DNA of 64,000 bases, taken from positions 1 through 64,000 of the forward strand of contig NZ_JAHLPU010000051.1 in NCBI RefSeq assembly GCF_018918045.1. The letters are read 5' to 3'. Each line of letters begins with the position of its first letter. Positions within the stretch are counted from its first letter, which is position 1. Shown here piece by piece: positions 1 to 64,000 of the stretch. Below the pieces are notes generated by a model that had not been told where the DNA came from, made no database searches, and saw only the letters and a program-made list of their open reading frames with translations. Made by a program: the position numbers and the translations under genes. The stretch comes from Pseudoflavonifractor sp. MSJ-30 (GTDB lineage: Bacteria > Bacillota > Clostridia > Oscillospirales > Oscillospiraceae).

Positions 1-92
1 CGCAGCGAATCTTATCTGACGATTGCCAGTGGCAATCGCTCTATGAAATCATCGGCTTTGCCGACAGCGCCTCCCTTAGGCCGCATTCTTTC

Positions 93-157
93 CCCCTTTC
101 TTGGCGGGACAAGAAAGGGGCCCCGGAGGCACCCAGCCAATGGGTGCCTCCGGGGCC
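93..157. terminator. Two abutting hairpins downstream of the TrhA-like gene
   Basis: A 10-bp stem (93-102 with 111-120, 8-nt loop) abuts a perfect 17-bp stem (119-135 with 141-157, loop GCCAA). The second stem lies just past the end of the minus-strand membrane protein gene and is its probable terminator, although the T-tract is poor. The CCCCTTTCTT-type hairpin has the look of an intergenic repeat. Bases 1-92 hold no supportable gene. Confidence 0.6.
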
Positions 158-193
158 TCTGTTTGAAGCAGGAATGTTAAGTCCCAACACTCT

Positions 194-883
194 TCACACC
201 GCGTACAGCAGCACGCACAGAAAATGCAGCAAACTGCCGATGTCCACGAAAATATGAAACACGGAGTGCATCCATTTTTTCTTGCTGCCCACCCCATAGA
301 GTACCGCGCCGATGGTATAGGCGATGCCGCCGGAGAGCAGCAGCCAGAAGCCCGCCGGGGTAAGCACCTGCCAGATAACTCTCACGAAAGGAATGATTGC
401 CCAGCCCATGCCGATGTAGCAGATCATGGAAAACACCCGGTAGGCCCGCAGGTCGATGGCCGTCAGCACCGTTGCCACAACGGCCATGGCCCACTCAAAA
501 ACGGACAGCCACCAGCCCAGCTTCGGGTATACCGGCCGGATGGCGGACAGCGCAATGACCGTATAGGTGCCGCAGATCAGAAAATAAATGGTACAGTGGT
601 CAATGACCTGCATGACCTTCTTGCCCATGCCGGGTCTCAAGCCGTGGTAAACGCTGGACACGCTGTAAAGGGCGATCATGCAGAATCCATAAATGGCGGA
701 GCAGACCACGCCGTAGATATTGTTGTGCAGGGCCGCGAAGGTCACGCACAGGCTCAGCGCCGAAACGCCCATGGCCCCGCCTACAATGTGTGTCACGGTG
801 TTCATGATTTCCTCGCCCATGGAATAGTTGGGCAACATACGGTCTGCCAATTTTGTTCTTTTGAATATCATCATACAACCCAT
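194..883 (-). CDS. trhA: Hemolysin III / TrhA family (PAQR-like) membrane protein
   Basis: This is a seven-helix membrane protein of the hemolysin III/TrhA family, about 229 residues from the chosen start (family about 210-230). The N-terminal third carries the family motif SSVYHGL followed by IDHCTIYFLICGTYT, and the C-terminus has HSVFHIFVDIGSLLH. The Ser/Asp/His residues in these motifs are the presumed metal site. Bacterial members are linked to membrane homeostasis; haemolysis is not a safe prediction. An in-frame TTG at 946 lies upstream of the promoter -10 box, so translation must begin downstream. ATG 883 is the first candidate and ATG 874 and 871 are alternatives. The Shine-Dalgarno AAAGGA (906-911) is 22 nt from ATG 883, with a hairpin in between. 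The gene is monocistronic. Confidence 0.85.
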   Translation of the reverse strand: MGCMMIFKRTKLADRMLPNYSMGEEIMNTVTHIVGGAMGVSALSLCVTFAALHNNIYGVVCSAIYGFCMIALYSVSSVYHGLRPGMGKKVMQVIDHCTIYFLICGTYTVIALSAIRPVYPKLGWWLSVFEWAMAVVATVLTAIDLRAYRVFSMICYIGMGWAIIPFVRVIWQVLTPAGFWLLLSGGIAYTIGAVLYGVGSKKKWMHSVFHIFVDIGSLLHFLCVLLYAV

Positions 884-924
884 CGGAAACGGCCGGGCGT
901 TTCCGTCCTTTCTTCGTTTTCTAC

Positions 925-933
925 AGTATAGCA
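925..933 (-). promoter_or_regulatory. Extended -10 promoter for the TrhA-like gene
   Basis: On the minus strand TGC is followed by TATACT (925-930), an extended -10 element. No good -35 hexamer sits 16-18 bp upstream. Transcription would start near 918, inside the longest reading frame, which is why the upstream TTG start was rejected. Confidence 0.5.
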
Positions 934-1125
934 TATCGGCGTTCAAAATGTGCCTACGCCCTCCATTTCTACCCTCTACACCCCGGAGAGGTCCGATTCT
1001 CCCGGCGGTAGAGTACCGTATTCCCGCCCGTGCGGGACATTTCGGCGCTTTGAAAACTTTTCCCGCCCACAGAGACTTCCGGACTGTTCATTTCTCCAAA
1101 AAGCGTTCCGGCCTGGGGTTGTTTG

Positions 1126-1154
1126 TTGACAAACCGGAATAGATTGTATAAAAT
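1126..1154 (+). promoter_or_regulatory. Sigma-A type promoter for lysA
   Basis: TTGACA (1126-1131), 17-bp spacer, TAAAAT (1149-1154). It lies 44 bp upstream of the lysA start codon and points at it. Confidence 0.75.
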
Positions 1155-1197
1155 TCGAATAGTCGAACATAAAAATACATTTTTGGAGCGCACGCAT

Positions 1198-2460
1198 ATG
1201 AAGAAAACCCCGTTTATCACCCTGGAGAAGGCCCGGGAGATCATCCATCAGATCCCCACTCCCTTTCACCTGTACGATGAGGCCGGCATTCGGGCCAATG
1301 CCCGGGCGCTGAAGGCCGCCTTTGCCTGGAACAAGGGTTTCCGGGAGTACTTTGCCGTAAAGGCGACACCCAACCCCTATATTCTGAAGCTTCTCCACGA
1401 GGAGGGCTGCGGCTGCGACTGCGCCACCTACACGGAGCTTCTGCTGGCCGAGGCCGTGGGCATTACGGGGCATGACGTCATGTTCTCCTCCAATGTGACC
1501 CCGGAGAAGGATATGCGCAAGGCACTGGAAATGGGCGCTTATGTAAATCTGGACGATGCTACCTATGTGGATTTTCTGGAAAAGCTGGGTCCCATTCCGG
1601 AAACGGTCTGTCTGCGCTACAACCCCGGGGGCTCCTTCAGCCTTGGCAACACCATCATGGACATGCCGAGAGACGCCAAATACGGCATGACCGAAGATCA
1701 GATGGCCGGTGCCATCAACCGGCTTATGAAGCTGGGTGCCAGGCACTTCGGCATCCATGCCTTTCTTGCCTCCAACACCACCACCAATGAATACTATCCG
1801 GAGCTTGCCAGCCAGCTGTTCCGGCTGGCCGTCCGGCTGAAGAACGCCACCGGAGCGGACTTTCGGTTCATCAATCTCTCCGGCGGCATCGGCGTGGATT
1901 ACCGTCCGGAACAGCCAAGCTGCAATATTCAGGTCATCGGCGACGGCGTCCGGAACCGGTTTGAGCAGATCATGGTTCCCGCAGGCATGGGGGATGTGGC
2001 TATTTTTACGGAGTTGGGCCGGTATATGCTGGCGCCCTACGGCCACCTGGTCTCCACGGTGCTGCACCAGAAGCACATCTATCGGGAGTACATCGGTCTG
2101 GACGCCTGCGCTACCGACCTGATCCGTCCCGCCATGTATGGCGCCTACCACCATATTACGGTGCTGGGTAAGGAAGACGCCATTTTGGACCATGTGTACG
2201 ATGTCACCGGCGGTCTGTGCGAAAACAACGACAAGTTCGCCATTGAGCGCAGCCTGCCCGCCATTGAACGGGGCGATATCGTCGTCATCCATGACACCGG
2301 CGCCCACTGTCACTCCATGGGCTACAACTACAACGGCAAACTCCGCTCCGCTGAGGTGCTGCTCCGCGAGGACGGCTCCTTCAAGCTGATCCGCCGGGCA
2401 GAGACCCCCATGGATTACTTCGCCACCTTGGACTGCACGGAGTTTACCTTCCACAATTAA
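1198..2460 (+). CDS. lysA: Diaminopimelate decarboxylase
   Basis: Fold-type III PLP enzyme of 420 residues that decarboxylates meso-diaminopimelate to L-lysine, the last step of lysine synthesis. The PLP lysine is K55 in YFAVKATPNP. A glycine-rich phosphate-binding loop follows in NLSGGIGVDY. The C-terminal barrel carries the LCENNDKF stretch in place of the usual CESxD, and GYNYN near the end matches the family's substrate-site tyrosine region. ATG 1198 was chosen because GGAG at 1185-1188 is correctly spaced; in-frame codons back to 1123 precede or overlap the promoter. The gene stands alone between its own promoter and the next one. The substitutions around CESxD make a related amino-acid decarboxylase possible but less likely. 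Confidence 0.85.
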   Translation: MKKTPFITLEKAREIIHQIPTPFHLYDEAGIRANARALKAAFAWNKGFREYFAVKATPNPYILKLLHEEGCGCDCATYTELLLAEAVGITGHDVMFSSNVTPEKDMRKALEMGAYVNLDDATYVDFLEKLGPIPETVCLRYNPGGSFSLGNTIMDMPRDAKYGMTEDQMAGAINRLMKLGARHFGIHAFLASNTTTNEYYPELASQLFRLAVRLKNATGADFRFINLSGGIGVDYRPEQPSCNIQVIGDGVRNRFEQIMVPAGMGDVAIFTELGRYMLAPYGHLVSTVLHQKHIYREYIGLDACATDLIRPAMYGAYHHITVLGKEDAILDHVYDVTGGLCENNDKFAIERSLPAIERGDIVVIHDTGAHCHSMGYNYNGKLRSAEVLLREDGSFKLIRRAETPMDYFATLDCTEFTFHN

Positions 2461-2557
2461 CAGCTCATTTTTGTTGATACTGCACAATTGTTAAGAAAAT
2501 AATATCCCATTTCCATAGGCACTTTGTCAACAATTGTTCATACTTTTTCGGTTCCGG

Positions 2558-2568
2558 TGTGCTATAAT
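2558..2568 (+). promoter_or_regulatory. Extended -10 promoter for the CBS protein gene
   Basis: TGTGC runs directly into TATAAT (2563-2568). No TTGACA-like -35 is present; a T-rich stretch precedes it. Two copies of ACAATTGTT lie at about 2484 and 2531 in the 150-bp gap after lysA and could be operator half-sites. Confidence 0.6.
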
Positions 2569-2614
2569 GGTAACGATGGCGGGAGGGAAAACCGCCCTGG
2601 AAAAGGAGATCGGA

Positions 2615-3028
2615 ATGAACAATATCTTGTTTTTTTTGCTGCCGAAGGCCATGTGCGCGTTTCTGGATGAAGACAGCACCATCCGTCAGGCCATGGAAAA
2701 AATGGAATCCGCGGGCTATTCCTCCATCCCCATTCTCAACAAACGGGGCGAATACCGTGGTACCCTCACCGAGGGCGATCTGCTGTGGGCGCTGAAATAC
2801 CTGTGCTTTATGGATATGCGCCAGGCGGAAATCCACCGCATTTCAGAGATCTCCCGCCGGAAGGACAACGTCCCCGTCCGGGTCACCACCTCCATGCACG
2901 ACCTCATTGACCGGGCCTCCACCCAGAATTTCGTCCCCGTTGTAGATGACAAGGACGCTTTCATCGGCATCGTCACCCGCCGCTCCATTATCCAGTACTG
3001 CAAGCAGACCCTTTTCCCGGAGGACTGA
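2615..3028 (+). CDS. Small stand-alone CBS-pair protein (DarB/CbpB-like)
   Basis: The protein is 137 residues and is almost entirely one Bateman module: CBS1 at about residues 8-60 (GYSSIPILN, then GTLTEGDLLW) and CBS2 at about 80-130 (FVPVVDDKDAFIGIVTRR). Size and architecture match the single-domain CBS proteins DarB (B. subtilis YkuL) and CbpB (Listeria), which bind cyclic-di-AMP and regulate Rel and pyruvate carboxylase. Binding here is inference from architecture only. ATG 2615 has AAAAGGAGAT at 2601-2610; longer in-frame starts overlap the promoter. It is monocistronic and ends at a bidirectional terminator. Confidence 0.75.
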   Translation: MNNILFFLLPKAMCAFLDEDSTIRQAMEKMESAGYSSIPILNKRGEYRGTLTEGDLLWALKYLCFMDMRQAEIHRISEISRRKDNVPVRVTTSMHDLIDRASTQNFVPVVDDKDAFIGIVTRRSIIQYCKQTLFPED

Positions 3029-3040
3029 ATACGCAAAATC

Positions 3041-3065
3041 GGCCCGCTGCAAAATGCAGCGGGCC
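3041..3065. terminator. Bidirectional terminator between converging genes
   Basis: Perfect 10-bp stem GGCCCGCTGC / GCAGCGGGCC with a 5-nt loop. On the minus strand it is followed by GATTTTGCG. It separates the CBS gene (+) from the lipoprotein gene (-). Confidence 0.7.
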
Positions 3066-3095
3066 AATCGTATACATGCGACCGTTCTCCAAACC

Positions 3096-4862
3096 CTAGG
3101 TCAGGTACTGCTCCCACAGCAGCACTTCCTCCGTGTTTTTCATGCTGAAGGCCTCCCGGATGCCGGTACATATCCGGCGGAGCTTGGCCTGCATGATGGG
3201 GGAATCAAAGATCTCCCGGCTGCCGGCGGTGCAGGCGCACTCGAAAATTCTGGCCCGATCCTCGGCGGGGAAGGTCATGGCGTAGTCATCCACAAAGGCC
3301 CGGTCCGGACCGGTGAGCAGGGCCTTGTAGGGGGTCATGTCCGCGTTCACGTCCAGACTGTAGGCAAAATCCTGGGGATTCAGATCGTTCCAGTTGTCAT
3401 AGGCGCTGGAACGGTTCATGACCTGGGTATCGATCAGGTGACTGAACTCATGGAACAGGGTATGTATCAGACTATCCTCGTCCTGAGGGGCCAGAGCGAT
3501 GTAATAATGGGTGCCGTTCTGGAACTGGAGGCCCTCAGCACTGTCCAGGCTGCCGGATTCGGCGGTGCCCCGGATGGAATCCACGATGCAGACTGTCAAA
3601 TCATCCCAGTCCTGCTTCAGTGCCTCCAGGAAGCCATCCGGAAAAGCGGCCAGGGTGCTTTCCAGATCGGCAAGCGCCCACCGGGTCTTGTCCACCCGGT
3701 AGGCCGGGGTGAAATCATAGTCCCAGGGAGCTGCCTCCGCCGCCTCATCGAAGACAAGTACCGTAATTCCGTAACGCCTGCCCAGAGTCTGTGCCTGGGC
3801 GCGGCAGGCTGCCTGTCCCGCATCGTCCGGGTCATCCCGGGTGTAGTAGGGCTCCAGGCAGCTTTCCTCGCTCTCCGGCGGGAATGCCGTGTAGTTCCAT
3901 TTCAGGATCCACCAGCCATTTTCAGAGGCACTGTGGGCCGTCAGATAGACATTTCCATCAGACGTGACCCGGCACTGTCCTGTCAGGTCAATGTCCGGCA
4001 GCAAAACGCTGCTGCGCAGCACCCCGGCAGACAGGTCATACAGTCCCACCGTGACCCCCGTACTCCCGGAAATGGCGGTATACAGGCCGTTGATCTCCGG
4101 CAGAAAACCCAGCACCTGCTCTCCTTCCCGCAGCAGCACACGGCTGGCCTCCCCGCCTTCCGGCAGAAGCACCATCTGTCCATCCACCAAAAGAACGCCC
4201 AGACCGTCTCCCATGGCGCAGGCATCGGAAACGGCCAGCTCAGGATACAGCGTACTGCCGTCGGCGGCGGACAGGAGCAGCGTGCTGCCCGCGCCCTCCT
4301 CGTCCGTCAGGCGCAGCATGAGCGTCTTACCAAGATCGGAAACGGAGCCATCGGCAAAGTCCATATTCTCCCGCAGCAGAGAGGCCAGACCGGAAGCAAG
4401 ATCCAGCTTTTTCAGGCAGCCATCCGTCAAATAGTACAGTGCCCTGCCGCTTTCATCCATTCCGGGCACACCGATGACCGGGTCCGGAACGGAAATGGTC
4501 TGCAGCAGCGTGAAATTCTCGTCCAGTACGGAAACCGCGCTGCCATCAAAGAGCCACACGCCGTCCCCGCCGGAGCGAAGCACCGTCTGGGCGTCCATCT
4601 TGGCCTGGGGCGTCAGGTTTGGGCCGGAAAGCCGGGTCAGGACACCGCCGCTTTGCAGCAGCAGGTCCTCCCCCATGGCCCAGAGTTGGCAAAAGCTCTC
4701 GGCTTCCGTAGGAAACACCTGCATAATGCCGCTGGTCTGGGTCTCCAGGCTGTGGCCCGGCACGTGCAGAGCATCTTCCCCGGTAGCCTGTGTGGTTTCC
4801 GCGGGCTGACTGGCGCAGCCCGTCAGCAGCAGAACGGCAAGCAAAGCGGCAAGAAATTTCAT
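3096..4862 (-). CDS. Lipoprotein with a C-terminal HEFSH metallopeptidase domain
   Basis: A 588-residue surface lipoprotein. A signal peptide ends in lipobox LLTGC, so the mature protein is probably anchored on the outer face of the membrane. Residues roughly 50-330 are a run of short beta-strand repeats (VLDENFTLLQ, VTVGLYDLS and similar) that look like a beta-propeller. The C-terminal part holds HEFSH (471-475), an HExxH zinc motif. Glu in the downstream AEDRARIFE stretch is a candidate third ligand, which suggests a gluzincin-like peptidase. No substrate can be named. ATG 4862 has AGGAGA 9-10 nt upstream; ATG 4883 includes that site and is rejected. It may be co-transcribed with the two small genes upstream (4-nt gap). 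Confidence 0.75.
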   Translation of the reverse strand: MKFLAALLAVLLLTGCASQPAETTQATGEDALHVPGHSLETQTSGIMQVFPTEAESFCQLWAMGEDLLLQSGGVLTRLSGPNLTPQAKMDAQTVLRSGGDGVWLFDGSAVSVLDENFTLLQTISVPDPVIGVPGMDESGRALYYLTDGCLKKLDLASGLASLLRENMDFADGSVSDLGKTLMLRLTDEEGAGSTLLLSAADGSTLYPELAVSDACAMGDGLGVLLVDGQMVLLPEGGEASRVLLREGEQVLGFLPEINGLYTAISGSTGVTVGLYDLSAGVLRSSVLLPDIDLTGQCRVTSDGNVYLTAHSASENGWWILKWNYTAFPPESEESCLEPYYTRDDPDDAGQAACRAQAQTLGRRYGITVLVFDEAAEAAPWDYDFTPAYRVDKTRWALADLESTLAAFPDGFLEALKQDWDDLTVCIVDSIRGTAESGSLDSAEGLQFQNGTHYYIALAPQDEDSLIHTLFHEFSHLIDTQVMNRSSAYDNWNDLNPQDFAYSLDVNADMTPYKALLTGPDRAFVDDYAMTFPAEDRARIFECACTAGSREIFDSPIMQAKLRRICTGIREAFSMKNTEEVLLWEQYLT

Positions 4863-4866
4863 AAAA

Positions 4867-5049
4867 TCACTGTCTCCTGGCAAGGGTGTAGTCGTCGCCC
4901 TGACGGTAGTAAGGGCAGCGCTGGGACTGGGATGAGAGGATCCGGTAAACCTCGTCCTCGTCCAGATCCATCATACAGTAGTACTCGTCGTACTCCTCAT
5001 CATAATCATAATACCAGCAGCTGTCGCATTGGGTCGAATCCATGGTCAT
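4867..5049 (-). CDS. Small Cys/Tyr/Asp-rich protein, DUF6472-like
   Basis: A 60-residue acidic protein with CxxC near the start (CDSC), a central Cys, and CPYY near the C-terminus, so four cysteines suit a small metal site. It resembles a widespread Firmicutes family I know as DUF6472, of unknown function. Its ATG (5049) overlaps the TGA of the upstream phosphodiesterase gene, which indicates translational coupling. A second ATG two codons in is equally usable. Confidence 0.7.
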   Translation of the reverse strand: MTMDSTQCDSCWYYDYDEEYDEYYCMMDLDEDEVYRILSSQSQRCPYYRQGDDYTLARRQ

Positions 5050-5561
5050 CCCTCCAAAACACGGAAAGAAAAGTTTCCGTCCTCATAAATGAGATAGCTG
5101 TGGCTGCCGTCCTTGGGGATGGACACGCTGCCGGGGTTCAGGCAGCGAATGCCGCCTGCCTCCTCATCCAGCTTCACATGGGTGTGGCCGGAGAGGAATA
5201 CACTGTCTCTGGGCAGCGGCGGCAGATTCTGCGGGTTGGCATGGTGGCCATGGGTCAGATAGAAGGTCTTTCCATCCACCAGCAGCTGGGAAAAGTCCGC
5301 CATGCAGGGGAAGGGCAGCACCATCTGGTCCACCTCCGCCTCGCAGTTGCCCCGGACAGCGATGATTTTCTCCGCCAGTGCGCTGAGCATGGGAATCACC
5401 TTTTTCGGGGCATAGTCTCTGGGCAGATCATTTCTGGGGCCATGGTACAGCAGGTCTCCCAGCAGAATCACCTTATCGGGGTTTTCCTTCTCGATCTCCT
5501 CGCACAGTCTGCCGCACCAATAGGCGCTGCCGTGAATGTCGGACGCAATTAAAATCTTCAT
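5046..5561 (-). CDS. yfcE: YfcE/MJ0936-type metallophosphodiesterase
   Basis: A 171-residue calcineurin-like phosphoesterase. All metal motifs are present in order: ASDIHGS (residues 7-13), LLGDLLYHG, VRGNCEAEVD, LTHGHH and LSGHTHVKL. YfcE-type enzymes hydrolyse phosphodiesters in vitro; the physiological substrate is unknown. It is the first gene of a coupled pair with the DUF6472-like gene and lies 15 bp downstream of the histidine kinase gene, so it may belong to that transcript. Confidence 0.85.
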   Translation of the reverse strand: MKILIASDIHGSAYWCGRLCEEIEKENPDKVILLGDLLYHGPRNDLPRDYAPKKVIPMLSALAEKIIAVRGNCEAEVDQMVLPFPCMADFSQLLVDGKTFYLTHGHHANPQNLPPLPRDSVFLSGHTHVKLDEEAGGIRCLNPGSVSIPKDGSHSYLIYEDGNFSFRVLEG

Positions 5562-5576
5562 TGTTTTTATCTCCTT

Positions 5577-6578
5577 TTATTCAATTCCAATTTCCCGCCT
5601 GTCCAGCTTCAGGAACACCGCCGTGCCCTTTCCGGGTTCGGACTTCACAGACAGTTCGTGGCCCAGGCGGTCGCAGACCCGTTTGCACAGGTACAGGCCG
5701 ATGCCGCTGGCCTTTTTGTCCGAGCGGCCGTTATAGCCCGTAAATCCCTTTTCAAAAATTCTCGGCAGGTCCTCCGGAGCAATGCCGATGCCCGTATCCC
5801 GGATCACCAGGGTGTCCGGCGTCTGGGTATATATGGAAATTTCCCCGGCAGGGGTGTATTTCAGAGCGTTGGACAGCAGCTGCTCCACTATGAAGCTCAG
5901 CCATTTTTCATCGGTCAGGACGATATACTCCATAGGCTCCAGCCGCAGCCCCAGTTTCCGGTCAATAAACTCTCCGGCGAATTTCCGCACGGCGCCCCGG
6001 ACGATAGGCTCCAGTGGCTGCCGCTTGAAAACATAGTCCCCGGTTTCGGCATCCAGCCGCAGATAGGTCATGGCCATATCCACGTACTGTTCAATGCGGT
6101 TCAGGTCCCCCCGCAGCCGCCGGGACAAAGCGGAATCCTCCTTCTGAAGCTTCAGCCCCATAGAAGCGATGGGCGTCTTGATCTGGTGGGCCCAGGCGGA
6201 AAAATAGTCCGTCTGGGTGGCCATCCGCCGGGCATCCTCCGTCCGCAATTGGGTGAGCCTGTCCATTTGTATCTCCAAAAGCCGGGTGTAGTCCCGGGCC
6301 TGCCGGTTTTCCGGCTCCGGGAGTTGATCCGGCGTCAGCTCTTCCATCTCCGCCAGCCGCCGGAGCGCCTCATGTCTCCGCCGAAACCGGCGGTAGTCCC
6401 GCAGGAAAGCCAGCGCTTCCAGACACAGGCACAGCGTTGCGGGATAGGCCGCCGCCCGCCAGGGCACATGGTACAGAGCAAACAGGCCCAGAAAAATACC
6501 GCCAAAAAGGGCAATGCGGGCAAAGGCGCCGGCCCGCTCCCGCAGGTATGGGGCAATCAGGTTTTTTTCAGTCTCCAA
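5577..6578 (-). CDS. BceS/GraS-like intramembrane-sensing histidine kinase
   Basis: A 333-residue kinase with two closely spaced N-terminal membrane helices (about 20-36 and 43-59) and almost no extracellular loop, the hallmark of intramembrane-sensing kinases. The H-box AWAHQIKTPI has the phospho-acceptor H131 in the form typical of the BceS/GraS group. N-box (LLSNALKYTP), G1 (DTGIGI) and G2 (GIGLYLCK) are intact. Such kinases sense peptide antibiotics through a BceAB-type ABC transporter, but none is encoded nearby. The start overlaps the end of the response regulator gene by 11 bp. Expected output is phosphorylation of the adjacent regulator. Confidence 0.88.
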   Translation of the reverse strand: METEKNLIAPYLRERAGAFARIALFGGIFLGLFALYHVPWRAAAYPATLCLCLEALAFLRDYRRFRRRHEALRRLAEMEELTPDQLPEPENRQARDYTRLLEIQMDRLTQLRTEDARRMATQTDYFSAWAHQIKTPIASMGLKLQKEDSALSRRLRGDLNRIEQYVDMAMTYLRLDAETGDYVFKRQPLEPIVRGAVRKFAGEFIDRKLGLRLEPMEYIVLTDEKWLSFIVEQLLSNALKYTPAGEISIYTQTPDTLVIRDTGIGIAPEDLPRIFEKGFTGYNGRSDKKASGIGLYLCKRVCDRLGHELSVKSEPGKGTAVFLKLDRREIGIE

Positions 6579-7242
6579 GCTGATACCCCACGCCGAATTT
6601 CGTGACGATAAAGCCCGGCAGCCCCGCGCCGTCCAGCTTTTTGCGCAGACGGTTCACATTCACCGTCAGGGTGTTTTCGTCCACAAAGCTGTCCGACTCC
6701 CAGAGCCGCTCCATGAGTTTTTCCCGACTGACCACCGCTCCTTTGTTTTCCAACAGGCATAGAAGGATCTTGTACTCATTCCTGGTCAGCTCGATCTTCT
6801 GCCCGCCGAAGCGCAGCGTGCTGTCCAGAGTATTCAGTTCCGCTCCCCGGTGCCGCAAAGCCGGAGCCGCGGGGCGGAAATCGTAGCACCGGCGCAGGAT
6901 AGCCTGAACCTTGGCAACCAGAACATTTCTGTCAAAGGGCTTGGACACAAAGTCATCCCCGCCCATGTTCATGGCCATGACGATGTTCATGTTCTCTGAG
7001 GCCGAAGACAGGAACACAATGGGCACATTGGAGGTCTTTCGGATCTCGTTGCACCAGTGGTAGCCGTTGAAAAAGGGCAGCATGATATCCAGCAGCACCA
7101 GATGGGGCTGGAACGCCTCAAATTCCCCCAGCACATTTCGAAAATCCCGGGCGCAGCGGGTCTCCAGTCCCCATTGGGTCAGTTCTTCCGCCACAGCCTG
7201 GGCAATGGCGTCCTCGTCCTCCACGATCAGAACACGGTACAT
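6568..7242 (-). CDS. OmpR/PhoB-family response regulator (BceR-like)
   Basis: A 224-residue regulator: receiver domain at 1-115 with acidic residues VEDED, phospho-acceptor D52 in LLDIMLP, and SKPFDR lysine; winged-helix DNA-binding domain at about 125-224 (LTRNEYKILLCLL, then VNRLRKKLDG). ATG 7242 is preceded by AAAGGAGG at the right distance; an in-frame codon at 7293 has no such site. It is the first gene of an operon with the kinase. Target genes are probably elsewhere because no transporter is adjacent. Confidence 0.9.
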   Translation of the reverse strand: MYRVLIVEDEDAIAQAVAEELTQWGLETRCARDFRNVLGEFEAFQPHLVLLDIMLPFFNGYHWCNEIRKTSNVPIVFLSSASENMNIVMAMNMGGDDFVSKPFDRNVLVAKVQAILRRCYDFRPAAPALRHRGAELNTLDSTLRFGGQKIELTRNEYKILLCLLENKGAVVSREKLMERLWESDSFVDENTLTVNVNRLRKKLDGAGLPGFIVTKFGVGYQLGD

Positions 7243-7332
7243 TTTCTCCGCCTCCTTTGGGGGTATCTTACCGCAAAAATGTGAAAAAAGCAAGGCTGCC
7301 GCTGTATTAGCATAAAAACTTTAGGATTCCTC

Positions 7333-7361
7333 TTGTATCTGTGGAAAACCTGTGGTAAAAT
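7333..7361 (+). promoter_or_regulatory. Promoter for prfC
   Basis: TTGTAT (7333-7338), 17-bp spacer, TAAAAT (7356-7361). It leaves a leader of about 110 nt before prfC, and this leader contains a short open reading frame. Confidence 0.65.
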
Positions 7362-7402
7362 AAAGTGATTTACTATGAAAAAACGAACCTATGGAGGCAA
7401 TT

Positions 7403-7426
7403 ATGTATTCGGGAATCCCCCATTAG
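7403..7426 (+). CDS. Possible 7-codon leader peptide upstream of prfC
   Basis: ATG at 7403 is preceded by GGAGG (7393-7397) with a 5-nt gap, as good a ribosome site as that of prfC itself. It encodes seven residues (MYSGIPH) and stops at TAG (7424-7426), 53 nt before the prfC start. Translation is inferred from the ribosome site alone. Its position ahead of a release-factor gene suggests a termination-sensing leader, but a chance ORF is possible. Confidence 0.35.
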   Translation: MYSGIPH

Positions 7427-7479
7427 CCCTCTGCGGTGTTGAAGAATGAAAAATTGAATGAAACGTGGAGGAAAAACCA

Positions 7480-9072
7480 ATGTCAAGCTTACAAGAAGAA
7501 ATCAGCCGCCGCCGAACCTTTGCCATTATCTCGCACCCCGACGCCGGTAAAACCACCCTGACCGAAAAATTTCTGCTCTACGGCGGAGCCATTGCCCAGG
7601 CGGGTGTCGTCAAAGGCAAGAAAAATTCCCGGGCCGCCACCTCCGACTGGATGGAAATTGAGAAGCAGCGCGGTATATCCGTGACCTCTTCCGTCATGCA
7701 GTTCCAGTATGAGGGCTTCTGCATCAACATTCTGGACACCCCGGGCCACCAGGACTTCTCCGAGGATACCTATCGGACCCTTATGGCCGCGGACTCCGCC
7801 GTCATGGTCATTGACGGTGCCAAGGGTGTGGAGCCCCAGACACGGAAGCTGTTCAAGGTCTGCGCCATGCGGCACATTCCCATTTTCACCTTTGTCAACA
7901 AAATGGATCGGGAAACCCGGGACCCCTTTGACCTGCTGGATGAATTGGAGCGGGAACTGGGCATCGAGACCTACGCCATGAACTGGCCCATTGGCTCCGG
8001 CAAGGATTTTCAGGGCGTTTATGACCGGGGGAAGAGTGAGCTGCTGTTCTTCTCCGGCGTTTCCGGCAAGAACAAAGCAGGCACGCACGCCGTAGACCTG
8101 TACAGCCCTGAGGTAGCCCAGCTGCTGGACAGCGAGGCCAAGCATCAGCAGCTCATTGACGATGTGGAGCTGCTGTCCGCCGGACGGGAACTGGATTTGG
8201 AAGAAGTGCGCCAGGGTCAGCTAAGCCCGGTATTCTTCGGCTCCGCCCTGACCAACTTCGGCATTGAGCCCTTCCTGGAGTCCTTCCTGAAACTGACCCC
8301 GCCCCCTCTGGCGAGAGTTGCCGACTGCGGCACCATTGACCCCTTCAGCCCGGATTTCTCCGCTTTCGTCTTCAAAATTCAGGCCAACATGAACAAGGCC
8401 CACCGGGACCGGCTGGCCTTTATGCGCATCTGCTCCGGCAAGTTCCAGCGGGACGCGGAATACTTCCACGTCCAGGGCAACCGGAAAATGCGTCTTTCCC
8501 AGCCCCAGCAGATGATGGCCGCCGAGCGGGAAATTGTGGAGGAGGCCTACGCCGGTGACGTGATCGGCGTATTTGACCCCGGCATCTTCTCCATCGGCGA
8601 CACCATTACCGTTCCGGGGAAGAAATTCTCCTATTCCGGCATCCCCACCTTTGCCCCGGAGCACTTCGCCCGGGTCTCCGCCAAGGACTCCATGAAGCGC
8701 AAGCAGTTCGTGAAGGGCACGGAGCAGATTGCCCAGGAAGGCGCCATTCAGATCTTCAAGGTGCCCAATTCCGGCATGGAGGAGGTCATCGTCGGTGTGG
8801 TCGGCACGCTGCAGTTTGACGTGTTCCAGTACCGGATGAAGAACGAGTACGGCGTAGACCTGCGCATGGAGGGTCTGCCCTATGAGGAGATCCGCCTGAT
8901 TGACAGCTATCCCGGGGACCTGACGGACCTGAATCTGGGCTCCGACGCCGAGCTGCTGGAGGACTACAGGGGCAGAAATCTGCTGGTCTTTACCAGCTTC
9001 TGGGCAATTGACTTCACCTGCCGGAGAAATCCGGGGCTTCAGGTGTCTGAGATCGTGGTATCGGAAGGATAA
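7480..9072 (+). CDS. prfC: Peptide chain release factor 3 (RF3 GTPase)
   Basis: A 530-residue translational GTPase that recycles RF1/RF2 from the ribosome after termination. The G domain motifs are in order: SHPDAGKTTLTEK (G1), RGISVTSS (G2), DTPGHQDFSEDTYR (G3) and NKMDRE (G4). The length matches RF3 (about 530) and the C-terminal domain includes the characteristic GVVGTLQFDVFQYR stretch. ATG 7480 follows GGAGGAAAA at the right distance; an in-frame GTG at 7465 would remove that site. The DUF5662 gene begins 5 bp after the stop. Confidence 0.95.
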   Translation: MSSLQEEISRRRTFAIISHPDAGKTTLTEKFLLYGGAIAQAGVVKGKKNSRAATSDWMEIEKQRGISVTSSVMQFQYEGFCINILDTPGHQDFSEDTYRTLMAADSAVMVIDGAKGVEPQTRKLFKVCAMRHIPIFTFVNKMDRETRDPFDLLDELERELGIETYAMNWPIGSGKDFQGVYDRGKSELLFFSGVSGKNKAGTHAVDLYSPEVAQLLDSEAKHQQLIDDVELLSAGRELDLEEVRQGQLSPVFFGSALTNFGIEPFLESFLKLTPPPLARVADCGTIDPFSPDFSAFVFKIQANMNKAHRDRLAFMRICSGKFQRDAEYFHVQGNRKMRLSQPQQMMAAEREIVEEAYAGDVIGVFDPGIFSIGDTITVPGKKFSYSGIPTFAPEHFARVSAKDSMKRKQFVKGTEQIAQEGAIQIFKVPNSGMEEVIVGVVGTLQFDVFQYRMKNEYGVDLRMEGLPYEEIRLIDSYPGDLTDLNLGSDAELLEDYRGRNLLVFTSFWAIDFTCRRNPGLQVSEIVVSEG

Positions 9073-9077
9073 GCGCT

Positions 9078-9644
9078 ATGGACTTCTGGGGGCATTTGAA
9101 AACCATATCCCACCACCGCTGGCTGGTCTGCAAGGGCTGCTTCCGGGTGGGGCTGTACCGTCAGGGACTGACCCATGACCTGAGCAAGTTTTCTCCCACG
9201 GAATTCTGGCAGGGGGTCAGATACTACCAGGGCTACCGCAGCCCCAATGCCGCCGAGCGGGAAGACAAGGGCTACAGTGAGGCCTGGATGCACCACAAGG
9301 GCCGCAACAGGCATCACTATGAATACTGGACGGATCTGAGTCCTGTCACAAAATGCTACGCGCCGGTGCCCATGCCCCGAAAATACCTGGTGGAGATGGT
9401 CATGGACCGCCGGGCGGCCTGCATGACCTACGAAGGCAAAAAATACACCCCCGCCTCTCCTTACAACTATTTCGCCAAAAGCCGGGAACGCCTGCTGATG
9501 CACCCGGAAACGGAGCGTCAGCTCAGCTATCTGCTGGAAATGCTTCGGGACCAGGGGGAAGACGCGGCCTTCCGGTACATAAGGTCATCTGTGCTGAAGG
9601 GAACGCCCTTCCCATGGGAGGCGGAGCAAGGAGCGATTACATGA
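9078..9644 (+). CDS. DUF5662 family protein
   Basis: A 188-residue soluble protein of a conserved Firmicutes family that I recognise as DUF5662, function unknown. Histidine/aspartate motifs THDLSKFSP (about residue 32) and HHKGRNRHHYEYW (about 74) recall HD-like metal-binding helices, but no reaction is known. It starts 5 bp after prfC and its stop overlaps the next ATG (ATGA), so it is probably co-translated with its neighbours. Confidence 0.75.
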   Translation: MDFWGHLKTISHHRWLVCKGCFRVGLYRQGLTHDLSKFSPTEFWQGVRYYQGYRSPNAAEREDKGYSEAWMHHKGRNRHHYEYWTDLSPVTKCYAPVPMPRKYLVEMVMDRRAACMTYEGKKYTPASPYNYFAKSRERLLMHPETERQLSYLLEMLRDQGEDAAFRYIRSSVLKGTPFPWEAEQGAIT

Positions 9645-11449
9645 AGCGATTTGACCGTAAACAAATCAAACCGGCCCTGTTTCTTCTTTTCTGGGCCTGC
9701 CTGATGTTTGCCGAAGAGCTGGCGCGGCTGGCGCTGGCCCGGGGAGCCGCGCCGGAGGACGGCGTATTCCGCCATATAGCCTACTCTCTGCTGTATGGCG
9801 GCAGATGGGCCAAAGTCGGGCTTCTTGTCCGTTTTTTGATTTTGCTGGCTCTGGCAGCCCTTCAACTGCGGGGCATTCAGAGGGCTGAGAAAAGGTTCTG
9901 GGCTCCGGCACTGATTCTGGCCCTGTTCTTCACCCAGAACACCCTGATCTACCTGTCCCCCACCCAAAAGCTGCAAAGCCTTTTGATCGTGCCTCAGATC
10001 GGGCTGCCGGAAAATGTTCTCTTCTGGGCAACCATGACCGCAAGCTACTACAGCCTGACCCTGCTGTTCTGCGGCTGGATGCGAAAGCCTTTCGGAGTGC
10101 GAACGCTCTTTCAGCCGAAACGGCAGCTTCTTTGGGCAGGCATCATTCTGCTGTGCTGGCTGCCCCTGCTGATTCTGCGCGCCCCCGGCTCCATCTATCT
10201 GGACACCACCGTGCAGATTATGCAGTATCAGGGCTATATGCCCATTCAGGCCTCCTCTCCGGTACTGCTGACCTTTGTCTACGGCTTTCTCATGACCTTG
10301 GGTCAGCACCTTGGCGGCAACAATCTGGGACTTTTCTTCTGCGTTCTCTTTCAGGTCGCACTCGGCTTGTACGCCCTGAGCTTCGGCTGCGAGGAAGCCG
10401 CTTCCCGTTCCGGAAAAAAGTACATTGGCCTGATTCTCAGCCTGTTCTTCGGTCTGGCCATGGTGTATCCGTCTCTGGCCCAGGGTGCTTTGAAGGACGC
10501 CGTTTACAGCCCGCTGTTTTTGCTGCTGGTGATCTTCTACTGCCGCGCCCTGGAGGACGGATCCAAAAAGAATCTGATCCCGCTGGTCATCCTTGCCCTT
10601 TTGTGCGGCGCCACCAGAAAGGGCGGCATGTACCTTTCCGCTCTGATTCTGCTGTGCCTGGCCTGTCAGAAAAATCTCCGCCGGTTTGCGGTCATCTCCT
10701 GCCTGACGCTGGTGGCCGTGCACGGTGTGGTCAACTGGGCCATCTACCCGGCGGTTGGCATTGAAAGCCCGGATGAGAAAGAAAACTACAGCTTCTTCTA
10801 CCAGCTGACGGGCTACTATTGCAGCAATCACCCGGATTGGGTCACCGAGGAGGAAAAGCGGATCATCTCTCAGGTTCTGGACTATGATACCGTGGTCACA
10901 AAATACAATTCCAAAGTCGTAGACGAGATTAAATCCACATACCATGCGGATAATGCCGCCCGGGTGCGCAGCTATCTGCTGCTCCAGGGAAAGCTCTTCC
11001 TGAAGCATCCGCTGACCATGCTGGAGGCGGTGGTATACGCCAGAAACTGGTCCTTCTGTCCCTTTATATGGGAAGTGGAAAAGTTCATCGGTGAAGTTCA
11101 AATTGGGTTTGACTATGTTGACCCCCAGCTCACGGGCTTTTCCAGGTGGCTGGAAAGCGATACCATGCACCGCATTGAGGCCGATCTCTGGGAGTACGAG
11201 CATGCTTATCCCGCACGGCTCTTCCTGCTCTCCGGCCTTTACAACTGGCTGGCGCTGATGCTGGGCCTGGCCGCCTGGTATTCCGGCAGCAGGGAACGCA
11301 AGGTAATGGTGTTGCCCACTCTGCTGGCCCTGGCCGGGCTTCTGCTGACCCACGTCAACGGCTCTGTCCGCTATGCGGGGCCTGTGATTTACTCTGTTCC
11401 GTTTCTGCTGATCCTCCTGAAAACCAGAGGCAAAGAGGCCCAGACATGA
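9641..11449 (+). CDS. Polytopic membrane protein, DUF6020/GT-C glycosyltransferase-like
   Basis: A 602-residue protein with about a dozen hydrophobic helices and a soluble insertion at about 375-490. After the N-terminal helices the loop PGSIYLDTTVQ, followed by a short amphipathic stretch, resembles the first external loop of GT-C-fold lipid-linked glycosyltransferases and of the DUF6020 family, where an Asp serves as catalytic residue. Function would be transfer of a sugar to a cell-surface polymer, but this is fold-level inference. ATG 9641 overlaps the stop of the preceding gene and has AAGGAG upstream; a longer in-frame extension runs over the DUF5662 gene and is rejected. The next gene, an acyltransferase, also overlaps by ATGA. 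Confidence 0.65.
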   Translation: MKRFDRKQIKPALFLLFWACLMFAEELARLALARGAAPEDGVFRHIAYSLLYGGRWAKVGLLVRFLILLALAALQLRGIQRAEKRFWAPALILALFFTQNTLIYLSPTQKLQSLLIVPQIGLPENVLFWATMTASYYSLTLLFCGWMRKPFGVRTLFQPKRQLLWAGIILLCWLPLLILRAPGSIYLDTTVQIMQYQGYMPIQASSPVLLTFVYGFLMTLGQHLGGNNLGLFFCVLFQVALGLYALSFGCEEAASRSGKKYIGLILSLFFGLAMVYPSLAQGALKDAVYSPLFLLLVIFYCRALEDGSKKNLIPLVILALLCGATRKGGMYLSALILLCLACQKNLRRFAVISCLTLVAVHGVVNWAIYPAVGIESPDEKENYSFFYQLTGYYCSNHPDWVTEEEKRIISQVLDYDTVVTKYNSKVVDEIKSTYHADNAARVRSYLLLQGKLFLKHPLTMLEAVVYARNWSFCPFIWEVEKFIGEVQIGFDYVDPQLTGFSRWLESDTMHRIEADLWEYEHAYPARLFLLSGLYNWLALMLGLAAWYSGSRERKVMVLPTLLALAGLLLTHVNGSVRYAGPVIYSVPFLLILLKTRGKEAQT

Positions 11450-12561
11450 AAAAAAGAGATGTTGGGCTGGATATTACCAGAATCTTCGCCTTTTTCAGCG
11501 TGGTATGCATCCACTCTCTGCTGTACACCGGATTTTATGAAACACCGGTTGCCGGGAAACGGATGTATCTTCTGATCATGCTCCGAGGAATCTTCAATAC
11601 CTGTATTCCCCTGTTCCTGATGCTCAGCGGTTGGCTGCTCAGCGGACGTGTCATTGATCTGGAGCCGAAAGGCAGTCTTCGGCGCTATGTTTCCGGCTGC
11701 AAAGGTCTTGTCTGCACCTACCTTCTCTCAGGATGCGCCCTGCTGCTCTTTATGCGCGGCTTTCTGCGCATGCCCCTCCCCTTCCGGGAAGCCGCGGCCT
11801 ATATTCTGCGCTATGACGAGTACGCCTGGTACGTCAATATGTATTTGGGGCTCTACCTGCTGATGCCGTTTCTGAATACTCTCTGGCGAGGGCTTTCCGG
11901 CAAATCGGCACGAAAAAAATGCGTTCTCTGTCTGCTCCTATTGACTGCCCTGCCGGGCCTTGCAAATGTCTATGATCTCCGCACCCCTGGCGTTCTGCTG
12001 CAGCCCTGGAATTACACCGGGCAGACCCAGCTCGTGCCCAACTGGTGGACAGCCCTTTACCCCGTAACCTTCTATTTCCTTGGGGCCTACCTTCGGGAAC
12101 ACGGAAATGTCCGCCAGATGCACACCGGAAAAGCACTGTTGGTATTGCTGCTCAGCATAATCGTTTGCGGCGCTTATAATATCTGGCGCTCCTGGAACGG
12201 CAGCTTCGTTCGAAGTCTCTGGAACTGCGAAGGCAGCTGGCAGACGATCCTGTGCGGCGTGCCCGTGTTTCTGTGCATCAATTCCATCCGCTTTCCAGAA
12301 CCCGGGAAACAGCTTGGGAGACTTCTCGGGCTTCTGTCCGAGTTGACCTTCAGCGCATACCTGTTGTCCTGGGCCAGCGATCAGGCCGTTTATCAGGCGC
12401 TCTATCCCAGACTGCTGAGCGCCTTCGGTGTTCTCGCCCGCCCCATATCCATTGCCGCTTCCGCCGCTCTGGCTCTTTTGGGCGCGTTCCTGATCCGGCT
12501 TGTGCAAAAGATGCTTTTTGCCCTGCTCCGCGGAATTCGGAAAGCCCCTGCTAATGTATGA
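11446..12561 (+). CDS. Membrane acyltransferase (acyltransferase-3 family)
   Basis: A 371-residue protein with about ten membrane helices. The N-terminus (GLDITRIFAFFSVVCIHSLL) has the conserved R and the H of the acyltransferase-3/OatA-WecH superfamily, which O-acylates surface sugars or peptidoglycan. The motif LRGIFNTCIPLFLMLSGWLL fits the family's second and third helices. It is coupled by ATGA overlap to the GT-C-like gene, so the two probably act on the same envelope glycan. Substrate cannot be read from sequence. A strong hairpin follows. Confidence 0.8.
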   Translation: MKKRDVGLDITRIFAFFSVVCIHSLLYTGFYETPVAGKRMYLLIMLRGIFNTCIPLFLMLSGWLLSGRVIDLEPKGSLRRYVSGCKGLVCTYLLSGCALLLFMRGFLRMPLPFREAAAYILRYDEYAWYVNMYLGLYLLMPFLNTLWRGLSGKSARKKCVLCLLLLTALPGLANVYDLRTPGVLLQPWNYTGQTQLVPNWWTALYPVTFYFLGAYLREHGNVRQMHTGKALLVLLLSIIVCGAYNIWRSWNGSFVRSLWNCEGSWQTILCGVPVFLCINSIRFPEPGKQLGRLLGLLSELTFSAYLLSWASDQAVYQALYPRLLSAFGVLARPISIAASAALALLGAFLIRLVQKMLFALLRGIRKAPANV

Positions 12562-12612
12562 CCCTCCGCGGAAGAAAACAGCATCGATTCTCTTCATACT
12601 TGTCTTTTTCCC

Positions 12613-12653
12613 AACATCCCCATTCTTCTGTGCAATAGAAGAACGGGGATGTT
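12613..12653 (+). terminator. Terminator after the acyltransferase gene
   Basis: 17-bp stem (12613-12629 with 12637-12653, one A-C mismatch) with a 7-nt loop, followed by GCTTTCC. It closes the prfC-to-acyltransferase run. Confidence 0.65.
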
Positions 12654-12701
12654 GCTTTCCACAAAAAGTTGGTATTCGCCCTTTTCTTTTTCATGGAAAT
12701 G

Positions 12702-12710
12702 TGCTAAAAT
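12702..12710 (+). promoter_or_regulatory. Extended -10 promoter for the citDEF operon
   Basis: TGTGC precedes TAAAAT (12705-12710), 38 bp upstream of citD. The upstream spacer is T-rich and no consensus -35 is seen, the same arrangement as at 2563 and 47730. Confidence 0.55.
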
Positions 12711-12747
12711 ATCCGGGATAGCACAACAATGGAAAGGAGCTTTTACA

Positions 12748-13026
12748 ATGGATATCAAACGGGAAGCCATGGCCGGAACACTGGAATCCAGTGACATCTG
12801 CGTTACCGTGCAGCCGGCTGCGGAAGGAATCCGGATTGATCTGAATTCCACCGTGGAAAATTATTACGGCGACTCTATCCGCGAAACCATCGGTGCTGTT
12901 CTTCAGGAGTTGGGGGTCCGAAACGCGCTTGTCAGCGCTGTGGATCACGGTGCTCTGGACTGCACCATCCGTGCCCGGGCGACCACCGCCGTCAAACGTG
13001 CCAGCAGGGAGGAACCGCAAAAATGA
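12748..13026 (+). CDS. citD: Citrate lyase acyl carrier protein (gamma subunit)
   Basis: A 92-residue acyl carrier protein of the citrate lyase complex. The prosthetic-group serine is S14 in GTLESSD, which aligns with the known attachment site of CitD; the C-terminal DHGALDCTIRAR block is conserved as well. It carries the acetyl/citryl thioester on a phosphoribosyl-dephospho-CoA arm. ATG 12748 has AAAGGAG at 12733-12739. The stop overlaps the citE ATG. No citX, citG or citC is in the window. Confidence 0.92.
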   Translation: MDIKREAMAGTLESSDICVTVQPAAEGIRIDLNSTVENYYGDSIRETIGAVLQELGVRNALVSAVDHGALDCTIRARATTAVKRASREEPQK

Positions 13027-13910
13027 GAAGAACCATGTTGTTTCTGCCGTCCAACAATCCCAATATGATCTGCAACGGCGGCCTGCTGGGTGCGGACAGC
13101 CTGATTTTTGACCTGGAAGACGCCGTTGCGCCGGACCAGAAGGACGCCGCCCGGGAGCTGCTGAAAAACGCTCTGGGCAGCCTGAACTTTGGAAAGTGCG
13201 AGATTATTGTCCGGATCAACGGCCTGGATACTCCCTATTGGGAAGAGGATTTGGAGTATATCCTGCCCTTGAAGCCGGATATGATTATGCCCCCCAAGGT
13301 CAGCGGCGGGGATTACATCCGCACTTTGGATCAGAAGCTGACGGAGCTGGAAGCGAAGTTCGGCATTCCCGCGGGCAGCACCAGAATCCTGGCTCTGCTG
13401 GAAACGGCACAGGGTGTGGAGAATGCCTATGAGATTGCCCGGGCCAGCAAGCGGATGATGGGCCTGTTTCTGGGTGCCGAAGACCTGTCCGCAGACCTGC
13501 GCTGCAAGCGGACCAAGGAAGGCTCTGAGATTCTCTATGCCCGGGGTCGTCTGGTCTGCGCCGCCAGAGCCGCCGGAATTGAAGTCTACGATACGCCCTT
13601 TACGGACGTCCAGGATCTGGATGGCCTTGAGAAGGACGCCGAGTTTGCCAAGGGTCTGGGCTTCTCCGGCAAAGCCTGCATCAGCCCCGCCCATGTGGAT
13701 ACGGTGAATCGGGTTTTCTCCCCCACCCCAGCTGATATTCAGTACGCCAAGGATGTATTTGCGGTGATTGCCGAAGCCAAGCGGCTGGGCAAGGGTGCCA
13801 TTTCCCTGCGGGGCAAAATGATCGATGCCCCCATTGTGCAGCGGGCCAGACTGGTGCTGGAAGCCGCGTCTGAAATCGAAGGAGTTGATTACTTTGCGGA
13901 AACTGTGTAA
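13023..13910 (+). CDS. citE: Citrate lyase beta subunit (citryl-ACP lyase)
   Basis: A 295-residue TIM-barrel lyase that cleaves citryl-ACP to oxaloacetate and acetyl-ACP. Family blocks are visible: FLPSNNPNMI at the N-terminus, IFDLEDAVAP (metal-binding D/E), IIVRING, ALLETAQGVENA, GAEDLSADLR and the C-terminal SLRGKMIDAP. It overlaps citD by ATGA and citF by 17 bp, so the three subunits are translationally coupled. Confidence 0.93.
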   Translation: MRRTMLFLPSNNPNMICNGGLLGADSLIFDLEDAVAPDQKDAARELLKNALGSLNFGKCEIIVRINGLDTPYWEEDLEYILPLKPDMIMPPKVSGGDYIRTLDQKLTELEAKFGIPAGSTRILALLETAQGVENAYEIARASKRMMGLFLGAEDLSADLRCKRTKEGSEILYARGRLVCAARAAGIEVYDTPFTDVQDLDGLEKDAEFAKGLGFSGKACISPAHVDTVNRVFSPTPADIQYAKDVFAVIAEAKRLGKGAISLRGKMIDAPIVQRARLVLEAASEIEGVDYFAETV

Positions 13911-15300
13911 TTCTCTGAAAGAGGCCATTGAAAAGTCCGGCCTTCGGGACGGCATGACCATCTCCTTCCACCACCATCTGCGCAACGGCGACTATGTGCT
14001 CAACATGGTTCTGGAGGAGATCGCGGCGCTGGGCATCAAGGATCTGACAGTAAACGCCAGTTCCCTGTTCGACTGCCATGAGCCTCTGCTCGGACATATC
14101 GAAAACGGAGTCGTCACCGGTCTGGAAACGGACTATATGTCCTCCGGAATCGGCGGGCCCATCAGCAAGGGCGTTCTGGCAAAGCCCGTGGTATTCCGTT
14201 CCCACGGTGCCCGGCCTGCCCAGATTCTGGACGGCACCAGCCATATTGACGTAGCCTTTGTGGCCGCGCCCGCCTCGGATCCCATGGGCAACTGCTCCGG
14301 CAAATACGGCCCCTCCGCCTGCGGCAGCCTGGGCTATGCTTTTGCCGATGCCATGAAGGCCGACAAAGTCGTCGTCGTAACGGACGATTTGATGGACTAT
14401 CCTCTGACGGACGCATCCATTACAGAAGATTATGTTGACTACGTTGTAAAGGTCGATGCCATCGGAAACCCCAAAGGCATCGTCTCCGGCACCACCCGGA
14501 TGCCCAAGGACCCCATCGCCTTGAAGATAGCCGAACTGGCCGCTCAGGCCATTGACGCTTCCGGCCTGCTGAAGGACGGCTTCTCCTTCCAGACCGGCGC
14601 CGGCGGCGCTTCTCTGGCTGTGGCGGATTACGTCAAACGGATCATGCTGAAGCGGAATATCAAGGGCAGCTTCGCCCTGGGCGGCATCACAGGCTATATG
14701 GTGGACATGCTGGAAGCCGGCTGCTTCCAGGCCATCCAGGATGTACAGTGCTTTGACCTGCAGGCCGTGCAGTCCATCCGGGAGGATCCCCGGCATATGG
14801 AAATCACCGCCGCGCAGTACGCCAGTCCCAAGGCAAAGAGCTCCGCTGCCTCCAATCTGGATGTGGTCGTTCTGGGCGCTACGGAGATCGACACGAACTT
14901 CAACGTCAATGTCCATACGGATTCCAACGGCTGCATCATCGGCGGCTCCGGCGGCCACACGGATGTAGCGGAGGAAGCCAAGCTGACGGTGATCGTCGCG
15001 CCCCTGAGCCGGGCGAGAATGTCCATTGTGGTGGACAAGGTTCTGACCGTCTCCACCCCCGGCTCCAGCGTGGATATGCTGGTGACCCAGTACGGCATCG
15101 CCGTAAATCCCGCCCGTCCGGATCTGGAAGCCGCTATGAAGGCCGCCAGGCTCCCCGTAAAGGACATCCGCCAGCTGCGGGACATGGCCGTGGCCCTCAA
15201 CGGCCCCGCCAAGCCCTACGCCCGCACCTCTGACCGGGTCGTTGCCAACGTTCTGGCAAGAGACGGCAGTCTGCAGGACGTCATTTATCAGGTCAAGTAA
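13894..15300 (+). CDS. citF: Citrate lyase alpha subunit (citrate:acetyl-ACP transferase)
   Basis: The 468-residue CoA-transferase-fold subunit exchanges acetyl for citrate on CitD. TTG 13894 was chosen as start: AAGGAG at 13879-13884 is 9 nt away and inside citE, and no ATG fits nearby. Residues SFHHHLRNGDYVLN near the N-terminus and FQTGAGGASLAV plus GGSGGHTDVAEEAK further on are typical of CitF. It ends the operon at a 14-bp hairpin. The family is usually about 500-510 residues, so the N-terminus is slightly short. Confidence 0.9.
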   Translation: MRKLCNSLKEAIEKSGLRDGMTISFHHHLRNGDYVLNMVLEEIAALGIKDLTVNASSLFDCHEPLLGHIENGVVTGLETDYMSSGIGGPISKGVLAKPVVFRSHGARPAQILDGTSHIDVAFVAAPASDPMGNCSGKYGPSACGSLGYAFADAMKADKVVVVTDDLMDYPLTDASITEDYVDYVVKVDAIGNPKGIVSGTTRMPKDPIALKIAELAAQAIDASGLLKDGFSFQTGAGGASLAVADYVKRIMLKRNIKGSFALGGITGYMVDMLEAGCFQAIQDVQCFDLQAVQSIREDPRHMEITAAQYASPKAKSSAASNLDVVVLGATEIDTNFNVNVHTDSNGCIIGGSGGHTDVAEEAKLTVIVAPLSRARMSIVVDKVLTVSTPGSSVDMLVTQYGIAVNPARPDLEAAMKAARLPVKDIRQLRDMAVALNGPAKPYARTSDRVVANVLARDGSLQDVIYQVK

Positions 15301-15305
15301 AAATC

Positions 15306-15337
15306 ATGTGGCTGCCGCATTCCTGCGGCAGCCACAT
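15306..15337 (+). terminator. Terminator of the citDEF operon
   Basis: Perfect 14-bp stem ATGTGGCTGCCGCA / TGCGGCAGCCACAT with a TTCC loop, 5 bp after citF, then AATTGTT. Confidence 0.75.
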
Positions 15338-15380
15338 AATTGTTCCCCCGGATATCCAAAAAGGGCTGCTGCTAAATGGA

Positions 15381-15415
15381 GACCCTGTAGGGGCGGTTCA
15401 CGTCCCTACAGGGTC
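15381..15415. repeat. Palindromic intergenic repeat between converging genes
   Basis: 12-bp arms (15381-15392 and 15404-15415, GACCCTGTAGGG and its complement) around an 11-nt loop, followed by TCTTTTGC. The TGTAGGGGCG core is typical of short dispersed repeats in gut Firmicutes. It may also terminate the minus-strand PAP2 gene. Confidence 0.5.
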
Positions 15416-15436
15416 TTTTGCAACAGTCCTTTGAAT

Positions 15437-16126
15437 CTATGCCGTCTTCTTCGTGCTTCCGGTAAACTTCGCTTTCCAATACTTGCCGAAGACCAATACT
15501 TCCGCCAGCAGTCCCACAGGCAAAGCGCAGAGAACATCAATGGCAGAGTGCTGTTTGACAAACATTGTGGAAACGCTGATAAGAATGACACTGAAAACAG
15601 CAAATGCCTTCCAGAGCTTTCCGGCGCTCTTTTCCTTCAGCCAGCAGGAGCCGATGCCCAGCGAATAGGCCACATGCAGCGACGGGCAGACCCCGGTGGG
15701 TGTATCGAACTGATAGATACAGGCCGCCAGGTGGGTAAAGATATTATCCCGGACAAATTCCGTGGGCCGCAGGTCCTGGATGCTGGGATAGACGATATAG
15801 ACCGTCATAGCCACCACCTGAGTGATGATGATAAACTTCTGCAGATTGCAGAAATTCTCAATATCATACAGCAGAAAATACCCCAGGGAAATGACAATCA
15901 GCAGATACCAGAAACAATAAGGAATGAAGAAAAATTCATTGAAGGGGATCAGATCATCCAGCCGGCTGTGGATCAGGTGGCAGGAGCTGTAGGGAATGAA
16001 GTTCTCGGTCAGATAATAGAAAATGAAATAAACGATCCAGCCGCCCAGCAGCTTCAGGTGGGAAAACTCCGGATCGTTCAGCTTGGAAAAGCGGAATTTC
16101 CGGTAGTCAACAACAGGTTTTCTCAT
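15437..16126 (-). CDS. PAP2-family membrane phosphatase
   Basis: A 229-residue membrane protein with about six helices. The PAP2 motifs are GVCPSLHVAYS (motif 2, about residue 157) and KQHSAIDVLCALP (motif 3, about 200), giving the two catalytic histidines on the outer face. Members dephosphorylate lipid phosphates or transfer inositol phosphate (Aur1/Ipt1 subgroup). Its ATG overlaps the stop of the acyltransferase gene upstream, so both probably act in one glycerolipid pathway. Confidence 0.82.
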   Translation of the reverse strand: MRKPVVDYRKFRFSKLNDPEFSHLKLLGGWIVYFIFYYLTENFIPYSSCHLIHSRLDDLIPFNEFFFIPYCFWYLLIVISLGYFLLYDIENFCNLQKFIIITQVVAMTVYIVYPSIQDLRPTEFVRDNIFTHLAACIYQFDTPTGVCPSLHVAYSLGIGSCWLKEKSAGKLWKAFAVFSVILISVSTMFVKQHSAIDVLCALPVGLLAEVLVFGKYWKAKFTGSTKKTA

Positions 16127-16887
16127 AAAATCGCCTCAGCAGAATGATTGGTTTTGTAGTCCTTCTTGGGGATATTGGGATAGGGAACCACGATGTGCTC
16201 CGGCAGGCTCTCCGCCTGGGCGGTGATGCTGTCCATCAGGGCCTGGCAGATGCGGCGGCGCTCGTCGGCAATGGGGGCCGTGGGGTCGAACTGAATGGGC
16301 TTGCAGAAATAGACCTTGCGGAGCTTCGGGGCCAGATACATGGGCACGAAATTCAGGGCCTTGCCCGTGCGCTTATAGTAGAGCTTGGCCACATCCACGA
16401 AATTCTCCTGGAAGGCGCAGAGGATCTGATTGTATCCCTTTTTGCACTCCGGGAAAATAATGATATGCTGCCCCGCCTGGAGCTTTTTCACAGTGTCCCG
16501 GAAGGTATTGATGACCCGGGTGTCGTGGTACACGGCGATGGTATCGCCGCAGCGCATGACGCAGGCGGCAAAGGGGGCAATGATATAGCTGATGACACGG
16601 AACAGGGGCTTCAGGGCCTTGGGTTTGTCATCCCAGAAGTCGTGGTAGGCGTAGTCCGGCACTTCCTTTGTCTTCATCATCTGCCCGGCGCACCAGATGG
16701 AGCGCTTGCCCGGAAAATACAGCTCCGCAACGATAGGCCCGTTGGCCTGGGAGTGATTGCCCACCACGATGGACGGCTCCTCCGGCAGGTTCTCCACCCC
16801 TTCAAGGGTGGTTTTGGGGTAGAATACCCAGATAATCTTCCAGCAGATCCAATAAAAAGCCTTTTCGATCCAGTTTTTCAAGGCCAT
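16123..16887 (-). CDS. PlsC-like lysophospholipid acyltransferase
   Basis: A 254-residue membrane-associated protein. The acyltransferase motif region reads VVGNHSQANGPI; the histidine is present but the aspartate five residues on in canonical HxxxxD enzymes is Gly, as in a divergent clostridial subfamily. IIIFPECKKG matches the FPEG-type phosphate-binding motif. It would acylate lysophosphatidate or a related lipid. First gene of a pair with the PAP2 phosphatase. Divergent from the two-component system at 17.06 kb. Confidence 0.72.
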   Translation of the reverse strand: MALKNWIEKAFYWICWKIIWVFYPKTTLEGVENLPEEPSIVVGNHSQANGPIVAELYFPGKRSIWCAGQMMKTKEVPDYAYHDFWDDKPKALKPLFRVISYIIAPFAACVMRCGDTIAVYHDTRVINTFRDTVKKLQAGQHIIIFPECKKGYNQILCAFQENFVDVAKLYYKRTGKALNFVPMYLAPKLRKVYFCKPIQFDPTAPIADERRRICQALMDSITAQAESLPEHIVVPYPNIPKKDYKTNHSAEAIL

Positions 16888-16947
16888 ACCTCCGCATACT
16901 ATTTTTCTGCGGAAATTGTACAGCGGAAAGCTAAACTGCGCCTAAAC

Positions 16948-16976
16948 TTGAAAAGTTTACAAAGAATGGGTATACT
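16948..16976 (+). promoter_or_regulatory. Promoter for the second two-component system
   Basis: TTGAAA (16948-16953), 17-bp spacer, TATACT (16971-16976). The GTG start of the regulator lies about 90 bp downstream, leaving a leader in which nothing else is recognised. Confidence 0.65.
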
Positions 16977-17062
16977 GTATTTGTTTCGTTTCGGTTTAGA
17001 ATGATACCATATGCTTAGTAAAAAAGCAAGCGCAGTAAGGAATACTTAAGGGAGGAATTGCC

Positions 17063-17737
17063 GTGTTTCATATTCTAGTGGTGGATGATGACAAGAATAC
17101 CCGCCGTTTGATGCAGGCGGTTCTGGAGGGCGACGGCTATACGGTCACCACCGCCTGCGACGGTGAGGAGGCTCTGGCCGTTATGGACCGGGAGCATGTG
17201 GATCTGGCGGTGCTGGATATCATGATGCCAAATATGGACGGCTATGAATTTACAAGAACGCTGCGTGCCGCCAATAATGAACTGCCCATTCTGATGGTCT
17301 CCGCCAAGCAGCTTTCCGAGGACCGGAAAAAGGGGTTTCTGGTGGGCACCGACGACTATATGACGAAGCCAGTGGATACGGATGAAATGCTGCTGCGCAT
17401 CAAGGCTCTCCTGCGGCGGGCCAAGATTGTCTCCGAGCGGAAAATTGAGATCGGCGACGTGGTGCTGGACTACGATTCTCTCACAGTCTCCCGGGGCAAG
17501 GAGCGCCAGGAGCTGCCCCAAAAAGAGTTTCTGCTGCTGTACAAGCTGCTGTCCTACCCCGGCAAGATCTTCACGCGGATTCAGCTCATGGACGAGATCT
17601 GGGGCATGGATTCCGATACGGGCTGGGAGACGGTAACGGTGCACATCGGCCGTCTGCGCAAGCGCTTTGAAAGCTGGCCGGAATTCGAGATCATCTCCGT
17701 CCGGGGTCTGGGCTATAAGGCGGTGAAGAAAATATGA
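17063..17737 (+). CDS. OmpR/PhoB-family response regulator
   Basis: A 224-residue regulator. Receiver: VVDDDKNTRR acidic pair, D51 in AVLDIMMP, and MTKPVD lysine. Winged helix at about 130-224 (LPQKEFLLLYKLL, VHIGRLRKRF, VRGLGYKA). It starts at GTG 17063 with GGGAGG at the right spacing. The final ATGA overlaps the kinase gene. Stimulus and regulon are unknown. Confidence 0.9.
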   Translation: MFHILVVDDDKNTRRLMQAVLEGDGYTVTTACDGEEALAVMDREHVDLAVLDIMMPNMDGYEFTRTLRAANNELPILMVSAKQLSEDRKKGFLVGTDDYMTKPVDTDEMLLRIKALLRRAKIVSERKIEIGDVVLDYDSLTVSRGKERQELPQKEFLLLYKLLSYPGKIFTRIQLMDEIWGMDSDTGWETVTVHIGRLRKRFESWPEFEIISVRGLGYKAVKKI

Positions 17738-18795
17738 AACGAAAGCAGCCGGGCCGCATGACCCTGACGCTGATCCTCTCCGCCTGCGTTTTTGTGGTGA
17801 TCCTTGTAACGCTTCTGATCATCGGCATTACCCTGGTGATCGTTGACCGCTCGGGCCTGCTGAGCCGATGGATGGAGCATTCCAGCCTGCTCTCCTTCTT
17901 TCTCATCATCGGGGCCATGAGTCTGGTAGGCGGCACGTTGATGGCGCTTCTGCTGGGCACCTTTCCCCTGCGCTCCGTCAGCCGGATGACCCAGGGACTG
18001 CACCGACTGGCCTCCGGAGACTACAAGGTCCGCATTGAGCCAACGGGAATCATATGCAGCATCCCCCCGATCCGGGACATGGTAGACTCCTTCAACGCCA
18101 CAGCAGCGGAACTGGAGGGCACGGAAATGCTGCGCTCCGATTTTATCAACAACTTTTCCCACGAATTCAAAACTCCCATCGTCTCCATTGCGGGCTTTGC
18201 CAGTCTGCTGAAGCAGGGAGACCTGCCCCGGGCAGAGCAGCTGGAATACCTGGACATCATTGAAAGCGAAAGCAAGCGGCTGGCGGATATGGCCACCAAT
18301 GTGCTGAACATGACCAAGGTGGAAAACCAGACCATTCTGACAGACGTGACGGAATTCAACCTCTCCGAGCAGCTGCGTACCTGTGTATTGCTTCTGGAAC
18401 GGAAATGGGAGAAGAAGAATCTGGAAATGAATCTGGAGCTGGAGGAGCACACTATTTCGGGCAATCAGGAGCTGCTGCGGCAGGTCTGGGTAAATCTTCT
18501 GGACAACGCCATCAAGTTCTCCCCCGAGGGTCAGTCCGTGGAGATTTCCGCCGCGGAAGAAGAAAACGCAGTGGCGGTCTCCATCTGCAACACCGGCTCC
18601 TACATCCCCCAGAATCAGCAGGAAGCCATCTTTCGAAAATTCTACCAGGCAGACCACTCCCACAGCACCGAGGGAAACGGCATCGGTCTGGCAGTGGTCA
18701 AGCGGGTGGTGGAGCTCCACGAAGGCACCATCCGGGTAGAGAGCAACCCATCCTTCACAAAATTCACCGTCACCCTGCCGAAGGCTGCGATATAA
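17734..18795 (+). CDS. Membrane histidine kinase with HAMP domain
   Basis: A 353-residue kinase with two membrane helices (about 10-33 and 53-73) separated by a very short external loop, then a HAMP linker to about residue 125. H-box FSHEFKTPIVSIAGF carries the phospho-acceptor His. N-box (LLDNAIKFSP) and G2 (GNGIGLAVVKRV) are intact; the G1 region reads CNTGSYIP, lacking the usual DxGxG aspartate order, a common variant in this clostridial group. Coupled to the regulator by ATGA. Confidence 0.88.
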   Translation: MKRKQPGRMTLTLILSACVFVVILVTLLIIGITLVIVDRSGLLSRWMEHSSLLSFFLIIGAMSLVGGTLMALLLGTFPLRSVSRMTQGLHRLASGDYKVRIEPTGIICSIPPIRDMVDSFNATAAELEGTEMLRSDFINNFSHEFKTPIVSIAGFASLLKQGDLPRAEQLEYLDIIESESKRLADMATNVLNMTKVENQTILTDVTEFNLSEQLRTCVLLLERKWEKKNLEMNLELEEHTISGNQELLRQVWVNLLDNAIKFSPEGQSVEISAAEEENAVAVSICNTGSYIPQNQQEAIFRKFYQADHSHSTEGNGIGLAVVKRVVELHEGTIRVESNPSFTKFTVTLPKAAI

Positions 18796-18873
18796 AGCAA
18801 AAACCCCAAGCCTTCCACTGGAAGGGAAAAGTGGCCCGCTGGCCGGATGAGAAAGATATTGGGAGAGCAAGAT

Positions 18874-19125
18874 ATGAACAGGAATGAGTTTATCGCACAT
18901 CTAAAAGAAAATGGGATACAACCGGAAATCGTTTCTTTCGATAGCAGTACGAGCGATGGTTATAACATTCGAAGAAACAAATTCCGCTGGGAAACGTTCA
19001 TAAGAGAGAGGGGGAAAGAGTATAATTGCATTGGATTTCCTTCGGAAAGCGATGCATTGCAGCATGTGTTGGATGAACTTGTAGCTATATACGCCAAAGA
19101 CATAGTAAACCACAAAAGATTTTAG
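18874..19125 (+). CDS. Small A/T-rich gene, possible Imm59-type immunity protein
   Basis: An 83-residue soluble protein. The central block RWETFIRERGKEYNCIGF and the FPSESDAL that follows resemble a family I recall as immunity protein Imm59 of polymorphic toxin systems; this assignment is tentative. ATG 18874 has GGGAGA upstream; an in-frame ATG at 18847 is less well placed. Base composition is A/T-rich compared with its neighbours, which suggests transfer. A toxin remnant lies about 600 bp away on the other strand. No intact toxin gene is adjacent. Confidence 0.5.
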   Translation: MNRNEFIAHLKENGIQPEIVSFDSSTSDGYNIRRNKFRWETFIRERGKEYNCIGFPSESDALQHVLDELVAIYAKDIVNHKRF

Positions 19126-19138
19126 GACTATTCCCAAC

Positions 19139-19168
19139 AAAGCACCGTGGCAACACAAAGGTGCTTTT
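19139..19168 (+). terminator. Terminator after the possible immunity gene
   Basis: 8-bp stem AAAGCACC / GGTGCTTT with a 13-nt loop, followed by TTCG, 14 bp after the stop codon. Confidence 0.55.
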
Positions 19169-19178
19169 CGACGGGACT

Positions 19179-19215
19179 GAAACGGCGTGCCGCGTTTTTT
19201 GCGGCACGCCGTTTC
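19179..19215. repeat. 15-bp hairpin repeat, copy 1
   Basis: Perfect arms GAAACGGCGTGCCGC / GCGGCACGCCGTTTC around a GTTTTTT loop. The same hairpin occurs at 20044-20075, on the far side of the toxin remnant. Confidence 0.75.
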
Positions 19216-19353
19216 TAGCTGTCTGAGAGCTTATCATTGTGGGGTAATGCGCACTACTCCGTGCAGTGCTGTGGTACTTGTCAGAAGCACTCCTGAAACC
19301 TATAAGGAATTGGAGGAATCCCAATAAACCTGGCTTAGGGATTAAAGCGCATA

Positions 19354-19734
19354 CTATTTCCTTTTAAAAATCAATGACGTAATTGAAAAAAATATCGCGT
19401 TAATTATTATCAGGCAGATATGGAACATAAACAAAATACCAGCAATGGGCTTATCACAGCCTACTACAATAAAGATTGCTGTATTAAATAGCCCAAGAAT
19501 TAAAAAGAAAACAGATACCAACAGTTCAAAGTAAAGGTACCGTGGAATAGTACGTTGGTTTATGTGAAAAAATTTCCTCATCCACCTTTTGGGAATGATG
19601 TAATGCTTTGGATAATATCGAGATTGAGAATTTATTCCGATTTCCTTTATCATTCCAACTGTCGAATTTCTACAATTAAAAAAAGACAGAACCGTAACGC
19701 CTAGGTAAAAAAAGATGAATTCAGATTCCACCAT
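19354..19734 (-). CDS. Small membrane protein, candidate immunity protein
   Basis: A 126-residue A/T-rich protein with three predicted membrane helices (about 5-20, 68-90 and 97-120) and a basic middle segment. I do not recognise a family. Its start overlaps the end of the toxin-like fragment upstream on the same strand by 14 bp, the position where membrane-embedded immunity proteins are often found. That role is inference from location only. Confidence 0.5.
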   Translation of the reverse strand: MVESEFIFFYLGVTVLSFFNCRNSTVGMIKEIGINSQSRYYPKHYIIPKRWMRKFFHINQRTIPRYLYFELLVSVFFLILGLFNTAIFIVVGCDKPIAGILFMFHICLIIINAIFFSITSLIFKRK

Positions 19735-20043
19735 TGATCCTCACATCCTTACCAAGTTTTCCATATAGGTGCATCTGGAAACCATCCTTTTGATTTTCCT
19801 TGCGCGTTTCGCATGCGATTGTCTGCTTTGCGCTTTTTGCAGCGTTGCTAAGAACCATTTTTTCGTTTGCACCAGAATCACCGATTCGTCCAGAAATAAC
19901 ACCCATACCTACAGATAACACAGCTTCATCCAATTTCATAGCTTTGTCATTTACATAGCGATCTTCAACATAGGATGAAAACGCCCCTGCTTCTTCTATT
20001 ATACCAGAAACGAAAGCGGTTTTGAAGTCCTTTGGCAGCCCAA
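19721..20043 (-). pseudogene. C-terminal remnant of a polymorphic toxin
   Basis: From about 20043 to the stop at 19721 one frame encodes about 105 residues beginning LPKDFKTAFVSG and continuing with GAFSSYVEDRYVND, then GMGVISGRIG, GANEKMVLSNAAKSAKQT and ETRKENQK. This block resembles the linker that precedes the toxin domain in Firmicutes polymorphic toxins. The N-terminal delivery and repeat domains are missing: the frame is cut at the hairpin repeat at 20044. After the linker only about 22 residues remain, so there is little or no toxin domain. The only internal ATG (19939) is in mid-domain with no convincing ribosome site. Confidence 0.6.
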
Positions 20044-20075
20044 AACGGCGTGCCGCGTTTTTGCGGCACGCCGTT
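20044..20075. repeat. 13-bp hairpin repeat, copy 2
   Basis: Arms AACGGCGTGCCGC / GCGGCACGCCGTT around a GTTTTT loop, the same element as at 19179-19215. The toxin remnant frame breaks exactly here. Confidence 0.75.
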
Positions 20076-20637
20076 GGTATTAGGTGCTATTGGATCAGAA
20101 CGCCGGGTAAACCAGGCCGACGAAGACAACATAGACCACACAGGCAAGCCTCTCCCGTTTTGGCACCCTTTCGCAAAATCGATCATGCAATAACTTTTTG
20201 GATCACACATTTTCACGGGATCTCCGGGCGTCACAGCTCCAAAAATAATTGGTTTTCAAAAATTTTTGTTGCTGTGGCAACGCTGTCAGGAACGCTTTCG
20301 GACTATACTGTTGGCGTGATGAGGCACCGCACCAAAGCCTTCTCCTTGGAGAAGGTGGCTCGCCGCAGGCGAGACGGATGAGGGGCGGTACAACCTTCCC
20401 TGAGGAACAACCACACATTCCCGCCCACAGGGGGTGCCGACGGTATGCGCGCGTCCATTTTTCCCGACCGCTCTGGCGTCATACCCCGCGGGGCGATGTG
20501 GGCATCGCCCCCTACGGTGCAAACGGTGATTTTTTGATTATAGTGCCGTGCCCTCTTGCTCCGAAAGCCCATAAAATTTCTTTATTTATCCCGAATCTTC
20601 AACACCCAACATTCAGAAACAAGCGGAGGAACCAACC
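20076..20637. repeat. Gene-free stretch made of intergenic repeat sequences
   Basis: No coding frame here has a ribosome site or recognisable product. 20335-20385 contains the CTTCTCCTTGGAGAAGG hairpin followed by GGCTCGCCGCAGGCGAG and ACGGATGAGGGG, a dispersed repeat known from many gut Clostridia. 20490-20520 holds a GGGGCGATG / CATCGCCCC hairpin followed by CTACGG, another common repeat. The rest is unassigned. The stretch looks like a landing zone for short repeats between decayed genes. Confidence 0.5.
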
Positions 20638-20899
20638 ATGATTCGTCAGATCATTCACATTAATCAGGAAAAATGCAACGGCTGCGGCCTGTGCGTCACT
20701 GCCTGCCATGAAGGGGCTATCGCCCTCATTGGCGGCAAGGCTTACCTTGCCCGGGAGCACTACTGTGATGGACTGGGGGACTGCCTGCCCGGCTGCCCCA
20801 CCGGGGCCATTACCTTTGAGACTCGGGAAGCTCCGGCCTATGACGAAGCGGCCGTGCTGAGGGCCAAGGCAGAAAAGGCTGCCGCCTGCCTGACCGGGG
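20638..20899 (+). CDS. Two-cluster ferredoxin-like protein, C-terminus replaced
   Basis: ATG 20638 with GGAGGA upstream opens a bacterial-type 4Fe-4S protein. Cluster 1 is [11 protein letters not shown] (C13, C16, C19, C23) and cluster 2 is [12 protein letters not shown]. This is the type often encoded next to hybrid-cluster protein (Hcp). After AACLTGEG at about residue 87 the expected Cys/Pro-rich tail is lost: the frame continues out of register through an hcp fragment and into the gdhA terminator, to a stop at 21216. The first 87 residues could still fold, so function is uncertain. Confidence 0.6.
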
Positions 20900-21007
20900 A
20901 AGGGGTCCTTCATTGTGGTCAGCGGCCACGATCTGTACGATCTCAGGAGTCTGCCGGGACAGATGAAGGACAAGGGTATCAACGTCTATACCCATGGCGA
21001 AATATGA
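20900..21007 (+). pseudogene. hcp: Internal fragment of hybrid-cluster protein (hydroxylamine reductase)
   Basis: In the frame shifted from the ferredoxin, 20900-21007 encodes about 35 residues: [15 protein letters not shown], a short degenerate stretch, then [10 protein letters not shown] and a stop. Hcp proteins carry VSGHDL(x)DL and (G)VNVYTHGEM in just this spacing in the middle of the protein, where the His and Glu are hybrid-cluster ligands. Everything before and after is missing, so an hcp gene has been reduced to this scrap, fused to the ferredoxin gene by a deletion whose junction is at about 20895-20900. Confidence 0.7.
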
Positions 21008-21009
21008 CA

Positions 21010-21047
21010 TGTACCCCTGATGCCGGATGTCCAGCATCAGGGGTACA
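21010..21047 (-). terminator. Hairpin downstream of gdhA
   Basis: Perfect 14-bp stem TGTACCCCTGATGC / GCATCAGGGGTACA with a partly self-paired 10-nt loop. It lies 35 bp past the gdhA stop on the minus strand and also just past the hcp scrap. Confidence 0.65.
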
Positions 21048-21082
21048 AATCATTTCCCGGGGAATACCCTATTCATTGAGAA

Positions 21083-22453
<1,371 letters not shown>

Positions 22454-22455
22454 TC

Positions 22456-22484
22456 ATTGTAGCAGATTGCAAGTCGGATTTCAA
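22456..22484 (-). promoter_or_regulatory. Promoter for gdhA
   Basis: On the minus strand TTGAAA (22479-22484), 17-bp spacer, TACAAT (22456-22461), about 40 bp before the gdhA start. Confidence 0.7.
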
Positions 22485-22522
22485 CCATTTTTGCAATAAA
22501 CTTTTTATGAATCTGCAAAAAT

Positions 22523-22556
22523 GCCGCATTGCACGGACTGATTCCCGGAATGCGGC
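22523..22556 (-). terminator. Terminator of the nudix-mnmE-desulfurase operon
   Basis: 8-bp stem GCCGCATT / AATGCGGC, followed on the minus strand by ATTTTTGC, about 30 bp after the desulfurase stop. Confidence 0.7.
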
Positions 22557-22588
22557 TTTTGAGGTGGAATTATTAATCCAGCATTCTG

Positions 22589-23713
22589 TCATATCCGCGG
22601 CAGAATGTTCTCCCGGATAGTCCATACCAAGGCATCGATGTCCTCCTGGGTGGTCTCCCGGCTCAGGGATACCCGGAAAGCGGAATCGATGGCTTTCTCA
22701 CTGACGCCCATGGCGGTGAGCACATGGCTCCTGTGGCCCTTGGCGCAGGCGGAACCGGCGGAGACGCAGATGCCCGCATCCTGCAAAATGTTGATGGAAT
22801 TCTGGGTAGGCACCCCGGGAATGGAGACGCTGAGGATATGGGGTGCGTCATGGGCGCCGTTCAGCTGCACGCCGGGCAGGGCTTCCAGCTGGGCGCAAAG
22901 ATTTTCCAGCAGCCCCCGCTCCCGGGCGATGTCCTCCCGGAAGGTCTTGCCGCCCGCTTCTGCCGCGGCAGCGAAACCGAAGAGGGCCGGCGTGCCCTCG
23001 GTGCCGCTGCGGTAGCCCCCCTCCTGACCGCCGCCCTGAATAAGGGGTGGGAAGGACTTGAGCCTTGGGGAGATGTATAAAGCCCCCGCCCCCTTGGGGC
23101 CGTGGATCTTGTGGCTGGAAACGGAGATCAGGTCCGCCCCCAGAGTCTTCGCCTGAAAGGGGATCTTCAGAAAGCCCTGGACGGCGTCCGTGTGGAAGAT
23201 GGCGTCCGGGCACAGCCTGTGGGTGAGCTTTGCCATCTGGGCAATGGGCATGACGGAACCGGCCTCGTTATTGACCATCATAACGGACACCAGAATGGTG
23301 TCCTTCCGCAGCGCCGCTTTCAGGGCGTCCGCAGAGATGTTTCCAAGCGCGTCCGGCTGCAGATAGGTCACCTCAAAGCCCTGGGCTTCCAGATCCTTCA
23401 TGCAGTTTAAGATGGCGTGGTGCTCCATGGCGGTGGTAACGATATGTTTCCCCCGCTTGCCGAAGCGCTTTGCCGTACCGTAGACCGCCCAGTTGTCTGC
23501 CTCAGTGCCGCAGGAGGTGAAGAACACCCGGTCCGGTTCCGCTCCCATAGCGGCAGCTACGGCGTGCCGGGCGGTGCGAAGCTGCCGGGCGGCGCTGATG
23601 CCGAAATCATACAGTGCGGAGGGGTTGCCCCAATCCCGGGTCAGTGCCCCCGCAACAGCCTCCACAGCTTCGGCACAGGGTTTTGTGGTGGCGGAATTAT
23701 CGAGATAGATCAT
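22589..23713 (-). CDS. Cysteine desulfurase, NifS/IscS-like
   Basis: A 374-residue PLP enzyme that removes sulfur from cysteine and hands it on as a persulfide. YLDNSATT starts the protein; VSSHKIHGPKG holds the PLP lysine; SAGSACAKGH carries the catalytic cysteine in a loop of the class I type. ATG 23713 follows AAGGAA at the right distance and 7 bp after the mnmE stop; a longer frame into mnmE is rejected. Co-transcription with mnmE, and the presence of mnmA in the window, suggest sulfur supply for tRNA 2-thiouridine, though Fe-S work is equally possible. Confidence 0.88.
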   Translation of the reverse strand: MIYLDNSATTKPCAEAVEAVAGALTRDWGNPSALYDFGISAARQLRTARHAVAAAMGAEPDRVFFTSCGTEADNWAVYGTAKRFGKRGKHIVTTAMEHHAILNCMKDLEAQGFEVTYLQPDALGNISADALKAALRKDTILVSVMMVNNEAGSVMPIAQMAKLTHRLCPDAIFHTDAVQGFLKIPFQAKTLGADLISVSSHKIHGPKGAGALYISPRLKSFPPLIQGGGQEGGYRSGTEGTPALFGFAAAAEAGGKTFREDIARERGLLENLCAQLEALPGVQLNGAHDAPHILSVSIPGVPTQNSINILQDAGICVSAGSACAKGHRSHVLTAMGVSEKAIDSAFRVSLSRETTQEDIDALVWTIRENILPRI

Positions 23714-23720
23714 GTTTTCC

Positions 23721-25070
23721 TTACTTTCCAACGCAGAAGCGTTCAAAAATTCTTGCGGTGATGTCCTCCCGGACGGTGGCGCCGGTGACCTCGCCGATTG
23801 ACTCCATGGCGGCCTCCACATCCAGCAGCAAAGCGTCAGGGGTCACCCCCAATTTCAGCCCCCGCAAGGCGGAGAGCAGGCTTTCGTAGGCCCTCCGGCA
23901 GGCGTCATACTGCCGGGGATTGGTAAGAATGGAGCCGTCACAGGGCACTTCCCCGGCAAAGAGGTCGTCAATGCAGTTTCGCAGCAGATCCAATCCCTCG
24001 CCAGTGCCGGCGCTGATGGGGATCACCTGCATGAAAGGCAGCTCGGCAGGTTCGACAACGCTGCCAAGATCCGTCTTGTTGATGAGCGCAATGGCCTGAG
24101 GCGCTTCCAAACACAGGTCAATGATCTCCCGGTCTTCCCGGTCCAATGGCTGGCTGCCGTCGCAGACAAAAAGGGCGAGGTCCGCCTCTTCCAGCGCCTT
24201 CCGGGAGCGGTCCACTCCCATGGCCTCCACGGTATCGGCGGTCTGTCGGATGCCTGCGGTATCGATGAGCCGCAGCCGGGTGGAACCTGCCAGTACCGTC
24301 TCCTCCACCGTATCCCGGGTAGTGCCGGGAATATCGGTAACAATGGCCCGGTCAAAGCCTGCCAGAGCGTTCAGCAAGCTGGATTTGCCCACGTTGGGCC
24401 TGCCAACAATGGCGGTCTTCACGCCCTGCCGCAGAATGCGGCCCTGGCCGTAGGTCTGCAAAAGCGCGTAAAGGGCCTTGGCGTCACTCCGCAGGGACGC
24501 GGCGTAGTTGGAAAGGCCGAAGTCCTCAATGTCCTCGTCCGGGTAATCCAGAACGGCGTGGAAATGGCTGCACAAATCCGTCAGGCGGTCATATACCGGC
24601 AGCAGCACCTTTTGCAGTCTGCCCCCAACCTGCCCCGCGGCGTTGGCGGCGGCGTCGGCGGTCTCCGCCTCGATCAGATCGATGACTGCCTCCGCCTGGG
24701 TCAGATCCAGTTTTCCATTCAAAAAGGCCCGCTTTGTAAATTCTCCCCGGCGGGCAGGCCTGGCCCCGGCGGCATAGAGACTTTGCAGTCCCGCCGCCAG
24801 CACGGCAGGAGATCCGTGACAGTGAAACTCCACGGTGTTCTCGCCGGTATAGCTGTGGGGCGCCCTGGAAACCACGGCCATACACTGGTCAATGGCCCGG
24901 CTCTGGATATCAAACAGTTCCCCCAGGATCAGCTTCCGGTCCGGGACGCTTTGCAAAGGGCGGGAAAAGACCTTTTCCGCAATTTCAATACAGTCGTCTC
25001 CCGACAGCCGCAGAATGCCGATGGCGGCCACCTGATTTCCCGTGGAGACGGCAGCAATGGTATGTGACAT
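23721..25070 (-). CDS. mnmE: tRNA modification GTPase MnmE
   Basis: A 449-residue GTPase that, with MnmG, adds the carboxymethylaminomethyl group to wobble uridine 34. N-terminal formyl-THF binding domain at about 1-118; helical domain; inserted G domain at about 220-375 with GRPNVGKSSLLNAL (G1), DIPGTTRDT (G2), DTAGIR (G3) and NKTDL (G4). The C-terminus ends in CVGK, the conserved C(I/V/L)GK motif with the catalytic Cys. Starts 3 bp after the nudix gene. mnmG is not in the window. Confidence 0.95.
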   Translation of the reverse strand: MSHTIAAVSTGNQVAAIGILRLSGDDCIEIAEKVFSRPLQSVPDRKLILGELFDIQSRAIDQCMAVVSRAPHSYTGENTVEFHCHGSPAVLAAGLQSLYAAGARPARRGEFTKRAFLNGKLDLTQAEAVIDLIEAETADAAANAAGQVGGRLQKVLLPVYDRLTDLCSHFHAVLDYPDEDIEDFGLSNYAASLRSDAKALYALLQTYGQGRILRQGVKTAIVGRPNVGKSSLLNALAGFDRAIVTDIPGTTRDTVEETVLAGSTRLRLIDTAGIRQTADTVEAMGVDRSRKALEEADLALFVCDGSQPLDREDREIIDLCLEAPQAIALINKTDLGSVVEPAELPFMQVIPISAGTGEGLDLLRNCIDDLFAGEVPCDGSILTNPRQYDACRRAYESLLSALRGLKLGVTPDALLLDVEAAMESIGEVTGATVREDITARIFERFCVGK

Positions 25071-25073
25071 GCT

Positions 25074-25670
25074 TTATTCCTCCAAAAATGACAGGGAATC
25101 CCCTGACACATAGCGCATGAGCTGGTAGGCGCACATAATGGCCAGGTTTTCTTCCCGCAGGATCCGGGCTGCCTCGGCCCGGTCCGCCAGAATTACCTGA
25201 ATTTCCTCGCTGGCCTCCTGATGGCAGCTGGTAGGGTTCCCCTCGCAGCGGCCGAAAACTGTGGCGCAGCTCTCGTCGGTCATTCCCGCGGTGGTGTAAA
25301 AGGGCCGGCCAAATCCGTGGTCCTCTGCGGGATGAAGCGTCATGCCGGTTTCCTCAAACAGCTCCCGGACGGCAGCCTCCCGAATGTCTTCCCCCGGCTC
25401 CACCAGCCCGGCAGGCAGCTCATAGATGTAATCTCCGATGGGATACCGGTACTGCCGGATCAGCACCACCCGATCCTCAGGGTCTACCGCGAAAATCACC
25501 ACACCGTCCGCCCGGTTCTCATGGGTGACGGCCTTCAGCTTCTCCGTTTCTCCGGTGCGGGAGGCCATATAGTAGTCAAAATGTCCTCCGTTCCGCCGAA
25601 CGGCATCCAGCTGATAAAGGGATAGAAATTTGCTCCCCGCGAGCTTGTGAACAGACCCAATCTGTGACAT
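25074..25670 (-). CDS. Nudix hydrolase, ADP-ribose pyrophosphatase-like
   Basis: A 198-residue nudix protein. The nudix box is complete: GLVEPGEDIREAAVREL then FEETGM (Gx5Ex7REUxEExGU). The upstream block VVLIRQYRYP and the ELPAG motif are typical of ADP-ribose pyrophosphatases (NudF-like). First gene of the operon with mnmE and the desulfurase. AAAGGAGG precedes the ATG. The upstream minus-strand region has a TTGCTT...TATCAT pair that could be the promoter. Confidence 0.87.
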   Translation of the reverse strand: MSQIGSVHKLAGSKFLSLYQLDAVRRNGGHFDYYMASRTGETEKLKAVTHENRADGVVIFAVDPEDRVVLIRQYRYPIGDYIYELPAGLVEPGEDIREAAVRELFEETGMTLHPAEDHGFGRPFYTTAGMTDESCATVFGRCEGNPTSCHQEASEEIQVILADRAEAARILREENLAIMCAYQLMRYVSGDSLSFLEE

Positions 25671-25759
25671 ACAGGGGCCTCCTTTGCACTTTCTAAATTA
25701 ATATGATAACAGTTTTAGAAGGAAAAAGCAAATATTTTTCACCAAAGCGTAAGAAAGCA

Positions 25760-25793
25760 CCGGCCAGAGCTTCCCTTCGGAGCTCCGGCCGGC
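25760..25793 (-). terminator. Terminator after the subtilisin-like gene
   Basis: CCGGCCAGAGCT pairs with AGCTCCGGCCGG (one bulge, TTCG-containing loop), starting 10 bp after the stop codon on the minus strand and followed by a T-rich GCTTTCTTACG. Confidence 0.55.
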
Positions 25794-25802
25794 CTTAATC
25801 GC

Positions 25803-28800
25803 CTAATTTACAGTAACCGTAAACTTTGCAGTCTTATTGGTGCCATCAGTGGTTTTGACCGTTATCGTAGCTTTTCCCGTGTGCATATCACTGCTGATGA
25901 CCAGCCAGTGGACATAGCCGCCATAGTAGCTGTTATAGCTGCTGGAAGTAGACACCTCGATAGGATTGACCACTCTGGAATTGCTGCTGGTGACTACGAA
26001 ATCACCGAACTTATAGCCGGAAGAACTTGATGACACCACCTGATCAGAGACAAAAGTCAGATAATAGTTACCACTGTTGTCCCTCCGCAGACCATTGATG
26101 AACTTCACAAAGGTGGCACCTCTGACCAAGTTGTAAGTTCTGAGCGCCACAACTCCCGATCCATCCAGTGCTTCTGCATAAATTGTTGCCTGCAGATTCC
26201 CGTAACGGCTCAATACGGATGTCACACCGGACCTCACACTCAGCTTGCCACTGTTGCAGCTAACCATACCGTTGACCGCACTGGACACATTCACCAGCTG
26301 TCCATTACGAATGGTGGTCACAATCCAACTCCACTGAACCTTGCGGTTTGTCGGCGCACCATAAAGACTGCCGAAGGAAACCGTATGGCTATACGTCTTT
26401 CCGACGGCCATAGTGTCCAACCCAACGGTACCTTTCTCAGCAGAGGAAGTCAACGACATACTAGACACGGGCACTGTCACCTTCACAGCAATAGTTGCCT
26501 TTTTTCCGGAACCGTCCTGGGCAGCTGCCGTAATCGTTGCGGAGCCCGCCTTATGCGCCGTCACCAGGCCGTTATCAACAGATGCAATCGCAGGGTTGCT
26601 GCTAGTCCAAAGAATGGGCACGCTATTGCCCTCCGCATATGCATTCAGAGAAACCTGATTCTCCACGCCATCTGTATTCTGCAAATCCACATTGAACATT
26701 CCAACGCCAGTCAAAATTCCCTGCCTATTATAAACAAGACCAGGGGCATTGCCTGGAGCATTACTTGCATATACACCAACACTGGTGCACTTAGGTGCAA
26801 TCATAACGCTAAATCTTCTGGAAATGCCGCTGCCATCCTTTGCCAGAGCTTGCACAAGGAAATGATCAACACCTTCCTCTACCATCTTCGGCAGTGTTAC
26901 CTTGCCGCTGGCAGAGATTGTCGTCCCCTTAGGCGCATCGACTACGCTCCAATACACGCCTTTCTCACTGGCAGTTGCTGGATAGGCATTGGCCTTATAG
27001 GTTGCGGAGGTACCCGGTGCCATTCCCTCCTGACCGGAGATTACCAGTTCCTCTACTTGCTGTTTCACCGTAACGGTGCATTTCACAGTTTTTCCACTAC
27101 CATCCAGAACCTTGCAGATGATCGTTGCGGTTCCCTTCGCAACAGCCACAACTCTCCCGTCTGCATCCACAGTTGCAACCTTCTGATTGCTACTGGACCA
27201 AATGAACTCTAGGTTGCTGACCGCCACGCGATCATTGTTTGTATTCACCGCTGTAGTGACACGCAGAGCTGCTGAATCGCCCACAAACATCGTGTGCTTG
27301 TAAGTATCCAAAGTCAGTGTCTTCACCGGAAAGCATCGCTCAACGCGGAACGTAAATTCCGCATATTTGCTCGGATCCGTCGTGCTGGTTGCTCGAATCT
27401 GCACACGTCCGTCAGAGGTTGTCTTTGTGCTGACAGCACCTGTCTTAGCATTGATGGTCACACCGGCAGCCATAGAAGACACAATGGACCAGGTCACGCT
27501 CTGGCTTGCCTTGTCCACAGGATACACCGTTGCTCGGAACTCACCTTTCTTTCCAGCCACCACCCGGTCTGGGCCGGTAATCTCCATGCCCGTGATTTTC
27601 CAGGTATTACTCACCTTGATTTTTTGGGTCAGCACCTTCCCCGCCATGCCCAGGCCATTGACCTGCATAGTCTTAAGTGTGATGGTCTGCCCCGCATACC
27701 GTGACAGGTCAATTGGTTCAACATACACCTCACCAACAGCTACAGAGCCATTTTTGACCGCAGGTGTTTTCCCATCCAGCGTGAAAACAAAGAAATGGTT
27801 AACATCCTCAATGGTCGATACGATAGCAAGTTTACTTTCGCAGGGAACCATATTCTTTAATGTACCATCCTGAGAACTCGCAATCAATTCATTGTTTTCG
27901 TCCAGTACCCAAGCAATGGGGGCCGCGGGCTGTTCAGACAGCATCTTCGCGACATTGACAATGCCGACCCCCAGGTCCTTCCCCCCCCTAGTTGCCGTAG
28001 CCTTCATCCGGGATTCGATCTGCTTCGGTGTTGCGTCATAATGTACGCTCTTGTACAGCGCCACAGCACCCGAAACTGCAGGCGCTGCCATAGATGTGCC
28101 GTCCTTCAGGCCAAATGAGCCATCGTAAGTGGAAGAATAGATGGCAGTGCCAGGTGCGGCGATATCCGCCCAGGGACCGAAGTTGGAATACTGCGCACGA
28201 GTGTTGTTGGCGTCACTGGCCACAACACCAATAACGCCATCAAAGGCCGCCGGATAGGACACCTGGTTCATACCATCGTTACCCATAGCAGCAACAACAC
28301 AAACTCCTTTGTTTATCGCCTGAGTAACAGCTCGCTTCAGATCTTGGGAGAAACCAGGACCGCCCAGGCTCAGGTTAATAACTTGAGCCCCGGCAGCAAC
28401 CGCCTTATCAATGCCCTTCGCTACATAGTAATCACTGGTTTTCCCATTTCCATTGAAAACGCGGACACTGATAATCTCTGCGCCAGGCGCAATACCCGCA
28501 CCGCCAAGACCGTTATTGACGGAAGCGGCAATAATACCTGCAACGTGGGTACCATGCCCCGCACCATCACCGGTTCCATATCCGATATCATATTCCGTTA
28601 CCTTGCCTGACAAATCCGGGTGATTCGCCATAACGCCGGTATCGACCACAGCGACTTTCACGCCATGGCCCATTGTAACGCCCCAGGCACCATAAGTGTC
28701 CATAGTATCATGCATGTACTGATAGTTATCATTCCACCAGGAATGACTGCCGTTTTTGTCCGCAGGCTGCAGCAGTGCTGGGTCAGGCTGATCAAAGACC

Positions 28801-29588
28801 TCATTAATCCAAGTGTTCCAGTCCATGTGCTGGGGAGTACTGCTTTGGATACTGATGCCATCTTGAGAAAGGCCAATAGAATACTGTTCGTTGGGATCCA
28901 AGCTGATGATATAGTTGGGGTTGGCTGCGGGCAGCGGCAGTTCCATATCCTGGGCCGCCTCTACAGCCTCCGCCACTGTGGCCGTGGTCAGACGGATCAG
29001 GCCCGTGCCGTCAAAGTAATCCACCAATTCCGCACTGTAGGCCGCGGCATAGATTTCCGCAATTTCTCGGGTTTCTGCATGGATGGTCATGGTGTCCGTC
29101 TCGTAGTCTGTTCCGGCAGCCATCACCGTCAGTTCATCCAAAACCGCCTCGTCGATCAGTACCTGCTTCTCCGCCAGAGCACTTTCGGATAACACATAGC
29201 CATCCGGCAAGCCCTGAAATCCGAAGGGAAGTTCAACAGTCTCATCTTCCTCCGGTTCTTCAGTTTCCTCAGGCTCTGTCTCTTCGGTGGTTTCCTCGGT
29301 CTCCCCCGTGGGGTCTTCAGAGGGCGCTTCTGTAGGCTCCTGTACCTCGGTGGGCTCGGAAGTTTCCTCCGGCTCCGTTTCCTCTTCCGGTTCCGTTGTC
29401 TCTTCCGTTGGGTCCACAGATTCCTCAGAAGGCTCTGTAGTCTCCTCTGTAGGTGCTGTCGTTTCCTCCGAAACTGTGGTTTCCGGCTCTGTGCCGACTG
29501 TTCCTTCCGCGGAAGTCAGCGGTGTACAGCTCAGCAGAAGAGCAGCTGCCAGAACCAATGACAGCAGTTTCTTTGTCCATTTGTTCAT
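25803..29588 (-). CDS. Large secreted subtilisin-family (S8) protease with Ig-like repeats
   Basis: A 1261-residue secreted protein. Residues 1-27 are a signal peptide; 30-118 is an acidic Thr/Glu/Pro-rich stretch (TEETTEP-type repeats); 160-230 is a propeptide-like domain; 300-560 is the S8 catalytic domain with D316 (VVDTG), H345 (GHGTHVAG), oxyanion N437 (AMGNDG) and S499 (DGTSMAAP), all intact. The C-terminal 650 residues are beta-rich with several BIG2-type Ig-like domains (ATVDADGRVVAVAKGTATI, ASVDNGLVTAHKAGSATI). No LPXTG sorting signal is seen, so it is probably released or held by the Ig-like region. Upstream lies a lipoprotein that looks like its propeptide domain. Confidence 0.92.
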   Translation of the reverse strand: MNKWTKKLLSLVLAAALLLSCTPLTSAEGTVGTEPETTVSEETTAPTEETTEPSEESVDPTEETTEPEEETEPEETSEPTEVQEPTEAPSEDPTGETEETTEETEPEETEEPEEDETVELPFGFQGLPDGYVLSESALAEKQVLIDEAVLDELTVMAAGTDYETDTMTIHAETREIAEIYAAAYSAELVDYFDGTGLIRLTTATVAEAVEAAQDMELPLPAANPNYIISLDPNEQYSIGLSQDGISIQSSTPQHMDWNTWINEVFDQPDPALLQPADKNGSHSWWNDNYQYMHDTMDTYGAWGVTMGHGVKVAVVDTGVMANHPDLSGKVTEYDIGYGTGDGAGHGTHVAGIIAASVNNGLGGAGIAPGAEIISVRVFNGNGKTSDYYVAKGIDKAVAAGAQVINLSLGGPGFSQDLKRAVTQAINKGVCVVAAMGNDGMNQVSYPAAFDGVIGVVASDANNTRAQYSNFGPWADIAAPGTAIYSSTYDGSFGLKDGTSMAAPAVSGAVALYKSVHYDATPKQIESRMKATATRGGKDLGVGIVNVAKMLSEQPAAPIAWVLDENNELIASSQDGTLKNMVPCESKLAIVSTIEDVNHFFVFTLDGKTPAVKNGSVAVGEVYVEPIDLSRYAGQTITLKTMQVNGLGMAGKVLTQKIKVSNTWKITGMEITGPDRVVAGKKGEFRATVYPVDKASQSVTWSIVSSMAAGVTINAKTGAVSTKTTSDGRVQIRATSTTDPSKYAEFTFRVERCFPVKTLTLDTYKHTMFVGDSAALRVTTAVNTNNDRVAVSNLEFIWSSSNQKVATVDADGRVVAVAKGTATIICKVLDGSGKTVKCTVTVKQQVEELVISGQEGMAPGTSATYKANAYPATASEKGVYWSVVDAPKGTTISASGKVTLPKMVEEGVDHFLVQALAKDGSGISRRFSVMIAPKCTSVGVYASNAPGNAPGLVYNRQGILTGVGMFNVDLQNTDGVENQVSLNAYAEGNSVPILWTSSNPAIASVDNGLVTAHKAGSATITAAAQDGSGKKATIAVKVTVPVSSMSLTSSAEKGTVGLDTMAVGKTYSHTVSFGSLYGAPTNRKVQWSWIVTTIRNGQLVNVSSAVNGMVSCNSGKLSVRSGVTSVLSRYGNLQATIYAEALDGSGVVALRTYNLVRGATFVKFINGLRRDNSGNYYLTFVSDQVVSSSSSGYKFGDFVVTSSNSRVVNPIEVSTSSSYNSYYGGYVHWLVISSDMHTGKATITVKTTDGTNKTAKFTVTVN

Positions 29589-29660
29589 GCTCTTTTCCTT
29601 CCTTCTATCGTTTTTCAGCCCCCGGATGTCGTGTGATCAAGGAGGCCAATAAGATACACT

Positions 29661-30008
29661 TTAATACAGCTCTTTCGTGTGGTTGATCTCCAACAGCGGC
29701 CATCCGTTGTCCATCCCCCTCTGGATCACTGTCTGGGGATCCTCCTCTGTAGCATACAGCGCCGCGGGAGCGGCAAAATCCACCAACTCAATACCATAAA
29801 GCGCAGCAATCTTCTCCGCTTCCTCCCGAGTCTGGACAGACGCGATCAGCTGGCCATCCATAGGCTCCGTTTCCCTCTCAGTATTCATCGATGCCGACGG
29901 TTTCGCAGCATCCAAGGTAATTGTCGCCGACGGTGTTTTCTCCTGGCACCCGGTCAACCCGATCGTTGTCAGAACACACAACAGCGCCGCTGCTATTCGT
30001 TTGAACAT
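29661..30008 (-). CDS. Lipoprotein resembling the protease propeptide domain
   Basis: A 115-residue lipoprotein: signal peptide ending in GLTGCQ, a short spacer, then a domain from about residue 55. That domain (TREEAEKIAALYGIELVDF, then NGWPLLEIN) aligns by eye with the propeptide-like region of the neighbouring subtilisin (TREIAEIYAAAYSAELVDYF, then ELPLPAANP). ATG 30008 follows GGAGG; an earlier ATG at 30044 contains that site and is rejected. It lies 72 bp upstream of the protease on the same strand. A role as folding helper or inhibitor held on the membrane is inference. Confidence 0.75.
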   Translation of the reverse strand: MFKRIAAALLCVLTTIGLTGCQEKTPSATITLDAAKPSASMNTERETEPMDGQLIASVQTREEAEKIAALYGIELVDFAAPAALYATEEDPQTVIQRGMDNGWPLLEINHTKELY

Positions 30009-30098
30009 TGCATTGCCTCCTTTACACGGTCGTCCGTTATGCATTTATCCTACTATTTCTTCGTCAAAAAATCAACATTTATTTTCAAAAAACAAAAT

Positions 30099-30136
30099 AA
30101 GAATCCCGCAGAGCGTTTTTCACTCCCGAGATTCTT
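30099..30136 (-). terminator. Terminator of the Lgt-like operon
   Basis: On the minus strand AAGAATC, an internal GAGTG / CGCTC stem, then GATTCTT followed by ATTTTGTTTTTTG. Confidence 0.7.
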
Positions 30137-30162
30137 ATGATATGCCGTTTTCTTGCATAATT

Positions 30163-31191
30163 TCAGCGGAAATCTCCCTGTGTGAGGCTTTCATATACCG
30201 TCGGCATACTTCTGGGAATCTCACGACTGCGGGCAGCGGACCAGAGGATGGTGCCCAGTACCAGAACCAGCGCCATACAGATTCCCATGCCTGTATAGGC
30301 AAACATGGCCTCGCTTCCGTGACGCTGGACATAATACTCCATATAGCCCGCACCCCCCAGAAACAGCAGCCCGGTGACCCACAGTGCCAGAGTTCCCAGT
30401 TTGCTGCCCCGGGCCTTCAGGTAGCGCACCGTGAAGCAGACAAGGGCCAGCACCACCGCGCACAGGCCAAGCACCTGCACCACGCTGACAAAACCGTTGG
30501 CCCGGAAGAAGTACGAATCCGTCCGGGTAGAATCCAGCACCGCCTGGCTCCCGCCATAGTACAGGCAGAACAGCCAGAAGATATCCCCGGGGCGGCGGTG
30601 ATACTCCCGTTTCCGTGCGAAATAAACCACGAGCAGAATTAGGAAGATCACCCCGGCGGCGGCAGATTGCAGCACAAAGGTGTTCAGTCGGTATTCCGCC
30701 GCGCCGGTGGCCGCGCTGATCACCTCGCTGCCCAGCAGCGCGCCTTTCGGCAGAATGCCGCCCCGGTCCGCGCTGTTCGTAAAGCAAGCCAGTCGTCCCA
30801 GGGCAATGGCTCCGGCACCTGCCAGGCTCATGGCATCCAGCATGGCCCCCAGATGCCGCCCGCGGCGAAGCGCCGCCAGCAGCAGCGCCGCCAGAAAAAT
30901 GCCCGCAAAGGCTCCGGCCAACAGGAAACCGCCCCGGCTGTAGTCCGTCAGAGCCTGGCGAAGACTTTCAAAGCTGCCGGGCCGGAAATACCAGTAGGCA
31001 AGTCTGGAAAACACCATGCCGAACCCCAGACTCAGGGGCACCGCACAGAAGCCGCCTACGGTATCGGCCTCGTCCCAGAGATAGAGGAACAGAAACAGCA
31101 GCAGCCCCACGGCACAGGCCATGGTCAGAATTGCCGTGCTCCAATAAACCATATAAGGGCCCCAGATAAACGCGATTTGCTCCATGGTCAC
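30163..31191 (-). CDS. Lgt-like (prolipoprotein diacylglyceryl transferase family) membrane protein
   Basis: A 342-residue protein with seven or more membrane helices. GRLACFTNSADRGG corresponds to the GR(x)GN(F/C)xN signature of Lgt with the essential Arg, and DSTRTDSYFF to the C-terminal Arg-containing loop. The remainder is divergent and the C-terminal helices extend beyond normal Lgt length (about 260-290), so this is probably a paralogue, not the housekeeping enzyme. It overlaps the phosphodiester glycosidase gene by ATGA and ends that operon. Confidence 0.65.
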   Translation of the reverse strand: MTMEQIAFIWGPYMVYWSTAILTMACAVGLLLFLFLYLWDEADTVGGFCAVPLSLGFGMVFSRLAYWYFRPGSFESLRQALTDYSRGGFLLAGAFAGIFLAALLLAALRRGRHLGAMLDAMSLAGAGAIALGRLACFTNSADRGGILPKGALLGSEVISAATGAAEYRLNTFVLQSAAAGVIFLILLVVYFARKREYHRRPGDIFWLFCLYYGGSQAVLDSTRTDSYFFRANGFVSVVQVLGLCAVVLALVCFTVRYLKARGSKLGTLALWVTGLLFLGGAGYMEYYVQRHGSEAMFAYTGMGICMALVLVLGTILWSAARSREIPRSMPTVYESLTQGDFR

Positions 31192-32306
31192 TTCTCCTTC
31201 GGCTTGGCCGTTCCGAAATAAATGATGTCACTGATGAGCCGCTGATTTCCGTAGCTGACATTGTTGAGGACTTCATTGTTCATGACAACCGTAGAGGTCT
31301 GGCCGCCATCCAGGTTATAGGCCCGGATGCAGCCCGTTTCCTGACAGATCTTTACCAGTTCCTTACCCGTTGGCATATGTGTGTGGGTTCCCTCGTAATT
31401 GCATACCACCACCAGATAGTGCAGCCGGTCCATTTGGCACAGCGCCTCCCGGGCGTAATTGCCGGTCAGTTCGCCTACCATGTACACCGGCAGTTCCTGG
31501 GCCTCATAATTCTCCACCAGAATGGGGCCGAAGGCCAGGGAGAAGGAGATCTTGTTCTCATCCACATACGTCTGTGCTTCCTGAGCATTGGCAAATTCCT
31601 GCCTGCGCTTCAGGATCAGGTCGCCGTTCTCGTCCACATAGCACACATCCGTAATGCCGTTGTTCATCCGGCAGACTTTCCCGTTGGCCACAACATTGCC
31701 GGTAATGCGGTAATTATAGAAGTCGCCGGAGAATGCCATAACGGCATTGACCTGTTCCGCCATTTCCGAAGTAAGGGAAAGTCTGCCCGAGCAGTAACCG
31801 TCCCCGGAGAAATGCCGCCGGAACTGAGAGGGATCCATGATCTTGACCTCGGAATAGGTCACCGCCGTATTGTTTACAACTTCTTTCCAGCTGACAGCAA
31901 AAATGGTATCGTCCAGATAGTAGTGGATGGTGCTGCCCTCCATGATCTGCCGATCGGTAGAGAAAAACAGCTTCTGCCCCTCCAGCACATCCGCTGCCCT
32001 GTCAAGAACGCCCCGCAATTCCTCAGGGTCCGATGCCTCGCCGAAGCAGCTCTGTTCCGGTTCCGGTGCCACCGCAGCGTCTTTCTCGATCCAGTAGTGT
32101 TTTTTCATCTGGGTAACGTTTGCCAACGCATCGCTGAGCCGATTGTTCACTTCCATCCGGAAGGTATCGCCCACACGGAGTTCCTTGGCAGGGGCATCTG
32201 TCTGCTGCTCTCCCGGCACCAGCAGCAGTGTCCATAGGATCGGCGCCGTCAGCGTCAGGGCCGCAAGGCAGAGCAGCGTTCCGGAAAAAAACTTCAATGC
32301 TTTCAT
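31188..32306 (-). CDS. Phosphodiester glycosidase (NAGPA/DUF2233) family, membrane-anchored
   Basis: A 372-residue protein with one N-terminal membrane helix (about 8-32) and an extracellular domain. The last 200 residues have the NAGPA pattern: AVMAFSGDFYNYRITG, VYMVGELTG and YNLDGGQTSTVVMNNEVLN (Asp-Gly-Gly catalytic region). The family removes GlcNAc from phosphodiesters or acts on exopolysaccharide. It overlaps the upstream gene by TAATG and the Lgt-like gene by ATGA. Confidence 0.8.
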   Translation of the reverse strand: MKALKFFSGTLLCLAALTLTAPILWTLLLVPGEQQTDAPAKELRVGDTFRMEVNNRLSDALANVTQMKKHYWIEKDAAVAPEPEQSCFGEASDPEELRGVLDRAADVLEGQKLFFSTDRQIMEGSTIHYYLDDTIFAVSWKEVVNNTAVTYSEVKIMDPSQFRRHFSGDGYCSGRLSLTSEMAEQVNAVMAFSGDFYNYRITGNVVANGKVCRMNNGITDVCYVDENGDLILKRRQEFANAQEAQTYVDENKISFSLAFGPILVENYEAQELPVYMVGELTGNYAREALCQMDRLHYLVVVCNYEGTHTHMPTGKELVKICQETGCIRAYNLDGGQTSTVVMNNEVLNNVSYGNQRLISDIIYFGTAKPKEK

Positions 32307-32950
32307 TATCCCTGCCCTCCGTCCAAATCTCCGGAAAGCAGACTCCGCAGCTCCTTACCTGGAATGATCTTCCAGTCTTCCCCGTCATAAGCCAGCTTCA
32401 GTGCAATGCTTTTTTCACAGACCGCCGTGGTCTGCTCCGCAGCCGTTCTGGCCGCCTGGACAAGGACCTCGTCCAATATCTCCTGGCGGTAACCGCCATC
32501 CGTATTATACACCTCGGAAACATTCTCGGCCTCGTCCACCCGCTGCCGCAGGCACGTCTGGGTCAGCTCCCCCATCTGCCGGATGACCGCATCCATATCC
32601 GGATAGGTGATCCGTGCGTTCACGGTCAAAAAGCTGCCCTGGGCATAGGGTTTTCCCTCCAGGGTCGCTTCCAGTCCGCCCCAATACCTGTCCCAAAGGA
32701 TCTTCTTCGCCCCGTCCTGATCTGAAACCATATTCAGTTCCGGCGCTCCCAGAAGCTCCACGGAAGCCCCCTCCAGATCCATACCGCACAGCTTATCCAG
32801 AAAGTTCTGCGCGCAGGCCATGACCCTGGGGTCCTCCTTCAGCATCATCGTCTGCCGCCCCCGGGCCGTCAGGGCCAGCATCAGCGTCACCGCCGCCCCG
32901 GCCGCCGCCAGGATGCCGAAAAATGCCGCAAGTATTCTTCTCTTTCTCAT
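32306..32950 (-). CDS. Membrane-anchored protein of unknown function
   Basis: A 214-residue protein: one helix near the N-terminus (about 7-29), then a mixed alpha/beta extracellular domain. I recognise no family. The pattern of helix, short strands and a terminal YDGEDWKIIPG suggests an NTF2-like fold of the kind common in clostridial surface proteins, but that is a guess. ATG 32950 has GGGAGAG upstream. First gene of a three-gene coupled operon with the glycosidase and the Lgt-like protein. Confidence 0.65.
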   Translation of the reverse strand: MRKRRILAAFFGILAAAGAAVTLMLALTARGRQTMMLKEDPRVMACAQNFLDKLCGMDLEGASVELLGAPELNMVSDQDGAKKILWDRYWGGLEATLEGKPYAQGSFLTVNARITYPDMDAVIRQMGELTQTCLRQRVDEAENVSEVYNTDGGYRQEILDEVLVQAARTAAEQTTAVCEKSIALKLAYDGEDWKIIPGKELRSLLSGDLDGGQG

Positions 32951-33020
32951 AGTCTCTCCCACCGTGTCCCAGCTTTTCCGCCCGGCAGTCTCAGACGGTT
33001 CAAGGCACACTCCTTGGGTT

Positions 33021-33049
33021 ATTATACACGGCCAATTGCGTTACGTCAA
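33021..33049 (-). promoter_or_regulatory. Promoter of the glycosidase/Lgt-like operon
   Basis: On the minus strand TTGACG (33044-33049), 17-bp spacer, TATAAT (33021-33026), about 70 bp before the first start codon. Confidence 0.75.
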
Positions 33050-33184
33050 CCGAATTCCGGGGGATTTGAAAAAGGTTTTCTCTGCTGGCCTGTACAGGAT
33101 CAAAACCCGGCTGCAAAGTCTGAGAATGTAAGGTGTGAAACAAGCCAAACTCATTACGCTATATCGCACCGTTTGTGACAATCC

Positions 33185-33349
33185 AGGGAAGCTCTGATTT
33201 AATCGGCAAGAGCTGGCAGCGAGAGATTTTGTTTCCGGACAATGTACGGAAAACGTGGGAATACTGTATGTATTTCCCGTTTTTCGTACCGCAGACTGGG
33301 GACAGAAAATCCACTGTCCAGCCGCTGACGATTTATTCAGAGATTCCCT
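33185..33349. mobile_element. Palindromic MITE-like element (165 bp)
   Basis: Ends AGGGAAGCTCTGA (33185-33197) and TCAGAGATTCCCT (33337-33349) are inverted copies with one mismatch. The similarity continues inward for about 75 bp on each side (for example AATCGGCAAGAGCTGG against AATCGTCAGCGGCTGG), so the whole element is one imperfect palindrome. There is no ORF. No clear target duplication is seen. It lies 18 bp upstream of the transposase start codon. Confidence 0.6.
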
Positions 33350-33367
33350 AACATAATCGAAGAAAGA

Positions 33368-34183
33368 ATGCAACGCCTTAGCAACAATCGTTTCCCCAAA
33401 TTTTCGGATGAGGAGTGTATCACGGCATACCTGTGGGGCAAATTGGAAGGACGGTTGACGCAGAAAGACGCTTATAACTTTATCCGTGATTACTGGCATG
33501 ACTGGTTTCCAGACTTGCCCAGTTATCAGGCATTTTGCAGGCGGCTGAATAATCTTGCCCCAGCATTTCAGGCATTGTCTGAAGTTTGGTCAGGGATACT
33601 TTGCGCAAATTTCGAGAAATCTGTACAGTATATCGTGGATTCCTGCCCAATTATTCTTGCGAAACAGGCACGGTCCGGTGCGGCCAAGGTAGCCAAGGAT
33701 TATTGTGATAAAAGTTATAATTCGTCCAGAAAAGAGTATTACTATGGGGTAAAACTCCACGCATTTGTCATCCGAAGACCGGGGGCCTTGCCCGTTGCGG
33801 AAACGCTTATGATCTCAAAGGCTTCTGTCTTTGACTTGACTGCCGCAAAAGCGATGTTTCTGAATGCCACACCAACCCACAGCGGTTGGCTGCTGGCGGA
33901 TAAGGCGTACTGCGATTCTGAATGGGCAGATTTGCTGAAAACACAATATGGAATTAAAGTCATAACACCAAGAAAGCAGAAGAAAGGTGATACCTTGAAG
34001 TCCGGTGATGCATATTCAACTGCAGTCAGCTCACGCCGGCAGCCCATTGAATCTTTCTTTCATTGGATGAATTCCAGGTTTCACATCCAAACGGCTTCTT
34101 TTGTACGTTCCAGCGCGGGCCTTTTGTTCCATGTGTTCGCTACCATTGCCACAGCTATGGTTTTCAAACTTTTTAACTCTTGA
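33368..34183 (+). mobile_element. IS982-like DDE transposase
   Basis: A 271-residue transposase. The DDE residues are visible: D91 in VDSCPI, D178 in LLADKAYC and E228 in RQPIESFFHW. The N-terminal LSDE-type start (FSDEECITAYLWGKLEGR) and the FP-L...F-RRL pattern fit IS982. Length is a little short of the usual 290 or so but no frameshift is seen. No terminal inverted repeats were found close to the gene, so the insertion sequence limits are not defined. Confidence 0.75.
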
Positions 34184-34320
34184 TTCGCATTGATAATTAT
34201 GGAAATAAAGCTAAGAAATGAATTGTGGCTTTTTGTTCCTGGATGATGGCTTTAAATGCCAAGGTAATTGCCAGAAACCAGGATTATCGGCTGAGCTGTA
34301 AATCTTATTGTAGCACTTTG

Positions 34321-35504
34321 TTATCCATCTTTACCCTCTATTGAAATAGAAATGGCGTAAGGTTGCTGAGAACCGTCTTCAGCTGAATCATGTTCATGGG
34401 AATAAAGTTGAACTGCCTGCTTTAAAGTTTCCTGCGCAGCTATATACCGCTCACCAGCTGATATTTGCGTTTCCTTAGCCTGCTCAACCGCATTCCGAGC
34501 TTCAGCTTCTTTTTGATTGCAGTTTTCAAATGTCTTCTTCGCTTTTTGCAGCGCATCACAAACATAAACATATCGCTCGGCTGCGAGTGTAACCTCGTGC
34601 TCCGCTTTCTCTTTTTGCGCCAACGCATTTTTATATTCGCACTGTGCCTTTAGGAGTGCCACAAACCCGATTGACAACTTGGCAGATACAATTCCCGCAA
34701 TGGAAACATCATCACCGCTGCCTCTCCTAGACAACCCTGGCAGGAATCCGCTAACTTCATTCTCTCCAACTTGCCGACCATGTTCCGCAAAAATCGATAG
34801 GATCGAGCGGTATAGAACGTATAACTCCTCCTCGTCAGCATAGGAGTCATCAATTCCATCCGTTCCCATCAATGTTGCGGCAGGGCATTTTGTTTTGAAT
34901 GCATAGCGGAATTCATTAATTGCATCCGAATCACAGATAGATGTTGTAATATTTGACTGGCAGTTTTCATCCCACGGAATCGGTTCTTCAATGGTTCCAT
35001 CTGTAGAAATAGTTACACATTTTCCATCGCCAATTTGAATTCCGAACCAGAACGATTCCGTTTGGCAAGCCGCTATCAACGTTGTACCATAGGCTTTTTC
35101 GGATTTGCGGCCAGATAAATACCTTTTTGATAGCGATCTGATGCATTATCCATCTCAGCCTGAGTAAACGGGTGCTCAGCCACATCTGCATACACAGCAG
35201 CATACCATTTAGAAAGGATACTTTTTGCAAGCTGCTCTAAATAGGCTTCTGGGCTTTCCGCAATACCAACATTGCAGTCAACTACTGTTTCAACAAATTC
35301 TTTAATCGAGCCAATCGCCGCCTCAACGGCATAACGGGAGCCTTTGTCTGTGCGGGGATAATCATCGCTGCCATGGCCGTCTGCAACAACAACAATGGAC
35401 ATACAGTCATCAGTATAGTGCCCAGATGAATCCTGACAAACTTTATTAGCCTTGATGTGATTATACCCCTGGGCAGAAAAAGCAAAATCATATATAGAGT
35501 TCAT
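34321..35504 (-). pseudogene. PP2C-type Ser/Thr phosphatase, frame broken by one base
   Basis: Two overlapping frames together encode one PP2C protein of about 393 residues. Part 1 (from ATG 35504, GGAGG upstream) holds VVADGHGSDD (metal Asp/Gly) and runs to KGIYLAANPKK, then out of frame to a stop. Part 2 resumes as AYGTTLIAAC and carries FGIQIGDGKCV, LMGTDGIDDSY and RGSGDDVSIAG (further metal Asp residues), then a C-terminal coiled coil of about 90 residues. The switch is a -1 shift at a run of five A on the coding strand (35095-35099), as if A6 had lost one base. Last gene of the five-gene operon; expected to reverse the kinase encoded upstream. Confidence 0.8.
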
Positions 35505-35527
35505 AATCGGGTCCTCCCGCTTATACC

Positions 35528-36283
35528 TTACCACTGTCCCCAATCACTGTCGTCAACTGTAATCGGTGCTGCTGCGGTATCGCTTGTCAAATCATTTTTC
35601 ACTTCATTTACAATCTTTGCGGAGTCTTCCTCGGCTGTTGTATCAACATCGGATGTTTGTTTGCTATGACTCTGGAACTCAGACGCACGAACGCTAACCT
35701 TTCGAATCAGTGCCTTCAATGTGTGCTTGTCATTTACAGGAATTACAGATTCAGGCGTACCTGTAAAAGCTGCAAGAACAGATTTATCTGCATCATCGCC
35801 AATTGCAATAGCAATTTTAATGGCATGTTTGAACCAGTTGTTTTGCTTCAGCTGCTGCAGTCCCTTCTCCCAATTATCAGTTGGGCCGCCGTCGCTCACC
35901 AACAGAATAACGGGGGCATACGCCCCTGTCTGGGATTCCAGGAAAGCGTTTCTTGACAGTTTCTTGTCCAGTTCTTGACATGCGGCACCCAGATCAGTCA
36001 ATCCGCCAGTCTGTAAATCGTTCCAGATTACATCCCCAATGCCAATGGGGCCAGAGGCAGGGGTAATCCACGAACAGCCGCTGGCAAACTGCATAATTGC
36101 AATTCTAATTTCCGCATCATCATTTGCAGAAGAAATTTCAGGCAAATCTACCGCAATCGCCTCCTCCATCGCTGAGTTGACAGCACCAATTTTTTCACCA
36201 TACATGCTTCCAGAAGTATCAACTACATAGAAGAGCGTCATAATCTTTCGGGGGGACGGAGTAACCTGATCAAGCAGTGACAT
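35528..36283 (-). CDS. terY: TerY-like von Willebrand factor A domain protein
   Basis: A 251-residue cytoplasmic protein. VWA domain at about 10-200 with a complete MIDAS: DTSGS (D22, S24, S26), TGGLTDLG threonine and LLVSDGGPTD aspartate. The C-terminal 50 residues are acidic and Thr/Asp-rich (DVDTTAEEDS) and look disordered, a possible phosphorylation tail. In TerY-P systems the VWA protein is the partner of a kinase and a PP2C phosphatase, and both flank it here with gaps of 17 and 23 bp. Confidence 0.85.
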   Translation of the reverse strand: MSLLDQVTPSPRKIMTLFYVVDTSGSMYGEKIGAVNSAMEEAIAVDLPEISSANDDAEIRIAIMQFASGCSWITPASGPIGIGDVIWNDLQTGGLTDLGAACQELDKKLSRNAFLESQTGAYAPVILLVSDGGPTDNWEKGLQQLKQNNWFKHAIKIAIAIGDDADKSVLAAFTGTPESVIPVNDKHTLKALIRKVSVRASEFQSHSKQTSDVDTTAEEDSAKIVNEVKNDLTSDTAAAPITVDDSDWGQW

Positions 36284-36300
36284 AATTCATTACCTCTCTA

Positions 36301-37620
36301 TCAAAACTTTATTGCTGCGGCAACCTGTCCATTGCCGTGGAAATCAAATTGGAAGCCATCTTTGAGCGGAACAACGTTGCCAGGTGAAAGCGGTCTTTGC
36401 GTGTTATCTGGAAGTGTAATAATCCACGTTGTCTGCGAAGTATTGCGAATGCCCGTTAATCTGGGATCTTTCGGATTAGAAACGACCTCGCCAACAACGG
36501 TTTCAATATCTTCCAGCGTCGAATCAATATGCCATAAGTACAGCTTCATCCCAACATGAAGCGGAAGCTGGTAGTTCTTCAAAAGCAGAGTAGGCACCTG
36601 AGGAATCATTTTCTTGCACTCGATACATTTGCTGGGAGCAGCCACCTGATAAAAAGTCTCTTCCTTGCAAATCGGACATGTGCCAATTTCTGCACGGAGT
36701 CTGAAAAATGCGTCAAGCCATTCCTTTTCCAGCACTCTGGGCTTCCGCTTGTGCATGACATCCTGGCTAAATGCCCGAATGAATAAATCTTTGATGTACT
36801 GCGGATATACGCTCCAAAATAGTTTCAAATTGCAATCTGTACCTGGGATTGGTCGATTTCTCTTATCCACTGGATCATAAACAAAAATCGGTTCAGTACC
36901 GTAGTATTTCTTTTCCAATGCCTTTGTCATACACGGAGGGGTGGAGTAGCCCCCTTCCAGGGGATGATTGATGAACAGCAGACGGAACAGTACCACAGCC
37001 AGAGAAAACCTATCAGACTGCTTATCGGGATCAGACTCCAATGTTACAATTTCGGGAGCCATCCAACGCTGCTTGCCCATAATCCCCATATTGGTTCCGT
37101 ATGGGGAAACATTGTCATTATCACAAATCAGGACATCACCCGTTATAGGGTTTATGAAAAAGTTGCCGTTGTTGATATCCTGATAACTGTATCCTCTGTT
37201 ATGTAATTCCCGAAAGCCCTGTATAATATTGATGGCGGCAGCTGTGACGGCGTGAAATGATTTAAAGGAGACCTGCTTTTGCTTTCGAGAGCCAACAAAG
37301 AAATTGGTCAGCTCTTCATAACCATTGGGCCGGATATCCATGATATAGCCAAAGGTTCCATTATAAACTTCTGTAATTCCTTGGGGCCAAAGAAATGCTT
37401 TTGTCGGTGCGCCTTTCAAAATGTTGTTTTCCAGGTTCTTGTAAAAGGCCGCTTCGTTTCCCTTGAACACACCGTTGTGATACCATTTTAGTGCATACTC
37501 TTTTCCGTTATAGCTAACCTTGTATACGGTGCCTTGCCCGCCTGAACCAAATTCTGCCAGAACGGTAGCTGTGTCACCGTTTTTCATTTTTATGGTATCA
37601 CCAACTTTTAGTGTTGCCAT
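36301..37620 (-). CDS. Ser/Thr protein kinase with zinc ribbon and C-terminal beta domain
   Basis: A 439-residue protein. Kinase domain at about 15-305: glycine loop FGSGGQGTVYK, lysine K45 (ALKWY), catalytic loop YSYQDINNGNFF (D148, N153; the HRD Arg is Gln), metal site ICDNDN in place of DFG, and APE at 188-190. A CPIC/CIEC zinc ribbon follows (C315, C318, C332, C335), then a beta-rich domain of about 95 residues resembling the FHA-like ends of TerY-P kinases. The residues needed for phosphotransfer are present. Third gene of the operon. Confidence 0.85.
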   Translation of the reverse strand: MATLKVGDTIKMKNGDTATVLAEFGSGGQGTVYKVSYNGKEYALKWYHNGVFKGNEAAFYKNLENNILKGAPTKAFLWPQGITEVYNGTFGYIMDIRPNGYEELTNFFVGSRKQKQVSFKSFHAVTAAAINIIQGFRELHNRGYSYQDINNGNFFINPITGDVLICDNDNVSPYGTNMGIMGKQRWMAPEIVTLESDPDKQSDRFSLAVVLFRLLFINHPLEGGYSTPPCMTKALEKKYYGTEPIFVYDPVDKRNRPIPGTDCNLKLFWSVYPQYIKDLFIRAFSQDVMHKRKPRVLEKEWLDAFFRLRAEIGTCPICKEETFYQVAAPSKCIECKKMIPQVPTLLLKNYQLPLHVGMKLYLWHIDSTLEDIETVVGEVVSNPKDPRLTGIRNTSQTTWIITLPDNTQRPLSPGNVVPLKDGFQFDFHGNGQVAAAIKF

Positions 37621-37668
37621 TTTCTGTATTTCCTTTCTTCTCCCAGATTTTAAGAACTGAATTGGTTA

Positions 37669-38871
37669 TCAAGCTCTGACAACAGTTAGTCCTTCTTTTC
37701 GTGCGTATTCTACTGCTTTTGAGCCAGCATAGCAGGCAGCAGTAACTGTACCACTTGAACGCCCAAAGACTCTCCATCCAAATTCTTCAACTGTTGATGG
37801 AATTCTAATATTGGTAAATTTACACCCAGAAAAGGCGAAATTACCTAATTCTCGCAAGCCTTCATTAAGGACAACGTTGGTAATCTTACAATTACAGAAT
37901 GCACCCTCCCCTACCACCTTCATTGAAGGTGGTAATATAATACTTTCCAATTCTGCGCAGCCCTCAAATGCATGTGCAGAAATCTCTGTTAAATTATCTG
38001 GCAGCATTACCGTTTTAAGGTGCCAGCAATTCATAAATGCATCTACCGGAATTGTTGTAATACCATTGGGCAAATCAATTGACTCTAAGCCAGACTCAGA
38101 GAATACACCTGTAACGCTCTCCCATGAGTACTCTTTGTGCCTTCCTTGTTTTATCGTAGTCAATGTTGTTGGCAGTGAAACCTTTTTTAACAGAGGGCAT
38201 TTACAAAAAGCCCCTATTTCCAGCACTTTCGTTCCCTCACCAATAATTGCTTCTTGTAAATTGTCACAATTCTGGAACGCATGCACTCCAATCGTTTTAA
38301 TGCCAGGTGCTATCACCAGCCTCTTTATCCCCTTGCAGGAATCAAATGCATTCGCGCCGATACATACAATTTGCTTTCCGTCAATAACATTGGGTACAAG
38401 CATGTCTTCCTGCTCAAAGCCAACAAACTTTGTAAGCTCTGCTTTCCCATTCCCCAAATCTTTTACTTCATAATCGCTTACGTTCCCTTTGATAACAGAT
38501 GGCGTAGTTATTGGTTTATGCGTATGTCCTGTAACACTTGGATAATGAACACTTGTCGGCGTAAAGTGCATCGACTGTGATACACCCTTTCCGAGACAGA
38601 CATCAATCCATGCATTCAGTCCATCAATAATACATGATTCCTGAAGTCCGTAATCACGCTCAATCTTCTGCACATACTGTACATACTGCGTATCAGAAAT
38701 CGTACCCTTGGATTTTATTGTCAGGGGTACGCCACTTTCGTAGATATCCAGAAGGACGTTCATCTCTCTTGTCTTTCCTGGATACAGGTCCAATATAATT
38801 GAACGCATCAATGCTCTGCTTTGAAGACTATCCTTGGAATAGCTTAGCACCCTTTGCAAATCTATTTCCAT
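37669..38871 (-). CDS. BspA-type leucine-rich repeat protein with N-terminal helical domain
   Basis: A 400-residue protein without a signal peptide, so probably cytoplasmic. Residues 1-95 form a helical domain (LMRSIILDLYPGKTREMNVLL, then DYGLQESCIIDGLNAW) of a type that recurs in Firmicutes proteins fused to signalling domains. Residues about 150-395 are LRR_5/BspA repeats: IGANAFDSCKGIKRLVI, IGVHAFQNCDNLQEAII, ISAHAFEGCAELESIIL and so on. It may sense or scaffold a target for the kinase; that is inference. 48-bp gap to the kinase gene. Confidence 0.82.
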   Translation of the reverse strand: MEIDLQRVLSYSKDSLQSRALMRSIILDLYPGKTREMNVLLDIYESGVPLTIKSKGTISDTQYVQYVQKIERDYGLQESCIIDGLNAWIDVCLGKGVSQSMHFTPTSVHYPSVTGHTHKPITTPSVIKGNVSDYEVKDLGNGKAELTKFVGFEQEDMLVPNVIDGKQIVCIGANAFDSCKGIKRLVIAPGIKTIGVHAFQNCDNLQEAIIGEGTKVLEIGAFCKCPLLKKVSLPTTLTTIKQGRHKEYSWESVTGVFSESGLESIDLPNGITTIPVDAFMNCWHLKTVMLPDNLTEISAHAFEGCAELESIILPPSMKVVGEGAFCNCKITNVVLNEGLRELGNFAFSGCKFTNIRIPSTVEEFGWRVFGRSSGTVTAACYAGSKAVEYARKEGLTVVRA

Positions 38872-38912
38872 ACAAGGTCCCTTTCTCTATACTGATGTCT
38901 AACTTCTTAATC

Positions 38913-39422
38913 TTAGGACTTCCTGGTAATCAAACGCAAGACACCGAACACAAGGTTCCCATCAGGCACAAACACTTTCAGCGTTTCCTTTCCAAACTGG
39001 AATTCAACACAATTTGCGTATGGATTCACTGAAATCAGGTCATCCACTTTTTTATCAAATCCCTCAGAAGAACTTGTAAAGATAATTCTCCTGTTTGTGA
39101 TATACAGAACGCCCTTTAGGGCGGTGTACTGTACATCGTCCACACTTGTAGTATCTCCACTGCCAAAATAGATACGGTTTCCTCGGAACAACCCTGGTGT
39201 GCTGACACCTGCATTCTTCCGAATCTTCCGTTGCTTTACAGTTCTTTTTTCATATAGAGCCTGATCCGCATAATGGCAGTATTCTTGATTCTTTAAAAAG
39301 AGATTTGACATTTGGAGAATTGGTAATTTTCCGCAGAGAATTTGATTCTTAGCAGCATCAGGCAAAACACTGGGGACTGCAGGAGTAGTTACTTTTGGTT
39401 GAAAAAAATCTGTGAAGCTCAT
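38913..39422 (-). CDS. PH/GRAM-like domain protein
   Basis: A 169-residue soluble protein and the first gene of the operon. The C-terminal half has the beta-strand pattern of bacterial PH/GRAM domains: KGVLYITNRRIIFTSS, then the strands NCVEFQF and TLKVFVPDG. The N-terminal half is a helical segment with two Cys (KNQEYCHYADQALYEKRTV). Lipid or protein binding cannot be read directly. AAAGGGG precedes the ATG. Confidence 0.6.
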   Translation of the reverse strand: MSFTDFFQPKVTTPAVPSVLPDAAKNQILCGKLPILQMSNLFLKNQEYCHYADQALYEKRTVKQRKIRKNAGVSTPGLFRGNRIYFGSGDTTSVDDVQYTALKGVLYITNRRIIFTSSSEGFDKKVDDLISVNPYANCVEFQFGKETLKVFVPDGNLVFGVLRLITRKS

Positions 39423-39820
39423 GGAGGATTACCCCTTTGATAATCGATTCTATGCAGTTAGGTATAGCTATTCGAAAATATCAACCGATTGACTATATCC
39501 ATACATAGCCGTCTATACCCAGTTATTCAAGTATAACTACATTGTAATATAAAATTTGGAAAAAGCAACAAAAATATGCACTGATACATCTCCTGCTGTT
39601 TTACTTTTTTATAAAAGTCAGGGCAATTTGATATATCCTTCTAAACGTACAATAACGTTACTGTTGTATTCTAACGGGTGCCGTGAGGGGGATTCTAAGA
39701 AAGCGATGCTTGCATTTGTCCATAGCCAGTCGGATTTGTTTTATGGCTTGTAGTACATTTGCTGGTTTCAAAAAATGAAGTCACAATATGTATACCATCA
39801 AAAATAATGGAGGGACAAAT
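39423..39820. other. Gene-free stretch between the TerY-P operon and tnpV
   Basis: The left 120 bp are A/T-rich and should contain the operon promoter: on the minus strand there are several TATA-like boxes and a TCAACCGATTGA near-palindrome at about 39480, but no single convincing -35/-10 pair. A plus-strand frame at 39556-39753 starts with TTG, lacks a ribosome site and matches nothing I know, so it is not called. Confidence 0.4.
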
Positions 39821-40165
39821 ATGGAAATCACCTATACGCTTATCGGGGACTATTATCGCCCCAATCCGGTCGCACCGGAAAGCCCAAAGGTAGGCCGTTG
39901 GGGAATGTTGCGTTTCAACTATTTAAGGAAACACCGTGAGGCACTTTATACCATCATGCTTATGGAGAACACGCTGAACTCCCATCTGGAAGAAGTTGAT
40001 CGTCAGGCGCGGGAAATGGAACAACTGCTTATTTCTCAGCTGGCACAGCAGGAGGGTATTACCGAGCAGTTGAAAGTGGAAAATCAAATGGAATGGATTG
40101 CCCGGATGAACAGCATTCGGAATCGGTCAGATGAAATTGTCTTGAACGATCTCATCTATGCCTAA
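39821..40165 (+). CDS. TnpV family transposon protein
   Basis: A 114-residue protein with the TnpV pattern: ITYTLIGDYYRPN at the start, GRWGMLRFNYLRKHRE, LYTIMLMENTLNSHL, QMEWIARMNSIR, and EIVLNDLIYA at the end. The family is carried by clostridial transposons and integrative elements; its role is unknown. ATG 39821 has GGAGGG upstream. It stands alone with its own terminator and is probably a leftover of the element that brought in the neighbouring operon. Confidence 0.85.
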   Translation: MEITYTLIGDYYRPNPVAPESPKVGRWGMLRFNYLRKHREALYTIMLMENTLNSHLEEVDRQAREMEQLLISQLAQQEGITEQLKVENQMEWIARMNSIRNRSDEIVLNDLIYA

Positions 40166-40184
40166 AAAAAGTGAATCACGAAAA

Positions 40185-40226
40185 CCGCCATGGTGCGCAC
40201 TGATTCTGTCAGTTGCACCGTGGCGG
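40185..40226 (+). terminator. Terminator of tnpV
   Basis: 12-bp stem CCGCCATGGTGC / GCACCGTGGCGG (one G-T pair) with a nested ACTGA / TCAGT stem, followed by CTTTTGTCATTT. Confidence 0.75.
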
Positions 40227-40331
40227 CTTTTGTCATTTCTCACATAAATAAAAAATTATCAGAATTCATATTAAAAAACAGCCCGCTTCACAAAATGTAA
40301 AGTGAAGTGCTCAGCCGGGTTTGTTTTTCTT

Positions 40332-40475
40332 TCAGCACTTATGACTGCATCCGCCGTGGCAGGAGGCGCAGTCGCCGCCGCAGGAGGATTTGCCCTGCCT
40401 GCGGTCCTTGACCATGCCTCTGATGATCAGGCCGACCACAGCCAGCAGGACGGCAAGAACCAGAACAGTTCCCAT
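40332..40475 (-). CDS. FeoB-associated Cys-rich membrane peptide
   Basis: A 47-residue protein missing from simple ORF lists because of its size. One membrane helix (residues 3-19, VLVLAVLLAVVGLII), a basic segment (KDRRQGK), then a Cys-rich tail SCGGDCASCHGGCSHKC with five Cys and two His. This is the small protein that follows feoB in many Clostridia (FeoB-associated Cys-rich family), presumed to help ferrous iron uptake. Last gene of the feo operon. A hairpin and T-tract follow on the minus strand. Confidence 0.85.
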   Translation of the reverse strand: MGTVLVLAVLLAVVGLIIRGMVKDRRQGKSSCGGDCASCHGGCSHKC

Positions 40476-40505
40476 AAAAATCAAACCTTTCTAAAAATAG
40501 AACCA

Positions 40506-40529
40506 CTGGGGACGGCGAGCCGTCCCCAG
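40506..40529. terminator. Hairpin between feoB and the Cys-rich peptide gene
   Basis: Perfect 10-bp stem CTGGGGACGG / CCGTCCCCAG with a CGAG loop, 14 bp past the feoB stop. With no T-tract it may attenuate or stabilise the transcript and not end it. Confidence 0.5.
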
Positions 40530-40542
40530 CATTTGTAAGGAT

Positions 40543-43020
40543 TTACACCTTAGCGGTCAGCTTATCGGCTTCCTTGTAAGGACGGACCAGCATGTAGACC
40601 ATGAAGGCCAGCACTGCCAGCGCGGCGATCAGACCGATGACATTGACATTGCCGGTGAACAGGCCGCCGAACTGATTGATCATCAGGCTGATGCAGTAGG
40701 CAAAGCCGCACTGATAACCGATGGCGAACCAGGTCCACTTGGTGTTGTTCATCTCGCGCTTGATAGCGCCGATGGCCGCGAAGCAGGGGGCGCACAGCAG
40801 GTTGAACACCAGGAAGGACATACCGGAAACAGAGGTGAAGGTAGCGGCCAGGGTCTCATAGACATTGCCGGCAGCGCCGTACAGGATGCCCATAGTACCG
40901 ACGATATTTTCCTTAGCGACCAGGCCGGTGATGGAAGCCACAGCGGCCTGCCAGTTGCCCCAGCCGAGAGGCGCGAAGATCCAGGCAATCAGGCTGCCGA
41001 TCCGGGCCAGGATGGACAGGTCCATCTCCTCCTCAGTCAGCATCCGGAAGCCGTCGGCGGTAAAGCCAAAGTAAGTGGTGAACCACACCAGAATGGTGGA
41101 CAGCAGGATAATGGTACCGGCCTTCTTGATAAAGGACCAGCCACGCTCCCAGGTGGAGCGGAGAACGTTGCCCAGAGTGGGAATGTGATACGGAGGCAGC
41201 TCCATAACGAAGGGTGCGGGATCGCCTGCGAACATTCTGGTCTTCTTCAGGATGATACCGGAGATGACAATGGCGGCCATTCCGATGAAGTAAGCGCCGG
41301 TGGAGACCCAGGGGCTGCCGCCGAAGATAGCGCCGGCAATCATGGCGATGAAAGGAACCTTTGCGCCGCAGGGGATGAAGGTTGTGGTCATAATGGTCAT
41401 ACGGCGGTCACGCTCGTTCTCAATGGTACGGGAAGCCATGATACCGGGCACGCCGCAGCCAACGCCCACCAGCATGGGGATAAAGGACTTGCCGGACAGG
41501 CCGAAGCGGCGGAAGATCCGGTCCAGAACGAAGGCGATACGGGACATATAGCCGCAGGCCTCCAGAATCGCCAGCAGGAAGAACAGGACCAGCATCTGAG
41601 GAACAAAGCCCAGGACAGCGCCCACACCGGCAATGATACCGTCATTGATCAGGCCGGAAAGCCAGTCGGCACAGTTCAGGCTGTCCAGCAGGTTGCCCAC
41701 CAGCACAGGCACGCCGGGGACCCACACGCCGTAGTCGGCGGGATCAGGCTCGGTGCCGTAGGCATCCAGAGCATGTTCAATATCCTTATAAGAAGCGGTC
41801 TCGGTGGAAACGGCCAGAGTCTCCTCGTCTTCGACCTCGTAGTCGATGGAGGAACCGGCAGGAACAGCGGCACGCAGAGTATCGATAGCCTCAGCGGCAG
41901 CGGCCTCATCGTAATCCTCGCTCTCGGAATCCAAAGCGGCTTCAGTCGTCTCGTCACCGTACTCGGCAGCCAGGGCAGCGATGATCTCGTTGGTGTCGCC
42001 GTACTCATCGGCCGCTTCCTCATAGGCGGAGGTGCCGATGCCAAGCAGGTGATAGCCGTCGCCGAACAGGCCGTCATTTGCCCAGTTGGTAGCGGAGGCA
42101 CCCACGGTGACCATGGCGATGTAGTAAACAAGGAACATAACCAGGGCGAAGATGGGCAGGCCCAGCCAGCGGTTTGTCACGATCTTATCGATCTTATCGG
42201 AGGTCGTCAGGCTGCCTGCCGCGCTCTTTTTCTTATAGCAGGACTTGATGATATCCGCGATGTACACATAGCGTTCGCCGGTGATGATGGACTCGGCATC
42301 GTCATCGGACTCCTTCTCGGCGGCCTGGATGTCGGTCTCGATGTGATCCAGAGTTTCCTTGGGAATGTTCAGCTGAGCCAGAACCTTGTCGTCGCGCTCG
42401 AAGATCTTGATGGCGTACCAGCGCTGCTGTTCCTCGGGCATAGCATGCAGGACAGCCTCCTCGATGTGGGCAATGGCGTGCTCCACAGGGCCGGAGAAGG
42501 TGTGCATGGGAACGGTTTTGGGGCCGGAGGAAGCCTTGATTGCGGCCTCCGCAGCCTCCTGAATGCCGGTGCCCTTCAGCGCGGAGATCTCAACGACCTG
42601 ACAGCCCAGCTGACGGCTCAGCTCCTGGACGTTGATCTTGTCACCGGCCTTCTTGACCAGGTCCATCATGTTGATGGCCACCACAACAGGGATGCCCAGC
42701 TCGGTCAGCTGGGTGGTCAGGTACAGGTTCCGCTCCAGGTTGGTGCCGTCGATGATGTTCAGGATGGCATCGGGGCGCTCGCCGATCAGGTAATTACGGG
42801 CGACCACTTCCTCCAGAGTGTAGGGGGACAGGGAGTAAATGCCGGGCAGGTCGGTGATGATCACATCATCGTGCTTTTTCAGCTTGCCTTCTTTTTTCTC
42901 AACGGTAACGCCGGGCCAGTTGCCGACGAACTGATTGGAGCCGGTCAGGGCATTGAACAGTGTGGTCTTGCCACAGTTGGGGTTGCCCGCCAGAGCAATC
43001 CGAATGGTCTTGTTTTCCAT
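40543..43020 (-). CDS. feoB: Ferrous iron transporter FeoB with an acidic insertion
   Basis: An 825-residue inner membrane protein. N-terminal G domain at 1-165 with GNPNCGKTTLFNAL (G1), DLPGIYSL (G3) and NMMD (G4); a GDI-like helical region to about 265; then the Nramp-like membrane core with the Gate motifs (GVGCGVPGIMASRT, PCGAKVPF, APLGWGNWQAAVASITG). After the first membrane helix, residues about 325-435 are an acidic, low-complexity Ala/Glu/Asp-rich insertion not found in typical FeoB. It drives GTP-dependent ferrous iron uptake with the FeoA proteins encoded upstream. Confidence 0.95.
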   Translation of the reverse strand: MENKTIRIALAGNPNCGKTTLFNALTGSNQFVGNWPGVTVEKKEGKLKKHDDVIITDLPGIYSLSPYTLEEVVARNYLIGERPDAILNIIDGTNLERNLYLTTQLTELGIPVVVAINMMDLVKKAGDKINVQELSRQLGCQVVEISALKGTGIQEAAEAAIKASSGPKTVPMHTFSGPVEHAIAHIEEAVLHAMPEEQQRWYAIKIFERDDKVLAQLNIPKETLDHIETDIQAAEKESDDDAESIITGERYVYIADIIKSCYKKKSAAGSLTTSDKIDKIVTNRWLGLPIFALVMFLVYYIAMVTVGASATNWANDGLFGDGYHLLGIGTSAYEEAADEYGDTNEIIAALAAEYGDETTEAALDSESEDYDEAAAAEAIDTLRAAVPAGSSIDYEVEDEETLAVSTETASYKDIEHALDAYGTEPDPADYGVWVPGVPVLVGNLLDSLNCADWLSGLINDGIIAGVGAVLGFVPQMLVLFFLLAILEACGYMSRIAFVLDRIFRRFGLSGKSFIPMLVGVGCGVPGIMASRTIENERDRRMTIMTTTFIPCGAKVPFIAMIAGAIFGGSPWVSTGAYFIGMAAIVISGIILKKTRMFAGDPAPFVMELPPYHIPTLGNVLRSTWERGWSFIKKAGTIILLSTILVWFTTYFGFTADGFRMLTEEEMDLSILARIGSLIAWIFAPLGWGNWQAAVASITGLVAKENIVGTMGILYGAAGNVYETLAATFTSVSGMSFLVFNLLCAPCFAAIGAIKREMNNTKWTWFAIGYQCGFAYCISLMINQFGGLFTGNVNVIGLIAALAVLAFMVYMLVRPYKEADKLTAKV

Positions 43021-43037
43021 TTAAGTTGTGAACCTCC

Positions 43038-43259
43038 TTACTCTACTTCCACCATTTCGGCGTCAGCCTTCCGGATGGACAGCTCGTAGCCACGAACGTT
43101 CAGCTGGATGGGGTCACCCAGGGGAGCGACCTTACGGACGGTAACTTCCACGCCCTTTGTCAGGCCCATGTCCATGATACGGCGGCGCACAGCGCCCTCG
43201 CCATGGATCTTGACCACCCTGGTCGTGGATCCGATGGGAACTTCTCTCAAAGTTTTCAT
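43038..43259 (-). CDS. feoA: FeoA SH3-like protein (copy 2)
   Basis: A 73-residue SH3-fold protein. RRRIMDMGLTKGVEVTVRKVAPLGDPI is the classic FeoA region, followed by the LNVRGYELSIRKADA strand. It acts on the cytoplasmic face with FeoB. It lies 17 bp upstream of feoB and 53 bp downstream of another FeoA gene. Confidence 0.9.
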   Translation of the reverse strand: MKTLREVPIGSTTRVVKIHGEGAVRRRIMDMGLTKGVEVTVRKVAPLGDPIQLNVRGYELSIRKADAEMVEVE

Positions 43260-43312
43260 TCTATTTCCTCCTAACTGCTTATTTACATACCATAAGAAGT
43301 TATCAAAAACGG

Positions 43313-43525
43313 TCAGATCATGATTTTTCTGGCCATTTCTTCACTGATAGCAATGCGGGATTCCTTCACATTGACGATCACATTCCCGCCCAGACGGCTG
43401 ATGACCTGCACATTTCCGCCTACCACAAAGCCAAGGTTTTCCAGGTGCTTCTTCACTTCCGGAGTTCCTCCCACACGGCGGATGATATTTACGGCGTCAT
43501 TGTCCGCAAAAGTCAGCGGCATCAT
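43313..43525 (-). CDS. feoA: FeoA SH3-like protein (copy 1)
   Basis: A 70-residue FeoA protein, first gene of the operon: VKKHLENLGFVVGGNVQVISRLGGNVIVNV and RIAISEEMARKI. It is shorter and more divergent than the next FeoA; tandem FeoA genes ahead of feoB are usual in Clostridia. GAAGGGGA precedes the ATG. Confidence 0.88.
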   Translation of the reverse strand: MMPLTFADNDAVNIIRRVGGTPEVKKHLENLGFVVGGNVQVISRLGGNVIVNVKESRIAISEEMARKIMI

Positions 43526-43560
43526 ATTGTCCCCTTCTTTCTTTGCATCGACTTACATTT

Positions 43561-43580
43561 CGATTAGCGCAGGCTAATCG
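43561..43580. promoter_or_regulatory. Putative iron-regulator box A in the feo leader
   Basis: Perfect palindrome CGATTAGC-GCAG-GCTAATCG. It belongs to a set of three TTAGC-N4-GC(T/A)AA sites in this gap and lies in the leader, downstream of the feo start point. Confidence 0.6.
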
Positions 43581-43596
43581 AAGGGCCATAAATTAA

Positions 43597-43610
43597 TTAG
43601 CTCTCGCTAA
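43597..43610. promoter_or_regulatory. Putative iron-regulator box B at the feo start point
   Basis: Perfect palindrome TTAGC-TCTC-GCTAA, placed 10 bp downstream of the -10 box, where bound repressor would block initiation. Confidence 0.65.
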
Positions 43611-43619
43611 CTGTCATAG

Positions 43620-43648
43620 ATGATACAACGGAATCCCCCAGTTGTCAA
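43620..43648 (-). promoter_or_regulatory. Promoter of the feo operon
   Basis: On the minus strand TTGACA (43643-43648), 17-bp spacer, TATCAT (43620-43625). Boxes A and B lie downstream and box C upstream of it. Confidence 0.8.
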
Positions 43649-43699
43649 CCGGTTTGATAGGGAGAAGGAAAAGTTTGGCGGAAACCTCCAAAAAAGAAG

Positions 43700-43713
43700 T
43701 TAGCTTACGCAAA
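43700..43713. promoter_or_regulatory. Putative iron-regulator box C
   Basis: TTAGC-TTAC-GCAAA, one mismatch from the palindrome of boxes A and B. It precedes a plus-strand TATAAT at 43724-43729 by 10 bp, so it might act on a divergent promoter as well. The rest of 43526-43912 holds no gene. Confidence 0.5.
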
Positions 43714-43811
43714 CTATTTTGTATATAATTGGAAAGCGTGAACAAACGGGTGAATTGGACTTCTACCGGTCAAAAAAGTTTACCATCCATAATCGTGTTC
43801 CATAATTCGAC

Positions 43812-43840
43812 TGACTTCGCCCTCCATCTTCCTGTATAGT
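43812..43840 (+). promoter_or_regulatory. Promoter for the 43.9-kb gene
   Basis: TGACTT (43812-43817), 17-bp spacer, TATAGT (43835-43840), about 70 bp before the start codon. Confidence 0.55.
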
Positions 43841-43912
43841 ATGGATTCACCAGGATCGGCTGTTATTCGCTGCAGTTCCCTCCTGAATTATCCTAAGGAA
43901 AGAGGCATTTGT

Positions 43913-44476
43913 ATGTCGACCGAAAAATTTGATTTTAACGGCACCGCGCTTATCAGGAAGCTGAAAAGCACCCTGGAGCGTCTCGACCCCGGCTATGCCG
44001 AGGAATACCAACTCTATACGCAGGCGAAGCTCCGGTTATCCGACAGCGCCTTCACAGAAGCACTGGACAGCCGGCTTGCGGCCAAGCTGCTTTATGTTGC
44101 CTGGCAAGGAACCTGCTGGAATCTGGAATGCAGCAGGAATCCTGCGAACAAGCTCCGGATCCAAGCTGATTATGAGGAGCTTCACGGAGAAAGCCGTTTG
44201 GCAGTTCTCCCGGGGGTGCGTCTTGCCGAAAGGGCCATCTGCACCGCCATCCGGCAGTTCTCGCCGGAGCAGCAGGCGCTTGCCATGCAGGTTCAGGATT
44301 TCTACGCATACCTGGAAACCGTAGGCTTTAAGCTGGCGCACCTTTGGGGCTTCCAATGGGGCAACGTTTTCTTTCCGGAGGTCATCCCCGGATATGTGCC
44401 GGACATCCACTTCACGTTCAAATACAGGCATATGGTGGAACAGGATCTGGACATGATTTTGGCAGACCCGGCATAA
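43913..44476 (+). CDS. Protein of unknown function
   Basis: A 187-residue soluble, mostly helical protein. I recognise no family. Visible features are an N-terminal helical segment (KLKSTLERLDPGYAEEYQLY), a WQGTCWNLECSRNPANKL stretch with two Cys, and an aromatic C-terminal part (LAHLWGFQWGNVFFPEVIPG). ATG 43913 was chosen because AAGGAAAGAGG precedes it; an ATG at 43841 overlaps the promoter. It is monocistronic and may share the iron-box region, but nothing in the protein suggests iron binding. Confidence 0.65.
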   Translation: MSTEKFDFNGTALIRKLKSTLERLDPGYAEEYQLYTQAKLRLSDSAFTEALDSRLAAKLLYVAWQGTCWNLECSRNPANKLRIQADYEELHGESRLAVLPGVRLAERAICTAIRQFSPEQQALAMQVQDFYAYLETVGFKLAHLWGFQWGNVFFPEVIPGYVPDIHFTFKYRHMVEQDLDMILADPA

Positions 44477-44482
44477 AAAAAG

Positions 44483-44512
44483 CCCTGCCGGGCACAAACG
44501 TGCCTGACAGGG
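44483..44512. terminator. Bidirectional terminator
   Basis: Stem of CCCTG / CAGGG and GGCAC / GTGCC with an internal loop. On the minus strand it is followed by GGCTTTTTTTATG, a strong terminator for the DUF1934 gene. Confidence 0.8.
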
Positions 44513-44520
44513 TGGCAAAA

Positions 44521-44946
44521 TTATTCTTTACTCCGGATATCCAGATGGTAGTCGATCACGCCGGCCTCGGTGTTCTCAATGCATATCTCATAGACCAGAT
44601 CTACCATACCGCCGTCCGGCACCAAATCGTAAAAGACCCTTGTGGCTTTGACCGTCATCAGCAAAGCGCCAAATTCCAGCTGGTACAGGGAATCATGGGG
44701 CACATTTTCCTGAAAGACCATGGCGGAGGACAGTTTCCCGGACCGCAGCAGCGTCACCTTTCCGGGTTCCACCCGGAAGGTGGTCGTCACGCCTTCCATA
44801 CCGGTCAGCGCGCTTTCCTCATAGGAAATGTCCCAACCCCCGTTCCGGAATTCCATGGTGCCGTCTGTGACCAGTTCGATGACCTCCGGCTCCTGATTCC
44901 CATAGGTCTGCCGTCCCTGAATGCGCAGGACAACATTCTGCTTCAT
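44521..44946 (-). CDS. DUF1934 beta-barrel protein (YwiB-like)
   Basis: A 141-residue protein of the DUF1934 family: VVLRIQGRQTYGNQEPE at the start, EESALTGMEGVTTTF, VTLLRSGKLSSAMVF, and IDYHLDIRSKE at the end. The fold is a calycin-like barrel; function unknown. It begins 2 bp after ddl and ends the murC-ddl operon. Confidence 0.85.
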   Translation of the reverse strand: MKQNVVLRIQGRQTYGNQEPEVIELVTDGTMEFRNGGWDISYEESALTGMEGVTTTFRVEPGKVTLLRSGKLSSAMVFQENVPHDSLYQLEFGALLMTVKATRVFYDLVPDGGMVDLVYEICIENTEAGVIDYHLDIRSKE

Positions 44947-44948
44947 GC

Positions 44949-46010
44949 TCAGGCCTCCAGCGCCAGCTTCAGCAGCTGATCGATCAGAGCGCCATAGGGA
45001 ATGCCGCTGGCCCCGAAGAGTTTGGGGTACATGGAGATGGAAGTGAAGCCGGGAATGGTGTTGATCTCATTGAAGACCACTCTCCCCTCCTCCGTCACGA
45101 AGAAGTCCACCCGGCTCATGCCCTGACAGCCGATGGCGCGGTAGACCTTTACGGCCATATCCCGCACCTGCTCGGAGGACTCCTCAGAAATGCGGCCGGG
45201 GATATAGGCAATGGAGGTATCCGTAATGTATTTGGCATCGTAATCATAGAAGTCCGCGCCGGAATCGATCTCACCGCAGACAGAGGCCATAGGACTCTCG
45301 TTGCCCATAACGGCAACTTCGATTTCCTTACCCTGAATGTACTCCTCCACCAGCACCTTATCATCAAACCCGGCGGCCGCCTCCAGTGCCGCCGCCAGAG
45401 CCTGACGGTCTCTGGCCTTGGAAACGCCTACGGAGGAGCCGGTACCGGCAGGCTTCACGAACATGGGATACCGGAACTTCACTTCCAGACTGTCCAGAGT
45501 TCCCTCCAGTCTGGTCCCCAGGTCCCGGCGGCGCACCAGTGCCCAGGCAGCCTGTGGGATTCCCGCGTTATCCGCCACCAGCTTGGTCAGGGTCTTATCC
45601 ATGGAAACCGCAGAGGCCGCAACGTGGGGGCCAACATAGGGAATGCCCGCCAGCTGCAGCAGGCCCTGAATGGCGCCGTCCTCACCATTTTCGCCATGCA
45701 GCACAGGGAACACCACATCAATGCGCTCCCGCACCACGCAATCGCCCTCAAAATTCAGCAGACCCTGACCCCGGATGGGGGAAATGGCCGCCTGCCGGTT
45801 CTCCGGGCAATGCTCCCACTCGCCGCTGGGCAGCTTGGAATAGTCCCGGCTGCCATAGAGCATCCAGCTGCCGGACTTGGTAATGCCCACAGGGAAAATG
45901 TTGTATTTCTCCGGATCCATATTGTTGAGTACCGATTCGGCGCTGCGTAGAGACACCTCATGCTCCGGGCTTCTGCCGCCGAACAGCACGCATACGCTGA
46001 GCTTTTTCAT
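44949..46010 (-). CDS. ddl: D-alanine--D-alanine ligase
   Basis: A 353-residue ATP-grasp enzyme making the D-Ala-D-Ala dipeptide for peptidoglycan. Motifs: FGGRSPEHEVS at the N-terminus, GENGEDGAIQG, the YDYDAKY loop that is typical of D-Ala (not D-lactate) ligases, and NEINTIPGFTSISMYP near the end. It overlaps murC by ATGA. The D-Ala-type loop predicts ordinary D-Ala-D-Ala stems. Confidence 0.95.
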   Translation of the reverse strand: MKKLSVCVLFGGRSPEHEVSLRSAESVLNNMDPEKYNIFPVGITKSGSWMLYGSRDYSKLPSGEWEHCPENRQAAISPIRGQGLLNFEGDCVVRERIDVVFPVLHGENGEDGAIQGLLQLAGIPYVGPHVAASAVSMDKTLTKLVADNAGIPQAAWALVRRRDLGTRLEGTLDSLEVKFRYPMFVKPAGTGSSVGVSKARDRQALAAALEAAAGFDDKVLVEEYIQGKEIEVAVMGNESPMASVCGEIDSGADFYDYDAKYITDTSIAYIPGRISEESSEQVRDMAVKVYRAIGCQGMSRVDFFVTEEGRVVFNEINTIPGFTSISMYPKLFGASGIPYGALIDQLLKLALEA

Positions 46011-47386
46011 ACCTTTTCCTCACTTTCCGCTCCTGCCAGCAACGCTTCACCGGCCCGGAAAATATCACCCGCGCCCATGGTCAGCACAATATCGCCGGGC
46101 TGAATGATGCTCCGCAGGCAGGCGGTCACATCCTGCAGCGTCTCGCAGTAGACACTGCCCGGAATCCGGGCTGCCAGATCCGCGGAGGAAATGCCAATGG
46201 TATTGCTCTCCCGGGCGGCATAGATCTCCGCCAGAACCACCACATCCGCTTTTTTCAGCTCCCGGATGAAATCATCCATCAGGAGCTTGGTGCGGGTATA
46301 GGTATGGGGCTGGAACGCCAGAACCACCCGGTGATCTCCCAGACTCCGGACAGCTTCCAGCGTGGCCCGCAGCTCATCAGGATGGTGGGCGTAGTCGTCA
46401 TAGACCTTGGCGCCGTTATACTCGCCCTTGTATTCCATCCGGCGGCCCGCGCCGTGGAAAGCCTTCACACCGTCGGTCACCTGCTGTCCGGGGATGCCCA
46501 TATACCAGGCAGTCGCCGCCACAGCCAGAGCGTTCATGGTGTTGTGCTTGCCCAGTACGCCCAGATCCATATGGCAGTAGGGCTTGCCGTCGCAGAGCAC
46601 GTCAAAGTGTCTCCAGTCCGCGCTGATGTTTGCCGCACGAACCCGGTTCGTCTCTCCCAGGCCAAAGGACACATAGGGGATGCCCTCCAGAGCCTGAACT
46701 GTATGCGGGTCGTCGCCGTTGGCAATGACCCCGTCGGAGGCCATTCCGGCAAATTTATGGAAGGACTTCTGGATGTCCGCCAGATCCTTGAAGTAATCCA
46801 AGTGATCCGCCTCCACATTCAGCACAACAGCCAGTGTGGGGTAGAAATTCAGGAAGGAATCGCAATACTCGCAGCTTTCCAGCACAATGGTATCGCCCTT
46901 GCCTACCCGGTGGCCCGCATGGAGCAGCGGCAGGTAGCCGCCGATCATGACTGTGGGGTCCCTTCCCGCCTCCATAAGGATATGCGTCATCATGGAAGTG
47001 GTAGTGGTCTTGCCGTGGGTTCCGGAAATGCAGATGGCGTTTTTATAGGACTTCATAATCTCGCCCCATGCCTGAGCCCGCTCAAAAACGGGAATGCCCG
47101 CGGCACGGGCAGCGGCGATCTCCGGATTATCGTTATGGGCGGCGGCAGTGCGGATGATGCAGTCTGCCCCCTCTATATTCTTGGCACTGTGACCGATATC
47201 CACATGGATGCCATGGGCGATCAGCTCATCCGTAGACACGGAGGAACTCATATCCGAGCCGGAAACCGTCATTCCCATGCCCTTCAGCACCAGTCCCAGC
47301 GGCCGCATGGATACACCGCCGATACCAACCAGATGCACATGGCATCCGGGCTTTAAGTAGGCGGATATCTCCTTATTCTTGTTCAT
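46007..47386 (-). CDS. murC: UDP-N-acetylmuramate--L-alanine ligase
   Basis: A 459-residue Mur ligase that adds L-Ala to UDP-MurNAc. N-terminal HLVGIGGVSMRPLG (UDP binding), ATP loop SGTHGKTTTTSM, central VLNVEADHLDYF, and DDYAHHPDELRATL in the C-terminal domain. First gene of murC-ddl-DUF1934 with its own promoter. Confidence 0.95.
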   Translation of the reverse strand: MNKNKEISAYLKPGCHVHLVGIGGVSMRPLGLVLKGMGMTVSGSDMSSSVSTDELIAHGIHVDIGHSAKNIEGADCIIRTAAAHNDNPEIAAARAAGIPVFERAQAWGEIMKSYKNAICISGTHGKTTTTSMMTHILMEAGRDPTVMIGGYLPLLHAGHRVGKGDTIVLESCEYCDSFLNFYPTLAVVLNVEADHLDYFKDLADIQKSFHKFAGMASDGVIANGDDPHTVQALEGIPYVSFGLGETNRVRAANISADWRHFDVLCDGKPYCHMDLGVLGKHNTMNALAVAATAWYMGIPGQQVTDGVKAFHGAGRRMEYKGEYNGAKVYDDYAHHPDELRATLEAVRSLGDHRVVLAFQPHTYTRTKLLMDDFIRELKKADVVVLAEIYAARESNTIGISSADLAARIPGSVYCETLQDVTACLRSIIQPGDIVLTMGAGDIFRAGEALLAGAESEEKV

Positions 47387-47426
47387 GTATCTATCCCCCG
47401 AACGAGAAAAATTACTGACTTTTCCT

Positions 47427-47455
47427 ATTATACTACGTCCGGGGGATTATTACAA
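47427..47455 (-). promoter_or_regulatory. Promoter of murC-ddl
   Basis: On the minus strand TTGTAA (47450-47455), 17-bp spacer, TATAAT (47427-47432), about 40 bp before murC. Confidence 0.75.
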
Positions 47456-47471
47456 CCACAATTTTTTCCGA

Positions 47472-47564
47472 TTACCGTACAAACACCGTGCTGATCCACA
47501 CAAGCCATGCCGCCTGAACCGTTGCCAGCAGAAGCGTCGCAAATTCATACAGGAACTCTTTCAT
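47472..47564 (-). CDS. 30-residue single-helix membrane peptide
   Basis: ATG 47564 is preceded by GGGGAG with a good gap. The peptide (MKEFLYEFATLLLATVQ, then AAWLVWISTVFVR) is one amphipathic to hydrophobic helix. It has its own minus-strand promoter: TTTATT (47625-47630), 17 bp, TATAAT (47602-47607). It ends 17 bp before the murC promoter and has no terminator of its own. I know no family; a real small membrane protein or a leader peptide are both possible. Confidence 0.5.
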   Translation of the reverse strand: MKEFLYEFATLLLATVQAAWLVWISTVFVR

Positions 47565-47724
47565 ATCGGTTTTTCTCCCCTCTTTTTTCGCTTGCAGGGC
47601 TATTATAGTTCCCCTGTTCTGTCGAATAAACGCAAAGAAGGGCATTGCTTCCAAAAATTCCGTGAAATTTACCGAGGACTTAAGAAAAAGATAATACTTT
47701 GTTGTTCACACTTTTTTCCGGGTC

Positions 47725-47735
47725 TGTGCTATAAT
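47725..47735 (+). promoter_or_regulatory. Extended -10 promoter for the phospholipase-like gene
   Basis: TGTGC followed by TATAAT (47730-47735), preceded by TTGTTCACAC and a run of T, closely resembling the promoter at 2534-2568. Confidence 0.65.
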
Positions 47736-47769
47736 GGGCGGCAGAAACAATGAGCAAAGGAGGCACCCC

Positions 47770-48330
47770 ATGCGCGGAAAAAGCCACCGTCAGATAGGCG
47801 CTTATCTTGCAGGCGTCTATTTTCCTCATATTCCCCCCGTGTACCGCCGGGCTTTTCTGCTGGGCTGTATTGAGCCGGACCGAAACTTCGCCACCTACTT
47901 CAAAGGCTCCATCCGTGCCCAGTGGCTCCGGGGACACAACTATGAGAACGCCAAAAAATACATGTCCCGGATCGCACGGCACCTGGAAAACAAGCCCAGT
48001 TGGAACTGCCTGGACTACTACACTGCCGGAAAGCTGATCCACTACACCGTTGACGCTTTCACCTATGCCCATAATGCCAGCTTTCCCACAGATCTGCGCG
48101 AGCACAAGGTCTACGAGGCCGCCCTGCAGGATTATTTTCTGGAGTTCCTGAAATCTCACAACACGTCCCCCCGGAAGCCCTATCATTCCGTGATGGACAC
48201 CATTCAGAAGAATCACTGCGAATACCTGCGCACCACTCCCAACATCCTCCGGGACGCGGCCTACGCCTTCTCCGTCAGCTGCTGCGTCGCCCAGATGCTC
48301 TCCCGCCGTCCGGCGGCGGCAATGGCATAA
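47770..48330 (+). CDS. Zinc-dependent phospholipase C-like protein
   Basis: A 186-residue helical protein of the Zn_dep_PLPC type. The metal-ligand pattern is HRQIG near the start, GCIEPDRN (Asp), RGHNYENA, GKLIHYTVDAFTYAHN (His, Asp, His) and LREHKVYE. No signal peptide is present, so it may be cytoplasmic, unlike classical secreted phospholipase C. ATG 47770 has AAAGGAGG at the correct distance; the in-frame start at 47734 lies in the -10 box. Confidence 0.78.
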   Translation: MRGKSHRQIGAYLAGVYFPHIPPVYRRAFLLGCIEPDRNFATYFKGSIRAQWLRGHNYENAKKYMSRIARHLENKPSWNCLDYYTAGKLIHYTVDAFTYAHNASFPTDLREHKVYEAALQDYFLEFLKSHNTSPRKPYHSVMDTIQKNHCEYLRTTPNILRDAAYAFSVSCCVAQMLSRRPAAAMA

Positions 48331-48336
48331 ATAATA

Positions 48337-48363
48337 TCCCTGCCCTCAAGATGGGAGCAGGGA
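48337..48363 (+). terminator. Terminator after the phospholipase-like gene
   Basis: TCCCTGC / GCAGGGA stem with an inner CCC / GGG pair and a short loop, followed by ATTTCTTTATT. Confidence 0.65.
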
Positions 48364-48369
48364 ATTTCT

Positions 48370-49356
48370 TTATTCCTCAATGGGATTATAGTCTGTATTT
48401 CCATAAGCTGCGTAGGCCTGGGCCATGAAGGTATCATGATCCGTGTTCCACTGTTCAAAGGCAGGATCCTGGCGATGATCCGTCAGTAGCTTCAGGTCTT
48501 CCAGATAAGTCCCCAGGTACTTCGTCGCCTTTTTAGCACCCCAGAAGTTCAGGTGATCACCCTTGTCTGCCGTATCGATGGACCAGTCAATGCCAATTTC
48601 TTCGGTATGCAAATCCATATCCAGATAGGGCAGTCCGTTTTCCTCGGCGAATGCCGCCAGAGCCTTGCTGCGGGGCATATCCATATTTTCAGTGCTCGGT
48701 ATGCTGAACAGCACCAGCTGGCTGTCTTTTTCCCGGCAAAGCTCCATGATTTTACGGACATACGGAAAGGTCGACGGATTGAGCTGTATGCTCTCATCCG
48801 AAGGCACCATATAATGCGACGCATCCGCCGGCTCGATCAGCTTACATAGATAGTACCCCTTCTCCGGTGTAGTGCAGGTATAGTCTACCCGGTGAAGCAT
48901 CTGCTTTAGTGAAACATCCTTCCAATTGCTGTGATACCGCAGCAGCGGGAATATCCGTTCCAGCCTCAGCTGTGCGTCATAGTTGGGATCCACCGGACGG
49001 AAAAACAGGTGCGTCTCCAGCAGCACCACCTTGGGAGACTGTCGTTCCATAAACTGTTCCATCAGTTCCAGCGCCTTGGGCAGGGATTTTCCCGCCGTAG
49101 CGCAGACGTAAGAGGTATAGCCGCACTCGTTCCAAAGCACCGCTGGAATCATACCGAATTTGGGCACGCTGTCCCCCAGGACCAGCACATCCAGACTTTG
49201 CTCCGGTTCTCCTAAAAAGGCATTGCTGATAAAATCCTCAACCCCCGCCTCCCGGGTATTGTCCTTTGGCAGAAAAACCCAAGAGAAAGCCTCGATGAGC
49301 AGCACCAGTATCACACAAAAGAGCACCGCAGAGCCAAAATGCCGAAAGCGCTTCAC
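48370..49356 (-). CDS. Membrane-anchored SGNH/GDSL-like protein
   Basis: A 328-residue protein with one N-terminal membrane helix (about 8-28) and an extracellular domain. VLVLGDSVPKFGM is the GDS motif with the nucleophile Ser, and DKGDHLNFWGAKK near the C-terminus supplies the Asp-x-x-His pair. This is the DltD/SGNH type of envelope O-acyl hydrolase or transferase. It overlaps folA by ATGA. Pairing with folate genes is probably positional, not functional. Confidence 0.72.
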   Translation of the reverse strand: MKRFRHFGSAVLFCVILVLLIEAFSWVFLPKDNTREAGVEDFISNAFLGEPEQSLDVLVLGDSVPKFGMIPAVLWNECGYTSYVCATAGKSLPKALELMEQFMERQSPKVVLLETHLFFRPVDPNYDAQLRLERIFPLLRYHSNWKDVSLKQMLHRVDYTCTTPEKGYYLCKLIEPADASHYMVPSDESIQLNPSTFPYVRKIMELCREKDSQLVLFSIPSTENMDMPRSKALAAFAEENGLPYLDMDLHTEEIGIDWSIDTADKGDHLNFWGAKKATKYLGTYLEDLKLLTDHRQDPAFEQWNTDHDTFMAQAYAAYGNTDYNPIEE

Positions 49357-49847
49357 TGATTGCCCACCTCAATTCTCTCGTACAGGCAGAATTCAAAGCC
49401 TATGCCGTTCTCTTCCCCGCTGTCCAGGGTTTCCGCCAGTCTCCACTCCGGGCTTTCGTCCAGATCAGGAAACCAGGTATCGCATTCCACATGGGTTTTC
49501 AGCTTTGTAACATAGGCTCTGTCACAATAGGGCAGCAGCTGCCGGTATACGCTCCCCCCGCCGATAACCATGGCCCGGGGGGCTTTTTGCGCCAGCTCCA
49601 GAACTTTTTCCACATTTTCGCACAGGGTAAAGCCCGGATAGTCCCCGCCCTGCCTTGTGAGAAGCACATTTTCCCTGCCGGGCAGGGGCTTTTTCCCGGG
49701 GAAATCCTCCACCGTCCGGCGTCCCGCGATGACCATGCAGCCCCTTGTGGTCTCCCGGAAAAATTTCCGGTCGGCGCTGAGGGCGATGGGCTGGGTACCG
49801 TCCTTCCCGATGCCCCAGTCTTCATAAACCGCTACAATCAGTTCCAT
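49353..49847 (-). CDS. folA: Dihydrofolate reductase
   Basis: A 164-residue DHFR. ELIVAVYEDWGIGKDG at the N-terminus, ADRKFFRETTRG, VIAGRRTVEDFPGKKPLPGR, and VIGGGSVYRQLLPYCD with the NADPH-binding glycines. It regenerates tetrahydrofolate after thymidylate synthase, whose gene is 8 bp upstream. Confidence 0.93.
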   Translation of the reverse strand: MELIVAVYEDWGIGKDGTQPIALSADRKFFRETTRGCMVIAGRRTVEDFPGKKPLPGRENVLLTRQGGDYPGFTLCENVEKVLELAQKAPRAMVIGGGSVYRQLLPYCDRAYVTKLKTHVECDTWFPDLDESPEWRLAETLDSGEENGIGFEFCLYERIEVGNQ

Positions 49848-49855
49848 AGGCCGCC

Positions 49856-50686
49856 TCAGATCGCCATGGGGATCTCAAAATTGAATGGATGATACCGATA
49901 GTTTTCCAGGCGGAAAGAATCCTTGGTAAAGGCATAGAAATCCGTAACGCTTTCATCCATGGAGAACTTCGGCGCCTCAAAACCGTCCAGTTCCAGCATG
50001 GCCTTGACGGTGGGAATGTGCCGGTCGTAGATATGGCAGTCGGCGATCACATGGACCAGCTCGCCCACCTTCAAGCCGGATACCTGGGCCATCATATGGG
50101 TCAGCACGGCGTACTGCACCACATTCCAGTTGTTGGCCGTCAGCATATCCTGGGAGCGCTGGTTCAGAATGGCGTTCAGCGTGTCCCCCGTCACGTTGAA
50201 GGTCATGGAATAGGCGCAGGGGTACAGGTTCATTTCGTGCAGATCTTCAAAATTATAGATATTGGTCAGAATTCGCCGGGATGCCGGGTTGTGCTTCAGA
50301 TCATACAGCACCCGATCCACCTGGTCGAACATTCCCTCTTTATACCGGTGCTTCAGCCCCAGCTGGTAACCATAGGCTTTGCCGATGGTACCGTCTTCTC
50401 CTGCCCACTCATCCCAGACGTGGCTGCCCAGATCCGCAATGCGGTTGGACTTTTTCTGCCAGATCCACAGCAGCTCATCCACGGCGCTTTTCCAGTAGGT
50501 CCGGCGCAGAGTCATAATGGGGAATTCCTCCGCCAGATTATACCGGTTCACCACGCCGAACTTTTTAATCGTATGGGCCGGGGTGCCGTCTGCCCAATGG
50601 GGACGGACTTCCAGCTTCTCATCGGAAAAGCCGTTTTCCAGAATGTCCCGGCATGTGGCCTTGTAGAGTTCATCTGCTCTGCTCAT
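49856..50686 (-). CDS. thyA: Thymidylate synthase
   Basis: A 276-residue ThyA converting dUMP to dTMP with methylene-THF. Arg-rich phosphate loop NPASRRILTN, catalytic Cys in YPCAYSMTF, QRSQDMLTANNWNVVQYAVL, and the DCHIYDRHI dUMP site. Coupled to the GH42-like gene upstream by ATGA and followed by folA. Confidence 0.95.
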   Translation of the reverse strand: MSRADELYKATCRDILENGFSDEKLEVRPHWADGTPAHTIKKFGVVNRYNLAEEFPIMTLRRTYWKSAVDELLWIWQKKSNRIADLGSHVWDEWAGEDGTIGKAYGYQLGLKHRYKEGMFDQVDRVLYDLKHNPASRRILTNIYNFEDLHEMNLYPCAYSMTFNVTGDTLNAILNQRSQDMLTANNWNVVQYAVLTHMMAQVSGLKVGELVHVIADCHIYDRHIPTVKAMLELDGFEAPKFSMDESVTDFYAFTKDSFRLENYRYHPFNFEIPMAI

Positions 50687-52329
50687 AGGTCTCCCTCCAA
50701 AATCTTTACATCCCAGCCCTTCAGTTCCAGCGGCTCCCCCTCGTCCAGATGCTTTCCGGAGAACAGCTCCGTCCCCGTGGCCGGACTGGGCACCACCCGG
50801 GACGCCGGACTGTAATGCAGCAAAAAAGTAACGCTTTTTCCGTCCTTATTTGTGCCGCGCTTCTGGACCACAGGCCATGCGCTTTCCGGCACGGGAATAT
50901 GCCACATGGCCAGAAGCCGCAGCAGCACCGGCTCAAAGCCATCCTCGCTGTAGCAGCCGAAATAGGCCGCCTGTCCTCTGCCAAATCGGCTGCAGCAGGC
51001 CGCGGGTATGCCCCGCCAGGCAGGGCTGTCATAAATTGCCAGACCCATGGCGTCCTCCGGCTCCAGCAGCTCCATATAATCCGACACCTCGGAAACATAC
51101 TCCGGCAGGCAAACCTCCTCCGGAATGGTAAACTCCGAACAGGACATGCTGAAGACATCTGTCATTCCGTAGGGCCGCCGTGCAGTGCGTACACGCCCCT
51201 TTTCATCCGCGAAAAAACTGCGGAAGGTGGAGAGCAGACAGCCCCCCTGGGTCACAAAGTCCCGCAGGGCCCCGATCAGCGCTTCCGAGGCGCAGTACAG
51301 GCAGGGCGTCACCACCAGGGCATATCCCGAAAAGTCCCGCAGGCTATCCGGGATCAGGTCCACCTCTATATTCAGGCGGTAAAAGCTGTCGCACACCCAT
51401 TGCAGGTAGTCGTCGTAGCTCTTTTCCCCCAGTTTGGGCATACGTCTGGCGCTTTCCGGGCTGACCAGCACCGCCACACGGCTGCGCTTGCGCAGCCGCG
51501 TAATATGGCTGCCCAGCCGCGCAAACTCCCGGCCGACCCTTTCGATTTCATTGTATATTCTTCCCGGAACACCATCGTAGCCGATGATTCCCTGACAGTC
51601 GCTGTCCGGGGTTGAATGCCATGGCCGGTAGCACACCCCGTCCGCGCCGGAGGCCACATGGTGAAACGCCGCCAGCCGCAGCTGGCCCGGGTAGGGCAGC
51701 TGTCCCAGGCTGCCCCGACTCTGGGTCTGTGCCACCAGAAAATTTCCGCCCCGGGCGCATCTTGCCATGTCGCCCTGAAAATTCAGGGAAGAACCCGTAT
51801 TTTTCAGACCTGCCGGGTGGAAAATACCGCAGCCAAAGTGCTGGGCACCGGTCTGAAGAAAGGGATCCGCCGCGCTTTCCAGCGGCGAAAGGGCCGTCAC
51901 GGAACAGCCGCGCTCCTGCAAATACGCCGTCTGGAACCTGGCGAGCGCGCTTCCAGACGGCTGTCTGCCGTCCACCTGGAAGGCCGTCGCCTCATACTCT
52001 GCCCCAAGGGCCTTCAGCTTTTCCAGCAGTCCCAGATTGGAAGAAAAGATTTCTTCCTCGGATGCGCCCTTCAAGCGTTCCGGCACCGGCCATCCGGGCA
52101 CGGCAATAACAGCCTCCAGCGCCGTTTCCCGGCACAGCCGCAGCACCGTTTCCAATTGTTCCAACGCAAAGCGGCCCGCTTCCGGCTCCCAGCTCTGCCA
52201 GCCGGCGCCCTCAAAGCAGACAACATTCATCTCCGCCGCCTCCATGGCGGCCAGGTCCTCCCGGATCTGTTCCGGCGGGACGTTTTCTATATGATATACC
52301 GCACCGTAATACAGTCCGGAATGCTCCAT
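50683..52329 (-). CDS. GH42-like protein lacking both catalytic glutamates
   Basis: A 548-residue cytoplasmic protein with the outline of a GH42 beta-galactosidase: a barrel start (MEAAEMNVVCFEGAGWQSWEPEAGRF), AFHHVASGADGVCYRPW, and a trimerisation-type domain (VVTPCLYCASEALIGALRDF, TQGGCLLSTF). It is shorter than the usual 650-700. The acid/base position (DNE in active enzymes) reads DGR at residues 120-122, and the nucleophile Glu reads Gln at 201 (FLVAQTQS). It is therefore probably not a normal glycosidase. ATG 52329 was chosen with GGGAG upstream; ATG 52362 has no ribosome site. First gene of the thyA-folA operon. Confidence 0.7.
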   Translation of the reverse strand: MEHSGLYYGAVYHIENVPPEQIREDLAAMEAAEMNVVCFEGAGWQSWEPEAGRFALEQLETVLRLCRETALEAVIAVPGWPVPERLKGASEEEIFSSNLGLLEKLKALGAEYEATAFQVDGRQPSGSALARFQTAYLQERGCSVTALSPLESAADPFLQTGAQHFGCGIFHPAGLKNTGSSLNFQGDMARCARGGNFLVAQTQSRGSLGQLPYPGQLRLAAFHHVASGADGVCYRPWHSTPDSDCQGIIGYDGVPGRIYNEIERVGREFARLGSHITRLRKRSRVAVLVSPESARRMPKLGEKSYDDYLQWVCDSFYRLNIEVDLIPDSLRDFSGYALVVTPCLYCASEALIGALRDFVTQGGCLLSTFRSFFADEKGRVRTARRPYGMTDVFSMSCSEFTIPEEVCLPEYVSEVSDYMELLEPEDAMGLAIYDSPAWRGIPAACCSRFGRGQAAYFGCYSEDGFEPVLLRLLAMWHIPVPESAWPVVQKRGTNKDGKSVTFLLHYSPASRVVPSPATGTELFSGKHLDEGEPLELKGWDVKILEGDL

Positions 52330-52377
52330 GTCCTCAGCTCCCGCGTGCGCTCCTGCGCGCATAGAATTCTGCGCTAC

Positions 52378-52386
52378 ATTCTAGCA
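52378..52386 (-). promoter_or_regulatory. Extended -10 promoter for the GH42-thyA-folA operon
   Basis: On the minus strand TGTGC followed by TAGAAT (52378-52383). The upstream region is A-rich with repeated CTGTGNAAAA and no consensus -35. Confidence 0.55.
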
Positions 52387-52445
52387 CAGTTTTCACAGCT
52401 TTTCCACAGTTTTTTTCACAAAATATCCGTCCGCATAAAAAATGG

Positions 52446-52473
52446 TGCCGACGCGCCCGAAGGCGCGCCGGCA
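52446..52473 (-). terminator. Terminator of the SH3-repeat protein gene
   Basis: 12-bp stem (one mismatch) with a CGAA loop (TTCG on the coding strand), followed on the minus strand by CCATTTTTTATG. Confidence 0.8.
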
Positions 52474-52495
52474 AATGGAATGGAATGGAGTGGTA

Positions 52496-55400
52496 TCAAG
52501 GAGTAGGAATGGTGCCGTCTGCCAGCACATACTGCATGGCGATCCAGCCCAGGCTGGTACGGCCCCAGGTTTCGCCGCTGTATTGCTTCTGCTCCAGGAT
52601 CTCGACCCGGGAGTTTACCATGACCTTGCCGACCAGGGCGTTGCCCACGCCGGGAGCGGAACGGACATTGGCAGTGTAGAAGCAGCGGGCAATGGTACCG
52701 GCAGTGCCGGAACCGGTGACGCTGGTACCGGTGTAGGTCACATAGCTGGTGCAGATCCAGCCCTGATCGCAGCGGCCCCAAATCATGCCGCCTTTCAGAA
52801 CGTGCTCATAGATGACCACATTGGTGTACAGGGGCAAGGTCGCGGTCTGGGTATAGCCCTGACCCGCGCCGTTGCGGACGGCCAGATTCTTGGTGTTGAC
52901 GAAACCTACGCCGATGGCGCCGGTGGGTACGGTGGTCAGGATGGAGTTGCCGGACAGGCTGCCGCTGGGAACCGTGCTGGTGGTGCCGTTATTGGCCTTG
53001 GAGCTCAGATCCACATACTGCATGGCGACCCAGCCCTGGTCGATGCGGCCCCACAGGGCGTTGTCCACAGTCTTCTGCTCATAAACAGTGACCGGGGTGC
53101 CCCGCTTCAGGGTCGTGACCTTGGCATTGGCAACGCCGGCGGCGGAACGGACATTGACCTCGTCCGCATTGACAATGGTGCCGGTAGCAGCGGTGGTCGT
53201 GCCGCCGTTGTTGGTGCTTCCGCCATTGTTGGTATTGTTATTGCCGTTATTATTGTTATTGCTGTTATTATTGTTGCTGCCGTTGTTGTTATTGACGCTG
53301 GCAGTCAGGCTGGTGCCCGCCAGGTTGATCCAGTAGTAGTTGGGCATACCGGAGGCGGACTTTACGGAGATCTGGCCCCAGGCGGTCTTGCCGTCAACCA
53401 GAGTCCGCTCGATTACGGAGATCTTCTCATTCTGCCGCTTAGACAGGGTAGACTTGGTGGTCAAATCGCCGGCCGTAGTGTACAGGTAGATAATATCTTC
53501 GCTGACGGTGGCCTCCACGGCATTCTGGTCGATGTTTGCCAGATCAATCCAGCCCACGATGCTGCCGTCGGTAATCTTGCCTCTCAGGGTGGCCCCGTTC
53601 TTGTACCAATCGGTGACTGTGACGGTCCGGTTCTTAGCCAGCTTCAGCAGAATGGTGTTGTTATTGGCCGCAGAGTAGACAGGGGTCTCCGCCTTGGTCG
53701 TGCCGGTAATGGGGGTATTGCCCACAGAGACGCCGGTGACGACATTGGATTCAGGCACATCCAGCTTCAGGTTGTGCATCTGGACCCAGCCCTGATTGCT
53801 GCTGAGCTTGCCCCAGACGTAGACACCGTCGGTCCACTGGGCATCCACCTTCACAGCGGTATTGACGCCCAGCACATCCTTCACAGTGCTGTCAGCGGAG
53901 TGATTCGTGTAAACGTTCAGCGTTGTAACGGAGACGGTGCCGCTGAGGGTAGGCAGGGTCACGTTTGCAGGCTTCTGGGTACCGTCGTCGAAAGCGCCGC
54001 CCTGGGCCCAACCGGTGACGGAGCCAACCGTGGTCTTGAACCAGATCTCATTGTTGATAATGGTACGGTCGGAGATGACGAAGGTGTTGCCCCTTACCAG
54101 CTTCAGCAGCTCGGTGCCGGGCTTTGCCACAGCTTCCTTGTAGACGGTCATGGTCTCAGCCGTGACCTCGCCCAGAGCGCTGACGCCTGTATAAGTCTTT
54201 ACAGGGTTGTTGGAACCGCTGCTGCCGTTGTTGGTGCCGTTCTTGATCTCATTCTCGGCGCCGGCATCCAGCTTGACATAGTCCATGTATACCCAGCCTT
54301 TGCCGTCCACCAGGCCCCAGCCGTTTTCCAGCTTGGTAATGGCCACGCGCTTGCCCACGCCGATGGTGGTCACCAGGCGGCCCTGGATCTTGGCGGCGTC
54401 ACGGACGTTGACGGCCACGGAGCAGTTGACAACAGTGCCGTTTTCCTTGGCTGCGGCGGTACTGTTATTGGAGCCGCTATTGGTATTGTTCTTCTGAATC
54501 TGGACATAGGTCATGCAGATCCAGCCGGTCTTACCCTTGTAATTGATCCGGCCCCAGCTTGCGCCGTTGTAATCGCCGATCTCCAGCAGCTCCACATTGG
54601 TGCCGGTGGGCAGGGAGCCGATCTGATTCAGGACGCTGATCTTGGGTTCGCTGCGGACCCGCAGGTTGATGGAACTGGTGACGATGCCGGTGGCAATTAC
54701 GCCGGGATTGTCGCTGGGCGCGGGGTTGGGATCGGAGGCCAGATGGATGGTTTTCAGATCCACATAGCCGGCGTCGGACAGACCCAGGCGCTTGGCCTCG
54801 TCCTTATCCAGATAGCCCCAGGCCACGCCGTTCTTCTCGGAAAAAGGAGAGACTTCCTTGCCCGCGGTATCCGTCTGGTAGTAGAAGGTGACTTTGGTTT
54901 TCTTAGGCAGCGTGCCAACGGTGCCCTTGCTGGTGTCCGTATCCTTGTAGACGATAATGGTGGAAGCGCTGACCACCGTACCGGTGTCCGCGATTTTCTT
55001 CGCTACGGGGTCCGCACTGTCCAGAGCGGACAGCTGGCTGCCGAAGCCGAAAGCGGTGGTCTCGCTCAGGTAGCTCTGATTCAGCAGAATCCACTCATTG
55101 GCGGTTCTGCTGACCCGGCCCCAGCGCTCTGTACCCACCGTCTCCACACGGTAGACCTCCAGAGTCGTGCCGTTGGCGACGGAGTACTTCACGGCGCTGG
55201 TGCTGCTCGTACCGGCCCGGACATTAACCTGACCGTCCGTCAGGATCTTCACGATTTCCTGCAGGCCGCCATAAGCGGTGGTCAGAGGCACGGAACCGGG
55301 ATTCACTTCCACGTCCGCGGGGTTCACATAGTATGTACCGGTATTCGTGCTGCCGCTGTTGACGTCCTTCAGATTGGTAACACGGTAGCGGCCGTTTTCC

Positions 55401-56215
55401 AGTTCATTGGCATAGTCAAAGGTCGTGCCCTTGGCCAGCAGCAGCGCTACGGTGTCGCCGGTGGAGGCGGAATAGGCATTGACCAGGTCCTTATTGATCC
55501 GGCCGACCTTCGCCTGAGCGGTCTGCATGGGGGTCAGGACCTTCTCCGTAAAGCCGCAGGTGGTGCAGCTATGCTCGGCGACGCCGTTCTTCTTCTCGGT
55601 GGGATCGGTCACATACCGCCAGGGGCCAAACGTATGAGACGCATAGCTGTGGTGGTTTTCAGCAGCAGTGGCCACATACATAACCTGCTTATAGCCGCAG
55701 CCATTACCGGCGACACCGTTGGCGTCCTCCAGGCTGCATGTGTATTCGCTCACCACATAGGTGATGCCGGGAACCGGAGAGACGGACTTCGTAGAGGAAA
55801 CCTTGGTATTATCCACAGTTCCATCATGACTGTGGCCGTTTCCCTCGGTCTCCGTCAGCAGGGTATAGCTGGCATCGCCCTTGACGCAGGCAAAGGTCTT
55901 GGTTCCGTTGCTGTTCACGGTGACCTTGCTGTAGTCGTGGCCGGTAGGGGCCTGGAAATTGTCATAGACAACCTGGCCGCACTTGGTGCAGGTATACTTG
56001 GTATAGCCCGCCGCAGTGCAGGTGGGCGCCGTTACGGACGCCTTGCTCAAATTCAGCGTCGTACCGGCATGGGTGTAGTCATGATCGCAGAGCGGGGAAA
56101 CGCTCACGGGATTCACGACGGTGCTGCCGCCGTCCGCCATCGCGGCTACAGGCATGGCAATGAGCATTGCCAAAACCAGCAGTCCCGAAAGGGCGCGTTC
56201 AAAACTTTTTTTCAT
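52496..56215 (-). CDS. Secreted protein with about eleven SH3-like repeats
   Basis: A 1239-residue secreted protein. Signal peptide 1-28; a Cys-containing region (CDHDYTHAG, YTCTKCGQVV, CTTCGFTEKV) with TGHDYSKV-type motifs resembling surface-protein repeats; then about eleven bacterial SH3-like modules. The best are the last three (VNVRSAAGVANAKV, LAVRNGAGQGYTQT, ANVRSAPGVGNALV, each ending in WGR..GWI or GWV). A low-complexity Asn-rich linker (NNNNGSNNNNSNNNNN) separates modules 8 and 9. There is no catalytic domain. Wall binding is the usual role of these modules. It is 61 bp downstream of the lysozyme-SH3 gene, so probably co-transcribed. ATG 56215 is used; an ATG at 56236 is upstream of the signal peptide and less likely. 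Confidence 0.85.
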   Translation of the reverse strand: MKKSFERALSGLLVLAMLIAMPVAAMADGGSTVVNPVSVSPLCDHDYTHAGTTLNLSKASVTAPTCTAAGYTKYTCTKCGQVVYDNFQAPTGHDYSKVTVNSNGTKTFACVKGDASYTLLTETEGNGHSHDGTVDNTKVSSTKSVSPVPGITYVVSEYTCSLEDANGVAGNGCGYKQVMYVATAAENHHSYASHTFGPWRYVTDPTEKKNGVAEHSCTTCGFTEKVLTPMQTAQAKVGRINKDLVNAYSASTGDTVALLLAKGTTFDYANELENGRYRVTNLKDVNSGSTNTGTYYVNPADVEVNPGSVPLTTAYGGLQEIVKILTDGQVNVRAGTSSTSAVKYSVANGTTLEVYRVETVGTERWGRVSRTANEWILLNQSYLSETTAFGFGSQLSALDSADPVAKKIADTGTVVSASTIIVYKDTDTSKGTVGTLPKKTKVTFYYQTDTAGKEVSPFSEKNGVAWGYLDKDEAKRLGLSDAGYVDLKTIHLASDPNPAPSDNPGVIATGIVTSSINLRVRSEPKISVLNQIGSLPTGTNVELLEIGDYNGASWGRINYKGKTGWICMTYVQIQKNNTNSGSNNSTAAAKENGTVVNCSVAVNVRDAAKIQGRLVTTIGVGKRVAITKLENGWGLVDGKGWVYMDYVKLDAGAENEIKNGTNNGSSGSNNPVKTYTGVSALGEVTAETMTVYKEAVAKPGTELLKLVRGNTFVISDRTIINNEIWFKTTVGSVTGWAQGGAFDDGTQKPANVTLPTLSGTVSVTTLNVYTNHSADSTVKDVLGVNTAVKVDAQWTDGVYVWGKLSSNQGWVQMHNLKLDVPESNVVTGVSVGNTPITGTTKAETPVYSAANNNTILLKLAKNRTVTVTDWYKNGATLRGKITDGSIVGWIDLANIDQNAVEATVSEDIIYLYTTAGDLTTKSTLSKRQNEKISVIERTLVDGKTAWGQISVKSASGMPNYYWINLAGTSLTASVNNNNGSNNNNSNNNNNGNNNTNNGGSTNNGGTTTAATGTIVNADEVNVRSAAGVANAKVTTLKRGTPVTVYEQKTVDNALWGRIDQGWVAMQYVDLSSKANNGTTSTVPSGSLSGNSILTTVPTGAIGVGFVNTKNLAVRNGAGQGYTQTATLPLYTNVVIYEHVLKGGMIWGRCDQGWICTSYVTYTGTSVTGSGTAGTIARCFYTANVRSAPGVGNALVGKVMVNSRVEILEQKQYSGETWGRTSLGWIAMQYVLADGTIPTP

Positions 56216-56276
56216 GATGTTTGTCCTCCAATCCATTTTGCTGTTATTCCATTATTCCATTTAATTCCATTGGGCT

Positions 56277-58004
56277 TCAGCCCATTTTGACGTAGCTCAT
56301 ACAGACCCAGCCCTGGGCTGTCTTACCCCAGGAGGTCCCGGAGACCTTTGTCTGCTCTGTAATCTCGATCTTTGTGCCGGGCGTCAGCTGGCCCACTCTT
56401 GCGTAATTCGTTCCGGGTCCGGAACGGACATTCAGGTTCGTGCTGCTGGTGACGGTCCCCGTTCCCGTCCAGTTCTCCTCGCCGGAGGCCTGTGCGGAAA
56501 GGGACACGTAGGTCATGCAGACCCATTGGCTTGTCTGAATTCGGCCCCATTTCACACCGTCCACGGTTCGGTACTCATAGATGGACACCGCCGTACCGGG
56601 GCTCAGGGTCTTGATCCTCGCGTAGCCGGTGCCGGGGCCGCTGCGGACATTCAGTCCGGTGGTGGTTTTCACTGTTCCGGTGTTCTGCACCGCCGTGGTG
56701 CCGTCGCCGCTGACGGAGGAATTGGATTCGCTGCCGGGCTGCGGGGTTTCCGTTCCGCTGCTTTCCAGCCGGACATAGGCCAGGCAGATCCATTGGCCGT
56801 CCCCGATCCGGCCCCAATTCAGGCCGCCGGAGGTTTTTCGTTCATAGACCGTTACGGTCTCGCCGGAATTCTTCCGGCCCACAATACCGTATCCCGTTCC
56901 CGCGCCGCTGCGGACATTCACATTGCTGCCCGTTACGGTACCGGAGGTCTTCTCGGAACTTCCGGTATTGGAACCGGAGTTCAGCGTCACATAGTCCATG
57001 CAAATCCAGCCATTGGACATCCGCCCCCATTGGGATGCGCCTACCCATTTGGTCTGGTATATCTCCGCCTTGGTTCCGGCTGTGGCCCGGGCCAGAATGG
57101 TGTAGTTCGTGCCGGGTCCCTTGCGGACATTCACATAGGAGGTGCACTTGACGGTGCCTTCGGCAATGACGGTGTTCGTTCCATCGCTGCCCTCCGGATC
57201 CGAGCCGCTGACCCAGCCGGAAGAACCATTGGAAGAATACTGGGCATAAAGGGTAACGCCCGCGGTGGAGCTGTCCAGGGCCGTTACTCTGGTGCCGCCG
57301 CTGCGCTGGGTGTACCAGCCTGCGAAGGTGTAGCCGCTGAGACTTGGATCCGCCACCAGAATCTGGGTGGATCCGTTTCTGCGGTAGCCCTGCATCTTAT
57401 CCTCGCCCCCACTTCCCGGGGTGCCGCCGTTGGCATCGAAGATGGTGTATGTATAGGTGCCGCTCTTCTTGCCGTAGACGCCGTTCAAATAGATGTCCGC
57501 CTCTGCCATGCGTCTCTGGAGCAGGCCCGGATCCGGGGAAGCTCCATTGTTGGCCCAAAGGCTCATGCCGAAGAGGAATTTCTCTTCGGCGGCGCCGCTT
57601 GTAATGGCGTCCCGCAGCCGTCCGGAGGAATTCATCCAGCCGGTACCCACATTATAAGAGAAGCTCGCCAGCGCGTCGAATTGCTGCTGGGAAAAGCTCA
57701 GGTTCCACTTTGCGGCGAAGGTGTTGATTTTCGTCTCCACCGTTTCCAGATGGGCACGCAGGGCCTTGTCTGCCTCTGCTTCCGTAATGGTCTGGCCGGG
57801 ACTGCCTGCCGTACCGTAGCCGATGCTCCACTGGCCGCCGCTGACATAGGCGCTGGCCCGGAAGCCCTCCAGCTGTTTCAGTACGGTGATCAGGTTTTCG
57901 CTGACCGTCTGCTTTGCGTCTGCGGAGGCGCTTGTTACCGTGGCCGGAAGCATCACCACCAGCAAACAAACCGCCAGCAAACCGCAGAGGAATCGATTCT
58001 TCAT
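56277..58004 (-). CDS. Secreted GH24 (phage-type) lysozyme with four SH3b domains
   Basis: A 575-residue secreted cell-wall enzyme. Signal peptide 1-29; GH24 domain at about 35-195 with catalytic E46 in LKQLEGFRA, the SIGYGT block and SYNVGTGWM; the Asp that normally lies nine residues after the Glu is Ser55. An InlB-type beta repeat (YTFAGWYTQRSGG) follows at about 235-265, then four SH3b repeats (VNVRKGPG, VNVRSGAG, LNVRSGPG, LNVRSGPG) each with GWICM or QWVCM. Phage lysozymes rarely have a signal peptide, so this is a host autolysin. ATG 58004 has GGGGAAG. Confidence 0.88.
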   Translation of the reverse strand: MKNRFLCGLLAVCLLVVMLPATVTSASADAKQTVSENLITVLKQLEGFRASAYVSGGQWSIGYGTAGSPGQTITEAEADKALRAHLETVETKINTFAAKWNLSFSQQQFDALASFSYNVGTGWMNSSGRLRDAITSGAAEEKFLFGMSLWANNGASPDPGLLQRRMAEADIYLNGVYGKKSGTYTYTIFDANGGTPGSGGEDKMQGYRRNGSTQILVADPSLSGYTFAGWYTQRSGGTRVTALDSSTAGVTLYAQYSSNGSSGWVSGSDPEGSDGTNTVIAEGTVKCTSYVNVRKGPGTNYTILARATAGTKAEIYQTKWVGASQWGRMSNGWICMDYVTLNSGSNTGSSEKTSGTVTGSNVNVRSGAGTGYGIVGRKNSGETVTVYERKTSGGLNWGRIGDGQWICLAYVRLESSGTETPQPGSESNSSVSGDGTTAVQNTGTVKTTTGLNVRSGPGTGYARIKTLSPGTAVSIYEYRTVDGVKWGRIQTSQWVCMTYVSLSAQASGEENWTGTGTVTSSTNLNVRSGPGTNYARVGQLTPGTKIEITEQTKVSGTSWGKTAQGWVCMSYVKMG

Positions 58005-58040
58005 GGGACACTTCCCCTCATGGTTTCTAAATTTACTGGT

Positions 58041-58069
58041 ATTATAACAGAGATGATTACAAATTGCAA
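58041..58069 (-). promoter_or_regulatory. Promoter of the lysozyme/SH3 operon
   Basis: On the minus strand TTGCAA (58064-58069), 17-bp spacer, TATAAT (58041-58046). A perfect palindrome TTACA-TATT-TGTAA at about 58088-58101 and a TTTGTAATTTT at about 58190 are possible operator sites. No gene lies in 58005-58296. Confidence 0.75.
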
Positions 58070-58226
58070 CCCCTAATTTCAAAATAATTACATATTTGTA
58101 ACCCTTTTGTTTCTTCGTTTTTCTTTTCGATGTCTTTTTTCGAGGATTCCGTCCATTATCTTCCAATTTCCGCCAAAACAATAACAATTTTGTAATTTTC
58201 AAATTGCATCGCGGCGCCGATCCGCC

Positions 58227-58255
58227 TTGACTTTTCCTCCCCCGCTTGCTATACT
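58227..58255 (+). promoter_or_regulatory. Promoter of mnmA
   Basis: TTGACT (58227-58232), 17-bp spacer, TATACT (58250-58255), 42 bp before the start codon. Confidence 0.8.
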
Positions 58256-58296
58256 CCGAAAAAAAGCTATGTACAGCACCGGGAGATCTTTATATT

Positions 58297-59379
58297 ATGG
58301 AGAAAGCACTGATTGGCATGAGCGGCGGCGTAGACAGCTCCGTGGCCGCATTTCTGACCCAGCAGGCGGGCTACGACTGCGTTGGAGCCACCATGCGGCT
58401 GTTCAGCAATGATGTTCTGGGGGAGGATCAGCAGAGCACCTGCTGTTCCCTGGACGATGTGGAAGACGCGAAAAGCGTGGCCCGCCGGATGGGGATGCCC
58501 CACTATACCTTTAATTTTCAGGATACCTTCCGGGAGACGGTCATGGATAAATTCGTCCGCTGCTATGAGCGGGGCGACACCCCCAGTCCCTGCATTGACT
58601 GCAACCGCTATCTGAAATTCGGCGCTCTGCTGCGCCGTGCCCGGGAACTGGGCTGCCAGTACGTGGTCACCGGCCACTACGCCCAGATCCATCAGGACCC
58701 GGAGAGCGGCCGGTATCTATTGTATAAGGCCGCGGACAGAACCAAAGATCAGACCTACTTTCTCTACTGTCTGACCCAGGATATGCTTGCCCATACCCTG
58801 TTTCCTCTGGGCAGTCTGACCAAGCCGGAGGTCCGGGCCATTGCTGCGGAGCATGGCTTCGTCACAGCCCGGAAGCATGACAGTCAGGATATCTGTTTCG
58901 TACCGGGCGGAGACTACATCGCCTTTCTGGAGCGCTACACCTGCAAGCACTATGCTCCCGGCGATTTTCTGGACGAAGCCGGCCATGTTGTGGGGCAACA
59001 CCGGGGGGCTGTCCGCTATACCATTGGGCAGCGCAAGGGCTTAGGGCTTGCCATGGGGGAACCGGTCTATGTGTGCCGGAAAGATATGCAGGCCAATACC
59101 GTTACGGTAGGCCCCAACAGCGCCCTGTTTTCCCGGGGGCTCCGGGCAAATGACTGGAACTGGTTCCCCTTCCCGGAACTGACCGCCCCTGCGGACGTTA
59201 CCGTCAAAATCCGCCACAGTCAGTTTGAGCAGCCCGCCCGGGTCATTCCGGAAGCGGACGGCTTTGCCCGGGTGGAGTTCACCGAACCCATGCGGGCCGT
59301 GACCCCCGGTCAGGCGGTGGTCCTCTACCAGGGCGACATGGTTCTGGGCGGCGGCACCATTACGGAGGCCATTCGATAA
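58297..59379 (+). CDS. mnmA: tRNA-specific 2-thiouridylase
   Basis: A 360-residue enzyme that thiolates wobble uridine 34 using persulfide sulfur. GMSGGVDSSVAAF is the PP-loop ATP motif. CCSLDDVEDA and the later SQDICFVPGGDY carry the catalytic cysteines. C-terminal beta-barrel domains close the protein. ATG 58297 has GGGAGA upstream. The cysteine desulfurase and MnmE in the window serve the same tRNA modification. Confidence 0.95.
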   Translation: MEKALIGMSGGVDSSVAAFLTQQAGYDCVGATMRLFSNDVLGEDQQSTCCSLDDVEDAKSVARRMGMPHYTFNFQDTFRETVMDKFVRCYERGDTPSPCIDCNRYLKFGALLRRARELGCQYVVTGHYAQIHQDPESGRYLLYKAADRTKDQTYFLYCLTQDMLAHTLFPLGSLTKPEVRAIAAEHGFVTARKHDSQDICFVPGGDYIAFLERYTCKHYAPGDFLDEAGHVVGQHRGAVRYTIGQRKGLGLAMGEPVYVCRKDMQANTVTVGPNSALFSRGLRANDWNWFPFPELTAPADVTVKIRHSQFEQPARVIPEADGFARVEFTEPMRAVTPGQAVVLYQGDMVLGGGTITEAIR

Positions 59380-59385
59380 AATGAA

Positions 59386-59429
59386 AAACCGGGACACGAC
59401 CGCCTTTGCAGCACGCCGTGCCCCGGTTT
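59386..59429 (+). terminator. Terminator of mnmA
   Basis: AAACCGGGACACG pairs with CGTGCCCCGGTTT (one mismatch) around an 18-nt loop, followed by GTGTTTATTTC. Confidence 0.75.
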
Positions 59430-59567
59430 GTGTTTATTTCCCCTTGCAATCTGTCAAATCCTGTGTTACTCTGTCTGTGGTGCTGTCAGTACCCCGATAG
59501 GCGGTTCCCCCATTCGGGGGTAATCCACTTCTTTTGCCCCCTTGAAATAGGAAGGGGGTGCGCACAC

Positions 59568-59663
59568 ATGGTTTCATGGCCGAGTCTCATTGAGTTCTGT
59601 ACATTCCTTGTGGCTTTGATCTCCCTGATAATTGGGATTATTGATCATAATGACAAGAAGTAA
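59568..59663 (+). CDS. Putative holin-like toxin (type I toxin-antitoxin)
   Basis: A 31-residue peptide (MVSWPSLIEFCTFLVALIS, then LIIGIIDHNDKK): one hydrophobic helix and a short charged tail, the pattern of clostridial holin-like type I toxins. GGAAGGGGGTG precedes ATG 59568. A 12-bp hairpin overlaps the stop, and an opposing promoter downstream is positioned to make an antisense RNA. Toxicity is inference from family. Confidence 0.65.
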   Translation: MVSWPSLIEFCTFLVALISLIIGIIDHNDKK

Positions 59664-59693
59664 CCGCCCTCTCCAAAGCAACGGTTACTTCTT
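59655..59693 (+). terminator. Terminator hairpin of the toxin mRNA
   Basis: Perfect 12-bp stem AAGAAGTAACCG / CGGTTACTTCTT with a 15-nt loop. It overlaps the last toxin codons and also lies within the predicted antisense RNA. Confidence 0.7.
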
Positions 59694-59736
59694 AGCCTGA
59701 ATCTTTGGGGAGCCGTCTACTGGCAGCACCCTTTGT
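59655..59736 (-). ncRNA. Predicted antisense RNA to the holin-like toxin
   Basis: A minus-strand promoter at 59743-59771 would start an RNA near 59736 that runs into the 3' end of the toxin mRNA and through the complement of its hairpin. The 3' end is not defined by a clear terminator, so the left limit is approximate. The arrangement of convergent toxin mRNA and short antisense RNA is that of type I toxin-antitoxin loci. Confidence 0.5.
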
Positions 59737-59742
59737 GCCTAT

Positions 59743-59771
59743 ACTATACCCCACATCCGTGGTTTTGTCAA
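59743..59771 (-). promoter_or_regulatory. Antisense RNA promoter
   Basis: On the minus strand TTGACA (59766-59771), 17-bp spacer, TATAGT (59743-59748). No protein start follows it. Confidence 0.75.
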
Positions 59772-59870
59772 CATCCCCGCCCATCGGGGCACCCTCCGTA
59801 AGGAAGGTGCCCCAAGGTGGCTCTTGTATCTCAGTTTAATAAGTTTTCGGAAACGGTGTAACCCTTGCGG

Positions 59871-60521
59871 CTATGCCGTTTTCTCTTTGTTGCGCTGGGT
59901 GAGGTGCTGCTGGAAGGCTTCTTCCATTTCCTCTGGGGTTAGCTCGTGGAGGATACCCACGCCGCCGTAATAGATGTCCAAAAGCTGCACCCGCTTGCTG
60001 TCAAGGTATCTGGGCGCATACACCACGATTTTGTCCACGAACTCGTGGATCAGCTCCGGGGTCAGGGTCTTCAGCTCTGTGACCTGTTTGACTTTCTGGA
60101 TGAACCGCTGCAAGCTCTCGGTCTTATCCGTTTCGATTTCCAGATACGCCTGCATCTCCGGGACGGCAGCCTTCAGCGTTTTCTGCTCCTCCTCATAGGA
60201 CAGGGACAGAGTGGCGTAGCGCTCGTCAGATAGCTTTCCGCTGGCGTTGTCCTCGTAGATTTTCTGGATCAGGGCATCAATCTCCGCAATGCACTTCTTC
60301 GCCTTGATCAGTTCCCGGCGCTTGGCGGCAAGCAGCTTCTTCTTGTCCTCCGTGTAGCAGTCCATCTGCTTGCGGGCGAACTCCTTCTCAAAGGCCTGCA
60401 CATTCAAGAGAATACGCTGCATACTCTCCAGAACGATCTGCTCCACGACTTTTTCACGGATATAGTGGGCGGTGCAGACCTCGGAGTTCTTGCGGTAGGA
60501 GGAGCAGAAGAAATATGCTTG
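59871..60521 (-). pseudogene. C-terminal fragment of a large serine recombinase
   Basis: One frame from 60521 to 59871 encodes YFFCSSYRKNSEVCTAHYI (the zinc-finger region), a long coiled coil (about 60 residues of K/E-rich helix) and the DUF4368-type end LTPELIHEFVDKIVVYAPR, then QLLDIYYGGVG. The catalytic N-terminal resolvase domain is absent: a stop at 60522-60524 closes the frame upstream. It is the tail of a transposon integrase. The element it belonged to is probably the source of genes to its right. Confidence 0.8.
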
Positions 60522-60547
60522 TTATTCCTGTGGACAGCACCTCTCGG

Positions 60548-60859
60548 TCATAGCGACTTCTTGAAATTGTCATTTTGTCTCCGCTGATTAACGGCGGTCA
60601 TCGTCTCCTTGGCTTCGCTGCGCCTGTCCTCGGAATAGGGAGCGGTCAGCCGGACGGAGAATCGTCGGCGGTCTATCTCGAAGGTCAGGCAGCCGCACTC
60701 GTCATCGTCCGTCAGGCGACAGTGGGAGGGATATTTTGCCGCATACGCCGCCAATCGATTTTTCAGGTCGGTGTTGTAAGTACGGATGGTGACAGCGCTG
60801 CCGGTTTCGTCAAACCATATCTCGGTCAGCTTGTTTTTCTTCTTGATTCCTGTAATCAT
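60548..60859 (-). CDS. Conserved small protein of clostridial mobile elements
   Basis: A 103-residue soluble protein: KLTEIWFDETGSAVTIRTYN, LTDDDECGCLTFEIDRRRFS, APYSEDRRSEAKE. I recall close relatives as uncharacterised cargo of integrative elements; no function is known. ATG 60859 follows GAGGTG at the right distance; an upstream in-frame ATG at 60928 is rejected. It lies next to the recombinase tail. Confidence 0.6.
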   Translation of the reverse strand: MITGIKKKNKLTEIWFDETGSAVTIRTYNTDLKNRLAAYAAKYPSHCRLTDDDECGCLTFEIDRRRFSVRLTAPYSEDRRSEAKETMTAVNQRRQNDNFKKSL

Positions 60860-61373
60860 TTTGAATTTCACCTCATTTCGGATCGCATTTGTAGAAGGCC
60901 CGTTTTTACCGGAAAAAGGCCCGTTCAAGACCGGCAGAATTTAAGGATTTTCTAATGGAAACGCCGTAGACGATGCCGGGGCCGTCCAGCGTTTCTGCAA
61001 AAGGAACTCTGCGAAAATCTGCGGTCTTGACCGTAAAACAGCTTTCCCCATAAATAGGAGAAATCACGGGTGTAAAACGGAACTGTTTCTTGAAAAATTT
61101 GCAGATTGTTTGCCGTTTTCTCCGAATGTCGTTTTTCTATTCCTGCCCCGGAATCTCACCGCAGCGTTGCCTCGCTCACTCCCTGCCGGAGAGGTCATCG
61201 CAAGGTCATATCCCATTCGGACGGTCATTCAGTTTTCAATTTGCCCCTCAATAGGTAGGCAGCAAGAAGGCTCATTTATTAACCCCCTCAATAATAATCA
61301 ACTGGGAACTTTTTTGCCGTTTGCACGAAAAAATTTTGTAAACTTTTTGTGAACGGCGGCTATAACGACAAAA
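60860..61373. other. Gene-free stretch in the mobile-element debris
   Basis: No frame here has a ribosome site or recognisable product, and no promoter stands out. It is probably the remains of the element between the recombinase tail and the small transcription unit at 61.4-61.6 kb. Confidence 0.4.
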
Positions 61374-61450
61374 AGAGCCGGTACACAGCACATCAAATCA
61401 GCGGGAGATGATCTCTCGCCATATCTTTGATGAAACTATGTACCGGCTCT
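61374..61450 (-). terminator. Long imperfect hairpin with a T-tract on the minus strand
   Basis: Arms AGAGCCGGTAC.. and ..GTACCGGCTCT enclose CATCAAA / TTTGATG and a GCG-GAGATGATCTC-CGC core, 77 bp overall. On the minus strand the stem is followed by TTTTTGTCG, so it can terminate the short transcript from 61592. Confidence 0.65.
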
Positions 61451-61451
61451 G

Positions 61452-61556
61452 TTATTCAGAAACCTTCATTGTCTGCTTTTTCCGCCCCGCTGGCAGACTC
61501 AGCAACAGGAGCGGCGCAGCCGCAATCTCTTTTACGGCGGCTGCCTTGTGTTTCAT
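61452..61556 (-). CDS. 34-residue peptide in a small transcription unit
   Basis: The frame encodes MKHKAAAVKEIAAAPLLLL, then SLPAGRKKQTMKVSE. It starts 36 nt after the predicted start point of the promoter at 61599-61628 and stops 2 bp before the hairpin at 61450. A clear ribosome site is not seen, so translation is uncertain; the unit may be a small RNA instead. No family is known to me. Confidence 0.4.
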   Translation of the reverse strand: MKHKAAAVKEIAAAPLLLLSLPAGRKKQTMKVSE

Positions 61557-61598
61557 TTCAGATATTCAGTTGTGGACTCTGCTATGAGAGCAGAATAT

Positions 61599-61628
61599 AG
61601 TATAGCATATAGAACGCTTGTTCGTCAA
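61599..61628 (-). promoter_or_regulatory. Promoter of the small transcription unit
   Basis: On the minus strand TTGACG (61623-61628), 18-bp spacer, TATACT (61599-61604) with TGC before the -10. It lies just past the end of the zinc-ribbon gene. Confidence 0.65.
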
Positions 61629-61631
61629 TGG

Positions 61632-61829
61632 CTATTTCAAGATTGCTGTTTTTTCTGCACGGATATTTTCAATGCTCCCGCACTCAACACAGGTATCGCA
61701 AAGCACTTTTAAGTGCCTGCGTTTTAATTTCTTTTCGTCGCACAGCGGAGTAAATTCGGCAAGCCAAGTTCCTGCCATCAAGTAACCTGTCACCATTTTT
61801 CCGCCGCATTTGCTGCAACAGTTATCCAT
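61632..61829 (-). CDS. Small zinc-ribbon protein
   Basis: A 65-residue protein with CSKCGGKMVTGYLM and CDTCVECGS, two CxxC-type knuckles 37 residues apart, plus an extra Cys at position 30. Resembles DUF6487-type zinc ribbons that label membrane or regulatory proteins. GGAGG precedes ATG 61829. Function unknown. Confidence 0.65.
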   Translation of the reverse strand: MDNCCSKCGGKMVTGYLMAGTWLAEFTPLCDEKKLKRRHLKVLCDTCVECGSIENIRAEKTAILK

Positions 61830-61872
61830 TTTCTCGCCTCCATAGATTTTCTCTCGTCATATAACTTAACAG

Positions 61873-62076
61873 TTATGCCTTTTCTTTTCTGAAAGTAATG
61901 ACAAACGCACCTTTTATCCGTGTGGATGTTGCCATATAATCGTATGTTACAAGCTCCCAGCCGTCAGAAGCTCTCTCGTTTATCATCTTATCCAGCATCA
62001 AAATGTCCTCTGCATTCGCTTTGTCCGAAAACCATTTTGTGCTGACCGTTAAAATCTCTGTTTTGTAAGTATACAT
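61873..62076 (-). CDS. DUF4177 protein
   Basis: A 67-residue protein: YTYKTEILTVSTKWF at the start, INERASDGWELVTYDYM in the middle and FVITFRKEKA at the end, the DUF4177 pattern (compact alpha/beta). AAAAGGAGAAG precedes ATG 62076; a longer frame from 62343 runs over the XRE gene and is rejected. It lies 32 bp downstream of the XRE regulator and is probably co-transcribed. Confidence 0.75.
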   Translation of the reverse strand: MYTYKTEILTVSTKWFSDKANAEDILMLDKMINERASDGWELVTYDYMATSTRIKGAFVITFRKEKA

Positions 62077-62108
62077 AATTATCTTCTCCTTTTGAAACTG
62101 TTGTGATG

Positions 62109-62654
62109 TTAGGTATTTTTCGTTTCGTTTTCCTTGTCCGGCGTTGCCCGATATGCGTGATCCTCCACATATATCATCATGCGGTTGCGCAGTACCACAT
62201 AGAAAAGTATGGCAAGCATACTGCCGATTGCACCTAGAAGCTGATATGCATCGCTTCCTCGCAATTTTTGCACTGTCCATACGATAATGCCAATCCACGC
62301 CACAACGCGCAGTGCAATCGTTGCAATATGTTCTTTCAGCCATTTTTTCTTGAAAAACGCTATCTTTTCTTTCAGCGTAAATGTACTGTTATCCAGTGCA
62401 GTCACAAGATTACTGTCGGCAGCTTTCTTGAAGTCCTCTGTGGCAAGCCGTTCTCCGCTTACAAGTTCGTTGATGCTGACACCGAATTCTTTTGACAGCA
62501 GCGACAGCATTTCCACATTGGGCATATAGTTACCGTTCTCCCAACGGGAAATGGTTTTGTTGGTCACGCCAAGATTTTCTCCGAGCTGCTCCTGCGTCAA
62601 GCATTTCTCTTTCCGCAGAGCAGCTATAAATTTTCCTATCTTAATTTGATCCAT
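62109..62654 (-). CDS. XRE-family regulator with C-terminal membrane helices
   Basis: A 181-residue protein. HTH at about 5-60 (FIAALRKEKCLTQEQLGENLG, VTNKTISRWENGNYMP) and two membrane helices at about 115-135 and 142-160. This is a membrane-linked transcription factor of a kind often placed beside DUF3169 membrane genes. GGAGG with a 10-nt gap precedes ATG 62654; a frame from 62783 is rejected. Confidence 0.82.
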   Translation of the reverse strand: MDQIKIGKFIAALRKEKCLTQEQLGENLGVTNKTISRWENGNYMPNVEMLSLLSKEFGVSINELVSGERLATEDFKKAADSNLVTALDNSTFTLKEKIAFFKKKWLKEHIATIALRVVAWIGIIVWTVQKLRGSDAYQLLGAIGSMLAILFYVVLRNRMMIYVEDHAYRATPDKENETKNT

Positions 62655-62757
62655 TTTTATGTACCTCCGAAGAAAAGTATAGCGCATTTTCCGTAAGAAT
62701 TCTTCCCCACAAACAGCGAATGTGTTGCCCACAAGTAGTGCGGGGTAAGAAATGCAA

Positions 62758-62925
62758 CTATTTTTTCCTCCCGACACAAACAAAAGTCACGGCAAAGCAT
62801 ATTCCTATGCTCAAACCGAACAGAAGCCCCACAACTATGTTGTGCATAGCCACGCCAAAGCAAGCGCCTACACCAATCCCTACGCATAAGCCGCTTATGA
62901 TTTTCAAAATCTTATCTTTCGTCAT
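62758..62925 (-). CDS. Small glycine-rich membrane protein
   Basis: A 55-residue protein of two membrane helices rich in Gly (ISGLCVGIGVGACFGVA, VVGLLFGLSIGICFAV), a Gly-zipper-like pattern. No family recognised. ATG 62925 chosen; the upstream ATG at 62952 is also in frame. It is followed by the XRE gene on the same strand. Confidence 0.55.
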   Translation of the reverse strand: MTKDKILKIISGLCVGIGVGACFGVAMHNIVVGLLFGLSIGICFAVTFVCVGRKK

Positions 62926-62974
62926 TTTTTCGCCTTTTCTAAAGCTCATCACTATTGCAACGATGGCAAGCTGC

Positions 62975-63331
62975 TCAGTCCAATACGATGCCCTTTTTCT
63001 TTCCGTTCTTCTTTCTCGGATACTGCCGAATACGGGTGACGAAATCCAGATTGATAATCTCCAGTTCGCCTGTTTTCTTCTCTATGACCATACCGCCGTC
63101 ATCAATTTCTTTTATCAATCCTTGTACGCTACCGTCATTTGAAGTAATCGTATAAATAATGCATTCTTCTCCGATAAACCGTTTTGCCAATTCTTTCATT
63201 TCAATGTTCTCCTTGTTCTGCAATTTTTGGTTCAAAATATGTCTGATTGCTGCCAATCTCCTTCGCTGCATTATCCGTGGGATAATCACAAGAAGGAACA
63301 GGGCAAGCAAAATGAGGTAAAGACTGTTCAT
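62975..63331 (-). CDS. Membrane-anchored small protein with an SH3-like end (DUF6897-like)
   Basis: A 118-residue protein: one N-terminal membrane helix (about 3-19), a basic linker, then a small beta domain, FIGEECIIYTITSNDGSVQG, LIKEIDDGGMVIEK and NLDFVTRIRQYPRKKNGKK. The beta part resembles a family I recall as DUF6897. Function unknown. It sits between the small membrane protein and DUF3169 genes. Confidence 0.6.
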   Translation of the reverse strand: MNSLYLILLALFLLVIIPRIMQRRRLAAIRHILNQKLQNKENIEMKELAKRFIGEECIIYTITSNDGSVQGLIKEIDDGGMVIEKKTGELEIINLDFVTRIRQYPRKKNGKKKGIVLD

Positions 63332-63354
63332 TTGCGTATTCCTCCCAATTATAT

Positions 63355-64000
63355 TTAGGAGATTTTATTCCCAGCTTTGGAGTAGCGCATTGCCTCCTTG
63401 CAGTACACTGATATATTAACGACCCAGACAAGGCATACCATAAGCGAAGGCAAAAATCCTATATCGAACAAGAGCGCACAGACCGCAAGCACAATCGCCA
63501 AAACCGTGCAGACCACATTTGTTGCGGAGTATGCTTTGAACGCACATTTGCCAATCATAATTTTCTCGGCTTCATCGCAGTCGTCAATCCACTTTTTTTG
63601 AAACCGCATATCATAGACGGATGCTTTCTTTTCGGGATTTGTCTGCTTTGCGGTGTCCACACACTTTTGCTGAATAATAATCGCTTCAGCCATAATTCCG
63701 AAAAAAGCTGCAATGCCAATAAAAAATATAATGGTTCTTTTTTTGTCGTCGAATATTGCAAAACCTCCCGAATAGGACGCCGCAATCAGAAAATAGGAGA
63801 CAATAAGGGCTGCGCTTGTAATCCAAATCACTAAAGACAGTTTTCTGTCAACCGTGTCCGAGATGTCCTCATCCTCACCATCCCACGCAGCAACCAGTTT
63901 CTTTGCGCTTCGATAAATAGGGATGCAGACCACAGGCACGATAAGCGCCAGCACCAGCATTAGCCACGGGGCGAGGTATGTTCCGAAAAACGCTCCCGTT
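63355..64000 (-). CDS. DUF3169 membrane protein, 5' end cut by the window edge
   Basis: The frame is open to the right edge (TGAFFGTYLAPWLM upstream of the first internal ATG at 63960), so the start lies beyond the window. About 214 residues are visible with six membrane helices and a cytoplasmic loop (KKLVAAWDGEDEDISDTVDRK). It matches DUF3169 proteins found beside XRE-type regulators in Firmicutes; function unknown. Confidence 0.65.
   Translation of the reverse strand, partial: TGAFFGTYLAPWLMLVLALIVPVVCIPIYRSAKKLVAAWDGEDEDISDTVDRKLSLVIWITSAALIVSYFLIAASYSGGFAIFDDKKRTIIFFIGIAAFFGIMAEAIIIQQKCVDTAKQTNPEKKASVYDMRFQKKWIDDCDEAEKIMIGKCAFKAYSATNVVCTVLAIVLAVCALLFDIGFLPSLMVCLVWVVNISVYCKEAMRYSKAGNKIS

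Follow-up and report, generated by a model that had tools for sequence, protein, structure and literature searches.

In the window, which is the whole stretch of 64,000 nucleotides that was analysed, a TerY-P-type triad of a zinc-ribbon Ser/Thr kinase, a VWA protein and a PP2C phosphatase is encoded in one operon with a PH/GRAM-like protein and a BspA-type LRR protein, and the helical domain that opens the LRR protein recurs beside such triads in other genomes, at the start of proteins whose other ends differ. Judged by sequence comparison, the recurring unit is this N-terminal domain (NTD) more than the LRR itself. Our preferred reading, in which we place middling confidence, is that the locus belongs to a TerY-P-type signalling system which is mobile and was acquired by horizontal transfer, and to which exchangeable plug-in proteins have been added. 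The triad itself has reportedly been described by Anantharaman in 2012. TerY-P triads recur in many bacteria, and a shared adaptor domain would provide a sequence handle for the inputs and outputs of the TerY-P switch, including solo genes elsewhere in the genome.

The operon and its flanks

The relevant features of the window are the following.

33368-34183, plus strand: IS982-family transposase, directly 3' of the operon (NCBIfam IS982, E 4.5e-40)
34321-35079, minus strand: PP2C C-terminal half with coiled-coil tail, in the other frame (PP2C_2 model positions 99-199)
35076-35505, minus strand: PP2C N-terminal half, frame 1 (PP2C_2 model positions 2-81), from an inferred ATG start; the mechanical ORF start is 35543
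35124-35128, minus strand: A5 run, the PP2C break point, placed by DNA alignment with the intact genes of L002, L003 and L004
35528-36283, minus strand: TerY-like VWA protein, 251 aa (VWA_2, E 1.7e-9)
36301-37620, minus strand: TerY-P-type Ser/Thr kinase, 439 aa, with a C-terminal zinc ribbon and an uncharacterised tail (Pkinase, E 6.5e-14)
37669-38871, minus strand: NTD-LRR protein, 400 aa, a six-helix N-terminal domain followed by BspA-type LRRs (LRR_5, E 1e-45)
38560-38868, minus strand: NTD, an unnamed helical domain of about 100 aa (profile A4 match)
38913-39422, minus strand: PH/GRAM-fold protein, 169 aa, encoded by the operon's first gene (Pfam GRAM, E 1.3e-3, below the cut-off of that model)
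39788-40165, plus strand: TnpV transposon-associated gene, on the 5' side of the island (TnpV, E 6e-39)

On the minus strand, the operon runs from the PH/GRAM-like gene through those for the BspA-LRR protein, the Ser/Thr kinase and the VWA protein to PP2C, and successive genes are separated by 41, 48, 17 and about 22 bp. A five-gene operon in an A/T-richer region flanked by transposon genes had been described in the first-pass annotation, and gene calls and Pfam matches bear this out, the PP2C as one gene excepted. The GC content of the operon stretch is 39-46%, compared with 53-59% in its surroundings, and GC3 is 0.36-0.47 in the genes of the system versus 0.70-0.78 in nearby genes. The flanks are formed by the IS982-family transposase on one side, which scores 137.7 bits against an NCBIfam equivalog cut-off of 130, and by TnpV on the other. 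A search of the genus gave no clean empty site, since three same-genus genomes retain the gene block at 30163-33010, though not beside FeoB in the stretches compared. A phage origin was also considered and set aside; viral contigs held no relatives of the window proteins, and the few matches were obtained with the kinase profile only.

The identification of the triad itself is supported by the related loci, nearly all of which have the zinc-ribbon kinase, VWA and PP2C genes side by side, and by TerY_C genes (PF15616) in L005, L021, L022, L023 and L047. The catalytic residues and the zinc-ribbon cysteines (C315, C318, C332 and C335) are invariant among 14 aligned kinases, which upholds the zinc ribbon that had been proposed for the kinase; the FHA-like end proposed along with it is unproven, the tail having no Pfam match at E≤1. 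The VWA protein, encoded in the same operon, has a MIDAS (DTSGSM...T...D) that is intact in sequence, as had been noted before. When PADLOC was run on the triad, it returned weak PD-T4-6 and MAD6 kinase matches only, none of them TerY-specific, from a library that may hold no TerY models. As the TerY-P triad is presented in PMC11090510, the likeness consists of a zinc-ribbon kinase, a TerY-like VWA protein and a PP2C, split in the window, in one operon, with TerY_C in related loci, whereas the system described here also includes a PH/GRAM protein and plug-ins that are linked by the NTD and have variable ends.

The weak GRAM match behind the PH/GRAM-like call is strengthened by the predicted structure of the protein. 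Its AlphaFold model (pLDDT 79) has the seven strands and C-terminal helix of a PH fold and aligns with Lam6 (Z 12.8, rmsd 1.8, 94 residues) and MTMR2 (Z 11.8, rmsd 1.9, 93 residues).

An N-terminal domain shared by diverse proteins

The NTD of the LRR protein is modelled as six helices (pLDDT 86), which together with the LRR_5 match agrees with the earlier description of a BspA-LRR protein with an N-terminal helical domain; a signal peptide is not evident. No matches to the NTD were found in Pfam, NCBIfam or PHROG, the Pfam scan covering 14 NTDs. Assignment to a known fold, for example a Death-like one, was rejected, as the PDB gave no confident match (Foldseek E 2.1 at best; VIA, Z 4.7), a result that does not in itself demonstrate a new fold.

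The same domain also opens a RecQ-like helicase in L002 and L004, so labelled from its DEAD and Helicase_C matches and its DEIHC and GHDFRPEY motifs, a UvrD helicase in L003 (broken frame) and L018, a Sel1 protein in L022, DUF4190/membrane proteins in L021, and others. Three NTD genes stand beside the triad in L044, and L045 encodes an NTD-FGE protein. The NTD profile gave no convincing match to the kinase, VWA or PP2C proteins of the related loci. Within a single locus, the identity between NTDs is 88-98% in L043 (four compared) versus 25% in L003. A search of plasmids for the LRR gave generic LRR matches only. On the Methylomonas plasmid CP157007.1, five tandem NTD genes lie 3' of a TerY-P triad (L043:11882-16418); their ends are Sel1, Clp_N, a ClpX zinc finger and two that are unassigned.

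The nearest precedent for the NTD is provided by the EADs of ternary conflict systems (Kaur 2020, PMC7159879), small and mostly helical adaptors that occur on diverse effector and signalling proteins and have additional copies at other places in the genome. Similarly, several of the effector or signalling proteins within a system carry the NTD; however, in the EAD systems a core component has a copy too, and EADs are thought to self-pair (PMC7159879), whereas the NTD is found on no core protein. The comparison with the described EAD families was made through Pfam, in which the 14 NTDs have no match, and not through EAD models by name. GAP1-N2 systems (Kaur 2020, PMC7159879) likewise bring together a kinase-zinc ribbon-beta domain protein, a PP2C and a vWA, but they are described as actinobacterial, and no GTPase or GAP1 component was noticed in the window.

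In the reading that we prefer, the zinc-ribbon kinase, the VWA protein and the PP2C phosphatase would form a constant core acting as a phospho-switch, onto which the NTD would dock plug-in proteins with differing other ends (LRRs, RecQ-like or UvrD helicases, Sel1, FGE, Clp_N, a ClpX zinc finger or membrane helices). The kinase and the phosphatase would set the state of the docked NTD proteins, which would serve as exchangeable inputs and outputs of the switch, with the helicases acting on DNA. The LRR would be a fast-changing, cytoplasmic recognition arm and the PH/GRAM protein may place the complex at the membrane or at a partner; the previous suggestion that the LRR and PH genes are a sensing or target arm is plausible. 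Such a system would probably act in DNA surveillance or in protecting the cell from phages or plasmids. It is conceivable, although we hold this only tentatively and lean against it, that the NTD is an undescribed docking domain of a modular TerY-P immune platform, in which a constant kinase-phosphatase-VWA hub could be joined by any NTD sensor or effector and the LRR would be a fast-evolving recognition cassette, loosely as if a eukaryotic LRR immune receptor had been divided into separate proteins. The NTD may have been described earlier.

A frame break in the PP2C gene

The PP2C gene sits in the same operon as the window kinase and VWA genes, but it is split by a frame break in the catalytic domain that was overlooked when the PP2C was first annotated as one gene. 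The two halves lie in different frames and match PP2C_2 with E values of 6e-14 and 2e-9. Because the gene is intact in the close relatives L002, L003 and L004, where it is a single frame of 406-435 aa, the window copy of the PP2C is probably inactive, and with a broken PP2C frame the window copy of the system is probably not fully working. Programmed frameshifting was considered as well; no canonical slippery heptamer was seen, and the relatives read through in one frame.

Whether the locus in this genome is a decaying relic is, in our estimation, evenly poised. Apart from the broken frame, this is suggested by the IS982 transposase directly 3' of the operon, at the position where NTD genes stand in L002 and L003; unlike in those loci, a helicase or further NTD gene is absent there, and no leftover of either a helicase gene or another NTD gene was found in the window. 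Against it, the four other genes are intact, and the break may be either a real loss or a single-base assembly error in the A-run, the analysis covering one assembly of the strain. A relic here would be compatible with a mobile TerY-P system extended by plug-in proteins, since that reading concerns the family.

Defence context and stress response

TerY-P triads have been described as involved in tellurite resistance and hypothesised to be metal-sensing phosphorylation switches; a link with CoCoNuT restriction systems is known as well, and antiphage activity has been reported for TerY-P-like modules (PMC11090510). The operon could be an ordinary TerY-P module for responding to stress or metals, in which the extra genes would provide substrates or scaffolds for a stress response of housekeeping type rather than for immunity. 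The tellurite and metal-sensing descriptions (PMC11090510), the invariant zinc ribbon and the TerY_C genes in related loci would all fit with this, but we consider it unlikely, since no terC or terD genes were noticed near the window, the kinase is patchily distributed (5/300 genomes in the family, 6/391 in the class and 3/398 in the phylum), mobile elements flank the operon here, and the relatives have RM or BREX neighbours and helicase partners. L003 adjoins HsdR, HsdM and HsdS (type I RM), L046 adjoins a type IIG RM enzyme (2094 bits), and HIRAN domains are found alongside UvrD in L003 and L018. In our preferred reading of a mobile system with exchangeable plug-ins, the family probably guards against foreign DNA, as far as its sequences indicate. 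The proposal that the operon itself is a defence or stress island gains indirect support from the low GC content, the mobile-element flanks and the RM and BREX neighbours in relatives; on the other side, the window's own flanks contain no defence genes.

As cited in PMC11090510, the TerY-P-like antiphage modules of Gao 2020 resemble the present system in having a kinase, a VWA protein and a phosphatase as a module, but their kinase ends in an OB-fold, whereas the window kinase has a zinc ribbon and then a tail without a Pfam match. In contrast to CoCoNuT-linked TerY-P systems, cnu genes were not seen here.

Further observations were made in the neighbourhoods of the relatives. In L047:1-7926, on a contig filed as viral, the BREX genes PglX, PglZ and BrxL lie directly 5' of a TerY_C-kinase-VWA-PP2C cluster and in the same direction. 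A HIRAN domain is fused to a long BspA-LRR array in L003:15179-17314, next to the UvrD-NTD gene, the UvrD frame being broken in the assembly. Between the triad and the UvrD-NTD gene of L018, a 177-aa helical protein of TerB-like look ('AASDGRITVKE') is encoded at 11812-12345 (L018:11812-12345), with no Pfam match at E≤0.01.

Linkage across genomes

The kinases of L002, L003 and L004 are 67-76% identical to that of the window, and the other relatives are 33-48% identical. The gene order is PH-LRR-KIN-VWA-PP2C in L002, PH-KIN-VWA-PP2C-LRR in L003, LRR-PH-KIN-VWA-PP2C in L004, PH-KIN-VWA-PP2C in L018 and KIN-LRR-VWA-PP2C in L023. Since recurrent linkage with triads was thus found for both genes, the extension of the triad by LRR and PH genes, which had been proposed in the first-pass annotation, stands. 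PH homologues adjoin the triad in L002, L003, L004, L018, L042, L046 and L047, of which L042 is a Bacteroidota plasmid locus and L046 and L047 are similar virome loci. The PH gene is not exclusive to TerY-P, as a Treponema plasmid carries a PH domain in a TM2 protein with no triad nearby.

Both in Bacillota and on the Methylomonas plasmid, the NTD is found again next to TerY-P-type triads. It was found in 4/5 kinase-positive and 0/295 kinase-negative genomes of the family (Fisher 1.5e-8), in 4/6 and 0/385 of the class (Fisher 1.6e-8), and in 2/194 genomes of the phylum, both kinase-positive, with 0/~190 among the kinase-negative ones (Fisher 5e-5), tests whose positive side, unlike the zero counts, is partly circular because most NTD matches in the genome samples are profile seeds. 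The weight therefore rests on the zero counts, the NTD being present in none of about 870 triad-lacking genomes in three overlapping samples, and on unseeded loci: a profile search found unseeded copies beside the triads of L043, L044, L045 and L007 (E 1e-8 to 1e-22), and the updated profile added L005 and L046. Twelve of 14 NTD matches lie no more than 3 kb from a kinase gene; two NTD genes (LRR or membrane) are away from any triad (G071:C35 and G553:C75), and several triad loci (L006, L024 and L049) have no detectable NTD.

LRR_5 proteins are common and highly variable, and in other contexts they are surface proteins. It is nevertheless highly improbable that chance placed the LRR and PH genes next to the triad, because both are found there again in several genera and families, in the same direction and separated by short gaps, and the same holds for the NTD across phyla; chance is already refuted for the NTD-LRR gene, and the PH gene is found in 8 of about 20 loci from two phyla.

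Between L002 and L003, the identity is 91% for the kinase, 92.5% for the VWA protein, 76% for the PP2C and 71% for the PH protein, but 37% for the LRR protein. This low identity, and the different positions of the LRR genes despite 91% identical kinases, mark the LRR as an apparent variable cassette. The gene seems to be kept, but replaced or fast-evolving, as would be expected of a recognition part, and its variability points to the recognition of something that itself changes quickly; we only infer this role, because LRR arrays also diverge by repeat turnover.

NTD proteins are encoded on contigs separate from the triad, at L037:7631-9001 (LRR) and L038:8229-9353 (membrane), as if recruited in trans. 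In L007:5153-9320, three tandem TerY-P-type kinases are followed by one VWA protein and by a PP2C of 1323 aa whose tail is long and repetitive.
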